A stretch of DNA of 64,000 bases from Frateuria defendens (lineage in GTDB: Bacteria > Pseudomonadota > Gammaproteobacteria > Xanthomonadales > Rhodanobacteraceae). Positions 1-64,000 of the stretch are shown here, piece after piece (positions within the stretch are counted from its first letter, which is position 1; each line of letters opens with the position of its first letter). The stretch covers positions 62,001 to 126,000 of the forward strand of contig NZ_LFQR01000042.1 in NCBI RefSeq assembly GCF_001182895.1. The letters are read 5' to 3'. The notes beneath the pieces are model-generated. The model saw only the letters and a program-made list of their open reading frames with translations. It searched no databases and was not told the origin of the DNA. A program made the position numbers and the translations under genes.

Positions 1-2
1 AT

Positions 3-224
3 TGCGACGGCGCAAAGCTGTTTGTGGAACTCGACGGCTCCCAGCACAATGAAGAGCGCGACGCGGCACGAACGACTGCCCTGGAACATCAAAGCTTGCG
101 AATACTGAGATTCTGGGACAATCAGGTGCTACAAGATACAGCAGCGGTGCTCGCGGCAATCCTCGACGTTGCGCAAGCCCGGACCCTCACCCCAACCCCT
201 CTCCCGGGGGGAGAGGGGCTCTAA
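3..224 (+). CDS. DUF559 domain protein, C-terminal part (gene starts before the window)
   Basis: Open from the window edge to a TAA at 222-224. The visible 73 codons carry the DUF559 C-terminal signature: a VELDGSQH motif, then E-R-D-x-x-R-T and LRILRFW. DUF559 proteins are small endonuclease-fold proteins of unknown role, related to very-short-patch-repair nucleases. The last dozen residues (TPTPLPGGEG) are translated from an interspersed CCCCTCTCCC hairpin repeat, so the natural C-terminus has probably been replaced by repeat sequence. The next gene, pilD, starts 13 bp downstream. The family call is good; the function is not established. Confidence 0.75.
   Translation, partial: CDGAKLFVELDGSQHNEERDAARTTALEHQSLRILRFWDNQVLQDTAAVLAAILDVAQARTLTPTPLPGGEGL
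196..218. repeat. CCCCTCTCCC/GGGAGAGGGG hairpin repeat
   Basis: A perfect 10-bp inverted repeat (196-205 with 209-218) around a GGG loop. It belongs to the common interspersed repeat of high-GC proteobacteria whose reading frame gives PTPLPxGEG. Here it supplies the last codons of the DUF559 gene and lies just before pilD. It may act as an RNA hairpin between the two genes, but has no T-tract. Confidence 0.7.
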
Positions 225-237
225 GCCAGGCCCTCGC

Positions 238-1101
238 ATGCTCCAGCTTCCCCTTGCCCTTTGGACCGGCTTCGCCGCCGTGCTCGGCCTCTTGGTCGGC
301 AGCTTTCTCAACGTGGTGATCCTGCGCCTGCCCGCACGCATGGAGGCGGAGTGGGAGCAGGAGGCGCGCGAGGTGCTGGAGCTGGAGGCGGAAGAAGAGA
401 CGGCGCCGCTGCCGCCGGGCATCGTGCGCGAGCCCTCGCACTGCCCGCACTGCAAGCATCCGCTGGCGATCCGCGACAACATCCCGCTGCTTGGCTGGCT
501 GCTGCTGCGCGGCCGCTGCCGCTATTGCAAGGCGCCGATCTCGATCCAGTACCCGCTGGTGGAACTCCTCACCGGCGTGCTGAGCGCCATCATCGTGTGG
601 AAGTTCGGCCCGGGCTGGCCGGCGCTGGCCGGGCTGGCCTTCACCTGGACGCTGGTCGCCCTCGCCGGCATCGACTTCCGCACCCAGCTCCTGCCCGACC
701 AGCTCACCTATCCGCTGCTGTGGCTGGGCCTGCTGCTTGCCCTGGCGCCGCTGTTCACGGCGCCCGCGCCGGCGATCCTCGGCGCCGCCATCGGCTATCT
801 CAGCCTGTGGAGCGTGTACTGGCTGTTCAAGCTGCTCACCGGCAAGGAGGGCATGGGCCACGGCGACTTCAAGCTGCTGGCGGCGATGGGGGCGTGGATG
901 GGGCCCACCGCGCTGCTGCCGGTGGTGCTGCTGTCCTCGCTGATCGGCGCGCTGGTGGGCGGCACGCAGATCCTGCTCGGCCAGCGCGCCCGCGAGGTGC
1001 CGATGCCGTTCGGCCCCTTCATCGCCGCGGCCGGCTGGGTGTGGTTCGTGGCGGGCGACGGCCTGCTGCAGTACTACCTGCATCTCACCGGACTGCGTTG
1101 A
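238..1101 (+). CDS. pilD: Prepilin leader peptidase/N-methyltransferase PilD (A24 aspartic protease)
   Basis: An inner-membrane enzyme that cleaves the leader of type IV prepilins and type II pseudopilins and N-methylates the new N-terminus. The 287-residue product has the usual layout: an N-terminal membrane segment (about 10-32), a cytoplasmic zinc loop with two CxxC pairs (C69/C72 and C94/C97), then several membrane helices. The catalytic aspartates are visible as D146 (GIDFRTQLLPD) and D210 in the GxGD motif (GMGHGD). The ATG at 238 is chosen because the protein then starts at the family's first helix; an upstream in-frame start at 169 would add only repeat-encoded residues. coaE starts 1 bp after the stop, the usual pilD-coaE pairing in xanthomonads. 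Confidence 0.95.
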   Translation: MLQLPLALWTGFAAVLGLLVGSFLNVVILRLPARMEAEWEQEAREVLELEAEEETAPLPPGIVREPSHCPHCKHPLAIRDNIPLLGWLLLRGRCRYCKAPISIQYPLVELLTGVLSAIIVWKFGPGWPALAGLAFTWTLVALAGIDFRTQLLPDQLTYPLLWLGLLLALAPLFTAPAPAILGAAIGYLSLWSVYWLFKLLTGKEGMGHGDFKLLAAMGAWMGPTALLPVVLLSSLIGALVGGTQILLGQRAREVPMPFGPFIAAAGWVWFVAGDGLLQYYLHLTGLR

Positions 1102-1102
1102 G

Positions 1103-1729
1103 ATGGGCGCGGCGCGGCGCTCCTACGTGGTCGCGCTCACCGGCGGCGTCGCCGCGGGCAAGAGCGCGGTGTCGCGGCGCTTCGAGGCGCACGGCGTGCG
1201 CGTCTACGACGCTGACGTGGCCGCCCGCGAAGTGATCGAGCCGGGCAGCGAAGGGCTGGCCGCCGTGGTCGCCGCCTTCGGCCAGGAAGTGCTCGGCGCG
1301 GACGGGCGCCTCGACCGGCCGGCGATGCGCGAGCGCATCTTTGCCGACCCGTCGGTGCGCCAGCGGCTGGAAGCGATCATCCACCCGCGCGTGCGTGCCT
1401 GGATGCAGGCGCATGCCGAGGCCGACCCCGGCCCTTATTGCGTGGTGGCGATTCCCCTGCTGGCCGAGCATCGCGCGCCCTACCGCTGGGTCGATCGCGT
1501 GCTGGTGGTGGATGCGCCGGAAGCCATGCAGCTGGCGCGCCTGCAACAGCGCGACGGCATCGGCGAGACGCTGGCCCGGCGCATGCTCGCCCAGCAGGCC
1601 ACCCGCGCCGAGCGGCTGGCGCTGGCCGACGACGTGATCGACAACCGCGGCGACGAGGCAGCGCTGGACGAAGCCGTAGCGGCGCTGCACCGGCGCTACC
1701 TGATACTGGCCGCCGACAGGCCGGCCTGA
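1103..1729 (+). CDS. coaE: Dephospho-CoA kinase
   Basis: Catalyses the last step of coenzyme A synthesis, ATP-dependent phosphorylation of the 3'-hydroxyl of dephospho-CoA. The 208-residue protein is of normal length, with a P-loop at residues 14-21 (GGVAAGKS), the family YDAD motif just after it, and the lid-region sequence QLARLQQRD. It begins 1 bp after the pilD stop, so it is almost certainly cotranscribed and perhaps translationally coupled. Confidence 0.95.
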   Translation: MGAARRSYVVALTGGVAAGKSAVSRRFEAHGVRVYDADVAAREVIEPGSEGLAAVVAAFGQEVLGADGRLDRPAMRERIFADPSVRQRLEAIIHPRVRAWMQAHAEADPGPYCVVAIPLLAEHRAPYRWVDRVLVVDAPEAMQLARLQQRDGIGETLARRMLAQQATRAERLALADDVIDNRGDEAALDEAVAALHRRYLILAADRPA

Positions 1730-1781
1730 GCACCGCTCACGTTCTTGCCGCGGGTGCGCTGGACGGTGCTGCACAGCGCCG

Positions 1782-1797
1782 CCCCTGCATGCAGGGG
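1782..1797. repeat. Perfect 16-bp palindrome between coaE and the Nudix gene
   Basis: CCCCTGCATGCAGGGG is its own reverse complement, in the gap between the convergent coaE and Nudix/ThiE genes. It has no loop and no T-tract, so it is not a typical terminator. It could be a protein-binding site or a REP remnant. A partly related GC-rich string (GGGCAACCCCTGCCC) follows at about 1806-1820. Confidence 0.5.
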
Positions 1798-1878
1798 TGA
1801 TCGAAGGGCAACCCCTGCCCCGGTGCAAGCATGCCCACCCCAACTCTCTTCATGCACGCGAGGGCAGCGCGACAGCGT

Positions 1879-2823
1879 TCACCAGAACCCCAGGCAACCC
1901 GCCACGCCCTGCCCGCCCGCGGCCCGCGCCTGCCGCTCGTCCTCCGGCCGCAAGCCGCCCAGCGCATAGACCGGCAGCGAAGCGGCCTCGGCCAGCTGCC
2001 GGAAGCCCGGCCAGCCCAGCGCGGGCGCGCCCTCCCGCGCCGCCTCGGATGCCACCGGCGACAGCGTGGCGAAGTCGGCGCCCAGTTGCACGGCATGATC
2101 GAGCTGGCCGGCATCGCGGCAACCGACGCCGACCGGCTGCGACCAGGGCAAGGGGCGCTCCTGCGCACTCGCCCCTTGCAGCCCGGCGGCGTCGAGTTGT
2201 ACGCCAACGCCTTCGCCCAGGGCCAACGCGCCCTCGACATCGCCGTCCAGCAGCAGGCGCGCATCGAGCGCCCGCGCCTGCGGCAGCAGCGCGGCCGCCA
2301 GCTCGCGCACCGCCTCGCGCGGCCAGGCCGGCAGGCGCAGGTGCAGCAGGCGCTCGCCGCGGTCCAGCGCGGCGCGCAGGCGGTGCAGCCAATGTTCGCG
2401 CCCGCCCAGTGCCGCCTGCTCCGGCGTCGCCAGGTAGCGACCCGGCAGACGCAAAGCGTGGAGGATCATGCGGTCGGCCGGCGCCAGCGTGGCGGCGTCG
2501 ACCCGCCGCGGATCGCACCATTGCAGGGCCTGGCCTTCCATCGACCGCGGTGCGCCCTGCCAGCGGCCGACCCGCCACACGTCGAGCAGCAGCGAACGCT
2601 CGCCATAGCGCCACGGCAGGCGGATCAGCGGCGCATAGTCGCGCGTATCCACGCCCAGTTCTTCCTGCAACTCGCGGCGCAGGCCTGCCTGCACGGATTC
2701 GCCGGGCTCGAGCTTGCCGCCGGGAAATTCCCACAGGCCGGCCAGGTGCTTGCCGGGCGGCCGCTGCGCCAGCAGCACGCGGCCCTGCGCATCGGTCATC
2801 ACCCCGGCCACTACGTGCATCAT
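1879..2823 (-). CDS. Nudix hydrolase (MutT-like) fused to a ThiE/TenI-like domain
   Basis: The 314-residue protein has two parts. Residues 1-130 form a Nudix domain with the complete Nudix box at about 36-58 (GGKLEPGE, then RELQEELGV), like MutT enzymes that hydrolyse 8-oxo-dGTP. Residues about 140-314 resemble thiamine-phosphate synthase/TenI TIM barrels (LLDGD, GVGCRD, FATLSPV, YALGGL). Such fusions are common in gammaproteobacteria and are thought to be MutT-type sanitising enzymes; activity of the ThiE-like half is unproven. The start ATG-ATG at 2818-2823 follows a GGAGAG ribosome site; the frame is open further upstream but that part is non-coding in character. Confidence 0.88.
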   Translation of the reverse strand: MMHVVAGVMTDAQGRVLLAQRPPGKHLAGLWEFPGGKLEPGESVQAGLRRELQEELGVDTRDYAPLIRLPWRYGERSLLLDVWRVGRWQGAPRSMEGQALQWCDPRRVDAATLAPADRMILHALRLPGRYLATPEQAALGGREHWLHRLRAALDRGERLLHLRLPAWPREAVRELAAALLPQARALDARLLLDGDVEGALALGEGVGVQLDAAGLQGASAQERPLPWSQPVGVGCRDAGQLDHAVQLGADFATLSPVASEAAREGAPALGWPGFRQLAEAASLPVYALGGLRPEDERQARAAGGQGVAGCLGFW

Positions 2824-2956
2824 GCGCTCTCCGCTTCGATTCGCGCGCGATTGTAGAAGGCGGCGCGCAGAGGCCGCCGGGCGCCGCGCGACTGGGCCGC
2901 CACGACCATCCTCGCGCGTGGCGCCAATGCCCCAACCCGAACGAGGACGCGCGCGC

Positions 2957-3442
2957 TCAGTTGCGCACGTATTCCACCATGTCGAAGGCGTAGAGGTGCT
3001 CGGCGTCGGCCTTGTGGTGCGTGCGCGACACCTCGGTCCACAGGTCGAAGTGCAGCCCCGGGAAAAACGCATCCGCCCCGTCCACCGCGGCGCTGACCCA
3101 GGTGAGGTAGAGGCGCCGCGCCTCGGGCAGCGCCTCGTGGTAGACCTGCCCGCCGCCGATCACCACCAGCTCGGTGCCGTCGGCGATCGCCTTCGCCTCC
3201 GCCAGCGAACGCACCGTCACCTGCCCCGGGTACGGCGCCTCGTGCCGGCGCGACAGCACCAGGTTGTGCCGGCCCGGCAGCGCGCGGCCGATCGACACCG
3301 CCGTGTTGTAGCCCATCAGCACGTACTTGCCGAGCGTGAGCCGCTTGAACAGCTTGAGGTCGTCCGGCAGGTGCCAGGGCAGCTGGCCCTTGCGCCCGAT
3401 GGCGAAGTTCTCGTCCAGTGCGGCGATCAGCGAAATGGCCAT
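2957..3442 (-). CDS. folA: Dihydrofolate reductase
   Basis: NADPH-dependent reduction of dihydrofolate to tetrahydrofolate, needed to recycle the folate consumed by ThyA, encoded just upstream on the same strand. The 161-residue protein has the active-site segment LPWHLPDD with W23 and D27, and the cofactor loop VVIGGGQVY. The NADPH-site motif usually written MGRKTYESIG reads MGYNTAVSIG here, a divergent but recognisable version. Length is normal. Confidence 0.93.
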   Translation of the reverse strand: MAISLIAALDENFAIGRKGQLPWHLPDDLKLFKRLTLGKYVLMGYNTAVSIGRALPGRHNLVLSRRHEAPYPGQVTVRSLAEAKAIADGTELVVIGGGQVYHEALPEARRLYLTWVSAAVDGADAFFPGLHFDLWTEVSRTHHKADAEHLYAFDMVEYVRN

Positions 3443-3580
3443 CGAAGCTCCAGGATCTCAGGAGGAAGGTCGCAGACGAACGCAGGGCCGGCCCGGTCGT
3501 GGTGGGCGCCGATTGTAGCCCCCGGCGGGGCCGGCGAAGCATGCGCACGCCGGGCACTTGTTTGCGTTCGCAGCATGAAT

Positions 3581-3601
3581 GGCCGTGCGGCACGGCCCTA
3601 C
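3581..3601 (-). repeat. GTAG-headed REP palindrome between thyA and folA
   Basis: Read on the minus strand, GTAG (3598-3601) is followed directly by GGCCGTGC-C-GCACGGCC (3581-3597), a perfect 8-bp stem. This head-plus-palindrome design is that of the GTAG family of REP elements described in Stenotrophomonas and Xanthomonas. It lies in the 266-bp gap between the co-oriented thyA and folA genes, where such an RNA hairpin could stabilise the upstream message. No RAYT transposase is seen in the window. Confidence 0.6.
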
Positions 3602-3708
3602 CTGGATGCGCCCCGACCACGCGCGGCGGGCCGGCAACGTTCACGGCGATTCCGGCAGAGTGGCAAGCGCGAGGGCCTGCAGAAGCAGCGGGCCGAATTC
3701 GGCGCCGG

Positions 3709-4503
3709 TCAGACCGCCACCGGCGCCTTGATCGCCGGATGCGGCGCATAGCCCTCGATGGCGATGTCTTCGAAGCGGAAGTCTTCCAGCGCGCGCACGT
3801 CGGGGTTCAGCGCCAGCTTCGGCAGCGGCCGCGGCTCGCGGGTGAGTTGCAGGCGCGCCTGCTCGACGTGGTTGTTGTACAGGTGCGCATCGCCCAGCGT
3901 GTGCACGAAATCGCCCACGCCGAGGCCGACCACCTGCGCCACCATGTGGGTGAGCAGCGCGTAGCTGGCGATGTTGAACGGCACGCCGAGGAAGATGTCG
4001 CCCGAGCGCTGGTAGAGCTGGCAGGAGAGCTTGCCGTCCGCCACGTAGAACTGGAACAGCGTGTGGCAGGGCATCAGCGCCATCTTGGACAGCTCGCCCA
4101 CGTTCCAGGCGCTCACGATCAGCCGGCGCGAATCGGGGTTGCGGCGGATCTCCTCCACCACCCAGCGGATCTGGTCCACCGTGCCGCCGTCGGCGGTGGG
4201 CCAGGAGCGCCACTGCTGGCCATAGACCGGGCCGAGGTCGCCGTGCTCGTCGGCCCATTCGTCCCAGATGCTGACGCCGTGTTCCTTGAGATAGGCGATG
4301 TTGGTGTCGCCGCGCAGGAACCAGATCAGCTCGTGGACGATGGATTTGAGGTGCAGCTTCTTGGTGGTGACCAGCGGGAAGCCCTGGCCGAGGTCGAAGC
4401 GCATCTGCCAGCCGAACACGCTGCGCGTGCCGGTGCCGGTGCGGTCGGCTTTCTCGGTACCGTGGTCGAGGACGTGGCGGAGCAGGTCGAGGTAGGCGTG
4501 CAT
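3709..4503 (-). CDS. thyA: Thymidylate synthase
   Basis: Makes dTMP from dUMP using methylene-tetrahydrofolate, yielding dihydrofolate for FolA. The 264-residue length equals that of the E. coli enzyme. The catalytic cysteine is C146 in [19 protein letters not shown] near residue 21 (phosphate site) and [16 protein letters not shown] (dUMP binding) are also visible. folA follows 266 bp downstream on the same strand, a frequent pairing. Confidence 0.97.
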
Positions 4504-4541
4504 GCGCCAATTCTAGCCTGACGCCCCCGGCGCCGCCCGCG

Positions 4542-4754
4542 CTATCTGCCGCGCGCCATGGCGCCGAACACGCCGTCGCGGCGGATCAGCCCATGGAACA
4601 CGCCCAGGTGGGCCAGCACGGTAAGGCACAGCAGGTAGGCCAGGAAGGTGTGCGCCTTGCGCAACAGCGCAAACCACAGCGGGTCGGCCGGCGCGATGGC
4701 CGGCAGATGCAGCGGTCCGTACAGCGTCACCGGGTAGCCGCCCGCCGACAGCAT
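4542..4754 (-). pseudogene. Cytochrome b561 C-terminal remnant
   Basis: About 70-80 codons match the last third of a cytochrome b561-type di-haem membrane protein: a GWAMLSAGGYPV segment, a helix with H in RKAHTFLAYLL, a second H in LAHLGVFHGLIRRDG, and the stop at 4542-4544. The frame is open to about 4850 but the extra residues (APWRPGPALPLVGWA) do not restore the N-terminal helices or first haem histidines, and no start with a ribosome site is seen. I read it as a 5'-truncated gene; the break lies near 4780-4860, just before the next gene's promoter region. Confidence 0.65.
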
Positions 4755-4899
4755 GGCCCAGCCGACCAGCGGCAGCGCAGGACCAGGCCGCCATGGCGCG
4801 CGCCGCCCAGCCCGGCACCAGTACGTTCGACACTTCTTGCCCGCGCCGGCCAGGAATTAGACTGCCCGCTTTCGCAATGACCAGGGGGGATGGCAAGCC

Positions 4900-5919
4900 A
4901 TGGCGCAGTGGTATTTCAGCTACGGCAAGGACGACGGCCGCATCGGCCCGCTCGACGACGAGGCCGCACGCACCCAGGCGCGCAGCCGGCCGGACGGCTA
5001 CTGCTGGAAGGAGGGCTTCGCCGAATGGCGGCCGATCCGCAGCGTGGCCGAATTCGGCGCCGGCGAGCCGGTGATGGCGCCGCCGCCGGTCCCCGCCTAT
5101 GCGGGCGGCCATCGCGCCGACGAGATCGACTACCGCATCGTCGGCCACGAGATGCAGTTCGTGGAGATCGAGCTGGACCCCGGCGAGAGCGCGGTCGCCG
5201 AGGCCGGCGCGCTGATGTACAAGGAAGCCTCGGTGCAGATGGACACCGTGTTCGGCGACGGCTCCACCAGTGGCCAGGGCGGCGGCGGCTTCATGGACAA
5301 GCTGCTCTCGGCCGGCAAGCGCGTGATCACCGGCGAGAGCCTGTTCACCACCCTGTTCACCCACACCGGCAGCGGCAAGGCCAAGGTGGCGTTCGCCGCG
5401 CCCTACCCCGGCACGGTGATGGCAATGAAGCTCAGCGAGCACGGCGGCCGGCTGATCTGCCAGAAGGATTCCTTCCTGGCCGGTGCGCGCGGCGTGCGGC
5501 TGGGCATCTTCTTCCAGCGCAAGATCCTCACCGGCCTGTTCGGCGGCGAGGGCTTCATCATGCAGAAGCTCGAAGGCGACGGCTGGGTGTTCGTGCACGC
5601 CGGCGGCACCGTGGTGCAGCGCGAGCTGGCGCCCGGCGAGCGGCTGGACGTGGACACCGGCTGCGTGGTGGCCTTCCACGACACGGTGAACATGGACGTG
5701 AAGCCCGTCGGCGGCATCAAGAGTATGCTGTTCGGCGGCGAGGGCGTGTTCCTGGCCACCCTCACCGGCCCGGGCACCGTATGGCTGCAGTCGCTGCCGT
5801 TCTCGCGCCTGGCCGGGCGCATGCTGGCCGCGGCGCCGCAGGGCGGCGGCGAGCGGCGCGGCGAAGGCTCGATCCTGGGTGGCCTCGGCGACTTCATCGG
5901 CGGCGACCGCAACTTCTGA
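4900..5919 (+). CDS. GYF_2 domain plus AIM24/TIGR00266 family protein
   Basis: The 339-residue protein begins with a GYF_2-type module (about 3-48: QWYFSYGKDDGRIGPL, then W-K-E-G-F-A-E-W-RPI), followed after a short linker by an AIM24/TIGR00266 beta-rich domain (about 68-300, starting YRIVGHEMQFVEIELDPGE). TIGR00266 proteins are widespread and of unknown function; AIM24 in yeast is mitochondrial. GYF_2 domains usually bind proline-rich peptides or sit at membranes. A GGGGGGAT ribosome site precedes the ATG. The convergent downstream gene encodes a DUF4870 protein whose N-terminus is proline-rich, a possible but untested GYF ligand. Confidence 0.85.
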   Translation: MAQWYFSYGKDDGRIGPLDDEAARTQARSRPDGYCWKEGFAEWRPIRSVAEFGAGEPVMAPPPVPAYAGGHRADEIDYRIVGHEMQFVEIELDPGESAVAEAGALMYKEASVQMDTVFGDGSTSGQGGGGFMDKLLSAGKRVITGESLFTTLFTHTGSGKAKVAFAAPYPGTVMAMKLSEHGGRLICQKDSFLAGARGVRLGIFFQRKILTGLFGGEGFIMQKLEGDGWVFVHAGGTVVQRELAPGERLDVDTGCVVAFHDTVNMDVKPVGGIKSMLFGGEGVFLATLTGPGTVWLQSLPFSRLAGRMLAAAPQGGGERRGEGSILGGLGDFIGGDRNF

Positions 5920-5972
5920 GCCGGGCGCCCCCTTTTCCGCCTGGGGAGCGGGGGCGCCGGCAGCGGGTGCGG

Positions 5973-6428
5973 CTACTTCACCAGCCGCAGCGTGAACGGG
6001 TAGCGGTAGCGCTCGCCCTCGTTCGCCTTGATCGCCGCGATGATGATGAAGACCAGCGCCGCCACACTGATGATGATCGCCAGCGGGATGGTGAGCACCG
6101 CGCCGACCAGGAAGGTGGCGATGGTGAGGATCCACAGCACCGCGAAGATGATCGCCAGGGTGATGTTGAAGTTGAGCGCCTCCTTGGCCTGGTCGGCGGC
6201 GAACGGCATGCTCTCCTTCTTCAGCAGCCAGATCACCAGCGGGCCGATGAAGCAGCCCATGCCGAACAGGTGGCCGGTGAGCAGCGCGCCCAGCAGGGCG
6301 GAGAGATGGCCGAACAGCGCCCACTGGCGCTCCTCGTGCGAGGGCATGCCGTCCGTGGGCGGCGCTCCCTCGTCGGACGGCGGGGGCGGTGGGGACGGGG
6401 GCGTGACGGATTCGGGTGGAACGCTCAT
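5973..6428 (-). CDS. DUF4870 domain membrane protein with proline-rich N-terminus
   Basis: 151 residues. Residues 1-28 are a proline/serine-rich cytoplasmic tail (PPSPPPPPSDEG); residues about 32-145 form the DUF4870 domain with an ERQWALFGHLSALLGAL start, a GCFIGPLVIWLLKKE segment and two or three further hydrophobic helices (for example 88-135). The C-terminal ERYRYPFTLRLVK matches the family. DUF4870 proteins (Tic20-like) have no assigned function. It converges with the GYF-AIM24 gene 53 bp away. Confidence 0.85.
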   Translation of the reverse strand: MSVPPESVTPPSPPPPPSDEGAPPTDGMPSHEERQWALFGHLSALLGALLTGHLFGMGCFIGPLVIWLLKKESMPFAADQAKEALNFNITLAIIFAVLWILTIATFLVGAVLTIPLAIIISVAALVFIIIAAIKANEGERYRYPFTLRLVK

Positions 6429-6556
6429 GGCAACTCCTCCTCGCGGAATTCGTGTGCTCGCGGCGGCACGGCCGGTGCGACGATGCTAGCAGCCCTGCCG
6501 GCCGACGCCGCATGCCTTTCGGACTAGGCGATGGACGGCCCGGCGATGGACGGCCC

Positions 6557-7909
6557 CTATTCGCCCGCCACCGTCATGCGCCCGACCAGGATCGAGCCGG
6601 TGAGGATGTGCGAGCGCGGGTCCACGTCGCGCCCTACCGCCACGATGCCGGCGAACATGTCGCGCAGGTGGGCGGCGATGGTGATCTCCTCCACCGGGTA
6701 GGCGATGCGCCCGCCCTCGACCCAGAAGCCGGCCGCGCCGCGCGAGTAGTCGCCGGTGGTGATGTTGACGCCCGGCCCCATCACCTCGGTGACCAGCAGC
6801 CCCGTGCCCAGGCGCGCGAGCATGCCGTCGAAGTCGTCCGCGCCCGGCTCCACCACCAGGTTGTGGATGCCGCCGGCGTTGCCGGTGGAGGCCAGCCCCA
6901 GCTTGCGCGCCGAATAGCTGCCGAGCGCGTAGCGCGCCAGCACGCCCCCCTCCACCAGGGCGCTCTCGCGCGTGGCCACGCCCTCCGCGTCGAAGTTGGC
7001 CGAACCCTGGCCGCGCGGCAGCCGCGGCTGCTCCACGATGTTCATCCAGGCCGGCATCACCGGCTGGCCCACCTGGTCGAGCAGGAAGCTGGCGCGGCGG
7101 TACAGCGCGCCGCCGCTGGCCGCACCCACCAGGTGGCCGATGAGCCCGCGCGCCACCTCCGGCGCGAACAGCACCGGGCATTCGCGGGTGGACAGGCTGC
7201 GTGCGCCCAGGCGCGAGAGCGTGCGCTCGGCGGCCTTGTCGCCCAGCGCGCGGGCGCTCATGAAATCGGCCGGCGAGCGCACGCTGTCGTACCAGTAGTC
7301 GCGCTGCATGCCCTCGTCGTTGCCGGCGATCAGCGACAGCGACAGCGAATGCCGGGTGCCCCGCTCGCGGCCCACGAAGCCGTGCGAGTTGGCGTACACC
7401 GCCATGCTCTCGCTGGCCTGCACGCTGGCGCCCTCGGAATTGGTGATGCCGGCGTGGGCGCGCCCGGCCGCCTCGATCTCCTGCCCGAGCACGATGGCGC
7501 CGGCGGTGTCCAGCGCCCACGGGTGCCACAGGTCGAGGTCGGGGAATTCGGTGGCCATGCGGTCGGCATCGGCGAGCCCGGCGGCCGGGTCCTCCTCGGT
7601 GTAGCGGGCGATCGCGCAAGCCTGGTCCAGGGTGGCCTGGATCGAGTCCGGATGCAGGTCGGCGGTGCTGGCCGAGCCCTTGCGCTGGCCGAAGTACACG
7701 GTGAGGCCGAAGCCGCGGTCGCGGGTGTGCTCCACCGTCTCCACCTCGCCCAGGCGCACGTTGACGCCGAGGCCGGTGTCGATGCTCGCCGAGACCTCGG
7801 CCTGGCTGGCACCGGCGGCGCGGGCGCGGCCGATCACGTCCTCGGCGAGTTCGGCCAGGCGGTCGAGATCCTGCTGGCTGCGGTCCTGGCGGGCGGCGAC
7901 TTCGGTCAC
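6557..7909 (-). CDS. pmbA: Metalloprotease-related protein PmbA (TldE)
   Basis: PmbA pairs with TldD, encoded at 16277-17716, to form the heterodimeric TldD/E protease that cleaves unfolded peptides; in E. coli it matures microcin B17 and degrades the CcdA antitoxin. The zinc site is in TldD. The 450-residue protein starts at a GTG at 7909 behind an AGGAAG ribosome site; this gives the family N-terminus (DLDRLAELAEDVIGRARAAGA), while the longer open frame upstream is low-complexity. The C-terminal GDYSRGAAGFWVEGG is characteristic. It diverges from the DUF1653 gene. Confidence 0.93.
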   Translation of the reverse strand: MTEVAARQDRSQQDLDRLAELAEDVIGRARAAGASQAEVSASIDTGLGVNVRLGEVETVEHTRDRGFGLTVYFGQRKGSASTADLHPDSIQATLDQACAIARYTEEDPAAGLADADRMATEFPDLDLWHPWALDTAGAIVLGQEIEAAGRAHAGITNSEGASVQASESMAVYANSHGFVGRERGTRHSLSLSLIAGNDEGMQRDYWYDSVRSPADFMSARALGDKAAERTLSRLGARSLSTRECPVLFAPEVARGLIGHLVGAASGGALYRRASFLLDQVGQPVMPAWMNIVEQPRLPRGQGSANFDAEGVATRESALVEGGVLARYALGSYSARKLGLASTGNAGGIHNLVVEPGADDFDGMLARLGTGLLVTEVMGPGVNITTGDYSRGAAGFWVEGGRIAYPVEEITIAAHLRDMFAGIVAVGRDVDPRSHILTGSILVGRMTVAGE

Positions 7910-8013
7910 GTTGGGCTTCCTGGTGGCGGGGCGGGTAGAATGCGCGGTTCCACGCCGCGCGTCCTGTGAAGAATGGGGTCGCCGCGGCCGATTGCAAAGC
8001 CGCGGAGCCACCC

Positions 8014-8262
8014 ATGTCCACCGTCGCCGGCATCTACCGCCACTACAAGGGCCAGCGCTATCGCGTGCTCGGCACCGCCCTGCACAGCGAGACGCAGGAG
8101 GAACTGGTGGTGTACCAGGCGCTGTACGGCGAGCATGGCCTGTGGGTGCGCCCGGCGGCGATGTTCGCCGAGACCGTCGAACTGGACGGCGAGCCGATCC
8201 CCCGCTTCGCCCTGGAGCAGGCCGAACCCGACCTCCTCCCCCCGCTGCCGGACCTGCCGTGA
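8014..8262 (+). CDS. DUF1653 family protein
   Basis: 82-residue single-domain protein with the family's signature: GIYRHYKGQRYRVLG at the N-terminus, ALHSETQEELVVYQALYG in the middle and LWVRPAAMFAETV before a proline-rich tail. DUF1653 folds as a small beta-barrel of unknown function. The ATG at 8014 places the conserved domain at residue 1; an in-frame ATG at 7966 would add unrelated residues. Its stop overlaps the start of darP by 4 bp (GTGA), so the two are translationally coupled. Confidence 0.85.
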   Translation: MSTVAGIYRHYKGQRYRVLGTALHSETQEELVVYQALYGEHGLWVRPAAMFAETVELDGEPIPRFALEQAEPDLLPPLPDLP

Positions 8263-8789
8263 ACCGCAACTACACCGACGACCCCGACCACGACTACGGC
8301 CCCAGCCGCAGCCAGCAGCGCCGCGACGCGCTGGCGGTGCTGACGCTGGCCAGCCAGCTGGTGGAGCTGGCGCCGAGCAAGCTCGCCAAGATCGAGCTGC
8401 CGGAGGACGTGCGCGAGGAAATCGCCAACGTGCGGCGGATCACGGCGCACATCGCGCGCAAGCGCCAGCTGGCGTTTCTCGCCAAGCTGATGCGCAAGCA
8501 CGGCGAGGACGCCTTCGACGCCGCCCGCGCCGCGCTGGGCGAGAACCGCGAATTGCAGCGGCGGGAGGCCGCCGCCCTGCACCGCCTCGAGGCCCTGCGC
8601 GAGCGGCTGCTGGAGGACGAGGAGGCGCTGTCCGGCGTGATCGCGCAGTACCCGCAGGTGGACCGCCAGCACCTGCGCTCGCTGGTGCGCCAGGCGCGCA
8701 GCGAGCGCGCCGGCGGCAAGCCGGCGCGGGCCTACCGCGAACTGTTCCAGACGCTGAAGGCGCTCGAGGCGGAGGCCGGAGCGGACTGA
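8259..8789 (+). CDS. darP: Ribosome biogenesis factor DarP/YjgA (DUF615)
   Basis: 176 residues, all-helical and highly charged, matching the YjgA/DUF615 family (start GPSRSQQRRDALAVLTLASQLVEL; later IAHIARKRQLAFLAKLMR-like and LRSLVRQARSER). In E. coli DarP binds late large-subunit precursors and supports 50S assembly. The GTG start at 8259 overlaps the preceding stop. yjgA-pmbA neighbourhood is conserved in E. coli; here DUF1653 is inserted and pmbA is divergent. Confidence 0.9.
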   Translation: MNRNYTDDPDHDYGPSRSQQRRDALAVLTLASQLVELAPSKLAKIELPEDVREEIANVRRITAHIARKRQLAFLAKLMRKHGEDAFDAARAALGENRELQRREAAALHRLEALRERLLEDEEALSGVIAQYPQVDRQHLRSLVRQARSERAGGKPARAYRELFQTLKALEAEAGAD

Positions 8790-8874
8790 CCGGACGCCAT
8801 CCGGCGCCGGGCGTTCCGCCTCCGTCATTGTCCATGTTGCAGTGCGAGATGGCCGATCGGGGCGCACGCTGTAC

Positions 8875-8892
8875 ATTTGGATCGGTTCAAAT
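8875..8892. promoter_or_regulatory. Candidate LacI-family operator
   Basis: ATTTGGATCGGTTCAAAT is an 18-bp near-palindrome with 7 of 9 base pairs matching and a central CG, the form expected of LacI/GalR-family operators. It lies immediately upstream of the preferred repressor start, so autoregulation of the repressor-permease-kinase unit is likely. It also argues against the longer in-frame starts at 8834 and 8849, which would put the operator inside the coding sequence. Confidence 0.5.
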
Positions 8893-8908
8893 CACCGACT
8901 CCGCCGCC

Positions 8909-9961
8909 TTGGACAGCCTGCCCACCCGCCACAAGGTCACCGTGACCGACATCGCCGCCGGCTGCGGCGTGTCGCGCGCCACCGTATCGCTGGTGCTGCG
9001 CGGCAGCCCGCTGGTCAGTCGCGACACCCGCGCGCGGGTGCAGGAGGAATTGCGCCGGCAAGGCTACATCTACAACCGCGCGGCGGCCAACCTGCGCCGG
9101 CAGACCTCCTCCAGCATCGCGCTGGTGATCAACGACCTGGCCAACCCGTTCTTCGCCGAGTTCGCCGCGGGCGTGGACGATGCGCTGGGCGCCGCCAACC
9201 TGGTCACCCTGCTCGGCACCAGCGGCGAATCGGGCACGCGCCAGCAGGCCGTGCTCGGCTCGCTGCTCGAGCACGCGCCCGGCGGCCTGATCCTCTCCCC
9301 CGCCGAGGGCAGCAAGGCGGCCGACGTGCTGGCGGCGGTGGGCGCGCAGACGCCGCTGCTGCTGTTCAACCGCGACCTCGACGGCGAGCTGCCCGAGGGC
9401 CTGCCGTGGGACCGCCTGCTGCTGGACAACCGCCGCGGCGCCCGGCTCGCCACCGCGCACCTGATCGCGCAGGGCCACCGGCGCATCGCCTTCTTCGGCG
9501 GCCACGTCGACTCCATGCCGTTCCGCGAACGCCACGCCGGCTACCTGGAGGCCATGTACGAGGCCTGCCTGCCGGTGGCGCCGCACTGGCTGGTCGAGAA
9601 CGCCTCGACCCGGCTGGAGGCCGCCGCCCAATGTCCGCGCCTGTTCGCCGCCGAGCCGGCACCGACCGCCGCGATCTGCTACAACGATGCGGTGGCGCTG
9701 GGCCTGATGCTCGGCCTGCGCCAGCGGGGGCTGGTCCCCGGCCGCGATTTCGCGCTGACCGGCTTCGACGACATCGCCGAAGCCGCCCTGAGCACACCCG
9801 CCCTGACCACGCTGTCCGCCGCTCCGCGTGAGCGTGGCCGGCAGGCGGCGGAACTGATCCTGGCCCGGCTGCGCGCCCCGCACGCCGCGCCGCAAACCGT
9901 TGTCGCACCGGTCCAACTGGTGGTGCGCGACAGCAGCCCTTCTCCACTCCCCCGCCACTGA
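8909..9961 (+). CDS. LacI/GalR-family transcriptional repressor of the sugar locus
   Basis: The protein has an N-terminal LacI helix-turn-helix (VTDIAAGCGVSRATVSLVLRG, about residues 12-33) with hinge (YNRAAANLRR), then a periplasmic-binding-protein-like sensor domain (SIALVINDLANPFFAEFAAG through TALTTLSAAPRERGRQAAELIL). The start is uncertain: TTG at 8909 (350 aa) gives a family-like N-terminus; ATG at 8849 and ATG at 8834 are in frame, but none has a clear ribosome site. The FHS permease and fructokinase follow within 12 and 10 bp. The arrangement suggests a sucrose/fructose-type regulator like Xanthomonas SuxR or Shewanella ScrR, by context only. Confidence 0.85.
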   Translation: MDSLPTRHKVTVTDIAAGCGVSRATVSLVLRGSPLVSRDTRARVQEELRRQGYIYNRAAANLRRQTSSSIALVINDLANPFFAEFAAGVDDALGAANLVTLLGTSGESGTRQQAVLGSLLEHAPGGLILSPAEGSKAADVLAAVGAQTPLLLFNRDLDGELPEGLPWDRLLLDNRRGARLATAHLIAQGHRRIAFFGGHVDSMPFRERHAGYLEAMYEACLPVAPHWLVENASTRLEAAAQCPRLFAAEPAPTAAICYNDAVALGLMLGLRQRGLVPGRDFALTGFDDIAEAALSTPALTTLSAAPRERGRQAAELILARLRAPHAAPQTVVAPVQLVVRDSSPSPLPRH

Positions 9962-9973
9962 TCCGGAATTTCC

Positions 9974-11296
9974 ATGGCCTTCACCCCTACCCCGGCTCCG
10001 GGGACCTCCCCGACCGACGCGCCGCGCTACACCTACTACCCGGCCGCGCTGATCGCGCTGACCACGATCTTCTTCATCTGGGGCTTCCTGACCAGCCTCA
10101 ACGACATTCTGGTGCCGCACCTCAAGGCGGTGTTCGAGCTGAACTACACCCAGGCCATGCTGGTGCAGTTCACCTTCTTCGGCGCCTATTTCCTGATGTC
10201 GCTGCCGGCCGGCCGGCTGGTGACCGCGCTCGGCTACAAGAAGAGCATCGTGGCGGGCCTCGGCATCGCCGGCATCGGCGCGGCGGGCTTCTGGCCGGCG
10301 GCGGCGCTGCACCTGTACCCGGCCTTCCTCGGCGCGCTGTTCGTGCTGGCCACCGGCATCACCGTGCTGCAGGTGGCGGCCAACCCCTACGTGGCGTTGC
10401 TCGGCCCGGAGAAGACCAGCTCCAGCCGCCTCACCCTGGCGCAGGCGCTCAACTCCGCCGGCACCGCGGTGGCGCCGACCTTCGGCGGCCTGCTGATCCT
10501 CTCCACCACGGTGAAGAGCTCCGACCAGGTGGCCCAGCTGCCGGTGGCCGAGCAGCTCGCCTACCGCGCGCAGGAGGCGCAGGCCGTGCAGGGCCCGTAC
10601 ATCGGCCTGGCCGTGGTGCTGTTCCTGCTGGCGCTGTTCGTGATGCTGTTCCGCCTGCCGGCGCTGGAGCAGGAGCAGGCCGGCGGCGATTCGGACAGCG
10701 GCCAGCACAGCCTGCGCGATGCGCTGCGCCATCCGCACGTGCTGTTCGGCGTGCTGGCAATCTTCTTCTACGTGGGCGGCGAGGTGTCGCTCGGCAGCTT
10801 CATGGTCAACTACTTGTCGATGCCGGACATCGGCCACATGACCGAGCAGCAGGCCTCGCACTACGTGTCGCTGTACTGGGGCGGCGCGATGGTCGGCCGC
10901 TTCGTCGGCTCGGCGCTGATGGCGGTGATCTCGCCGCGCAAGCTGCTGGCCCTGTTCGCCACCATCAACGCGCTGCTGGTCGTCACCACCATGTCGAGCA
11001 GCGGCAGCCTGGCGGTGTACAGCATCGTGGCGATCGGCCTGTTCAACTCGATCATGTTCCCGACCATCTTCTCGCTCGGCATCGAGCGGCTGGGGCCGCT
11101 GACCAGCAAGGCCTCCAGCCTGCTGATCATGGCCATCGTCGGCGGCGCGCTGATCCCCACCCTGCAGGGCGTGCTGGCCGACCGCATCGGCGTGCAGCAT
11201 GCGTTCTTCCTGCCGCTGCTGTGCTACGCCTACATCGTGTTCTACGGCCTGCGCGGCTCGCGCGTGGTCACCGTCACGCCCACCTCCGGCCACTGA
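9974..11296 (+). CDS. FHS-family sugar:proton symporter (FucP/GluP type)
   Basis: 440-residue 12-helix major facilitator of the fucose-galactose-glucose symporter family. The first helix carries the family hallmark FFIWGFLTSLNDILVPHLK; LQVAANPYVALLGP and GGALIPTLQG are also typical. The predicted role is inner-membrane uptake of a hexose or disaccharide, feeding the fructokinase 10 bp downstream and controlled by the LacI-type repressor 12 bp upstream. Substrate cannot be read from sequence; fructose or sucrose is the best guess from context. Confidence 0.9.
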   Translation: MAFTPTPAPGTSPTDAPRYTYYPAALIALTTIFFIWGFLTSLNDILVPHLKAVFELNYTQAMLVQFTFFGAYFLMSLPAGRLVTALGYKKSIVAGLGIAGIGAAGFWPAAALHLYPAFLGALFVLATGITVLQVAANPYVALLGPEKTSSSRLTLAQALNSAGTAVAPTFGGLLILSTTVKSSDQVAQLPVAEQLAYRAQEAQAVQGPYIGLAVVLFLLALFVMLFRLPALEQEQAGGDSDSGQHSLRDALRHPHVLFGVLAIFFYVGGEVSLGSFMVNYLSMPDIGHMTEQQASHYVSLYWGGAMVGRFVGSALMAVISPRKLLALFATINALLVVTTMSSSGSLAVYSIVAIGLFNSIMFPTIFSLGIERLGPLTSKASSLLIMAIVGGALIPTLQGVLADRIGVQHAFFLPLLCYAYIVFYGLRGSRVVTVTPTSGH

Positions 11297-11306
11297 GGCG
11301 ACACCG

Positions 11307-12323
11307 ATGGCTCATGACATCCTCTGCTTCGGCGAAGCGCTGATCGACTTCCACAGCGAGGGCCGCAACGAGCGCGGCTTCCCGCGCGCCTTCGTACCGT
11401 TCGCCGGCGGCGCGCCGGCCAATGTGGCGGTGGCGGTGGCCCGCCTGGGCGGCCGCGGCGCCTTCGTCGGCATGCTGGGTTCGGACCTGTTCGGCAACCT
11501 GCTGCTGGACAGCCTGAACGCCGCCGGCGTCGACTGCCGCGGCGTGGCACGCACCGGCGAGGCCAATACCGCGCTCGCCTTCGTCGCCCACGACGCCCGC
11601 GGCGAGCGCAGCTTCACCTTCTACCGCCCGCCTTCCGCCGATCTGCTATTCCGTCCGCAGCACTTCCGCGAGGACAGCTTCCGCGACGCGGCGGTGCTCC
11701 ACGTCTGCTCCAACAGCCTCACCGACCCGGCGCTGGCCGAGACCACCCGCGAGGGCATGCGCCGCGCCCGGGCGGCCAGCGCGCTGGTCAGCTGCGACCT
11801 CAACCTGCGCCCGGCGCTGTGGCCGCGCGAGGTGGACCCGCGCAGCGAAGTGTGGCCGACGCTGGCCCTGGCCGACCTGGTGAAGCTGAGCAAGGAAGAA
11901 TTCGCCTGGCTGGCGACGGAAGGCGAGGAAGCCGCGCTGGAGCGCCTGTGGCAGGGCCGTACGCGGCTCCTGATCGTCACCGATGCCGACCAGCCGATCC
12001 GCTGGTTCCACCCCGACGCCGAGGGCGTGCTGCCGGTCTACGCGGTGCCGATGATCGACAGCACCGCCGCGGGCGATGCCTTCGTCGGCGGCCTGCTGCA
12101 TCGCCTGGCGCTCGACGGCGTCGCCAGCGGCGCGGCCCTCGACCAGCTGGTGAGCGAGCTGCCCCGCCTGCACACCACCCTGCGCTTCGCCGCCGCCTGC
12201 GGCGCGATCACGGTGACGCGCCAGGGCTCTTTCACGGCGATGCCGGAAGAATCGGAGGTGCTGGCCTTCATGGAAACGCCCGCGGTGCCGGCCTCGCAGG
12301 TAAGCGCGTCCGCGACACACTGA
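11307..12323 (+). CDS. PfkB-family carbohydrate kinase (fructokinase-like)
   Basis: 338 residues with the ribokinase/PfkB fold: N-terminal CFGEALIDFH, substrate motif FAGGAPANVAVAVARLGG, and the catalytic second signature, here DSTAAGDAFVGGLL with the base aspartate at the GD. The usual form is DTTGAGDAF, so G-to-A and T-to-S changes are present next to the anion hole. Probably phosphorylates fructose to fructose-6-phosphate. Last gene of the repressor-permease-kinase unit; the coding end is followed by a run of nine C and then the island. Confidence 0.88.
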   Translation: MAHDILCFGEALIDFHSEGRNERGFPRAFVPFAGGAPANVAVAVARLGGRGAFVGMLGSDLFGNLLLDSLNAAGVDCRGVARTGEANTALAFVAHDARGERSFTFYRPPSADLLFRPQHFREDSFRDAAVLHVCSNSLTDPALAETTREGMRRARAASALVSCDLNLRPALWPREVDPRSEVWPTLALADLVKLSKEEFAWLATEGEEAALERLWQGRTRLLIVTDADQPIRWFHPDAEGVLPVYAVPMIDSTAAGDAFVGGLLHRLALDGVASGAALDQLVSELPRLHTTLRFAAACGAITVTRQGSFTAMPEESEVLAFMETPAVPASQVSASATH

Positions 12324-12590
12324 ACGGGATGGCCTTCCCCCCCCCTCGACCTTGGCGTCATAGCGTCGTGAAGCCGCATGCCAAGTGACGGCGGCAAACG
12401 TCCACGACTCGCGGGCGAGGGATCGGGTTGAAGGTGGGCATGCACAACCGCTGCACCTAGCACGACGGCGGTGACGGGGCGTGGTGCTCGCTTGAAGCGG
12501 GCGGATCGCTGTAAGGCGATTCCAGGTGACCGGCAACGATCGACCTGCCCAGTACACCAGGATCGGGACGAGGTCTGCCCGCGAGTCGGC

Positions 12591-12710
12591 GCCAAACAGG
12601 CCAAGGCGCATGTGTTCGAGTACATCGAGGTTGACTACAATCAAACCCGGCTCCACTCGACCTTGGGCTACCTCAGCCCGGAACAGTTCGAGCTATCCCA
12701 TGCCGCTTAG
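12591..12710 (+). pseudogene. IS3-family transposase OrfB, C-terminal remnant
   Basis: Forty codons ending in TAG encode [18 protein letters not shown] followed by the classic IS3 end [15 protein letters not shown]. This is the C-terminus of the DDE integrase core; everything upstream, including the catalytic acidic residues, is gone. The remnant marks the left edge of the low-GC island. The 250 bp before it (12340-12590) hold no recognisable gene and may be decayed mobile DNA. Confidence 0.85.
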
Positions 12711-12715
12711 GCGAG

Positions 12716-12740
12716 TGTCCGCGAATCAGGGGCAAGATCA
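12716..12740 (+). repeat. Probable right terminal repeat of the decayed IS3 element
   Basis: TGTCCGCGAATCAGG followed by GGCAAGATCA starts 5 bp after the transposase stop. TGTCC...GGCAAGATCA-type ends are usual for IS3-family elements. The matching left end is not visible, consistent with a 5' deletion. The assignment rests on position and resemblance. Confidence 0.5.
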
Positions 12741-12774
12741 GTTCACGCTGATCTCCTGTTGGTGGTCACCATCT

Positions 12775-12957
12775 ATGCTGCTCGCTTGCGCAGTTTCGCC
12801 GTTCGTGACGAGACCTTTCGGACTTAAAGACTTCTTCTTTTCCGGGTTCTTGCTGATTCCCATCGTGGAGCTCGTGCTCGCTACGCATTTACGGCAAATG
12901 TGGCGTCGTGGGGGCTCGAAGCTGCGCGGTGGGTCAAGCCTGGCCTGTATGGCTTGA
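12775..12957 (+). CDS. Small hypothetical ORF with one hydrophobic segment
   Basis: A 60-codon frame with one possible membrane segment (FFFSGFLLIPIVELVLA) and a basic C-terminus. I see no strong ribosome site and recognise no family. It lies in the 470-bp stretch between the IS3 end and the secreted-protein gene, where nothing else is identifiable apart from a promoter candidate near 13150. It may be a relic. Confidence 0.2.
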   Translation: MLLACAVSPFVTRPFGLKDFFFSGFLLIPIVELVLATHLRQMWRRGGSKLRGGSSLACMA

Positions 12958-13131
12958 TTGTATGGCTACCGCCCGAAGAACCCCGGTCTATGGGAATGGT
13001 GGGGTGGACTACGCTTGTGACCCTCGACCCGGAGAGAAAAAAACATCTGGTCTGGTGAAGGCTGGTCAGGTCGTTGGCGTCCGCGTTAAGCAACATCCTT
13101 GAACTGCTTCCCGAATTCGATTGCCTGATCT

Positions 13132-13159
13132 TTCAAGGCCCGTCGCGTCCAGCTATAAC
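13132..13159 (+). promoter_or_regulatory. Candidate promoter of the effector/immunity pair
   Basis: TTCAAG (13132-13137), a 16-bp spacer and TATAAC (13154-13159) resemble sigma70 -35/-10 boxes, about 50 bp before the first gene of the pair. The AT-rich surrounding and the AAGGAG ribosome site at 13201-13206 support a transcription start here. Not experimentally known. Confidence 0.35.
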
Positions 13160-13212
13160 CGCTAGCTTAAGATGCGACACGACGGATATCCCGAGAAATC
13201 AAGGAGCTATTG

Positions 13213-13833
13213 ATGACAGAACAACGCCCCCGCCTGCGCGCCATCCCGCGCACGATGCGCTATCCGGGTTTACCTCTTGTCGCCCTAGCATTGCTCCTGG
13301 CTGCTCCACTCGTCAGTAAGGCGGCAAAGGTTCCTGCCAACTTTGAGAAATATGCCACGACGGATGTCGGTAGCGGACTAAGCTGTGTTGTCGGTGCGAC
13401 AACCAGCAAAGGAGAGAGCTCGGATGAACGCGCCTATGTGTATTTGGAGGAATCCGCGTCGCACAAAATACGCTGGATTACATCGATTCCTGTGCGCCCC
13501 GGTTGGTACCAGAATCGCGCATCACACTGCGTGGCAGCCGGCGACTCCATCTATGCTCTCGTCCAGTCCGACACTAATGCCGTACCGGTGCTGTCGCAGA
13601 CATTGATCAGCATAGCGACGCTAAACCAAGCTAGCGGTCATATGGAGGCGAATGACATAGTGAAAGTGCCGGACCTGAAGGGTGCCCACACAGTCTTCGT
13701 TTACGACGGTGCTGAAAATTTTCGCTTTGAAGACGGAAAAATCGTTGTAGCCGGAGAATGGGCGACAAAGGGTGACGCTGCCGACACGCGCACACCGTTC
13801 AAGACCAGTGTACCGGTAGCGATTTCACACTAA
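13213..13833 (+). CDS. Secreted protein of unknown family; putative immunity protein (X-Tfi) for the downstream effector
   Basis: 206 residues from an ATG 6 bp after AAGGAG. A basic N-terminus and hydrophobic stretch (about 19-33, LPLVALALLLAAPLV) ending SKA-AK make a Sec signal peptide with cleavage near residue 37. There is no lipobox cysteine. The mature part is about 170 residues, looks beta-rich, and has two cysteines (C58, C106) that could form a disulphide. I recognise no domain. It ends 25 bp before a T4SS-effector-like peptidoglycan hydrolase, and Xanthomonas X-Tfe effectors are paired with periplasmic inhibitors, so an inhibitor role is inferred from position and export. GC is clearly lower than in flanking genes (31 of 60 bases at 13441-13500). 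Confidence 0.6.
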   Translation: MTEQRPRLRAIPRTMRYPGLPLVALALLLAAPLVSKAAKVPANFEKYATTDVGSGLSCVVGATTSKGESSDERAYVYLEESASHKIRWITSIPVRPGWYQNRASHCVAAGDSIYALVQSDTNAVPVLSQTLISIATLNQASGHMEANDIVKVPDLKGAHTVFVYDGAENFRFEDGKIVVAGEWATKGDAADTRTPFKTSVPVAISH

Positions 13834-13858
13834 AGCCTTTGTGACAAGGAGAGTGCAA

Positions 13859-15025
13859 ATGACGACCCCGCAACAGCAGTTCATCGCCGACATATATCCA
13901 GCCGCAAAAAACCTGTCAGACAAAACAGGAAATTCGTTAGAGCTGATTCTGGCCCAGACGGCGCTTGAGACCGGCTGGGGTCAGCACGTATTGCCGGGCA
14001 CCAAGAATCTTTACAACATCAAAGCAGACGCGAGTTGGCACGGGAAAACGGCCGAGTTCACGGTGCCCGAAGTCGACGATGCGGGTAACACGTACATGTC
14101 GAAGGAGAAGTTTCGCGTGTACGACTCGTATGCGGACTCAGTGGCGGATCGCGGAAACTTCCTGGCCGATAATCCTCGATACGCGAAAGCGGGTCTCTTC
14201 GACCCGGGTGTGAAGGGGGATCTGGAAAAGGAGGCCGCGGCTATGGCGAAAGCGGGATATGCCACCGACAAGTCGTATGCCGATAAGCTCATTCAGACGG
14301 GTCACGGTCCTACACTGCGAGCCGGGATCGCACTGGCCGAAGGCAAGTCTCCCCAGGCTCATGACAAAGAGCACAATGGTGTTGTTCGCAAGGGGGATCG
14401 AGGCGATGCCGTTGGCGGCGTTCAGGCGTCGCTCGCGTCTCTCGGATACAAGGACGCACACGGCAACCCACTCAAGCCTGATTTGGCGTTTGGTCCCGGT
14501 ACCGATTTTGCTGTGAAGGCCTTTCAGCACGATCACGGGCTGCGTCCCGACGGAGTGGTGGGGAAGGCGACGCTCGCATCGATGGCTGAGGCAGTGGTGG
14601 CACAGAAGGTGCCGAGCATGATGGACGTCGGTCACCCGGCCAAAGGGATGTACGACCAAGCATTCCAGTGCGTGGCGCAGCTCGACAAGGACCACCAGCG
14701 AGAGACGGGTCCGCATAGCCAGATGCTCTCGGGAAGCCTGGTCTCAGCCGCTACGGCCGCTGGATTCAACCGCATCGATCACGTCGTTCTCTCGGATGAT
14801 GCAAGCCGCGCCTACGCGGTCCAAGGGGCTCTTAATTCGCCCTTCAAGCAATATACCGACGTGGATGTCATGCAAGCCGTCCAGACGCCGCTCCAGCAAA
14901 GCAGCGCAGAGGCCTTGACGCACATTCAGGCCAATGAGCAGGCGCAAGTTCAGCAGGCCCAGGTGCAAACGGTTCAGCAGCCACTTCAGGACATACAGCC
15001 CCAGGCGCCTTCCATTCAGCGCTAG
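13859..15025 (+). CDS. Putative X-T4SS antibacterial effector: glucosaminidase (GH73-like), PG_binding_1 and XVIPCD domains
   Basis: 388 residues, AAGGAGAG ribosome site. Residues about 5-160 are a FlgJ/GH73-type glucosaminidase with the catalytic glutamate E37 in ALETGWGQ and the fold motif KNLYNIK. Residues about 174-245 are a PG_binding_1 domain (VRKGDRGDAVGGVQ, FGPGT, LRPDGVVGKAT). Residues about 258-355 match the XVIPCD signal that Xanthomonadales use to dock effectors on VirD4: HPAKGMYDQAF, LDKDHQR, then GFNRIDHVVLSDD, YAVQG and a VQTPLQQS motif, with a Gln-rich tail. No Sec signal, as expected for a T4SS substrate. It would degrade target-cell peptidoglycan; the upstream secreted protein is the likely inhibitor. 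No T4SS genes are in the window. Confidence 0.85.
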   Translation: MTTPQQQFIADIYPAAKNLSDKTGNSLELILAQTALETGWGQHVLPGTKNLYNIKADASWHGKTAEFTVPEVDDAGNTYMSKEKFRVYDSYADSVADRGNFLADNPRYAKAGLFDPGVKGDLEKEAAAMAKAGYATDKSYADKLIQTGHGPTLRAGIALAEGKSPQAHDKEHNGVVRKGDRGDAVGGVQASLASLGYKDAHGNPLKPDLAFGPGTDFAVKAFQHDHGLRPDGVVGKATLASMAEAVVAQKVPSMMDVGHPAKGMYDQAFQCVAQLDKDHQRETGPHSQMLSGSLVSAATAAGFNRIDHVVLSDDASRAYAVQGALNSPFKQYTDVDVMQAVQTPLQQSSAEALTHIQANEQAQVQQAQVQTVQQPLQDIQPQAPSIQR

Positions 15026-15144
15026 ATCCATTGCTGGGGCCGCCGGGCGCGGCCCCGGTCCCCGGCTGGGGGAGGGCGATGCTTGCAGTCGGCAGCTAAC
15101 AGGGGGCACACGCACATACAAGCCCAACGCTGGCTCTAACTAGT

Positions 15145-15166
15145 CCTGGTTAGCGACGACGCTCAG
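15145..15166 (+). repeat. IS1595 terminal inverted repeat, left
   Basis: 22-bp end starting CCTGGTTAGCG; pairs with 16194-16215 with one mismatch (fifth base, G here, A in the partner). Confidence 0.88.
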
Positions 15167-16125
15167 TCATGAAAATTGTCGACGGCGCGCAATTTCGGCT
15201 CAGGCCAAGGCTTGCACAGGGTCATGGCGCGGGCCAGCCGCGGCAGTAACTCGGCGAGGCGAAAGCGGCGGTTGAAGCGGTAGGCGGCTTCGGCCAGATA
15301 GCGCCGCGCGTACTTGACCTGGCCTATGGCGTGGTAGCAGCCGCTGATGGCACGCTTGACGTGGCCGAGCACCACGTTCGCCCAACGTGCGCCCTTGACC
15401 TCGGTCGCGGCGCGACCGCCCGTGGTTTCCAGCACGGTGTGCGCATGATCCAGCGCGACGACACGCCGGAAGCAGCCCAGCCCGTCGCTGAAGACTTCCG
15501 CATCCGGCGCCAGTCGGCGCTGGCCCCAGTCGGTGAGCGAAGCATTGTCGAAGCTGCGCACCGGCTCGATCACGGCAAAGGTCGGATGCTCCAGCCGCTC
15601 GTCAGTGGCCACCGCCATGACGAACGGCTGCTTGTTCTCCGAGCCGCGCCCCGGCTTGCCGCCGTTGCGCTCGCCGCCGAGGTAGGCATCGTCGATTTGC
15701 ACGAAGCCCGCGAGCTGGCGCGGTTCCTCGCGCTCGGTCATGGTCTGCATGATCTTGTGCTTGAGCTTCCAGGCGGTGTCGTAGCACACGCCCAGATGCC
15801 ACTTCAGTTCCAGCGCGGCCATGTTGGTCTTGCTGCCGGTCAACAGGTGCATGGCCAGGAACCACGTCGTCAGCGGCAGCTTGCTACCCTCGAACACCGT
15901 GCCGCTGGTCAGCGTGGTCTGATGCCGGCAGGCGCGGCACTGGTAGTACACCCGGCCCGCGCGGCGAAACCGCGACCGAGGCCGACTGTGGCACTTCGGG
16001 CAGCGAAACCCCTGCGGCCAGCGCGCCCGGTACAGCGCCCGGTAGCACTTGGCCTCGGTCCCGTATCGCTCGATGAACTGCGCCATCGACAACCCCACCT
16101 GGAACGGCACCGGGTTCATGGCCAT
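15163..16125 (-). CDS. IS1595-family (ISXO2-like) transposase
   Basis: 320 residues from the ATG at 16125 behind GGCGGAGAG (an in-frame ATG at 16119 is also possible; the longer frame begins in the inverted-repeat side). An N-terminal zinc ribbon has CPKC (C42/C45) and CRAC (C63/C66); the DDE domain follows, with the ISXO2 hallmark VQIDDAYLGGERNGGKPGRG and a later FSDGLGCF. The C-terminal region (YHAIGQVKYARRYLAEAAYRFNRR) is intact, so the transposase looks functional. Confidence 0.93.
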   Translation of the reverse strand: MAMNPVPFQVGLSMAQFIERYGTEAKCYRALYRARWPQGFRCPKCHSRPRSRFRRAGRVYYQCRACRHQTTLTSGTVFEGSKLPLTTWFLAMHLLTGSKTNMAALELKWHLGVCYDTAWKLKHKIMQTMTEREEPRQLAGFVQIDDAYLGGERNGGKPGRGSENKQPFVMAVATDERLEHPTFAVIEPVRSFDNASLTDWGQRRLAPDAEVFSDGLGCFRRVVALDHAHTVLETTGGRAATEVKGARWANVVLGHVKRAISGCYHAIGQVKYARRYLAEAAYRFNRRFRLAELLPRLARAMTLCKPWPEPKLRAVDNFHD

Positions 16126-16193
16126 GATGGCTCTCCGCCTCGTAACATGGCCCGAGGCTGTGCCGCTCACGTCTCACATCACGCGACAGCCGG

Positions 16194-16215
16194 CTGAGCG
16201 TCGTCGCTAATCAGG
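16194..16215 (-). repeat. IS1595 terminal inverted repeat, right
   Basis: 22-bp end, reverse complement of 15145-15166 with one mismatch. It lies 69 bp upstream of the transposase start. Confidence 0.88.
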
Positions 16216-16276
16216 TCGCTGAATAATCAGATTGTGGAAGCCTCGATTCCGACAACGCACCGCCAAAGAAGGCTTG

Positions 16277-17716
16277 CTATGCCGCCGTGCCGCCCACCGT
16301 CATGCCGTCGATGCGCAGCGTCGGCTGGCCCACGCCCACCGGCACGCTCTGGCCGTCCTTGCCGCACACGCCGATGCCGGCGTCCAGCTCCAGGTCGTTG
16401 CCGATCATGGAGACGCGGTTGAGCACTTCCGGGCCGTTGCCGATCAGGGTGGCGCCCTTCACCGGCGCGGTGATCCTGCCGTCCTCGATCAGGTAGGCCT
16501 CGGAGGCGGAGAACACGAACTTGCCGTTGGTGATGTCCACCTGGCCGCCACCGAAGTTCACCGCGTACAGGCCCTTCTTCACCGAGCGGATGATCTCCTG
16601 CGGGTCGCGCTCGCCGGCGCGCATGTAGGTGTTGGTCATGCGCGGCATCGGCAGCTGGGCGAAGGATTCGCGGCGGCCGTTGCCGGTGGGCGCCATGCCC
16701 ATCAGGCGGGCGTTGAGCTTGTCCTGCATGTAGCCCCTGAGGATGCCGTCCTCGATCAGCACGGTGCACTCGCTGGGCGTACCCTCGTCGTCGATGCTGA
16801 GCGAGCCGCGGCGGCCCGGCAGGGTACCGTCGTCCACCACGGTGACGCCGGGCGCGGCCACGCGCTGGCCCAGGCGGCCGGCGAAGGCGGAGCTGCCCTT
16901 GCGGTTGAAGTCGCCCTCCAGGCCGTGGCCCACCGCCTCGTGCAGCAGCACGCCGGGCCAGCCGGGGGCGAGCACCACGGTCATGCTGCCGGCGGGCGCG
17001 TCCACCGCGTCGAGGTTGACCAGCGCCTGGCGCACCGCCTCGTCGGCAATGGCCTGGGCGCGGCCTTTCTCCATCAGCTCGCGGTAGCCGTAGCGGCCGC
17101 CGCCGCCGGCGTGGGCCTGCTCGCGGCGGCCGTTGGCCTCGGCGATCACCTGCACGGAGAGGCGCACCAGCGGGCGCACGTCGGCCGCCAGGGTGCCGTC
17201 GGAGGCGGCCACCAGCACGGTGTCGAGGGTGGCCGAGAGGCTCACCATCACCTGCTTGACGCGCGGGTCGCGGGCGCGCGTGTAGGCGTCCACCTCGCGC
17301 AGCAGGGCGATCTTGTCGGCGTTGGGCAGGCTCTCGATGGGGTCGAGCGCCGGATACAGCTGCGGCGCGCCGTGCAGCGCCAGCGGCTTGCCGGCGCCAT
17401 GGCCGCCCTGGGCGATCGCCCGCGCGGCGCGCGAGGCGTCCAGCAGCTGCGGCAACACGATCTCGTCGGAATAGGCGAAGCCGGTCTTCTCGCCGGCGAT
17501 GGCGCGCACGCCCACGCCCTGCTCGATCGAATGGCTGCCGTCCTTGACGATGCCCTCCTCCAGCAGCCACGACTCGCTGCGCGAATGCTGGAAGTAGAGG
17601 TCGGCGGCGTCGATCGACGGCCCCATCAGCTGGGCGAACACGCGGTCGAGATCGCCGGTGGCGAGGCCGCCGGGGACGAGCAGCTTGCGTTCGGCTTGGG
17701 TGATCAGGGCATCCAT
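16277..17716 (-). CDS. tldD: Zinc metalloprotease TldD
   Basis: Catalytic subunit of the TldD/PmbA (TldE) protease, partner of the pmbA product encoded 8 kb away. The 479-residue protein has the HExxxH zinc motif HEAVGH at 259-264 and the third-ligand region near [10 protein letters not shown]-like sequence at the C-terminus ([20 protein letters not shown]). It ends rng-yhdP-tldD, the conserved gammaproteobacterial order. The stop lies only 61 bp from the IS1595 end, so the island arrived just downstream without damaging the gene. Confidence 0.96.
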
Positions 17717-17762
17717 CGGTTCGGGTCGGCTCGGGTGACAAGTTGAAAAGGTGGGGACGCGC

Positions 17763-17788
17763 GGCCCGGCTTTAAAGCGGGCCGGGCC
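17763..17788 (-). terminator. GC-rich hairpin directly after the yhdP stop
   Basis: An 8-bp stem (GGCCCGGC/GCCGGGCC) with a 10-nt loop, in the 73-bp gap between yhdP and tldD. It has no T-tract, so it may be an attenuator or mRNA-stabilising hairpin rather than a full terminator. Confidence 0.35.
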
Positions 17789-17789
17789 G

Positions 17790-20700
17790 TCAGCGTCCCG
17801 GCTTGGCCGGGGCCGGCGTGGAGGCGCCCGGGGCCGGGATCGGCGCGGCGGGCATCCCGTCGCGCTTGTCCAGCGGCGTCATCACCGGCTTTTCCCAGCT
17901 GCCGGTGATGGTATAGCGGAAATAGCGCGAGCCGAGGGCGCGGTTGAGGCCGTGGCCGAGCAGCCCCTGCACCGCCAGGCCCGCGGCGGCGCCCACCGGG
18001 CCGGCCACCACCGCACCGACGATGGGCAGGCTGCTGCCCACGTGCGGCACCACCAGCAGCTGCTGGTCGTAGTCGCGCGCGCGCAGGCCGGTGCGGCCCT
18101 TGACGGTGATGTCGGCGGCGGGGCCGCGGATCTTCAGGTCGTCGGTCCAGGCGTTGCCGTTGCCCAGACGGAACTTGCCGGTGATGGCGTCGAAGGCCAG
18201 GCCCTTGCCGAACACGTCGCCGAAATCCAGCGTCATGCGGCGCGGCAGCTCGCCGATGGAAATCAGGCCGAACAGCCGCCCCACCCCGGGCGCCACCTCG
18301 AGGATGCGCCCGTTGCTGACGTCGATGTCGAGCGTGCCGTCCATGCCGGCCAGGTCCAGCGACGAGGGCGCGCCCGGCCAGCTGGCGTCGAGGCGCACGC
18401 GGGTCTTGCCGCCCTCGAACACACCCTGGAAGCCGAGCGCGTCGAACATGCGGCCGAGGCTGTCGGCGGCGAAGTCCATGCGCAAATGGGTATGGCTGTT
18501 GGCGGCGGTGCCGTTCCAGTCGCCGGTGGCGTTGATCTGCACCTGCCGCGAGAGCGCGCGCAACTGGTCGAGGTGCATGCCCTCGGCGGTGGGCCAGGTC
18601 TCCACGCGCGCCTCGCCCAGCTTGGCCTCGCCGAAGCGCAGGTCCGCCACCCACAGGTGGAACGGCGGCAGCTCCGAGGGCGTGATGCCGGTGGCCGCCG
18701 GATCGGCCGGCGGCGTGCCGGGCGCGGCGCCCGTGCTCGCGGCGGCCGGCACCGCGCCGGTTTTGTCCTTGGCGGGCGTGCCGCCCTTGTCTTTGGCCGC
18801 CGTGGCGGACGATGCGGCCGCGTCGTCGCGCGGCCAGTACAGCCGCTGCAGGCGGGCGGTGACGCCGCGCCGGCGCAGGTCCTGCGCGGGCACGTCGAAG
18901 TGGCCGGCCAGTGCCGGGCTGTCCGCGTCGATGGCGAGCACGTCGGTCTTGGGCACGACCTGCATGCGCAGGTCGGGGAAGTCGCGGTTGAACACCTGCG
19001 CCTGGGCCGCGCGCACGTCCACGCTCTCCAGCCCCGGGCCGCTGCCGGAGGAGGCGCCGGCCACCGCCTGCTGCACCCAGCCGCTCACGTCCATGCGCGC
19101 CGCCTCGCCGCGGATGCGCAGCCCCTTCTCCGGCAAGGCATCGGGCGGCCGGGTGCCGAAGGCCAGCGTGCCGGCCAGCGGCTTGCCGTCGTCGGTGGGC
19201 AGGCGCAGGCGCCCCTGCAGCACCTGGCCGAGCGAGAGCTGCAGCGCACTGCCGCTCACCGGCAGGCCGAAACTCAGGCGCAGCGGCAGCGTCGCTGCCG
19301 CCGGCTTGGCCAGCGGCACCGGCAGGTTGAGCGCGGTGCCGGCGAGGTCGGATTCGACCGAGAGCGTCTGCGTCCAGTCCTGGCCGCTGCCGGCGCGAGC
19401 GATGTCGAAGCCGAAGGTGAAGGCGCTGCGCCCGCTGGAGAGCGGCTTGAGCCAATCCAGTTCGGGCACGTTCTCGATCACCTCCGGCACGCTGTAGCTG
19501 CCGGCCAGCCGCGCGGACAGCATGGTGTCCGGCCGGCCGGTGGCGTCGGCGATGTCCATGGTCAGGCTGGAAGGCTGGCCGTGGAAGCCGGCCTGGAGCG
19601 GCCCGATGTGCACCCCGCGCGCGGTGAACTGCAGCGGGCCGTCGAGCTTGTCCAGCTTGAGCCGCCATGCCGGCGCGTCGAGGTCGGCCTGCTTGAGCTG
19701 GGCGTGGCCTTCGAGCGCCAGCGCGTTCATGTCCGCCACCGGCAGCGAGAGGTGGAAGTCGAAATGGCCGCTGCCGCCGAGCCGGAGCTTGTCGAGCACG
19801 TCCGCCTGGCGGCTGGCGATCGGGCTCTTGCGCACGAAGTCGAGCAGGCTGGCGCCGCTGCCGCTGCCCTGCACGCCGAGGTCGAGCACGGTGTGGGCGA
19901 AATCCGGGATCGCCGCCGTCGCATGCTCCACGCGGTTGCCCAGCGACTGCCCCGCCGTAGCCTCCACCTGCATGCCGTTGTCGACGAAGTAGGCCACCGC
20001 GCCGACGCCGTCGGCGCGCGGCCAGTCCTTGCCGTACTGGAGGCTCAGGTCCTTCAGTTCCGCGCGCGCCTCGAAGCGCCCCTCGTTGTGCCGGAACGGC
20101 CAGTCGTTGAGGCTGCCGCGCACCAGCACGTCGCCGGCCGTGACCTGGCCGGCGACCAGGGCCTGGTCGAGCCAATTCACCGCCGCGGCCGACATCGAGT
20201 CCACCGGCCAGAACAGCTTGGCCGCGGTCACGTCGGCATGGTCCAGGTGCGCGTAGAGGTCGAGGAACGGCCGCCCGCCCGCGTCGGGCAAGGCGACCTC
20301 GCCGCGGGCTTCGCCGCCGTAGCCCTCGCCCTCGAATGCCAGCGCATCGGTGCCCAGGTGCCAGGCGCCGTCGTCGGCGTCGTGCCAGGCGGCAAGCTCG
20401 CCACCCAGCCGGCTGAGCGCGAACGGCTTGCGGAAGGTATGCGGCATGGACAACACGGTGGACTGCCCGGGCAGCGACAGCGACAGCGCCTCGCCATCGC
20501 CGCGCAGCTCGCCGCGCAGGCCGGCGAGCCCGGGCAGCTTGCCCACCGCGTCGATGCCCAGGCTGCTGAAATCGAAGCCGGCCTGCTCCAGGCCGGCGCC
20601 GCGGCTCCATTGCAGGCTGCCCTGCTCCAGCACGCCGTGCGGATGCCCGCCACCCAGCCATTGCGCCAGCGCCGGCGGCAGCCCCGGCTTGAGCGCCAGC

Positions 20701-21737
20701 CAGCCCAGCAGCGGCGAAAGCTGCAACTGCCGCACGGCGAGGTCGACGCGCATCTGCGCCGTGCCCGGCCGCTGCAGCACGAAGGCCGCAGCGCCGCCGT
20801 CGTCGTCCAGCCAGCGCGCGTCGTAGCCGTCGGCGGTCCGCTGCAGGGCGGCCACGCCGTGCACGCCGGGCACCGCGACCGTGGCCGAGGGGCTCTTCAC
20901 TTCCAGCGCCGACAGGTCCGCCTGCAGCGTGGCGCGCACCACCTGCGCGTGGCGCCAGTCCAGCCACACGGCGAGGTTGCCGCGGCCGCCGCGGGCGCTG
21001 TAGCCATCCAGTTCGACGTCGCCGAGCAGGCCGTGCAGGTCCATCGCGTCGCCGGCCAGCCACAGCCGCCCGGCGCTGCCGTCCTCCTGGAAGCTGCCGG
21101 CGCCGTGCCACACGCCGCTGGCGCCCTCGCGGCGCAGCACCGCACCCACGCGGATGCGCCGGCCCTGGTGGCTCAGGCGCAGCTGGTCGACGCGCAGGCT
21201 GTAGTGGTGGCCGGCGCCCTCGTCGTCCACTTCCAGTTGCAGGTCGTCCAGCCGCAGGCCGACCGAGAGCGAGCCCAACGAGAGGTTCTGCCGCTCGCCG
21301 CCGCCCTCGACCCGGCCGATGCCGTCGATGTGCCAGCGCGCCTCGCGGTCGCGGCGCAGGTCCAGCCGCAGCCCCTGCACGCGCAGGTTGATGAGGTGCC
21401 GCGAGGGCAGCAGCCAGCCGCCGAGGTCGAACTGCAGTTCGGTCTGCGGCAGGCGCAGCGCGCTGCCGCCGGCGGGGCCGGCGCCGATCACCACCTCGCG
21501 CATCACGAACAGCGGGCCGGACGGGCGCCAGCGCCCTTCCATCGTGGTGAAGCTCACCGGCCGCTGGATGCGCGCGCCGAGCTGCGCGGCCACCCATTGC
21601 GGATGGCGCGCCACCAGCGGTAGCAAGAGCTGCGCCAGCGCCACCAGCACGGCAAACACCACCAGCGTCACGCCGAGCGTCCAGCCGAGCGCGACCATCA
21701 GGCGACGCAGGGACGGTCGCCGCCACGGCATCACCAC
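17790..21737 (-). CDS. yhdP: AsmA-like envelope protein YhdP (TIGR02099)
   Basis: 1315 residues. One N-terminal membrane anchor (about 17-40, [21 protein letters not shown]) is followed by a very long periplasmic beta-rich AsmA/DUF3971 region. YhdP is one of the bridge-like proteins (with TamB and YdbH) that move phospholipids to the outer membrane in E. coli. The C-terminal AsmA-like block ([29 protein letters not shown]) is typical. An alanine/proline/lysine-rich low-complexity insert (around residue 975-1020) and a Pro-Ala-rich tail are local peculiarities. It lies between rng and tldD as in E. coli. Confidence 0.93.
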
Positions 21738-21758
21738 GGGCCGTCCAGCGCGCCCGCG

Positions 21759-23231
21759 TTACAGCAGCACCACATCGAACTGTTCCTGCGAATAATGCTC
21801 TTCGGCCTGGAAGCGTATGCTTTTGGAGATGAACTCTTCCAGTTCGGCCACGGCGGTGGACTCCTCCTCCAGGATGCGTCCGACCACTTTCGGGCTGGCC
21901 ATCACCAGCAGCTTCTCCGCATTGAACTGGCGCACCGCGCGGGTGATCTCGCGGAAGATCTCGTAGGTCACCGTCTCGGCCGTCTTCAGCGTGCCGCGGC
22001 CCGAGCAGGCCGGGCACGGCTCGCACAGCTGGCGCTCCAGGCTCTCGGTGGTGCGCTTGCGCGTCATCTCCACCAGGCCCAACTGGGACATGGGGTACAC
22101 CGTGGTCTTGGCGTGGTCGCGCAGCAGGCCCTTCTCCAGCATGCGAATCACCTGGCGGCGGTGCTCCTCGTCGGTCATGTCGATGAAGTCGATGATCACG
22201 ATGCCGCCGAGGTTGCGCAGCCGCAGCTGCCGCGCCGCCGCCTGCGCCGCCTCCAGGTTGGTGCGGTAGACGGTTTCCTCCAGGTTGCGCGAGCCCAGGT
22301 AGCCGCCGGTGTTGACGTCGATGGTGGTCATCGCCTCGGTCTGGTCGACGATGAGGTAGCCGCCGGATTTCAGCGGCACTTCCTTCTTCAGCGCGCGCTG
22401 GATCTCGTCCTCGGCGCCGTAGAGGTCGAAGATGGGGCGCTCGCCGGCGTAGTGCTCCACGCGATCGTCCAGGTTCGGCATGAACTTGTGCACGAACTTG
22501 ACCACCTTCTCGAACACCTCGTAGGAGTCCACCCGCACCTTCTCGATGTCCTCGTTGAGCATGTCGCGCAGGCTGCGCAGCGGCAGCGAGAGTTCCTCGT
22601 ACACGCGCTCGCCCACCTTGGCCTTGGCGATGTTCTCCTGCACCACGCGCCATACCTTGCCGAGGTAGGTCACGTCGAAGGCCAGCGACTCGGCCGACTG
22701 CCCCTCCGCGTTGGTGCGCACGATGTAGCCCAGCGGGTTCTCGCCGATCAGCGCGCCCAGCACCTCCTTCAGCCGCGCGCGCTCGGCCTCCTCGTCGATG
22801 CGCGCGGAGATGCCCAGCGTCTTCGCGTGCGGCAGCAGCACCAGGTAGCGCGAGGGAATCGACAGGTGGGTGGAAAGGCGCGCGCCCTTGGTGCCGATGG
22901 GGTCCTTCACCACCTGCACCACGATCTCCTGGCCCTCGTGCACCAGTTCGCTGATCGAGGGCGCGTGGCCGCCGACCGGCGGCTCCACGCCCTCGGCCAG
23001 CGGCGGGCGCACGATGTCGGAGGCGTGCAGGAAGGCCGCGCGCTCCAGGCCGATGTCCACGAACACCGCCTGCATGCCCGGCATCACCCGCTGCACGCGG
23101 CCCTTGTAGACGTTGCCGACGTAGCCGCGGCGCGAGGCGCGCTCCACGTGCACTTCCTGCAGCATGCCGTTCTCGACGACGCCGACCCGGGTCTCGCGCG
23201 GGGTCACATTGATCAGGATCTCTTCGCTCAC
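21759..23231 (-). CDS. rng: Ribonuclease G
   Basis: Endoribonuclease that matures the 5' end of 16S rRNA and degrades some mRNAs. The 490-residue protein is full length: start MSEEILINVTPRETRVGVVE, an S1 domain at about 35-125 (RGYVGNVYKGRVQRVMPGMQAVFVDIG), the DNase I-like catalytic domain with TTIDVNTGGYLGSR and IVIIDFIDM, and the Zn-link CEPCPACSGRG. It is followed 21 bp later by yhdP. Confidence 0.97.
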   Translation of the reverse strand: MSEEILINVTPRETRVGVVENGMLQEVHVERASRRGYVGNVYKGRVQRVMPGMQAVFVDIGLERAAFLHASDIVRPPLAEGVEPPVGGHAPSISELVHEGQEIVVQVVKDPIGTKGARLSTHLSIPSRYLVLLPHAKTLGISARIDEEAERARLKEVLGALIGENPLGYIVRTNAEGQSAESLAFDVTYLGKVWRVVQENIAKAKVGERVYEELSLPLRSLRDMLNEDIEKVRVDSYEVFEKVVKFVHKFMPNLDDRVEHYAGERPIFDLYGAEDEIQRALKKEVPLKSGGYLIVDQTEAMTTIDVNTGGYLGSRNLEETVYRTNLEAAQAAARQLRLRNLGGIVIIDFIDMTDEEHRRQVIRMLEKGLLRDHAKTTVYPMSQLGLVEMTRKRTTESLERQLCEPCPACSGRGTLKTAETVTYEIFREITRAVRQFNAEKLLVMASPKVVGRILEEESTAVAELEEFISKSIRFQAEEHYSQEQFDVVLL

Positions 23232-23255
23232 CGGCGTTCCCTAAGTTAGGCAATC

Positions 23256-23285
23256 TTTATAGCGGCTGGGCGCGCGGACTGTCGA
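23256..23285 (-). promoter_or_regulatory. Candidate promoter of rng-yhdP-tldD
   Basis: On the minus strand TCGACA (23280-23285), an 18-bp spacer and TATAAA (23256-23261) lie 25 bp before the rng start, the only AT-rich spot in this gap. Confidence 0.4.
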
Positions 23286-23388
23286 TGCGCGGCGCACAGC
23301 GGCACGGCGCCGGATCCGGCCCAAGCCGTTCTGCCGCAAGGGTTCCGCGCGTGCCCCGCGCGGGCGGGCGATCGCTTAAAGTGTGCGC

Positions 23389-24075
23389 ATGAATGCCACG
23401 CCCACCCTGCTCGCCTGGAGCGGCGGCAAGGACTGCCTGATGGCGCTGGCGCGGCTGCGCGCCGACCCGCGCTGGCACGTCGCCGGCCTGCTCACCACCG
23501 TCAACCGCACCCATGCGCGCATCGCCATGCACGGTATTCGCCGCGACGTGCTCGAAGCCCAGGCCGCCGCGCTCGGCCTGCCGCTGCTGGAGGTCGAACT
23601 GGAGTGGCCCGGCAGCAACGACGCCTACGAGGCCGCCCACGCCGCCGCGCTGGCCCGGGCGCAGCGGCGCTGGCCGGGCCTGTGCCACTGTGCCTTCGGC
23701 GACCTGTTCCTGGAGGACGTGCGCGCCTACCGCGAGCGCCAGCTCGCCCGCGAAGGTTGGGAGGGCGTGTACCCGCTGTGGGGCGAGGACACCGCCGCGC
23801 TGGCGCGCCGCTTCGTCGCCGAGGGCCACCGCGCGGTGCTGTGCTGCGTGGACACCGAGCAGCTCGACGCCGCCTTCAGTGGCCGCGCGTTCGACGCCGC
23901 GCTGCTCGACGCCCTGCCTGCCGGCGTCGACCCCTGCGGCGAGCGCGGCGAGTTCCACACGCTGAGCCATGCCGGGCCGCTGTTCCGCACGCCGCTCGCC
24001 CTGCGCCGCGGCGAATCGGTGCTGCGCGAGGGCCGTTTCCAGTACACCGATTTCCTGCTCGACGATGCCGCCTGA
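23389..24075 (+). CDS. ATP-PPi family ligase, diphthine-ammonia ligase-like (adenine nucleotide alpha-hydrolase)
   Basis: 228 residues of the ATP_bind_4/MJ0570 (TIGR00290) family. The PP-loop motif SGGKD is at 11-15 and the family's C-terminal motif reads CGERGEFHTLSH. In eukaryotes and archaea the homologue (Dph6) amidates diphthine on EF-2; bacteria lack diphthamide, so the bacterial substrate is unknown. A GTG at 23383 is an alternative start two codons earlier. The next gene overlaps its end by 11 bp. Confidence 0.85.
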   Translation: MNATPTLLAWSGGKDCLMALARLRADPRWHVAGLLTTVNRTHARIAMHGIRRDVLEAQAAALGLPLLEVELEWPGSNDAYEAAHAAALARAQRRWPGLCHCAFGDLFLEDVRAYRERQLAREGWEGVYPLWGEDTAALARRFVAEGHRAVLCCVDTEQLDAAFSGRAFDAALLDALPAGVDPCGERGEFHTLSHAGPLFRTPLALRRGESVLREGRFQYTDFLLDDAA

Positions 24076-24595
24076 AGCCGCGACACCGATCCTCCCCGAC
24101 GTGCTGCAACCGGGCCTGGCGCTGGTGTTCTGCGGCACCGCGGCCGGCAAACGCTCCGCCGCCGAGGGCGCCTACTACGCCCACCCCGGCAACCTGTTCT
24201 GGCGCGCGCTGGCCGAGACCGGCCTCACCCCGCGCCGCTTCGCGCCCGCCGAATACCCGCTGCTGCCCGGCCTGGGCATCGGCCTCACCGACGTCGCCAA
24301 GCGCCACAGCGGCAACGACGACGAGCTGCCGCGCGATGCTTTCGACGCTCCCGCGCTGCAGGCCAAGATCGCGCGCCATGCCCCGCGCCTGCTCGCCTTC
24401 ACCAGCAAGAACGCCGCCCGCGCCGCGCTGGGCCGCGCGGTCCACTACGGCCTGCAGGCCGAGCGCCTGGGTGCGACGCAGTTGTTCGTGCTGCCTTCGC
24501 CGTCCGGGCAGGCGCGCGGGCGCTGGGACCTCGCGCCGTGGCAGCGCCTGGCGGCGCTTTACCGGCACGAGCGCGGACCCACGCCGGGCGGCTGA
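24065..24595 (+). CDS. mug: Mug/TDG-type DNA glycosylase with altered active-site motif
   Basis: 176 residues of the mismatch-specific uracil/thymine DNA glycosylase family. The fold marks are the AHPGNLFWRAL segment (about 39-49) and LGIGLTDVAKR. The first active-site motif, GINPG in E. coli Mug, is GTAAG here (24-28), so the water-activating asparagine is missing; the second motif (NPSG) is SPSG (145-148 region). Either this is a sub-family with another chemistry or substrate, or it is catalytically weak. Starts 11 bp inside the preceding gene, hence probably cotranslated with it. Confidence 0.8.
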   Translation: MPPEAATPILPDVLQPGLALVFCGTAAGKRSAAEGAYYAHPGNLFWRALAETGLTPRRFAPAEYPLLPGLGIGLTDVAKRHSGNDDELPRDAFDAPALQAKIARHAPRLLAFTSKNAARAALGRAVHYGLQAERLGATQLFVLPSPSGQARGRWDLAPWQRLAALYRHERGPTPGG

Positions 24596-24610
24596 ATACG
24601 CCGCCTCCGA

Positions 24611-25438
24611 TCAGCACGCCCCGCCGGCGCAACAGGGCGCGCGCACGCCGGCCGGTGCGGCTGGCCTCGCATCGTCGGCATCGCCGGCGGCAGCGACCGA
24701 TTCCACCACCGGCGTGGCAGTCGCCTCGGTCGTCGCGTCCGCCGCCAGCGCGTGCGCCGCAGCCGCCTCCTTGCGCTCGCTGTAGCGATCGACTAGGTAG
24801 TCACGGCGGTCGCGCAGCAGCAGGGTGAACTTGACCAGCTCCTCCATCACGTCCACCACGCGGTCGTAGAAGGGCGAGGGCTTCATGCGCCCGTCCTCGC
24901 CGAACTCCTGCCACGCCTTGGCCACCGAGGACTGGTTGGGGATCGTCACCATGCGCATCCAGCGCCCGAGCACGCGCAGCGTGTTGACCACGTTGAAGGA
25001 CTGCGAGCCGCCGCAGACCTGCATCACCGCCAGCGTGCGGCCCTGGGTGGGGCGCACGCTGCCGTCCTCCAGCGGCAGCCAGTCGATCTGGTTCTTGAAC
25101 ACGCCGGTCACCGCGCCGTGCCGCTCCGGGCTCACCCACACCTGCCCTTCGGACCACCGCGACAGCGCGCGCAGCTCCTGCACCTTCGGATGGCTGGCCG
25201 GCACGCTGTCGAGCAGCGGCAGGCCGTGCGGATCGAACACCCGCGTCTCGGCGCCCAGCCGGCGCAGGATGCGCTCGGCCTCCAGCGCCAGCTTGCGGCT
25301 GAAGGACGGCGGCCGCAGCGAACCGTACAGCAGCAGGATGCGCGGCGGATGGCCGCCGCTCGCAGGGCGCTCCAGCCTGGCGAGGCTGGGCGCGTCCAGC
25401 AGGTCGGCGGCGAGATTGGGCAGGTCGGGGTGGGGCAT
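24611..25438 (-). CDS. arsH: ArsH, NADPH-dependent FMN reductase for organoarsenicals, with Cys-rich tail
   Basis: 275 residues. The flavodoxin-like fold shows the FMN phosphate loop [15 protein letters not shown] (about 35-49) and the ArsH-specific [20 protein letters not shown]. ArsH oxidises trivalent organoarsenicals and confers resistance to them. The conserved domain ends near residue 230; an Ala-rich extension follows, ending APCCAGGAC with three cysteines, which could bind As(III). It diverges from arsC-acr3-arsR across a 73-bp control region. Confidence 0.92.
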
Positions 25439-25458
25439 GGCGAATCCCGTTGCGGCGG

Positions 25459-25488
25459 TCGAATAATTCGACCATTATGGAAATATGG
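25459..25488. promoter_or_regulatory. Putative ArsR operator between arsH and arsC
   Basis: TCGAATAATTCGA (25459-25471) is a perfect odd palindrome, followed at once by CCATTATGG (25472-25480), also palindromic, then AAATATGG. The ATTCG/ATATGG words and AT-richness are like known ArsR sites, and the position covers both divergent promoters. Confidence 0.5.
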
Positions 25489-25511
25489 AAGTCAACCATC
25501 GGACATCGCCC

Positions 25512-26030
25512 ATGCCTCCCTGCCGCATCCTCTTCGTCTGCACCGGCAATTCGGCCCGCAGCATCCTTTCCGAGGCCACGCTCAACCATCTCGGCCACGG
25601 CCGCTTCGAGGCCCACAGCGCCGGCAGCCGCCCCACCGGCCGGGTGAACCCCCACGCGCTGGCGACGCTGGCGGCCGCGGGCATCCCCACCGAAGGCCTG
25701 TCGAGCAAGTCCTGGGACCGCTTCACCGAAGGCAGCGGGACACCGCTGGACATCGTCGTCACCGTCTGCGACAGCGCCGCCAGCGAACCGTGCCCGGTGC
25801 TGTTCGGCGACTTCGTGCGCAGCCACTGGGGCCTGCCTGACCCGGCGGCCGCGACCGGCGACGCGGCGGCGATCGACGCCACGTTCCGGCAGGCCCACGC
25901 GCTGATCACGCGCCGCCTGCAGGCGCTGCTGGCGCTGCCGGTCGAGCGCATGCCGAAGGACGCCTTGCGGCGCGCGCTGGACGAGATCGGCACCCTCGGC
26001 GCCGGCGACAACGACGCGAAGCCGGCATGA
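25512..26030 (+). CDS. arsC: Arsenate reductase, thioredoxin-coupled (LMW phosphatase type)
   Basis: Reduces arsenate to arsenite for export by the next gene. 172 residues with the phosphatase-type P-loop CTGNSARS (C10 to R16) and the redox pair C86 and C94 in VCDSAASEPCP, the three-cysteine relay of thioredoxin-linked ArsC. An in-frame ATG at 25485 lies inside the operator region, so the ATG at 25512 is preferred. The stop overlaps the acr3 start (ATGA). Confidence 0.93.
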   Translation: MPPCRILFVCTGNSARSILSEATLNHLGHGRFEAHSAGSRPTGRVNPHALATLAAAGIPTEGLSSKSWDRFTEGSGTPLDIVVTVCDSAASEPCPVLFGDFVRSHWGLPDPAAATGDAAAIDATFRQAHALITRRLQALLALPVERMPKDALRRALDEIGTLGAGDNDAKPA

Positions 26031-27109
26031 GCGCGGCGACGGCGCCCCGCATCGGCTTCGTCGAGCGCTACCTCAGCGCCTGGGCGGCGCTGTGCATCGT
26101 GGCCGGCGCAGGGCTCGGCTATCTGCTGCCGGACGGCTTCGCCAGGCTCGGCCGGATGGAGGTCGCCAAGGTCAACCTGCCGGTGGCCGCGCTGATCTGG
26201 CTGATGATCGTGCCGATGCTGCTCCGGATCGACTTCGCCGCGCTCGCCGGCGTGCGGCGCCAGTGGCGGGGCATCGGCATCACGCTGTTCGTCAATTGGG
26301 CGGTCAAGCCGTTCTCGATGGCCCTGCTCGGCTGGCTGTTCGTCCGCCACCTGTTCGCCGCCTGGCTGCCCGCCGGGGAGCTCGACGCCTACGTGGCCGG
26401 GCTGGTGTTGCTGGCCGCCGCACCGTGCACGGCGATGGTGTTCGTGTGGAGCCGCCTCTGCGGCGGCGAGCCGGCCTTCACGCTGAGCCAGGTCGCGCTC
26501 AACGACGCGATCATGGTGGTGGCCTTCGCGCCCATCGTGGGCCTGCTGCTGGGGCTCTCGGCGATCACCGTGCCGTGGGCCACGCTGCTGCTGTCGGTGG
26601 GGCTCTACATCGTGGCGCCGGTGCTCGCCAGCGCGGTCCTGCGCCGCGCGGTGCTCGCGCACGGCGGCCCGCTGGCGCTCCGGCGGCTGCTCGACCGGCT
26701 GGGCCCGGTGTCGCTGGCCGCCCTGCTGCTGACCCTGGTGCTGCTGTTCGGCTTCCAGGGCCGTCAGCTCGTGGCGCAGCCGCTGGTGATCGCGCTGCTG
26801 GCGGTACCGATCCTGATCCAGGTCTACTTCACCTCCGGCCTGGCCTACCTGCTCAACCGCGCTGCCGGCGTGCCCCATGCGGTGGCCGCGCCCTCGGCGC
26901 TGATCGGCGCCAGCAACTTCTTCGAGCTGGCGGTTGCCACCGCGGTGGGCCTGTTCGGCGTGCACTCGGGCGCCGCCCTGACCACCGTGGTGGGCGTGCT
27001 GATCGAGGTGCCGGTGATGCTGTCGGTCGTGCGCCTCGCCGTCGCCAGCCGGGGCTGGTACGAGGCCGGCGCGGCCCGGACGGGCGGGCGCGGCGACCTC
27101 GTACACTGA
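26027..27109 (+). CDS. acr3: ACR3-family arsenite efflux permease
   Basis: 360-residue, ten-helix inner-membrane protein that exports As(III). The ACR3 signature AAAPCTAMVFVWSRLCGGEPAFTL-type segment is present, including the essential cysteine in APCTAMV, and LNDAIMV follows. It overlaps arsC by 4 bp. arsR follows 26 bp downstream. Confidence 0.95.
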   Translation: MSAATAPRIGFVERYLSAWAALCIVAGAGLGYLLPDGFARLGRMEVAKVNLPVAALIWLMIVPMLLRIDFAALAGVRRQWRGIGITLFVNWAVKPFSMALLGWLFVRHLFAAWLPAGELDAYVAGLVLLAAAPCTAMVFVWSRLCGGEPAFTLSQVALNDAIMVVAFAPIVGLLLGLSAITVPWATLLLSVGLYIVAPVLASAVLRRAVLAHGGPLALRRLLDRLGPVSLAALLLTLVLLFGFQGRQLVAQPLVIALLAVPILIQVYFTSGLAYLLNRAAGVPHAVAAPSALIGASNFFELAVATAVGLFGVHSGAALTTVVGVLIEVPVMLSVVRLAVASRGWYEAGAARTGGRGDLVH

Positions 27110-27135
27110 CGCCGCCACTCTCCAGGGCCCATCGC

Positions 27136-27540
27136 ATGCAGACCAAGCAAGCCATCGCCATCCTCGCCGCGCTCGCCCAGGAATCCCGGCTGGCCGTGTA
27201 CCGCCTGCTGATCGAGCACGCGCCCGACGGCCTGGCCGCCAGTGCGATCGCCGAGCGCCTCGGGCTGGCCAATGCCACGCTCTCCTTCCACCTGAAGGAG
27301 CTGCAGCACGCCGGGCTCATCGTCGGCCGCCAGCAGGGACGCTTCATCTACTACGCGCCGGTGCTGGACACGATGGACGCGCTGGTCGGCTTCCTCACCG
27401 AGAACTGCTGCGGCGGCAGCGGCGCATCGTGCGCCACGCCCCGGGCCTGTGCGCCGGCAACGCAGCGCGCTTCGACCAAGACCCGGGCCGCCGAGCCTGC
27501 GCCGCGAACGAGGCGCGCTGCGCGCGCGATCGAGCGCTGA
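27136..27540 (+). CDS. arsR: ArsR-family As(III)-responsive repressor with C-terminal Cys site
   Basis: 134 residues: winged helix-turn-helix at about 35-75 (ASAIAERLGLANATLSFHLKELQHAGL) and a long basic tail. The classic ELCVCDL metal site of E. coli ArsR is absent. Instead vicinal cysteines C91-C92 and C99, C105 follow the last helix (TENCCGGSGASC), matching the C95/C96/C102 site of Acidithiobacillus ferrooxidans ArsR. Being last in the operon rather than first is less usual. The palindromes at 25459-25488 are the likely operator. Confidence 0.9.
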   Translation: MQTKQAIAILAALAQESRLAVYRLLIEHAPDGLAASAIAERLGLANATLSFHLKELQHAGLIVGRQQGRFIYYAPVLDTMDALVGFLTENCCGGSGASCATPRACAPATQRASTKTRAAEPAPRTRRAARAIER

Positions 27541-27559
27541 GCCCGCGGACGCCAATGAA

Positions 27560-27582
27560 AAGGCCGCGCGATGCGCGGCCTT
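27560..27582 (-). terminator. Hairpin terminator between arsR and the tri-haem cytochrome gene
   Basis: A perfect 10-bp stem, AAGGCCGCGC and GCGCGGCCTT, with a 3-nt loop, then TTTTC on the minus strand. The T-run serves the minus-strand cytochrome gene; on the plus strand only TT follows, so it may also work weakly for the ars operon. Confidence 0.65.
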
Positions 27583-27606
27583 CCCGTCATCGGAAACGCC
27601 GCCGCT

Positions 27607-28911
27607 TCAGAGCGGCACGCCGTGGTACTTCGCGACCTGCGCCGGCGACACCGCCGAGGCGCGGTTGCCCCAGCTGCGGCGGATGTAGGTGGCGAGCGCG
27701 GCGATCTCGCGGTCGGTGAGGCGCTGGCCGAACGGCGGCATCGAGTACGGGCGCGGGTTGCCGTCGGTGGAGGGCGCCACGGCGCCGGCCTGGATGATGC
27801 GGATCACGTTCATGCTGTTGCCGGCGGTGACCGAGCCGTTGCCGGCCAGCGGCGGATAGGCCAGGCCCGAGCCCTCGCCGTTGGGCTGGTGGCAGTCGGC
27901 GCACTCCTTGCGGTAGAGCGCCTCGCCCTCGGCCATCAGCTGCTCGGTCTCGGCCGCGTTCACCGCGATGCTCACCAGCTCCGGCGGCTCCTTCGTGGGC
28001 ACGGTCTTGACGTAGGTGGCGATCGCCTTGGCGTCCGTCGCGGTCAGGTATTGCAGGCTGTGGAACACGGCGTCGGCCATCGGGCCGTAGGCCGCGCCCT
28101 TGGGCGAGACGCCGGTGCGCAGCAGCGCGGCGATGTCCTCCACGCTCCACTGCGCCAGGCCCTCCTGGTTGAGCGCCGGGCCGTACCAGCCCTGGCCCAC
28201 CACTTCGCCGCCGGAGAGGTAGCGCGAGGCCGGCAGCGAGGCCAGCGGGCCGCGGCCCGAGTGGCACATGTTGCAGTGGCCGAGGCCGTCCACCAGATAT
28301 TTGCCGCGGTTCCACTCCGCCCCCTGCGACGGGTCGGGCCGGAATTCGGCGGGTCGGAAATACAGCATACGCCAGCCCAGCACCGCGAAGCGCATGTTGA
28401 AGGGGAACGGCATGCGGTTCTGCGAATTCGGCTGCGAGGACGCCGGCCGCGACATCAGGTAGGCGAAGATGGCGTCGCTGTCCTCGCGGCTCAGGTTGGT
28501 GAAGTTGGTGAACGGGAAGGCCGGGTACAGGAAACCGCGCGGGGACACGCCGTAGTGCATCACGCGCCAGAAGTCGTCGGCAGTCCAGCTGCCGATACCG
28601 TTGTTCTTGTCGGGCGTGATGTTGGTGGAATACAGCGTGCCGAACGGCGTGACGAACTCCAGGCCGCCGGCGTAGAGGTCGCCGCGCGGCACCGTGTGGC
28701 AGGCCACGCAGTCGCCGGCCAGCGCGAGATAGCGCCCGCGCGCGATCAGCGCCGGATCCTTGAGGTTGACCGGGCTGCCCGACCCCACCCGCGAGGCGAT
28801 GAGGGTCGGCAGGCCGCCCTGGCGCACGAACAGCCACGCCGCGACGATGAGGCCCGCCAGCACGATCGCCAGCAAAGGCCACAGCCAGTAACGCTTCGAT
28901 GACTTGCTCAT
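27607..28911 (-). CDS. Membrane-anchored tri-haem cytochrome c (dehydrogenase cytochrome subunit type)
   Basis: 434 residues. An N-terminal membrane helix (about 10-30) is followed by three cytochrome c domains with haem motifs CVACH (68-72), CNMCH (213-217) and CADCH (337-341). The layout is that of the cytochrome subunit of membrane-bound alcohol/gluconate/aldehyde dehydrogenases (AdhB type), which pass electrons to ubiquinone. No dehydrogenase subunit is nearby; the neighbour upstream is another cytochrome c. The electron donor is therefore unknown. MSKSSKRYW start with a plausible upstream gap of 277 bp occupied by a repeat. Confidence 0.88.
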   Translation of the reverse strand: MSKSSKRYWLWPLLAIVLAGLIVAAWLFVRQGGLPTLIASRVGSGSPVNLKDPALIARGRYLALAGDCVACHTVPRGDLYAGGLEFVTPFGTLYSTNITPDKNNGIGSWTADDFWRVMHYGVSPRGFLYPAFPFTNFTNLSREDSDAIFAYLMSRPASSQPNSQNRMPFPFNMRFAVLGWRMLYFRPAEFRPDPSQGAEWNRGKYLVDGLGHCNMCHSGRGPLASLPASRYLSGGEVVGQGWYGPALNQEGLAQWSVEDIAALLRTGVSPKGAAYGPMADAVFHSLQYLTATDAKAIATYVKTVPTKEPPELVSIAVNAAETEQLMAEGEALYRKECADCHQPNGEGSGLAYPPLAGNGSVTAGNSMNVIRIIQAGAVAPSTDGNPRPYSMPPFGQRLTDREIAALATYIRRSWGNRASAVSPAQVAKYHGVPL

Positions 28912-28922
28912 GCGCGCCCCTT

Positions 28923-29189
28923 AGAGCCTGTTCATGACCTCCCAGTACCCCGCGCCGGGAGCTGTTTGCGCGCAGGGCAAGGAAGAACGAAGGAGTGGAC
29001 GTCCGTCCACGACTGAGTGATGACGCCGCCCTGCGGGCAAGCAGACCCGGCCCTGCGGGTTGCTTCGCTGTGGCCGCCAGGTGGTGGTACGTCGCGCCGG
29101 GCAGGCTGGCTGCCTGGCCAAGCGGCGCGCTGCCGCCTGGCGGCCACAGCGAAGCAACGCGGGGCACTGGGAGGCCATGAACAGGCTCT
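28923..29189. repeat. Nested long inverted repeat (MITE-like) between two cytochrome genes
   Basis: Outer arms of 32 bp (28923-28954 and 29158-29189) match at 30 positions and begin AGAGCCTGTTCATG. Inside, TTGCTTCGCTGTGGCCGCCAGG (about 29060-29081) pairs with 29135-29156, and GTGGAC-GTCC-GTCCAC (28995-29010) forms a third hairpin. The right arm ends on the first base of the downstream gene's stop codon. No transposase is encoded. It looks like a mobile, non-autonomous or REP-cluster element. The 277-bp gap holds nothing else. Confidence 0.8.
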
Positions 29190-29962
29190 TACTGCTGCAT
29201 GCTGCCGCAGACCAGCGGCAGCTTCTGGGTGGCGGAAGCCGGCTCGGCCTGGAGCGTGTCGCTGCCCGGACGCGAAGCGATCCAGATGCCCACGGCCTCG
29301 ATGTCGGCGGTGCTCAACCGGTCCACCACCTCGTGCATGCAGTCCGGCGCCACCGCCTGGCGCGCGCCGTTCTTCCAGCCGCCGAGCTGCGCGGTGAGGT
29401 AGCTGCGCGACATGCCGACCAGTCGCGGGATGGCCGGGTCGCGGCCTTCCAGCCGGGTACCGTGGCAGGCCGCGCAGGCCGGCACGCCGAGCTGCGCGTC
29501 GCCCTGCTCCACCAGCGCCTGGCCGCGCTGCAGCACCGCGGGCGCGATGCCCTCGGTGGAGGCCGGCGGCTCGTAGTGCGGCGCCTGCCTGGCGTAGTAG
29601 TCGGCCACCTCGCGCATGTAGGCGTCGTCCATGAAGCGCACCAGGTAGACCATCTGCGTGTAGCGCCGCTGGCCGTCCTTGAAGGCCTTGAGCTGGTGGT
29701 AGAGGTAATCCGCCGATTTGCCTGACAGGCGCGGATAGAACTGGTTGTAGGCCACGCCCTCGCCGTGCACGCCATGGCAGGCCGCGCAGCCCATCAGGCG
29801 CTGCTCCATGGTGTCGGGCACCTCGGCCGCCACGGCCTTGCCGCCGGCGCCGAAGACGCCCAGGATGGCGACGATCAGCCAGGCGGCCCAGGACTCCGGC
29901 CGGCCGGGACGACGTGTAGGGGATGCAGCGCGCGCAGCGTGGGGAAGCTGGGTCGTTTCCAT
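29189..29962 (-). CDS. Di-haem cytochrome c4-like protein
   Basis: 257 residues from the ATG at 29962 (GGAG ribosome site). An N-terminal hydrophobic segment (about 25-46, ending AVAAE) is a signal peptide or anchor. Two haem domains follow: CAACH at 59-63 and CAACH at 163-167, each with distal Met candidates, the class of cytochrome c4. It would shuttle electrons in the periplasm, perhaps from the tri-haem cytochrome encoded after it to a terminal oxidase. A longer in-frame start at 30049 gives an unlikely Cys-rich leader. Confidence 0.87.
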   Translation of the reverse strand: METTQLPHAARAASPTRRPGRPESWAAWLIVAILGVFGAGGKAVAAEVPDTMEQRLMGCAACHGVHGEGVAYNQFYPRLSGKSADYLYHQLKAFKDGQRRYTQMVYLVRFMDDAYMREVADYYARQAPHYEPPASTEGIAPAVLQRGQALVEQGDAQLGVPACAACHGTRLEGRDPAIPRLVGMSRSYLTAQLGGWKNGARQAVAPDCMHEVVDRLSTADIEAVGIWIASRPGSDTLQAEPASATQKLPLVCGSMQQ

Positions 29963-30066
29963 GCGGCTCCATTCGGAAAGCAAGGCCTCGGGAGGCGAGG
30001 CGTGGCACCACGGACAACAACGCTTGCCGCAACATCTTGTCGCAGCCATCGCAAAGGATCAATCAC

Positions 30067-31692
<1,626 letters not shown>

Positions 31693-31765
31693 GGCACAGG
31701 AACCTCGCCCGCGGGCGCGGATCCATCGTGGAACGCGCCCACCCTTCAAGCCCAAGGACCGCCCC

Positions 31766-32440
31766 ATGCACGCGATCAGGAACCTCCTCGCCCGGAACAA
31801 GGGCTTCCTCGCCTTCATGCTCTGCATGTTCATGTTCCGCAGCGCGCTGGCGGACTGGAACGTGGTGCCCACCGGCTCGATGCAGCCGACCATCCGCATC
31901 GGCGACCGCATCGTGGTGAACCGCGCGGCCTACGACGTGCGCGTGCCGTTCACCCACGTCTCGCTGTGGCAGCTGGGCGACCCGCAGCGCGGCGACATCG
32001 TGGTGGTCGACTCCAGCGCGGCCGGGGAGCGGTTGGTGAAGCGGGTGATCGGCCTGCCCGGCGACACCGTGGCGCTGCGCGGCAACGTGCTCTACGTCAA
32101 CGGCCGCGCCGCGCGCTACCGGCCGGCCACGGCCGACGGCATCCGCGACGACCTGCGCGACCCAGCCGTCTACGCCATCGAAGCGCTGGACGGCATGCGC
32201 CACCGCGTGCGCCTCTCGCGCTACGCCCCCAGCCCGGTCAGCCACTACGGCCCGGTGACGGTGCCCACCGGCCGCTACCTGCTGCTCGGCGACGACCGCG
32301 ACGACAGCCTGGACTCGCGCTACTTCGGCGCCGTGCCGCGCCGCGAGATCGTGGGGCGGGCGCGCTACGTGGCCGTCTCGCTCGACCCGGCCCACCACTA
32401 CCTGCCGCGCCCCGGACGCCTCGCCGCCCCCTTGGACTGA
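31766..32440 (+). CDS. lepB: Signal peptidase I
   Basis: 224 residues, family S26. One N-terminal membrane helix (about 13-30), catalytic Ser38 in PTGSMQPT and Lys92 in LVKRVIGLPGD, and box E GDDRDDSLDSRYFG. It removes signal peptides on the periplasmic face. It is shorter than LepB of E. coli and has one instead of two N-terminal helices, and is not next to lepA or rnc, so it is likely a second signal peptidase paralogue. Confidence 0.88.
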   Translation: MHAIRNLLARNKGFLAFMLCMFMFRSALADWNVVPTGSMQPTIRIGDRIVVNRAAYDVRVPFTHVSLWQLGDPQRGDIVVVDSSAAGERLVKRVIGLPGDTVALRGNVLYVNGRAARYRPATADGIRDDLRDPAVYAIEALDGMRHRVRLSRYAPSPVSHYGPVTVPTGRYLLLGDDRDDSLDSRYFGAVPRREIVGRARYVAVSLDPAHHYLPRPGRLAAPLD

Positions 32441-32503
32441 GCCGGCAGGCCAGCGGGCGGCCATTTGAGGCTCCTTCCCCCAAGCGGCCGTCCAGGTTTC
32501 CGC

Positions 32504-32795
32504 TCACCACGGAACCCGCCGCCCCAGGTAATCCAGGTACTGCAAACCCGCCTTTCCCGCCTGCGCATCCATGGTGTCCGCGAGGTTCGGGATGCTCTCC
32601 TCGATACTCAGGCGCGCCTGGGGGCCGCCCATGTCGGTCCGCACCCAGCCCGGAGCCATGAGCAGCAGCGTTCCCGCCTCGCCGGCGTGGCGGGCGGCGA
32701 AGCTGCGCATGAACATGTTGAGCGCCGCCTTGCTGCCGCGATACACCTCGTAGTGCCCGTGCTCGTTGTTGGCGACGCTTCCCTGGGCTCGCACG
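32504..32795 (-). pseudogene. Short-chain dehydrogenase, C-terminal remnant
   Basis: The 3' third of an SDR gene. It keeps the Y-x-x-x-K active-site motif (YRGSKAALN), the following helix and MAPGWVRTDMGG, and ends in a normal stop. Upstream of about 32795 homology ceases: the Rossmann glycine motif and NNAG are absent and the sequence becomes arginine/proline-rich with a REP-like hairpin at 32866-32893. A longer open frame to 32908 exists but is not SDR-like. Confidence 0.75.
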
Positions 32796-32865
32796 CACGG
32801 TCGTCGCGGTGGTGCCCGGATTCCGGGCCGCCTGCGGCGAGCCGGCACACTAGTCGGCAATCGCG

Positions 32866-32893
32866 GGGGCGCTCCCTTTCGTGGGAGCGCCCC
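32866..32893. repeat. Strong hairpin of GTGGGAGCG type
   Basis: An 11-bp perfect stem (GGGGCGCTCCC, 32866-32876, and GGGAGCGCCCC, 32883-32893) around TTTCGT. GTGGGAGC-headed palindromes are a common REP class in pseudomonads and xanthomonads. It sits next to the break point of the SDR remnant. Confidence 0.55.
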
Positions 32894-32992
32894 ATGCACG
32901 GCTTGCATGGCCTGCAGGTGATGCGGATGCCCGGCGCATAGCGCCAGGCATTTACCCGGCCGCTCGCCGGCATGCCCGCAAGAAGGCGTCGC

Positions 32993-34390
32993 TCAGCCCT
33001 GCCCGCCGCTCGACTTGCGCACGATCAGCATGGCCAGTTCCAGCGACTGCTCGTAGTTGAGGCGCGGGTCCACCATCGACTTGTAGGCGCGTTCGAGGTC
33101 GCTCTCGGAGAGGTCGCGCGCGCCGCCCATGCACTCGGTGACGTTCTCGCCGGTGAGCTCCAGGTGCACGCCGCCCAGGCGCGTGCCGGCCGCCGCGTGG
33201 ATGTCCAGCGCCTGGTCCAGCTCGCCGCGGATGTTGTCGAAACGGCGGGTCTTGTAGCCGTTGGAGGTGCTCTCGGTGTTGCCGTGCATCGGGTCGGCCA
33301 CCCACAGCACGCGCCGTCCCTCGCGCTTGACCGCCTCCAGCAGCGGCGGCAGCGCCTCGGCGATCTTGGCGTTGCCCATGCGGTGGATCAGGGTGAGCCG
33401 GCCCGGCTCCTCGTGCGGGTTCAGCGCGTCGATCAGCGGCAGCAGCTGCTCGGGCGTCACCGACGGCCCCACCTTCACCGCGATCGGGTTGCGGATGCCG
33501 CGGAAGTACTCCGTATGCGCGCCGTCCAGCGCCGCCGTGCGCATGCCGATCCACGGGAAGTGCGTGGAGAGGTTGAACCAGCCCGCATGGCGCGGCACCT
33601 GTCGCGTGAGTGCCTGCTCGTAGTGCAGCAGCAGCGCCTCGTGCGAGGTGAAGAAATCCACCCGCGAGAAGCCGGCGATCGGCCCGGCCAGGGTCTCCAT
33701 GAAGCGCACCGAGTCGCCGATGGCGTCCACCATGCGGCGGTATTCGGCCGCCAGCGGCGAGTACTCGACCCAGGCCAGGTCCCAGTATTCCGGATGATGC
33801 AGGTCGGCGAAACCGCCGTCGATCAGCGCGCGCACGAAGTTCATCGTCAGCGCCGAATGCGCATGCGCCTGGATCAGCCGCTGCGGGTCCGCGCGGCGCG
33901 CCTCGGGCGTGAACTCGGGGCTGTTGACCAGGTCGCCGCGGAAGCTCGGCAGGGTCACGCCGTCGCGCGTCTCGGTGTCGGCCGAACGCGGCTTGGCGTA
34001 CTGCCCGGCGAAGCGGCCCACCCGCAGCACCGGCTGCTTGAGGCCGTGCACCAGCACCAGGCTCATCTGCAGCAGCACCTTGAGCCGGTTGGAAATGATC
34101 GGGCTGGTGCAGTCGGCGAAGCTCTCCGCGCAGTCGCCGCCCTGCAGCAGGAAGCGCTTGCCCTCCTGCGCCTCGGCCAGCGCCTGCTTCAGCGCCAGCA
34201 CTTCCCACGAGGTGACCAGCGGCGGCAACTGCGCGAGCTGCGCGGTGGCCTGCGCCAGTTCGTCGGCGTCCTCGTAGAACGGCTGCTGCAGCGCCACGCG
34301 CTGCTGCCAGGAACCGGGCGTCCAGCCGGCGGCTTCGCCGGCCGGCGCGGGATAAGCGTTCAGCGCCGCATGGCGCAGGTGGGTCAACAT
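32993..34390 (-). CDS. 3-Deoxy-7-phosphoheptulonate synthase, class II (plant/AroA-II type)
   Basis: First step of the shikimate pathway: phosphoenolpyruvate plus erythrose-4-phosphate to DAHP. The 465-residue protein is of class II, not the AroFGH type. C87 in LLQGGDCAESF is the metal-ligand cysteine; the PEP-site region RVGRFAGQYAKPRS and the metal-binding DPMHGNTE are visible. dsbB lies immediately upstream, its stop 1 bp before this gene's start, so they form one transcript. Confidence 0.95.
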   Translation of the reverse strand: MLTHLRHAALNAYPAPAGEAAGWTPGSWQQRVALQQPFYEDADELAQATAQLAQLPPLVTSWEVLALKQALAEAQEGKRFLLQGGDCAESFADCTSPIISNRLKVLLQMSLVLVHGLKQPVLRVGRFAGQYAKPRSADTETRDGVTLPSFRGDLVNSPEFTPEARRADPQRLIQAHAHSALTMNFVRALIDGGFADLHHPEYWDLAWVEYSPLAAEYRRMVDAIGDSVRFMETLAGPIAGFSRVDFFTSHEALLLHYEQALTRQVPRHAGWFNLSTHFPWIGMRTAALDGAHTEYFRGIRNPIAVKVGPSVTPEQLLPLIDALNPHEEPGRLTLIHRMGNAKIAEALPPLLEAVKREGRRVLWVADPMHGNTESTSNGYKTRRFDNIRGELDQALDIHAAAGTRLGGVHLELTGENVTECMGGARDLSESDLERAYKSMVDPRLNYEQSLELAMLIVRKSSGGQG

Positions 34391-34391
34391 C

Positions 34392-34889
34392 TCAACCTCG
34401 TTTGCGCACGCTGGCGCGGATCGCCCAGACGGCGAGCAGTACGAACCACAGCAGGGTCCAGGCCGGCATCGGCAGGCCCAGGATCGGGTCTACCTTGGCG
34501 CATTCGCCGGAACCGGTGAACACCATCTTCAGCACCTTGGCGAACGGAAAGGCGTCCAGCATGTAGCCCAGCGGCAGGCCGCAGGCCGGCACCTGGTCGG
34601 CGGGCAGCGACTGGATCCACAGGTGGCGTCCCGCCACCGCGATGCCCCACGCCGCGCCCAGCAGCACGCCGCCGGTATACACCCAGCGGCCGCCGCCACG
34701 CGGCGCATGCGTCGCCCCCAGCAGGAAGAACGCACCCATGGCCACGAACGCGATGCGCTGGAAGATGCACAGCGGGCACGGCGCCAGGCCCCAGACGTAC
34801 TGGGTATACAGCGCGAAACCGAGCAGGGCCGCGCAGATCACAAAGCCGGCGAGGAAGCTGAAGCGATAGGACCAGTGCAGGGGATTCAT
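34392..34889 (-). CDS. dsbB: Disulfide bond formation protein DsbB
   Basis: Inner-membrane quinone-linked oxidase of DsbA. 165 residues, four membrane helices, and both redox pairs: C38-C41 (APCPLCIFQR) and C103/C130 in the second periplasmic loop, positions very close to those in E. coli. The ATG at 34889 is the first residue of the conserved N-terminus. Its stop is 1 bp from the DAHP synthase start. Confidence 0.93.
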   Translation of the reverse strand: MNPLHWSYRFSFLAGFVICAALLGFALYTQYVWGLAPCPLCIFQRIAFVAMGAFFLLGATHAPRGGGRWVYTGGVLLGAAWGIAVAGRHLWIQSLPADQVPACGLPLGYMLDAFPFAKVLKMVFTGSGECAKVDPILGLPMPAWTLLWFVLLAVWAIRASVRKRG

Positions 34890-35032
34890 CGGCAAAACGG
34901 CGACTTGGGGAACGCCGACATTACCCGCTCCCCGCCCCGCTGTCAGCCGGACATTTCCAGACGTCCAGATACGACGAACCCCGGCCGGTCGCCCGATCGG
35001 GGGTCGCAGAACGCAGTGGAGCGCGAGGGCGC

Positions 35033-35416
35033 TTACTCGGCGTCGGCCGCCTGCACGCGCGGGCGATCCACCAGCTCGACGTACGCCATCGGCGCGTTGT
35101 CGCCGGGGCGGAAGCCGCACTTGAGGATGCGCAGGTAGCCACCGGGACGCTGGCTGTAGCGCGGGCCGATCTCGACGAACAGCTTGCCCACGGCCTGCTT
35201 GTCGCGCAGGCGCGAGAAGGCGAGGCGGCGGTTGGCGACACCGTCGGTCTTGGCCAGGGTGATCAGCGGCTCGGCCACGCGGCGAAGTTCCTTCGCCTTG
35301 GGCAAGGTGGTGCGGATCAGCTCGTGCTTGAACAGCGACGCGGCCATGTTGCGGAACATGGCTTCGCGGTGGCTGCTGGTCCGGTTGAGCTTGCGTCCGG
35401 ATTTCATGTGGCGCAT
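35033..35416 (-). CDS. rplQ: 50S ribosomal protein L17
   Basis: 127 residues, start [20 protein letters not shown], typical of bacterial L17, which lines the peptide exit tunnel. Last gene of the alpha operon. It is separated from rpoA by 205 bp containing several hairpins, an unusually long gap for this pair. Confidence 0.97.
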
Positions 35417-35449
35417 GGCGAAAACTCTCTCTATCAGTCTGTTGTTATG

Positions 35450-35473
35450 AAAAGCCGGCGCTCAGGTCCGGCT
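35450..35473 (-). terminator. Hairpin in the rpoA-rplQ gap
   Basis: On the minus strand an AAGCCGG/CCGGCTT 7-bp stem is followed by TTC. It could cause partial termination or mark processing before rplQ. Further hairpins lie upstream in the same gap: GGCCC/GGGCC near 35495-35516. Confidence 0.35.
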
Positions 35474-35526
35474 TCCCGCGGTTGCCCGCTTTTACGGCCC
35501 TGGTTGAAACGGGCCTTTTCTTAGAG

Positions 35527-35600
35527 TGCGGCCATGGATGGCCGCTTCTGGACTTCCAGATCGCGGGAGCAGACGCCGCTGCGACGCCTACTCCCGACTA
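35527..35600. repeat. REP-like hairpins in the rpoA-rplQ gap
   Basis: GCGGCCATGGATGGCCGC (35527-35544) is a perfect 8-bp stem with a 2-nt loop. It is followed by GCGGGAGCAGACGCCGCTGC-type sequence closing with CTCCCG, which resembles the GGGAGC-headed REP class. These account for most of the 205-bp gap. Confidence 0.45.
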
Positions 35601-35621
35601 CCGCGATCAGGGACGATCGCA

Positions 35622-36620
35622 TTAACCCAATTGCATGCCGTGCGAGAGGCCCGGCGGCGGCCAGTTCTCGATCTTCATGCCCAGGGCCAGGCCGCGCGAG
35701 CCAAGGACATCCTTGATCTCGGTGAGCGACTTCTTGCCCAGGTTCGGGGTCTTGAGCAACTCGACCTCGGTCTTCTGCACCAGATCGCCGATGTAGTAGA
35801 TGCTCTCGGCCTTCAGGCAGTTCGCCGAACGCACGGTGAGCTCCAGGTCGTCGATCGGACGCAGCAGCAGCGGATCGAAACCGCCCTTCTCCGCCTTGTC
35901 GGTGGCGCTCTCGCGGCGCGAGAAGTCGCCGAACACCGACAGCTGGTCGTTGAGGATCTCGGCCGCCTTGCGCACGGCGTCTTCCGCACCGATGGTGCCG
36001 TTGGTCTCGATGTCCAGCACCAGCTTGTCGAGGTTGGTGCGCTGCTCGACGCGGGCCGCTTCCACCTCGTACGCCACGCGCAGCACCGGCGCGAACGACG
36101 CATCCAACTGCAGCCGGCCGATCGGCCGCGCCTCGTCGTCCGGATGCTGGCGCGTACTGGCCGGCTGGTAGCCGACGCCGCGATGCACCTTCAGGCGCAT
36201 GTTGAGCGCGATGTCCTTGGTCAGATGGCAGATCACGTGCTCGGGATTGATGATCTCGACCGAGTGATCGACCACGATGTCGCCCGCGGTGACGATGCCC
36301 TTGCCCTTCTTCGACAGGGTCAGGGTGACTTCGTCGCCGGTGTGCTGGCGGATCGCCACGTCCTTCAGGTTGAGCAGGACTTCGATCACGTCCTCCTGCA
36401 GGCCCTCGAGGGTGGTGTACTCGTGAAGCACGCCGTCGATCTCGACCTCGACGATGGCGCTGCCGGGGATCGAAGAGAGCAACACGCGGCGCAGCGCGTT
36501 GCCCAGGGTGTGGCCGAAGCCACGCTCGAGCGGCTCGACCACCACCTTCGCGCGGTTGGGTCCAAGCTGCTCGACGCTGAGGCCGCGAGGCCGCAACACG
36601 CTAGTTGACGAAACTGCCAT
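35622..36620 (-). CDS. rpoA: RNA polymerase alpha subunit
   Basis: 332 residues: N-terminal dimerisation domain (about 1-235, [21 protein letters not shown]) and C-terminal domain (about 250-320, [18 protein letters not shown]-like) that contacts UP elements and activators. Normal length. 16 bp after rpsD in the alpha operon. Confidence 0.98.
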
Positions 36621-36636
36621 GCAGGGCTCCGATTGA

Positions 36637-37263
36637 TTACTTCGAATAAAGCTCGACGATCAGGGCTTCGTTGATGTCGGACGGCAGGTCACCGCGATCC
36701 GGCAGAGCCTTGAAAGTACCGGCGAACTTCTTCGCATCCACCTCGACCCACAGCGGGCGCAGGTCCATGGTGTCGAACACGGTCGCCGCTTCCTGCACGC
36801 GCAGCTGGGTGCGCGCGCGCTCGGTCAGCGCGATCTCGTCGCCCGGCTTGACCTGGTAGGACGGAATGTTGACCTTCTTGCCGTTGACCAGGATCGCCTT
36901 GTGGCTGACCAGCTGGCGAGCCTGGGCGCGGGTCACGGCGAAGCCCATGCGGTAGACGACGTTGTCCAGACGGCACTCGAGCAGGCGCAGCAGGTTCTCG
37001 CCGGTGTTGCCCTTGAGGGTCGACGCCTTGGCGTAGTAGTTGCTGAACTGACGCTCCAGCACGCCGTAGATGCGCTTGACCTTCTGCTTCTCGCGCAGCT
37101 GCACGGCGTAGTCCGACAGGCGGGCGCGCTTGTTCGCGCCGTGCTGGCCGGGCTTGTTTTCCAGCTTGCACTTCGAATCGAGTGCGCGGGCCGGGCTCTT
37201 CAGGCTGAGATCAGCAGCCTCGCGGCGGGCGAGCTTGCAGGTAGCTCCACGATAACGGGCCAT
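36637..37263 (-). CDS. rpsD: 30S ribosomal protein S4
   Basis: 208 residues; S4 RNA-binding domain at about 97-160 ([25 protein letters not shown]). Primary 16S rRNA binder and, in E. coli, the translational repressor of the alpha operon. 12 bp after rpsK. Confidence 0.98.
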
Positions 37264-37275
37264 GGGTATGCTCCT

Positions 37276-37662
37276 TTAGACTCGACGCTTCTTGGGAGGA
37301 CGGCAGCCGTTGTGCGGAATCGGCGTGACGTCGATGATGTTGAGCACCTTGTAACCCAAGGCGTTCAGCGAGCGCACCGCCGACTCGCGGCCCGGGCCGG
37401 GGCCCTTGATGCGCACTTCCACCGTCTTCACGCCGTAGTCGGCGGCGGCACGGCCGGCCTTCTCGGCGGCGACCTGCGCGGCGAACGGGGTGGACTTGCG
37501 CGAACCGCGGAAACCCGCGCCGCCCGCAGTCGCCCACGACAGCGCGTTGCCCTGGCGGTCGGTGATGGTGACGATGGTGTTGTTGAAGGAGGCCTGCACG
37601 TGGGCCACGGCATCCGTGACGACGCGCTTGATCTTCTTCTTGGTTTTGACCGGCTTAGCCAT
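37276..37662 (-). CDS. rpsK: 30S ribosomal protein S11
   Basis: 128 residues; [18 protein letters not shown] near the N-terminus and [18 protein letters not shown] at the end are diagnostic. Platform protein of the small subunit. 12 bp after rpsM. Confidence 0.98.
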
Positions 37663-37674
37663 ATTCGGAATCCG

Positions 37675-38031
37675 TTACTTCTTGATCGCGCGACGCGGAC
37701 CCTTGCGGGTGCGGGCGTTGGTTTTGGTGCGCTGGCCGCGCACCGGCAGGCCACGACGGTGGCGCAGACCGCGGTAGCAACCCAGATCCATCAGGCGCTT
37801 GATGGCAATGCCGACTTCGCGACGCAGATCGCCCTCGACGACGTACTTGCCGATCTCGTGGCGGAGCTTCTCCACCTCGCCTTCACTCAAGGACTTGATC
37901 GGCGTGGTGGGAACCACGCCAGCGTCCGCGCAGACCTTCTTGGCCCGGCTGCGGCCGATCCCGTAGATGCTCTGCAGGCCAACCCAGACATGCTTCTGGA
38001 CTGGCAAATTGACACCCGCGATGCGCGCCAT
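37675..38031 (-). CDS. rpsM: 30S ribosomal protein S13
   Basis: 118 residues, start [19 protein letters not shown], ending in the basic tail [11 protein letters not shown]. Contacts the large subunit at the head. First gene of the alpha operon; rpmJ (L36), often found before it, is absent from the 130-bp gap after secY. Confidence 0.98.
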
Positions 38032-38056
38032 GATGTACTTTCTCCGATGCGTTTCG

Positions 38057-38073
38057 TGCGCGGTAAACGCGCA
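38057..38073 (-). promoter_or_regulatory. Leader hairpin upstream of rpsM (possible S4 control site)
   Basis: TGCGCG/CGCGCA, a 6-bp stem with a 5-nt loop, 25-40 nt before the rpsM start and just after an AT-rich GGTTAAAATT stretch. In E. coli S4 binds a structured leader here. The position fits; conservation of the full pseudoknot was not established. Confidence 0.3.
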
Positions 38074-38161
38074 ATTTTAACCTGAATCAACCGGCCGGGA
38101 AACCCCTTTGGCTCCGAGCCTTCCCGACCACAGGACCTGACCTCTTACCGCCCAGCAGCCA

Positions 38162-39487
38162 CTAGTTACGGCGGAGGTTGGCCTTCTTGAACAAACTTTC
38201 GTACTGGTGGCTCACCAGATGCGCCTGCACCTGGGCGGTGAAATCCATCACCACGACCACCACGATCAGCAGCGAAGTGCCGCCGAAGTAGAACGGTACG
38301 TGCCAGGCCTTCTGCATGAAGGACGGCACCAGACAGACCAGCACCAGGTACAGCGCGCCGACACCGGTCAGACGGGTCATCACGTTATCGATGTAGTCCG
38401 CCGTGGCGCGGCCCGGGCGGATGCCCGGAATCAGCGCGCCGGAGCGCTTCAAGTTGTCGGCCGTTTCCTGCGAGTTGAACACGATCGCCGTGTAGAAGAA
38501 GGCGAAGGTGATCACCAGCACCGCGAACACGATGTCGTACAGCGGCTCGCCGAAGGTCAGCGCCTGGGTGAGGCCCTGCAGCCAGCGCGACTGGCTGCCG
38601 GCGCCGAACCAGCTCGCCGCGGTCGCCGGGAACATCAGCAGGCTCGAGGCGAAGATCGGCGGGATCACGCCGGCCATGTTGACCTTCAGCGGCAGGTGCG
38701 AGGTCTGGTTCATGTACGCGCGCTGTCCGCCGGAGCGCCGCGCGTAATTCACCGTGATCCGCCGCTGGGCCCGCTCCATGAACACCACGAAAGCGGTCAC
38801 CAGCAGGATCACCACCACCACCATGATCATCCGCAGCACCGACAGCTCACCGTTGCTGGCCATGCCCAGGGTGTGCGCCACCGCGGTCGGCAGGCCGGCC
38901 ACGATGCCGGCGAAGATCAGCAGCGAGATCCCGTTGCCGATGCCGCGCTCGGTGATCTGTTCGCCCAGCCACATCAGGAACATGGTGCCCGCGGTCAGGC
39001 CCACCACCGAGGACAGGACGAAGCCCATGCCCGGCGTGTAGACCACCGGCGCACCGCCGGCAACGACCTGCTTCTGGAACGCCACCGCGATGCCGAAGGC
39101 CTGGAAGGCCGCCAGCGCCACCGTACCGATGCGGGTATAGGTGGTCATCTTGCGACGCCCCGCCTCGCCTTCCTTGCGCAGCGCCTGCAGGCTCGGGATC
39201 ACCGCGCCCATCATCTGCACCACGATCGAGGCCGAAATGTACGGCACCACACCCAGCGCGAACACCGAGAAGCGTGCCAGCGAGCCGCCCGAGAACATGT
39301 TGAACATGTTCAAGAGGCCGCCGCCTTGCTCGATCAGCCGCGTCATCGCATCCGGGTTCACACCCGGAACCGGGATGAACGAACCCAAGCGGAACACGAT
39401 CAGCGCACCGATCACGAAGAAGATGCGCTGACGCAGTTCAGTCAGCTTGCCGAGCGATCCGAGACCCGAGCCCTTGGCTGCCGCCAC
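38162..39487 (-). CDS. secY: Protein translocase subunit SecY
   Basis: 441 residues, ten membrane helices; the N-terminus ([28 protein letters not shown]) and the [17 protein letters not shown] plug/helix region are typical. Forms the SecYEG channel. 6 bp after rplO, last gene of the spc operon here. Confidence 0.98.
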
Positions 39488-39493
39488 GATCGA

Positions 39494-39925
39494 TTACTCC
39501 ACGCTGCCGCCGGCCGCCTCGATGGCCGCCTTGGCGCCAGCCGTGGCGAGCACGCCGGACAGCTTCACCGCGCGGCCGATCTCGCCCTTGGCGACGACCT
39601 TGACCTTCTTCGCGCGGCTGTCGATCAGACCGGCCTGGTGCAGCGCGATCACGTCGATCACGTCCACCTTCAGGTTGGCCAGCTGGTACAGGAACACCTG
39701 CTGGTTCTCGGCCTTCTTCTTGGAACGGAAGCCAACCTTGGGCAGGCGACGCTGCAGCGGCATCTGGCCGCCCTCGAAGCCGAACTTGTGGGTGCCGCCG
39801 GCGCGGGCGTGCTGACCCTTGTGGCCGCGGCCAGCGGTCTTGCCGAGACCCGAGCCGATACCGCGGCCGACGCGCAGACGCGACTTGCGCGAACCGGCGG
39901 CAGGCTTGATGTCATTCAGACGCAT
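39494..39925 (-). CDS. rplO: 50S ribosomal protein L15
   Basis: 143 residues; [22 protein letters not shown] and the [13 protein letters not shown] loop identify it. Late-assembling large-subunit protein. 5 bp after rpmD. Confidence 0.98.
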
Positions 39926-39930
39926 GATGC

Positions 39931-40119
39931 TTACTCCTCGACCCGGACCAGGTAGTAGACCGTGTTGATCAGGCCACGAACCTGCGGGCTGTCCTTCAGT
40001 TCGCGCACGTCGTTGAGCTTGTTGAGGCCCAGCGCCTTCACGCTCAGGCGATGACGGCTCTGCACGCCGCGCAGGCCCTTCACCAGGCGCACGCGCACGG
40101 TTTTCTCTGTATTAGCCAT
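39931..40119 (-). CDS. rpmD: 50S ribosomal protein L30
   Basis: 62 residues; [25 protein letters not shown] start is typical of bacterial L30. Its start lies 8 bp inside the end of rpsE, so translation is coupled. Confidence 0.96.
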
Positions 40120-40621
40120 GGCCCAGCACCTCTTCCACGGTCTTGCCGCGCTTGGCAGCGATGTGCTTCGGCGAGGCGATGGCCTGCAGGCCCTTGATGG
40201 TGGCGCGAACCAGGTTGATGGGGTTGCGCGAACCGACCGCCTTGGCCAGCACGTTCTTCACGCCGACCACTTCCAGCACGGCGCGCATCGCACCGCCGGC
40301 GATCACGCCGGTACCCTCGGCGGCCGGCTGCATGAACACGCGCGCAGCGCCATGGTTGGCCTTGATGGCGTACCAGAGCGTGCCGTTGTTGAGGTCGATG
40401 TTCACCATGTTGCGGCGGGCGCGGTCCATGGCCTTGGAGATGGCCACCGGCACTTCGCGCGCCTTGCCATAGCCGAAGCCGACCTTGCCCTCGCCGTCGC
40501 CGACCACGGTCAGCGCAGTGAAGCTCATCTGGCGGCCACCCTTGACGGTCTTGGCCACGCGGTTGACGGCAATCAGCTTCTCGAGCAGGCCGTCGGAATT
40601 TTCGCGATCGGTAGAAGACAT
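40112..40621 (-). CDS. rpsE: 30S ribosomal protein S5
   Basis: 169 residues; [20 protein letters not shown] and [15 protein letters not shown] are diagnostic for S5, which guards decoding fidelity and helicase activity at the mRNA entry. Preceded by a 153-bp gap with an inverted repeat, unlike the tight spacing elsewhere in the operon. Confidence 0.98.
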
Positions 40622-40696
40622 GTTCTTTTCCGTATGCCCGGACCATCCGGGACTTTGCTTGCGGCTTGGGCCGCTTGGAGTTGTTTTGCTTACGCG

Positions 40697-40770
40697 GGGA
40701 ATCGGGAGTAGTGAATAGAGAATTGGGACATCAAGAGCACTCGATTCCCTATTCCCGACTCTCGATTCCT
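40697..40770. repeat. Imperfect inverted repeat of GGGAATAG/GGGAATCG units, rplR-rpsE gap
   Basis: Arms 40697-40726 and 40741-40770 (30 bp each) match at 23 positions and are made of repeated GGGAAT(A/C)G words. A related structure lies at 62248-62328. Such units are interspersed in xanthomonad genomes. The transcript would form a long hairpin in the middle of the spc operon. Confidence 0.75.
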
Positions 40771-40774
40771 GAAA

Positions 40775-41128
40775 TCAAAACTTCAGGCCAGCCTCGCGGG
40801 CCGCTTCGGCCAGCGCCTTGATGCGGCCGTGGTAGCGGAAGCCGGAGCGATCGAACGCCACCGACTCCACGCCCGCGGCCAGCGCGCGCTCGGCCACCGC
40901 CTTGCCCACCGCCGCCGCGGCGGCGAGATTCTTGGTGCCCTTCAGGCCTTCGGCGAGCGACTTCTGCACGGTCGACGCGGCGGCCACCACCTGCTGGCCG
41001 TCGGCGGCGAACACCTGGGCATACAGGTGCTGGCCGGTGCGATGCACGGAAAGGCGTGCCACGCCCAGCTCGCGGATGTGGGCGCGCGTGGACTTGGCGC
41101 GGCGCAGACGGGCTTCGTTCTTGTTCAT
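40775..41128 (-). CDS. rplR: 50S ribosomal protein L18
   Basis: 117 residues; [22 protein letters not shown] and the C-terminal [23 protein letters not shown] are typical. Binds 5S rRNA. 32 bp after rplF. Confidence 0.97.
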
Positions 41129-41160
41129 CGTGTTCTCTCCAAGGAAAGCGGATAGGCGCT

Positions 41161-41688
41161 TTACGCCTTCTTGGCTTCCTTCAGGGTGATCTTCTCGCCG
41201 GCGTAGCGCACGCCCTTGCCCTTGTAGGGCTCCGGCGGACGGAAGCTGCGGATCTTCGCCGCCACTTCGCCCACGCGCTGCTTGTCCGCGCCCTTGATGA
41301 GCACTTCGGTCTGCGTCGGGGTTTCGATGCTGATGCCTTCCGGCGCATCGAACACCACCGGATGCGAGAAACCGAGGCTGAGGTTCAGCGCCTTGCCCTG
41401 CATGGAAGCGCGATAACCCACGCCGACCAGCTCGAGCTTGCGCTCATAACCCTCGGACACGCCCTTGACCATGTTGGCCAGCAATGCGCGCGCGGTACCG
41501 CCGAACTTGTCGTCGGCGCCCTCGGCCAGCTCGATCAGCGCCGTGCCGTCGTTCACCGCGATGGTGACGCCAGGCAGCGCGTGGCTGGACAAGGTACCCT
41601 TCGGGCCCTTCACGGAAATGCCGTCTTCGGCAACCTTGAGCTCCACGCCCTTGGGCAGGGAGACAGGCTTCTTGGCAACTCGGGACAT
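41161..41688 (-). CDS. rplF: 50S ribosomal protein L6
   Basis: 175 residues; [16 protein letters not shown] start, C-terminal [19 protein letters not shown] is the conserved L6 signature. Near the factor-binding site. 12 bp after rpsH. Confidence 0.98.
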
Positions 41689-41700
41689 CGTTGAGACTCC

Positions 41701-42096
41701 TTACGCGACCAGGCCGATGACTTCGCCGCCCACGCCCTGGGCGCGAGCCTGGGCGTCGGTCAGCAGACCGGCGGACGTCGAAACGATCGAGATACCGAGA
41801 CCGCCGAGCACCTTCGGCAGATCGCCCTTGCCGCGATACACGCGCAGGCCCGAGCGGCTGATGCGCTCGATGCGCTCGATCGCCGGACGGCCTTCGAAAT
41901 ACTTGAGCTTGATCTCGAGCACCGGCTTGCCTTCTTCGGTGGAAGGCTTGGCGTCGAGGATGTAGCCCTCGTTCTTGAGGAGGTTGGCCAGCGCCAACTT
42001 CAGCTTGGACGACGGCATGCTTACGATCTGCTTACCCGTGGACTGGGCATTGCGGATGCGCGTAAACATGTCGGCGATGGGATCAGTCATGCTCAT
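41701..42096 (-). CDS. rpsH: 30S ribosomal protein S8
   Basis: 131 residues; [17 protein letters not shown] start and [21 protein letters not shown]-terminal motif. Key 16S rRNA central-domain binder and, in E. coli, repressor of spc operon translation. It follows an unusual 180-bp gap after rpsN. Confidence 0.98.
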
Positions 42097-42243
42097 GGAA
42101 ACATCCTTCAGCGTGCACCGATATCCGATCGAACCGGAAATCTTGTGTTGAATTGTGTGCCGACAAACGCCGGCCTGCCTTGCGCAGACCGACGACTGTA
42201 GCAGACTTCCGGCCGTTTGGAAACAGCAGTGCTTGAAATCGCC

Positions 42244-42269
42244 TCGCGGCCGGACTTGGCCGGCCGCGA
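42244..42269 (-). terminator. Strong hairpin in the rpsN-rpsH gap
   Basis: TCGCGGCCGG and CCGGCCGCGA form a perfect 10-bp stem with a 6-nt loop, 8 bp after the rpsN stop. No T-tract follows, so partial attenuation or an mRNA 3'-end stabiliser is more likely than full termination. The rest of the 180-bp gap shows no gene. Confidence 0.45.
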
Positions 42270-42276
42270 CGCGGGC

Positions 42277-42582
42277 TTACCAGCTGGCCTTGCGCAGGCC
42301 GGGCACGTCGCCACGCATGGTGGCTTCGCGCAGCTTGTTGCGGCCGAGGCCGAACTTGCGATACACGCCGCGCGGACGACCGGACAGCGCGCAGCGGTTG
42401 CGCTGGCGCACCGGGCTGGCGTCACGCGGCAGCTTCTGCAGCTTCGCCTGCGCGTCCATCTTCTCCTCGTAGGAGGCGGTGGGGCTCAGCACGATCGCCT
42501 TCAGTTCGGCGCGCTTGCCGGCGTACTTTTTGACGAGCTTGGTCCGCTTGATGTCGCGGTTGACCATCGAGGTCTTTGCCAT
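42277..42582 (-). CDS. rpsN: 30S ribosomal protein S14 (zinc-free type)
   Basis: 101 residues from [14 protein letters not shown]-terminal [23 protein letters not shown] is diagnostic. It lacks the CxxC pairs of the zinc-binding short form, so it is the C-minus paralogue. 16 bp after rplE. The longer open frame upstream overlaps rplE and is rejected. Confidence 0.97.
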
Positions 42583-42598
42583 GGGTATCTCTCGCGTA

Positions 42599-43138
42599 TC
42601 AGTTGCGGAACGGGAAGCTGAAGGCCTCGAGCAGCGCCTTGGCTTCTTCGTCGGTCTTCGCGGTCGTGGTGATGGCGATATCCATGCCGCGCATCGCATC
42701 GATCTGGTCGAAGTCGATTTCCGGGAAGATGATCTGTTCCTTGATGCCGAAGTTGTAGTTGCCCCGGCCGTCGAAGGCACGCCCGGACACGCCGCGGAAG
42801 TCGCGGGTGCGCGGCAGCGCGACGTTGATCAGGCGATCCAGGAACTCCCACATCTGGGCGCGGCGCAGGGTCACCTTGCAGCCGATCGGCCAGCCGTCGC
42901 GGATCTTGAACGACGCCACCGACACGCGGGCGTTGGTCGTGATCGGCTTCTGGCCGGCAATCTTGGCCATGTCGGCGACGGCGTTCTCGAGCACCTTCTT
43001 GTTGCCGACGGCTTCGCCCACGCCCATGTTCAGCGTGATCTTGCTGATGCGCGGAACCTGCATCACGTTCTGGTAGCCGAAACGCTCGGTGAGCTTCTGG
43101 ACTACCTGCTCTTTGTAGAAATTTTCAAGGCGGGTCAT
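42599..43138 (-). CDS. rplE: 50S ribosomal protein L5
   Basis: 179 residues; [23 protein letters not shown] is typical. Binds 5S rRNA and the P-site tRNA. 11 bp after rplX. Confidence 0.98.
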
Positions 43139-43149
43139 GATCGTCTTCC

Positions 43150-43464
43150 TTACGCGTCCACGACCTCGCCCGAGGAGCGATACACGCGGACCTTGCGCCC
43201 ATCTTCGAGCGTCTTGAAGCCCACGCGCTCACCCTTGCCCGAGGCAGGGTTGAACAGCTGTACGTTGGAGATGTGGATCGAGGCCTCGCGCTCGACGATG
43301 CCGCCGGCCTGGTTGGCCTGCGGATTCGGCTTGGTGTGGCGCTTGATCAGGTTCACGTTGGAGACGAACACGCGCTCGCCCTCAACGCGCAGCACGTCGC
43401 CGTGCTGCCCCTTGTTCTTGCCGGTGATCACGAGGACCTGATCACCCTTGCGGATACGGTTCAT
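43150..43464 (-). CDS. rplX: 50S ribosomal protein L24
   Basis: 104 residues with the KOW motif near the N-terminus ([24 protein letters not shown]). Assembly initiator of the large subunit. 14 bp after rplN. Confidence 0.97.
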
Positions 43465-43478
43465 GGGTCTATCTCCGC

Positions 43479-43847
43479 TCAGAGCACTTCGGGCGCGAGC
43501 GAGACGATCTTCATGAACTTCTCGCCGCGCAGCTCGCGGGTAACCGGCCCGAAGATTCGGGTGCCGATCGGCTCGAGCTTGTTGTTGAGGAGCACCGCTG
43601 CGTTGCCGTCGAAACGGATCAGCGAGCCATCGGGACGGCGCACGCCCTTGGCGGTACGCACCACCACGGCGTTGTACACCTCGCCCTTCTTCACCTTGCC
43701 GCGCGGAATGGCATCCTTCACGGTGACCTTGATCACGTCACCGATCGCGGCGTAGCGGCGCTTGGAACCGCCGAGCACCTTGATGCACATCAGTTCCTTC
43801 GCACCGCTGTTGTCGGCCGCGGAAAGCGTGCTTTGCATCTGGATCAT
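43479..43847 (-). CDS. rplN: 50S ribosomal protein L14
   Basis: 122 residues; [24 protein letters not shown] start and [23 protein letters not shown] end. Intersubunit bridge protein. 15 bp after rpsQ; first gene of the classical spc operon, but no separate promoter is evident. Confidence 0.98.
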
Positions 43848-43862
43848 GTCTGCACCCTCCCC

Positions 43863-44123
43863 TTAGACGTCGGCACGCGTGACGATTTCGATCACGCGGT
43901 GATGCTTGGTCTTGGACAGCGGACGGCACTCCGCGATGCGCACCACGTCGCCCTCGTTCGCACCGATCTCGTCCTGCGCGTGGAGCTTGGTGGAGCGGCG
44001 GACGATCTTGCCGAGCAGCGGGTGCTGCACCTGGCGCTCGATCAGGACGGTGACCGTCTTGTCCATCTTGTTGCTGATGACGCGGCCCTCGAGGGTGCGC
44101 GCCTGCTTGTTGTTGTCACTCAT
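43863..44123 (-). CDS. rpsQ: 30S ribosomal protein S17
   Basis: 86 residues; [21 protein letters not shown] and [13 protein letters not shown] are diagnostic. Primary 16S binder. Last gene of the S10 operon in the E. coli sense. 11 bp after rpmC. Confidence 0.97.
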
Positions 44124-44134
44124 GTCCGCCGTCC

Positions 44135-44320
44135 TTACTTCTTGCCGCCGAGCACGAACTTCGTGCGGGCGATGTCGCGCCGAACGCGGCGCAGCTGGTG
44201 CGGCTGGTTGAGCTGGCCGGTGCCCTTCTGCATGCGCAGGTTGAACTGCTCCTTGCGCAGGTCCAGCAGATGCTGCTTCAGCTCGTCGGCCGACTTGGTG
44301 GTCAGATCTTTGATAGCCAT
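44135..44320 (-). CDS. rpmC: 50S ribosomal protein L29
   Basis: 61 residues from the ATG at 44320, which overlaps the rplP stop by one base; a GTG one codon upstream is also possible. [31 protein letters not shown] is typical of L29 (read from two shorter blocks). Sits at the exit tunnel beside L23. Confidence 0.95.
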
Positions 44321-44733
44321 CACATCACCGCCCTGGTCACAAACTGGGTCTGCACCGAGAGCTTGGCGGCGGCCAGGCGGAACGCCTCGCGCGCCGTCGG
44401 CTCGTCGACGCCCTCGATTTCATAGAGCATGCGACCCGGCTGGATCGGCGCCACCCAGAACTCGACGTTGCCCTTGCCGGCGCCCATACGCACTTCGATC
44501 GGCTTCTTGGTGATCGGCTTGTCGGGGAACACCCGGATCCACAGCTTGCCGCCACGCTTGACGAAGCGCGTGATGCAGCGGCGGGCTGCCTCGATCTGGC
44601 GCGCGGTGAGCGCGCCGTGCGTGGTCGCCTTCAGGCCGTACTCGCCGAAGCTGACGAGGTTGGAGCACTGGGCCAGGCCGTCATTACGACCCTTGAACTG
44701 CTTACGGTATTTGGTTCGCTTGGGTTGCAACAT
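44320..44733 (-). CDS. rplP: 50S ribosomal protein L16
   Basis: 137 residues; [19 protein letters not shown] start and [17 protein letters not shown] are diagnostic. Needed for A-site tRNA positioning. 11 bp after rpsC. Confidence 0.98.
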
Positions 44734-44744
44734 GGCAACACTCC

Positions 44745-45494
44745 TTACTTCGCCGTCCGCTCGCGGCGGCCTTCACCGCCCTCGCGACGCGATTCACGAC
44801 GACCCTCGCCACCTTCGCGGCGCGGCTGCGACTGTTCTTCCTTCGACTCCTGGCTGGCCTGGGCCAGATCGAAGATCTCGCCCTTGTAGACCCACACCTT
44901 GATGCCGATGATGCCGTAGGTGGTCTTCGCCTCGGCCACGCCGTAATCGATGTCGGCGCGCAGGGTGTGCAGCGGCACGCGGCCCTCGCGGCTCCACTCC
45001 GAACGGGCGATCTCGGCGCCGTTCAGACGGCCGGACACGTTGATCTTGATGCCCAGCGCGCCCAGACGCATCGCGTTGCCGACCGCGCGCTTCATGGCCC
45101 GGCGGAACATGATGCGGCGCTCGAGCTGCTGCGCGATCGACTCGGCCACCAGCTGCGCGTCGAGCTCGGGCTTGCGCACCTCGCTGACGTTGATGTGCGT
45201 CGGCACGCCCATCATCTGGCTGACTTCCTTGCGCAGCTTCTCGATGTCCTCGCCCTTCTTGCCGATCACCACGCCCGGGCGGGCGGTGTGGATCGTCACG
45301 CGCGCGGTCTTGGCCGGGCGCTCGATCTGGATCTTCGAGATGCCGGCCTGCGCCAGCTTCTTGCGCAGCATCTCTCGGACCTTGAGGTCGGCCGCGAGGT
45401 ACTGGGCATACTCGCCCTTATTGGCGTACCACTTCGAGTTCCAGTCCTTGGCAATGCCGAGGCGGATACCGGTGGGATGAACTTTATGACCCAT
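44745..45494 (-). CDS. rpsC: 30S ribosomal protein S3 with repeated basic tail
   Basis: 249 residues: KH domain at about 39-107 ([19 protein letters not shown]) and the S3 C-terminal domain. After about residue 215 a low-complexity tail contains two copies of REGGEGRRE, making the protein about 15 residues longer than E. coli S3. 15 bp after rplV. Confidence 0.98.
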
Positions 45495-45509
45495 CGTCTA
45501 TGTCCTCAG

Positions 45510-45845
45510 TCAGTTGCCAACGACCACAGTGATGTGGCTGGTGCGCTTCAGGATGCGCGAACCGCGGCCCTTGGCGCGGGCGTACATGCGCTTCATCGCC
45601 GGACCTTCGTCCACGAAGATGCGCGAGACCTTCAGCTCGTCGACGTCCGCGCCGAGGTTGTTCTCGGCGTTGGCGACGGCCGACAGCAGCACCTTGCGAA
45701 CGAGGTGCGCGGCCTTCTTGTTGGTGAACTGGAGCACGTCGCTGGCGCGGCCCACGGGGAGACCGCGGACCAGGTCAGCCACCAGGCGTGCCTTCTGCGC
45801 CGAGATGCGGGCGCTGCGCAGGATCGCTTTGGCTTCAGTGCTCAT
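45510..45845 (-). CDS. rplV: 50S ribosomal protein L22
   Basis: 111 residues; [23 protein letters not shown] start and the tunnel beta-hairpin near [18 protein letters not shown]. Macrolide-sensitive loop looks intact. 1 bp after rpsS. Confidence 0.97.
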
Positions 45846-45846
45846 G

Positions 45847-46119
45847 TCACTTGCCCTTCTTGTCGCCGCCGTGGCCCTTGAAGGTGCGGGTCACCGCGAA
45901 CTCGCCGAGCTTGTGCCCGACCATGTTCTCGTTGACGAGCACCGGCACGTGCTGGCGACCGTTGTGGATGGCGATGGTGAGACCCACCATTTCCGGCAGG
46001 ATCATCGAGCGGCGCGACCAAGTCTTGATCGGGCGCTTGTTGTTAGTGGAAACCGCAGCTTCCACCTTCTTCACGAGGTGAAGGTCGACGAACGGACCTT
46101 TCTTCAGAGAACGCGGCAT
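45847..46119 (-). CDS. rpsS: 30S ribosomal protein S19
   Basis: 90 residues; [20 protein letters not shown] start and [19 protein letters not shown] are diagnostic. 12 bp after rplB. Confidence 0.98.
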
Positions 46120-46131
46120 GACGGTTTCCTG

Positions 46132-46953
46132 TTACTTGCGACGACGCACGATGAACTGCTGCGTGCGCTTGTTGTTGCGGGTCTTGTAACCCTTGGTCGG
46201 CATCGCCCACGGGCTGACCGGATGACGGCCACCGGAGGTGCGGCCTTCGCCGCCGCCGTGCGGATGGTCGACCGGGTTCATCGCCACGCCGCGGACGGTC
46301 GGACGAATACCCTGCCAACGCTTGGCACCGGCCTTGCCGAGCTTCTTCAGGCTGTGCTCGCTGTTGCCGACCTCGCCGATGGTGGCGCGGCAGTCGACCG
46401 GCACGCGGCGCATTTCGCCGGAGCGCAGGCGCAGCGTGGCATAGCCGGACTCGCGAGCGATCAGCTGCACCGAGGCGCCGGCGCTGCGGGCGATCTGCGC
46501 GCCCTTGCCCGGCTTCATTTCCACGCAATGCACGGTGGAGCCGACCGGGATGTTGCGCAACGGCAGGCTGTTGCCGACCTTGATCGGCGCATCGTGGCCG
46601 GCGACCACGCGGTCGCCCACCGCCACGCCCTTCGGCGCGATGATGTAGCGGCGCTCGCCGTCGGCGTAGCACAGCAGCGCGATGTGCGCGGTGCGGTTCG
46701 GATCGTATTCCAGGCGCTCGACGCGGGCGGCGATGCCTTCCTTGTCGCGCTTGAAGTCGATGATGCGGTAATGCTGCTTGTGACCGCCGCCGCGATGACG
46801 GGTGGTGATGCGACCGAAATGGTTGCGGCCGCCGGTCTTCGACTGGGCTTCGGTCAGCGGCGCGTACGGCGCGCCCTTGTACAGCCCCTCGGTGCGGACG
46901 CTGACGGCGTCGCGACGGCCCGGCGAGGTTGGCTTGTGGGTGATCAGTGCCAT
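46132..46953 (-). CDS. rplB: 50S ribosomal protein L2
   Basis: 273 residues; the C-terminal [17 protein letters not shown] with the conserved histidine of the peptidyl-transferase region is present. 18 bp after rplW. Confidence 0.98.
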
Positions 46954-46971
46954 CTCAATTCAACTCCTGGC

Positions 46972-47274
46972 TCAGGCCTTGGCCGCGACGTCGATGGTCT
47001 GGCCTTCGGCGAGACGCACATAGGCCTTGCGCTTGCCCTGGCGGTTGCCCGCGCGGAAGCGGAAAGACTTGGTCTTGCCCTTGACGTTGACCAGGTTCAC
47101 CTGCTCGACCTTGACGTCGAACATCTGCTCGACCGCGGTGCGGACATCGGCCTTGGTAGCGGCCGGGGCGACCACGAACACGTACTGGTTGCCTTCGGCG
47201 AGGCGGGCCGACTTCTCGGAAATGTGCGGCGCGCGCAGCGTATTCAGAATGCGTTCGTTGCTCATGCCAGCCAC
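46972..47274 (-). CDS. rplW: 50S ribosomal protein L23
   Basis: 100 residues; [21 protein letters not shown] start. Docking site for trigger factor and SRP at the exit tunnel. Its start overlaps the rplD end by 13 bp. Confidence 0.97.
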
Positions 47275-47879
47275 TCCTCGACCTTCTTCACCGCATCGGC
47301 GGTCAGCACCACGTAGTCGGAGCCGACCAGGGCGACCGGATTCAGCGCGAGCACATCCAGCACATGCAGGTACGGGATGTTGCGCGCGGCCAGGAACAGC
47401 GCCTCGTCGGCGTCTTCCGAAACCAGCAGCACGCGACCCGACACTTCCAGCTCGGCCAGCTTTGCCACCATCGCCTTGGTCTTCGGGGCGTCGATGCCGA
47501 AGCCCTCGACCACCTTCAGACGACCCTGGCGATTCAGCTCCGACAGGATCGAGCGGATCGCCACACGATAGGCCTTGCGGTTGACCTTCTGCTCGAAGCT
47601 GCGCGGCTTGGCCGCGAAGGTGACGCCGCCGCCCACGAAGATCGGGGCGCGGTAGTCGCCGTGACGGGCGCCGCCGCCCTTCTGCTTCTTGAACTTCTTG
47701 GTGGTGCCCGACAGCTCACCGCGCGACAGCTGCGCCTTGGTACCGGCGCGACCGCCGGCCTGGTAAGCGACGACCACCTGATGGACCAGAGCCTGCTTGA
47801 ACTCGCCGCCGAACACTTCGTCCGACACGGTGAGCGCGGCCTTGTTAGGCGATGTTGCGCCAATGACATTCAGTTCCAT
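47262..47879 (-). CDS. rplD: 50S ribosomal protein L4
   Basis: 205 residues from MELNVIG behind GGAGAG; the longer in-frame start at 47894 is rejected. [20 protein letters not shown] marks the tunnel loop. In E. coli L4 represses the S10 operon at its leader. 11 bp after rplC. Confidence 0.97.
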
Positions 47880-47890
47880 GGCGTCTCTCC

Positions 47891-48532
47891 TCAACCCTTG
47901 GTGGTCGGACGGATGACGACGTCGCCGCCGGTAGCGCCCGGCACCGCGCCCTTCACCGCGATCAGGTGACGCTCGGCGTCGACCTTGACCACTTCCAGAC
48001 CCTGCTGCGTGCGGTTCACCGCACCCATGTGGCCCGCCATCTTCTTGCCCGGGAACACGCGGCCCGGCGTCTGGCGCTGGCCGATGGAGCCCGGCGCACG
48101 ATGCGACAGCGAGTTACCGTGAGTCGCATCGCCCATGGTGAAGTTGTGGCGCTTGATGGTGCCCTGGAAGCCCTTGCCCTTCGAGACGCCGGCGACGTCG
48201 ACGACCTGGCCCGCCTGGAACACGTCCTCGGCCTTGATCTCGGCGCCCACGCTGTACTTGCCGAGATCCTCGGCGGACACGCGGAACTCCCACAGGCCAC
48301 GACCCGGCTCGACCTTCGCCTTCGCGTAATGGCCCTTCAGCGGCGCCGTCAGCAGGCTGGCGCGCTTGACGCCGGCCGCGACCTGCACCGCGGTGTAACC
48401 ATCGTTATCTTCCGTCTTCAGCTGGGTGACGCGATTCGGGGTGGCTTCAATCAGCGTCACCGGAATCGAGCGTCCGTCTTCAGTGAAGAGTCGGCTCATG
48501 CCGCACTTGCGGCCAACCAGTCCGATACTCAT
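47891..48532 (-). CDS. rplC: 50S ribosomal protein L3
   Basis: 213 residues; [19 protein letters not shown] start and [23 protein letters not shown] near the PrmB-methylated glutamine site are present (read as shorter blocks). 20 bp after rpsJ. Confidence 0.97.
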
Positions 48533-48552
48533 CTTCGTATCCTGTCTATCGC

Positions 48553-48864
48553 TCAGCCGAGCTTGATCTGAACGTCCACGCCAGCGGCGAGATCAAGCTT
48601 CATGAGCGCGTCCACGGTCTTGTCGTTGGGGTCGACGATGTCGAGCACGCGCTTGTGCGTACGGGTCTCGTACTGGTCGCGTGCATCCTTGTCGACGTGC
48701 GGCGACACCAGGATGGTGTAGCGCTCGATCTTGGTCGGGAGCGGGATCGGGCCGAGCACCGTAGCGCCGGTGCGCTTGGCCGTCTCGACGATCTCGCTGG
48801 CCGAACGGTCGATCAGACGATGATCGAACGCCTTGAGCCGGATGCGAATCTTCTGGTTCGCCAT
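48553..48864 (-). CDS. rpsJ: 30S ribosomal protein S10 (NusE)
   Basis: 103 residues from [41 protein letters not shown] is diagnostic (split here). Also acts as NusE in transcription antitermination. First gene of the S10 operon, about 160 nt after a strong promoter. Confidence 0.98.
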
Positions 48865-49025
48865 AAACCGTGTCCTGTTATCAAAAGAACAAAACTGTGA
48901 ATCGGAACGGCTTCTCACCGCCCCGCACAACCCATTGCACTGCAGTTACCGCCGCGAGCCGCCGCCGAATGCGGCGACACCAGCCCTAGAAGACCGGGCA
49001 GACCGAAACAAACGGCCCGCCCAGA
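48865..49025 (-). ncRNA. S10 operon 5' leader
   Basis: About 160 nt of leader RNA between the predicted start site and rpsJ. GC-rich hairpins are visible (for example GGGC..GCCG pairing with CGG..GCCC near 48995-49020, and GCCGC pairs near 48955-48975). In E. coli the equivalent leader binds L4 to control transcription and translation; the same role is inferred. No gene is seen in the wider gap 48865-49303 other than the promoter. Confidence 0.45.
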
Positions 49026-49031
49026 CAGACA

Positions 49032-49060
49032 AGTATAGAATGCGCAGACGCAAAGTTCAA
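49032..49060 (-). promoter_or_regulatory. S10 operon promoter (sigma70 type)
   Basis: On the minus strand TTGAAC (49055-49060), exactly 17 bp, and TATACT (49032-49037). Near-consensus boxes in an otherwise GC-rich gap, correctly placed after the tuf terminator and before rpsJ. Confidence 0.8.
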
Positions 49061-49303
49061 CAGGGAGCGGACAGCCCCTGTCATCCTGCATTCCCGCAAC
49101 GATCCATGTAGGCGAACTCGAAGTGCGTCCTGCACCTCATTTCGCGGTAGGCCGGCCATGCCGCATGGGCTGCCCGGCGGAGATAACTTGTGGATCATAG
49201 CGCATCAAGCGCCGCAGTGAAAGAGAAATCCGACAGCCTTGCACGCACCCAGCACGAAGCCAGCCGCTCTGCACGCCCCTCTCGCATCCGCTCCACGCCC
49301 ATC

Positions 49304-49342
49304 AAAAAAAGCGAGGGGCGAAAGCTTTCGCTTCCGCCCCTC
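49304..49342 (-). terminator. Rho-independent terminator of tuf (str operon)
   Basis: GAGGGGCG (8 bp) pairs with CGCCCCTC across a 14-nt loop that can itself pair (GCGAAAGC), followed by GC and seven T on the minus strand. It begins about 45 bp after the tuf stop and separates the str and S10 operons. Confidence 0.9.
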
Positions 49343-49387
49343 ACTTTTCTGGGAGTCGCCCGCATTCGCAGGCGATGCCCTCGGGTC

Positions 49388-50578
<1,191 letters not shown>

Positions 50579-50624
50579 GACTCAAAACCTCTGAAAGAAA
50601 CTATGTTGATGGGAGGAAAGCCCG

Positions 50625-52715
50625 TCAGGCCTTCTTCATGACCTGTTCGGCGATATTGCTCGGCGCTTCGGCGTAGTGATCGAATTCCATCGTGAAGGTG
50701 GCACGCCCCTGGGTCTGCGATCGCAGGGCGGTGGCGTAGCCGAACATCTCGCCCAGCGGCACCATGGCGTTGATCACCTTGCCCGACGGCGTATCGTCCG
50801 AGCCCTGCAGCACGCCGCGCCGGCGGCTGAGGTCGCCCATCACGTCGCCCATGTAGTCCTCGGGCGTCACGACCTCTACCTTCATCATCGGCTCGAGCAG
50901 GGCCGGATTGGCCTTGCCGAAGCCTTCCTTGAAGGCCATGCTGCCGGCGATCTTGAACGCCATTTCGGACGAGTCGACCTCGTGGTACGAACCGTCGACC
51001 AGACGGATCTTGAGGTCGACCACCGGGAAGCCGGCCAGCGGGCCATTCTGGATGGCCTCCTGGATGCCCTTGTCGACCGCGGGAATGTATTCCTTCGGCA
51101 CGACGCCGCCGACGATCGCATTCTCGAACACGTAGCCGGCGCCCCGCTCCAGCGGCTCCAGCTCGATCACCACGTGACCGAACTGACCCTTGCCACCGGA
51201 CTGGCGCACGAACTTGCCTTCCTGCCTGACCGCCTTGCGGATCGCCTCGCGGTAGGCCACCTGCGGCTTGCCGACGTTCGCCTCGACGCTGAACTCGCGG
51301 CGCATGCGGTCGACGATGATGTCCAGGTGCAGCTCGCCCATGCCGGCGATGATGGTCTGCCCGGATTCCTCGTCGGTGCGCACGCGGAAGGACGGATCCT
51401 CGGCAGCCAGACGGCCCAGCGCCAAACCCATCTTCTCCTGATCCGACTTCGTTCTAGGCTCCACCGCCATGGCGATCACCGGCTCCGGGAACACCATGCG
51501 CTCGAGCGTGATCACGTGATCCTGCGAGCACAGCGTATCGCCGGTGGTGACATCCTTGAGGCCCACCGCCGCGGCGATGTCGCCGGCGCGGACTTCCTTG
51601 ATCTCCTGGCGCTCGTTGGCGTGCATCTGCAGGATGCGGCCGATGCGCTCCTTCTTCGACTTGACCGGGTTGTACACCTGGTCGCCGGAGTTGAGCGTGC
51701 CGGAGTAGACGCGGAAGAAGCTCAGCGAGCCGACGAACGGGTCGGTCATGATCTTGAACGCCAGCGCCGAGAACGGCGCACTGTCGTCGGCCTTGCGGCT
51801 GGCTTCCTGCTCGTTCTCGTCCACGCCCTTGACCGGGGGGCGATCGGCCGGCGACGGCAGCAGCTGGATCACCGCATCCAGCATGGCCTGCACGCCCTTG
51901 TTCTTGAACGCGCTGCCGCAGAAGACCGGGATCAGCGAGTTGTCGAGCGTGCCGGCGCGGATGCCCGCGATGATGTCCGCCTCGGGAAGGTCGCCCTCCT
52001 CGAGGTACTTGTTCATCAGCGCCTCGGAAGTCTCGGCCGCCGACTCGACCATGAAGCTGCGCGCCTTGTCGGCAGCGTCCTTCAGGTTCGCCGAGATGTC
52101 CTGGTACTCGAAGTTCATGCCCTGGGACGACATGTCCCAGACGATCGCCTTCATCTTGATGAGGTCGATCACGCCCTCGAAGTTGTCTTCCGCGCCGATC
52201 GGCACCTGCATCGGCACCGGATGGGCGCCCAGGCGCGACTTCAGCTGCTCGACCACCTTGTCGAAGTTGGCGCCGGTGCGGTCCATCTTGTTGACGAAGG
52301 CCAGCCGCGGCACGCCGTACTTGTTGGCTTGGCGCCACACCGTCTCCGACTGCGGCTGCACGCCGCCCACGGCGCAGAGCACGAATACCGCACCATCGAG
52401 CACGCGCAGCGAACGCTCCACCTCGATGGTGAAGTCGACGTGCCCGGGCGTGTCGATGATGTTGAAGCGGTGCTCGGGCATGGAGCGATCCATGCCCTTC
52501 CAGAACGCCGTGGTGGCCGCCGAGGTAATGGTGATGCCGCGTTCCTGCTCCTGCTCCATCCAATCCATCGTTGCCGCACCGTCGTGCACTTCGCCAATCT
52601 TGTGGCTGACGCCGGTGTAGAACAGGATGCGCTCCGTGGTCGTCGTCTTGCCGGCATCGATGTGGGCCATGATGCCGAAGTTACGGTAGCGCTCGATGGG
52701 AGTGGTGCGGGCCAC
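50625..52715 (-). CDS. fusA: Elongation factor G
   Basis: 696 residues; [20 protein letters not shown]-loop region, DTPGHVDF and NKMDRTGA in the G domain, followed by domains II-V. Drives translocation and, with RRF, ribosome recycling. 31 bp after rpsG. Confidence 0.98.
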
Positions 52716-52746
52716 GGGGTCTTACCTCGGGAATCTAAAGCCGGGA

Positions 52747-53214
52747 TTACCAGCGGTAGTGCGAGAAGGCCTTGTTGGCTTCAGCCATGCGATGCGTCTC
52801 TTCACGCTTCTTGATCGCGCCGCCGCGACTCTCGGAAGCCTCGAGCAGCTCGGCCGCCAGCTTGCGCGGCATGGAGGTCTCGCCGCGCTTGCGCGCCGCC
52901 TCGATCACCCAGCGCATCGCCAGCGCCATGCGGCGGCTCGGACGTACTTCGATCGGCACCTGGTAGGTGGCGCCACCGACGCGGCGAGACTTCACCTCGA
53001 CCACCGGCGCGACGTTGTTCAGCGCCTTCTCGACCAGCGAAACCGGCTCGGCGTTCTTTTCGCCCAGATGGTCGAGCGCACCGTAGACGATGCCCTCGGC
53101 GACGGACTTCTTGCCGCTCTTCATCACCATGTTGATGAAGCGGGCGATCAGCTGGCTGCCGTGCTTGGGATCCGGCAGGATCAGGCGGGCGGGATGGGAA
53201 CCTTTACGCGACAT
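52747..53214 (-). CDS. rpsG: 30S ribosomal protein S7
   Basis: 155 residues; [20 protein letters not shown] start and [17 protein letters not shown] are diagnostic. Assembles the 3' domain of 16S rRNA and represses the str operon in E. coli. 20 bp after rpsL. Confidence 0.98.
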
Positions 53215-53234
53215 GTTTCGTGTCCTTTAGACTT

Positions 53235-53609
53235 TTAGCTCTTCGGGCGCTTGGCGCCGTACTTGGAGCGCGCCTGGCGGCGCTTGGCGACGCCGGCGCA
53301 GTCGAGACTGCCGCGCACCGTGTGATAACGCACACCCGGCAGGTCCTTCACGCGGCCGCCGCGGATCAGCACCACCGAGTGCTCCTGCAGGTTGTGGCCT
53401 TCGCCACCGATGTAGCTGATGACCTCGTAGCCGTTGGTCAGGCGCACCTTGGCAACCTTGCGCAAGGCCGAGTTCGGCTTCTTCGGGGTGGTCGTGTAAA
53501 CGCGCGTGCAGACGCCGCGACGCTGCGGACTGCTCTGCAAAGCCGGCGAAGCGCTCTTGTAGCTCTTCGGGCTACGGGACTTGCGCACCAACTGGTTGAC
53601 TGTCGTCAT
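53235..53609 (-). CDS. rpsL: 30S ribosomal protein S12
   Basis: 124 residues. K43 (TPKKPNS) and K88 (GGRVKDLPG) are the wild-type residues of streptomycin-sensitive ribosomes, and D89 is the RimO methylthiolation site. First gene of the str operon. Confidence 0.98.
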
Positions 53610-53635
53610 GCGAGGTTATTCCTGAGAAACATAAA

Positions 53636-53661
53636 GGCAGACCGATCCAACTCGGTCTGCC
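53636..53661 (-). terminator. Hairpin between rpoC and rpsL
   Basis: GGCAGACCGA and TCGGTCTGCC form a perfect 10-bp stem with a 6-nt loop, followed on the minus strand by TTTATGTTT. It can terminate rpoBC read-through or act as an attenuator in the rpsL leader, since the promoter candidate at 53673-53701 lies just upstream of it. Confidence 0.65.
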
Positions 53662-53672
53662 AAGAAGCGGGA

Positions 53673-53701
53673 ATTTAACATGGGCAGGCCGCCACAGGCA
53701 A
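53673..53701 (-). promoter_or_regulatory. Candidate str operon promoter
   Basis: Minus strand TTGCCT (53696-53701), 17 bp, TTAAAT (53673-53678), about 65 bp before rpsL. The hairpin at 53636-53661 would be in the first transcribed bases. Confidence 0.45.
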
Positions 53702-53786
53702 GCCGAGGCCCCTGTCGTCCATGACTCGAACACGAGGCGCAATCCCTGCGCCTCATTTCGTATGTCAGTGAGCGAGCCCCGCGGGC

Positions 53787-57995
<4,209 letters not shown>

Positions 57996-58021
57996 TGCTT
58001 AGGCTCCCGTAATCGCGCGGA

Positions 58022-62182
<4,161 letters not shown>

Positions 62183-62247
62183 GGTGGGTACCGCCTCGGT
62201 TCGCAGTGACGCCGGTGATGCACGCACCGGCTGAATTGAAAAATGCA

Positions 62248-62328
62248 GGGAATCGAGAATAGGGAATCGTCAATCGGCGATAAGTTCTGCCAGGTTTTCC
62301 GATTCCCTATTCTCCATTCCCTATTCCC
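62248..62328. repeat. Inverted repeat of GGGAATAG/GGGAATCG units, rplL-rpoB gap
   Basis: Left arm 62248-62269 and right arm 62300-62328 share a perfect 15-bp core (GAGAATAGGGAATCG, 62255-62269, with 62300-62314); the right arm has one extra unit. Same unit as the repeat at 40697-40770. Confidence 0.8.
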
Positions 62329-62346
62329 GCCTGCTTCAAGCAGGCA

Positions 62347-62374
62347 AAGCCCGGGGACTTACGTCCCCAGGCTT
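62347..62374 (-). terminator. Attenuator-like hairpin after rplL
   Basis: AAGCCTGGGGAC and GTCCCCGGGCTT form a near-perfect 12-bp stem with a 4-nt loop, 40 bp after the rplL stop, then TTTGCC. E. coli has a partial terminator at the same place that sets the ratio of L7/L12 to RNA polymerase. A second hairpin (GCCTGCT/AGCAGGC) follows at 62329-62345. Confidence 0.65.
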
Positions 62375-62415
62375 GGCTTGCGCTGGATCAAACTGATGGC
62401 GCGCAAGAGCGCCAA

Positions 62416-62784
62416 TTACTTCAGTTCGACCGTAGCGCCGGCGGCTTCGAGGTCCTTCTTGAACTTCTCGGCGTCTTCCTTCGAAGCCTGCTCCTTCACG
62501 ACGCCACCAGCCTCGGTGAGGTCCTTGGCTTCCTTCAGGCCCAGGCCGGTGATCGCGCGCACAGCCTTGATCACGTCGACCTTCTTGTCGCCGGCGCTCT
62601 TCAGGATGACGTCGAACTCGGTCTGCGCCTCGGCGGCCGGGGCAGCGGCACCGACGGCGGCCACGGCAACCGGGGCAGCGGCGGACACGCCGAACTTCTC
62701 TTCGATGGCCTTCACCAGGTCCATCACTTCCATCAACGACTTGGCGGCGACGGCTTCAACGATCTGTTCGTTGGTCAGGGACAT
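62416..62784 (-). CDS. rplL: 50S ribosomal protein L7/L12
   Basis: 122 residues; N-terminal dimerisation helix, Ala/Pro hinge (about 36-52) and C-terminal factor-binding domain ending GATVELK. Present in several copies per ribosome. 46 bp after rplJ. Confidence 0.98.
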
Positions 62785-62830
62785 TTTGCTTTACCTCTGG
62801 AAATGGATTCGGTTTGCTTGATCGTCGAAC

Positions 62831-63364
62831 TTAGGCGGGCTCGGCTTCGGCCGGGGCTTCGGCGGCGGCTTCGCCACCACCCTGCTGGTCGGCCACCGCC
62901 TTGACGGCGCGGGCGAACATCGCGGCCGGCTCGGCCAGCACGCGGGCCAGCATGGCCAGGGCCTCTTCGCGGGTCGGCAGCGAGGCCAGCACGTCGACGT
63001 GCTCGGCCGGCAGCAGCTTGCCTTCCACCGAGACGACCTTCGCCTTCAGCTTGACGTTGCCCTTGGCGAACTCCTTGATCAGGCGACCGGCGGCGCCGGG
63101 CTCCTCGGTCGAGAACGCATACAGCAGCGGACCGGTCAGGGCGTCCTTGACGACCTCGAACTCGGTACCGACCACGGCGCGCGACGCGAGCGTGTTCTTG
63201 ACAACCTTCAGGAACACGCCGGACTCGCGGGCCTTCTTGCGCATCGCGGTCATCTGTTCGACCGTGGTGCCCGCATACTCGGCAGCGACCAGGGAGTGGG
63301 CCTTCGCGGCGACTTCTGCCAGTTCGGCGACTACTTCTTGCTTCTGAGACAGATTGAGAGCCAT
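62831..63364 (-). CDS. rplJ: 50S ribosomal protein L10
   Basis: 177 residues; [24 protein letters not shown] start. Anchors L7/L12 dimers and, in E. coli, represses its own mRNA at the leader. The Ala/Glu-rich tail ([13 protein letters not shown]) is a local feature. Confidence 0.98.
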
Positions 63365-63708
63365 TGCACTCCTCCAAATGAACTCCGCTTACGGCTCCTG
63401 CCGCGCGCGGTCCTGAGCGACGCCCTCCCTGGACATCGGGGACACGGAGTGTCCCGGGTGGTGGCCTTTCCAGAACGAAACGAATTCCAGAAGGGGCAGC
63501 ACCATCTGCGCAGGCCGAACCCGTTTCCGGACCCGATTAAGCGACCCCGCTGGCGGCGACGGCGATTCCCTGCCATACACGAGCTCCCTGCTCGTCGTCG
63601 TCGCGCGCTGATCGCGCCTGCGGTCTTTGACGGCGGCTCCGGCGCAAGGCCGGGGCTGCCCTCAAAAACGTGCCTGTACCGGCTCGACGCCGGCACGGGA
63701 CTTGATCC
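63365..63708 (-). promoter_or_regulatory. L10 leader region between rplA and rplJ
   Basis: A 344-bp gene-free gap with GC-rich pairing potential (for example near 63600-63690 and 63420-63480), located where gammaproteobacteria have the L10/L12-binding leader and the rplJ promoter. Position and length fit; I did not fold it. Confidence 0.5.
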
Positions 63709-64000
63709 TTACTTGGTCGAGAGCGTCAGCGACGAGGTATCGACCGGCACGCCCACGCCCATCGTGCTGGACAGGGCGATCTTCTGCAGATACTGGCCCT
63801 TGGCCGCGGCCGGCTTGGCCTTCAGCAAGTCGCCGATCAGCGCGTTGAGGTTGTCGGCGAGCTGGGCGGCGTCGAAGTTGGCCTTGCCGATGGTGGCGTG
63901 GATGATGCCCCCCTTGTCGTTGCGGAACTTCACCTGGCCGGCCTTGGCGTTCTTGACCGCGGTGGCGACGTCGGCGGTGACCGAGCCGTCCTTCGGGTTC
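63709..64000 (-). CDS. rplA: 50S ribosomal protein L1, C-terminal part (gene continues past the window)
   Basis: About 97 codons to the TAA at 63709-63711. [21 protein letters not shown] and the end [10 protein letters not shown] are typical of bacterial L1, which forms the L1 stalk and represses the L11 operon. The rest, and presumably rplK, nusG and secE, lie beyond 64000. Confidence 0.96.

Follow-up and report, generated by a model that had tools for sequence, protein, structure and literature searches.

MITEs, short non-autonomous transposable elements without a transposase gene, are usually regarded as decaying leftovers of insertion sequences, and bcr1, ERIC, NEMIS/Correia, RUP and BOX are related kinds of them in bacteria. 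The 265-bp repeat analysed here, located between two cytochrome c genes in a 64,000-nucleotide stretch of a Frateuria defendens contig (the window, in which all coordinates are given), resembles these families in being short, non-coding, intergenic, bounded by inverted ends and able to fold as RNA, but is unlike them in its branched fold, its four tandem G.A motifs and the occurrence of related bodies, mostly with different ends, in two bacterial families. A table in PMC2267715 includes bcr1 with a conserved predicted structure, and PMC10969869 describes MITEs as typically AT-rich, whereas this element is GC-rich and of near-constant length (266 bp). With REP/BIME and GTAG-tagged palindromes, as outlined in PMC3733652 (REPs of 20–40 bp, one class GTAG-tagged), it shares an intergenic, palindromic character and many copies; unlike REPs, it is 266 bp long, has TNA duplications and is matched by an IS5 partner. 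A REP/RAYT palindrome (20–40 bp, GTAG tag) was accordingly rejected on length (266 bp) and termini (GAGCCTGTT). The partner, an IS5-family insertion sequence (NF033580, PF13340 plus PF01609) in three related genomes (G015, G022 and G056), has the same ends and the same 3-bp TNA duplications, but is 846–849 bp long and encodes its transposase in two frames, whereas the element is non-coding and is seen to share only the ends. No title or abstract beginning among the best-ranked literature matches described the repeat. Because the element combines covariation along its whole length with fixed non-Watson–Crick motifs and persistence in two families, it offers a case in which selection acting on a MITE body, as distinct from the ends, becomes testable.

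The element occupies positions 28,924–29,188 (265 bp; plus strand, defined as the strand carrying the tandem G.A rod) and, judged by its repeats, fold, flanks, copies and matching insertion sequence, is very probably a non-autonomous IS5-type MITE. On its left lies a TTA trinucleotide (28,921–28,923), a predicted target duplication according to the local sequence, the flanks of other copies and the TNA duplications of the matching insertion sequence; the right copy (29,189–29,191) is, by sequence and gene calls, the minus-strand TAA stop codon of a cytochrome c family gene (29,189–30,049, minus strand; PF00034), which precedes the element in the reading direction common to both flanking genes. 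A second cytochrome c family gene (27,607–28,911, minus strand; PF00034) follows downstream, and Pfam cytochrome c domains were thus found in both neighbours. With the ATG of this gene at 28,911 and the stop of the upstream gene at 29,189, the gap that the first-pass annotation had described as wholly filled is nearly so, with 12 bases (28,912–28,923, including the left TTA) outside the element. The arms that it had placed at 28,923–29,189 are real, but their outermost A/T belong to the flanking TTA trinucleotides, the element proper spanning 28,924–29,188; similarly, the right arm does contact the stop codon, although not by exact abutment, as the last base of that arm is the first base of the codon. 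Neither of the two window open reading frames tested matched Pfam, and a coding element was rejected, an 85-aa frame hinging on the 265-bp length of the window copy; by its length and by the absence of Pfam matches in the tested frames, the element is short and without a transposase gene. Beside the cytochrome genes, the group at 24,611–27,540 carries FMN reductase, LMWPc, SBF transporter and ArsR-type regulator domains, and from these domains looks like an arsenic resistance cluster.

Copies of the element are dispersed in its own genome and in related ones, so that the single-copy alternative named by the first-pass annotation does not hold. In the own genome, of 4.19 Mb in 333 contigs, blastn found at least 12 places and at least 19 rows, which is a lower bound as 40 of 90 candidates were scored, and several rows are the palindrome matching itself reversed. 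At least two of these places (L049 and L051) are full-length copies besides that of the window, and most others are partial matches. Two of the own-genome loci (L238 and L248) are half elements, one ending at the tip of the P2 arm and the other inside the P4 arm (arms defined below). Matches were obtained in 15 of 41 genomes, own included, and an exact pattern taken from the most conserved stretch occurred in 106 stretches of genome contigs from Rhodanobacter, Dyella, Frateuria, Fulvimonas and one 'Proteobacteria' MAG. Across the order, 49 of 299 genomes matched (37 of the own family and 12 of a second family; two candidates per genome scored); plasmids and phages gave no match. From the fetched loci we extracted 114 distinct full-length copies, the window's included, of which 93 are 265–267 bp long (65 of 266 bp, 25 of 265 bp and 3 of 267 bp) and the 21 others between 238 and 311 bp.

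The ends of the element read GAGCCTGTT...AACAGGCTC. TNA flanks it on both sides in 40 of 94 rows, and across all 94 rows (one an antisense duplicate) the two flanking 3-mers were equal 20 times, compared with 11.9 times after shuffling (P = 0.0095). The target duplications that the first-pass annotation had named as a sign of mobility are borne out by TTA/TTA at the window and by the same N on both sides in 20 of the 40 copies with TNA flanks; fewer than half of all copies (20 of 94) have exact duplications, which counts against the MITE reading. The route to the partner was a transposase remnant in a related genome (L298 in G002), which supplied a transposase C-terminus for a search of 147 genomes; 8 of these matched, with intact elements in G015, G022 and G056. 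This insertion sequence (846–849 bp, two reading frames) resides in genomes of the element's own family, and both of its ends were found at 16 of 23 loci, representing 15 distinct elements (L345 and L351 hold the same one). It is flanked by TNA on both sides at 16 of 16 loci, identically at 11, and its ends read GAGCCTGTT...AACAGG(C/T)TC, one copy (L346) departing at one or two bases. Against NF033580 (transpos_IS5_3; cut-off 110), the larger frame reaches 160.5 and 139.2 bits and the smaller 91–94 bits, below that cut-off; the Pfam domains are PF13340 and PF01609. On the larger-frame score, the transposase is classed as IS5, of the TNA-duplicating type. The first 18 nt of the insertion sequence are also those of three MITE copies in G002 (L076–L078), and G056 carries both together.

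An autonomous partner with the same ends is thus present in related genomes but was not found in the element's own, where (333-contig draft) a 53-aa query gave no partner match at E ≤ 1 × 10−5, PF13340 was absent and the fetched loci of the two DDE_Tnp_1 genes contained no GAGCCTGT. The genome richest in copies of the insertion sequence (G015) gave no MITE match, and two MITE-rich genomes (G021 and G013) are without such an insertion sequence. These absences count against the MITE reading. Another IS5 element, with GAGCCTGTCGTCATGA ends and TA duplications, surfaced in G016 via PF13340/PF01609 in the first genome set and was set aside as a cousin, not the partner. G016 holds more than 20 near-identical copies of this IS5-type element with its GAGCCTGTCGTCATGA ends and TA duplications (L252, L256, L258, L260–L276 and L278–L280), and a fragment of its transposase, which matched 6 of 78 genomes, led to no better partner candidate.

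Sites lacking the element exist in other genomes: the site of L071 is element-free in L195 (92% identity over 510 bp), that of L172 in L151 (91%), that of L101 in L143 (84%) and that of L162 in the genome of the window (88% over 306 bp). Most of the aligned element-free sites show small gaps or substitutions at the junction, which counts against the MITE reading. Around 23 other cytochrome homologue loci (homologues 40–49% identical, which need not be syntenic), no element was found nearby, the one match (E = 0.2) not being significant. A position conserved in all relatives, the observation by which the first-pass annotation would have abandoned mobility, is contradicted by these element-free orthologous sites, and its proposal of a mobile, non-coding, MITE-like element accords with the dispersed copies, the TNA duplications, the insertion sequence with the same ends and the empty sites. 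We therefore regard the element, on sequence comparison, as very probably a copy of a non-autonomous transposable element (MITE). An IS5-type transposase acting in trans would have recognized the GAGCCTGTT ends and placed the element where the cytochrome c gene has its TAA stop codon; duplication of 3 bp would have restored the stop, leaving the gene intact and the element between two codirectional genes that probably form one operon. At one site with matching flanks (L066 and L202), the bodies lie in opposite orientation, through either an inversion at the outer arms or two insertions there, and three further site pairs are also opposite in orientation, with shifted boundaries.

Contact with a stop codon is common among the copies. 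The minus-strand trinucleotide before the element is a stop codon in 45 of 93 copies, and 36 of those 45 stops terminate a long frame (at least 60 codons, or running on past the edge of the locus). A codon-model gene caller, which found both window cytochrome genes on the right strand, put a neighbouring gene's stop directly against the element on one side in 25 copies and on the other in 7 (106 of 114 copies usable). Among 62 usable site clusters of 94, 23 abutted a stop, compared with 19.2 expected if TNA sites at which no gene is broken were chosen at random, so no special targeting of stop codons is needed, and we rejected it. Gaps offer a median of 3.5 permissive TNA sites, and the reason for the stop-codon sites may be simple: few targets in GC-rich operons are harmless, and the stop is often one of them.

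A repeat search of the window copy recovered outer arms at 28,923–28,954 and 29,158–29,189 (32 nt, 94% complementary) and inner arms at 29,056–29,095 and 29,122–29,161 (40 nt, 83%), so that terminal inverted repeats are present. As RNA, the plus strand has a minimum free energy of −217.1 kcal/mol, compared with −128.6 ± 5.4 kcal/mol in 200 shuffled sequences (z = −16.5; none as stable), and the minus strand a z of −14.6. The inverted repeat first noted from the sequence alone is therefore well founded; of the three nested hairpins described with it, the outer stem does enclose the rest, but the interior is branched (P2, P3 and P4) and not simply nested. On the plus strand, the outer stem P1 pairs 28,924–28,953, whose first 9 nt (GAGCCTGTT) form the conserved terminus, with 29,159–29,188, as supported by repeats, alignment and covariation. 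By consensus fold and covariation, the P2 arm (28,954–29,051) comprises a CUGUUUGC/GCAAGCAG stem, a rod with four tandem G.A motifs (5′ strand 28,981–28,994 and 3′ strand 29,011–29,024; columns 59–77 and 94–107 of alignment A1) and a tip hairpin, GTGGAC-GTCC-GTCCAC (28,995–29,010). P3 (29,052–29,058) is a small hairpin in the alignment and consensus fold, and P4 (29,059–29,158; consensus fold and covariation) combines a hypervariable but paired stem with a conserved tip that is flipped relative to the consensus. This tip (within 29,059–29,158) is inverted in the window copy compared with the other 80 copies of A1, which brings the G.A rod and the G.U-rich arm onto one strand. Rfam returned six weak matches for 28,800–29,300, all below the gathering cut-off (four microRNA families, one ribosomal leader, outside the element, and one sRNA).

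The fold is maintained across copies despite sequence change. Alignment A1 comprises 81 copies of the own (first) family, from 94 rows after removal of 12 of other lengths and one antisense duplicate. RNAalifold predicted 86 pairs on it, 61 with changes on both sides, and in the 95-pair structure described above, 95.2% of 7,679 cells are standard pairs. Changes on both sides affect 68 of the 95 pairs (39.4 ± 2.5 in shuffles) and 919 cells (244 in shuffles), these shuffles ignoring relatedness, and only 32–39% of cells remain paired when partners are slid by 1–3 columns; compensatory changes thus exceed shuffles (again, ignoring relatedness) and slides, as expected of a structured RNA under selection, or possibly of causes acting at the DNA level. 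Sequence varies, with pairing kept, both at the base of P4 and in the part of the outer stem that follows the terminus (for example, column pair 12/263 is UA in 30 copies, AU in 24, CG in 16 and GC in 6). Within P2, the four tandem G.A motifs of the window plus strand are spaced by 2, 2 and 1 Watson–Crick pairs; of their eight G.A column pairs, seven persist in 72–81 of 81 copies and one (76/95) in 69, around a pair that itself varies (73/97; AU 38, GC 32). A further rod pair (67/100) is non-standard in 19 of 81 copies, which counts against a selected fold. P4 has four column pairs that are C.A in 46–62 of 81 copies, corresponding to G.U on the minus strand.

Related bodies in the second family extend these observations. 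Thirty copies passed a length and score filter, and all share a related body; their left ends read GGGCCTG in 16, GGGCGTG in 3, GAGCCTG in 2 (L387 and L389) and other variants in 9, with CTAG at both ends in 13, at one end in 9 and at neither in 8. End types are not strictly bound to family, as a first-family copy (L384) has CTAG-flanked GGGCGTG ends. Three of the four tandem G.A motifs are kept in the second family (25–30 of 30 per column pair), the motif next to the tip hairpin being divided at column pair 76/95 between G.A (13) and A.C (13), and the C.A columns persist in 16–27 of 30. The P2 stem, nearly invariant in the first family, is replaced through compensating changes in the second (column pair 43/124: AT 10, GC 10, CG 7 and TA 2). 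Consensus identity between the families is 61% in P1 and 85% in the P4 tip. An insertion-sequence partner for the second family was not found, PF01609 occurring in one of six genomes, without matching ends in the fetched locus. That sequence change in the body has left one elaborate fold intact across two families suggests that the fold is under selection.

The strongest alternative is that a mutational process maintains the pairing, one arm of the quasi-palindrome being corrected from the other by template switching or arm-to-arm conversion, so that covariation would require no function. Template switching and arm correction are known processes for quasi-palindromes, and two observations are consistent with them: at the single site shared by L066 and L202, the outer arms differ between the copies and are paired within each, and wobbles in P1 show no strand preference (50 G.T versus 52 A.C, column pair 25/251 left out), which also weakens the case for an RNA role. 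Such correction should, however, erase fixed mismatches, whereas G.A pairs are kept in 69–81 of 81 first-family copies, three of the four motifs are kept in the second (25–30 of 30), and the C.A columns persist in both (46–62 of 81 and 16–27 of 30). Because these mismatches persist in two families, we consider a selected fold likely and a purely corrected palindrome rather unlikely, if still a serious competitor. Stem mutations would have been followed by compensating ones while two sets of non-Watson–Crick pairs stayed fixed. With moderate confidence, and from comparative sequence data, we propose that the fold itself, as transcript RNA or as a DNA hairpin in movement or replication, is selected, and that the body persists thereby. 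A more tentative possibility is that of an ancient selfish body, a structured RNA or a single-stranded DNA, which has outlived its transposases, its fold kept across two families and its ends rewritten for different IS5-type enzymes (mostly TNA-flanked GAGCCTG in the first family; mostly GGGCCTG or GGGCGTG, often CTAG-flanked, in the second), both of which would allow entry at stop codons without breaking genes.

Of 106 copies, 78 lie between codirectional genes, and in the first family, counted by site cluster, the G.A strand is antisense to such genes in 51 cases and sense in 17 (P = 4 × 10−5), or 33 and 13 once clusters abutting stops are removed (P = 0.0045). A transposase acting on two like ends should have no preferred orientation, so the bias hints at selection; the second family (n = 30; 15 sense, 8 antisense, 5 divergent, 1 convergent and 1 unresolved) lacks it, and we therefore do not rest a function on orientation. 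Folded alone, the P4 arm is more stable as the minus strand in 80 of 81 copies (the window copy, with its flipped tip, being the sole exception), the P2 arm folds at least as well in its plus-strand form in 78 of 81, and the whole element is more stable as the minus strand in 63 of 81.

One function that these patterns could indicate, akin to the regulatory RNA fold that the first-pass annotation had named as an alternative, is that of a host cis-acting regulatory or processing RNA that sets the expression ratio or stability of flanking operon genes. The prevalence of codirectional settings (78 of 106), the first-family bias (51:17, and 33:13 off stops), the better folding of P4 on the strand mostly transcribed there (80 of 81) and the presence in two genera of a copy before the same MPSFFIDRPIFAW gene (L064 and L100) would all fit. 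We nevertheless consider it improbable: sites are not conserved, given the element-free orthologous sites and the lack of a copy at any of the 23 other cytochrome loci, the second family is without the bias (8 antisense, 15 sense), P2 folds at least as well on the other strand (78 of 81), and no promoter-like or terminator-like site was found. The elements at L064 and L100 stand in opposite orientation, in the gap before a gene starting MPSFFIDRPIFAWV, which, read by eye, we take to be an RND efflux pump subunit. For the selected fold, our preferred guess at a mechanism, itself held with considerable doubt, is that folding makes the insertion harmless, as a compact intercistronic RNA domain without a terminator, so that the element survives in operons; the next candidate is that the folded DNA takes part in movement.

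Movement as single-stranded DNA by an HUH/Y1 (REP-RAYT-like) enzyme could explain conserved hairpins and strand-specific features (the G.A rod on one strand, C.A/G.U on the other), but is disfavoured, as highly improbable, by the 3-bp TNA duplications and by the same ends on a DDE-type IS5 element. An intrinsic terminator or a chance palindrome peculiar to this gap, suggested by the position directly behind a stop codon, is refuted to near certainty by the folding z of −16.5, the 114 full-length copies and the absence of any intrinsic terminator (GC stem plus T run) at 28,700–29,400.

The own genome also holds four non-coding-looking loci (L249, L247, L241 and L240; about 296, 324, 176 and 91 bp) with the same AGAGCCTGTT start and different bodies, their far ends partly imperfect. 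From this common start, and from 14 occurrences of the pattern AGAGCCTGTTYANG compared with 0 for its reversed control, a single transposase may lie behind the spread of several MITE families.
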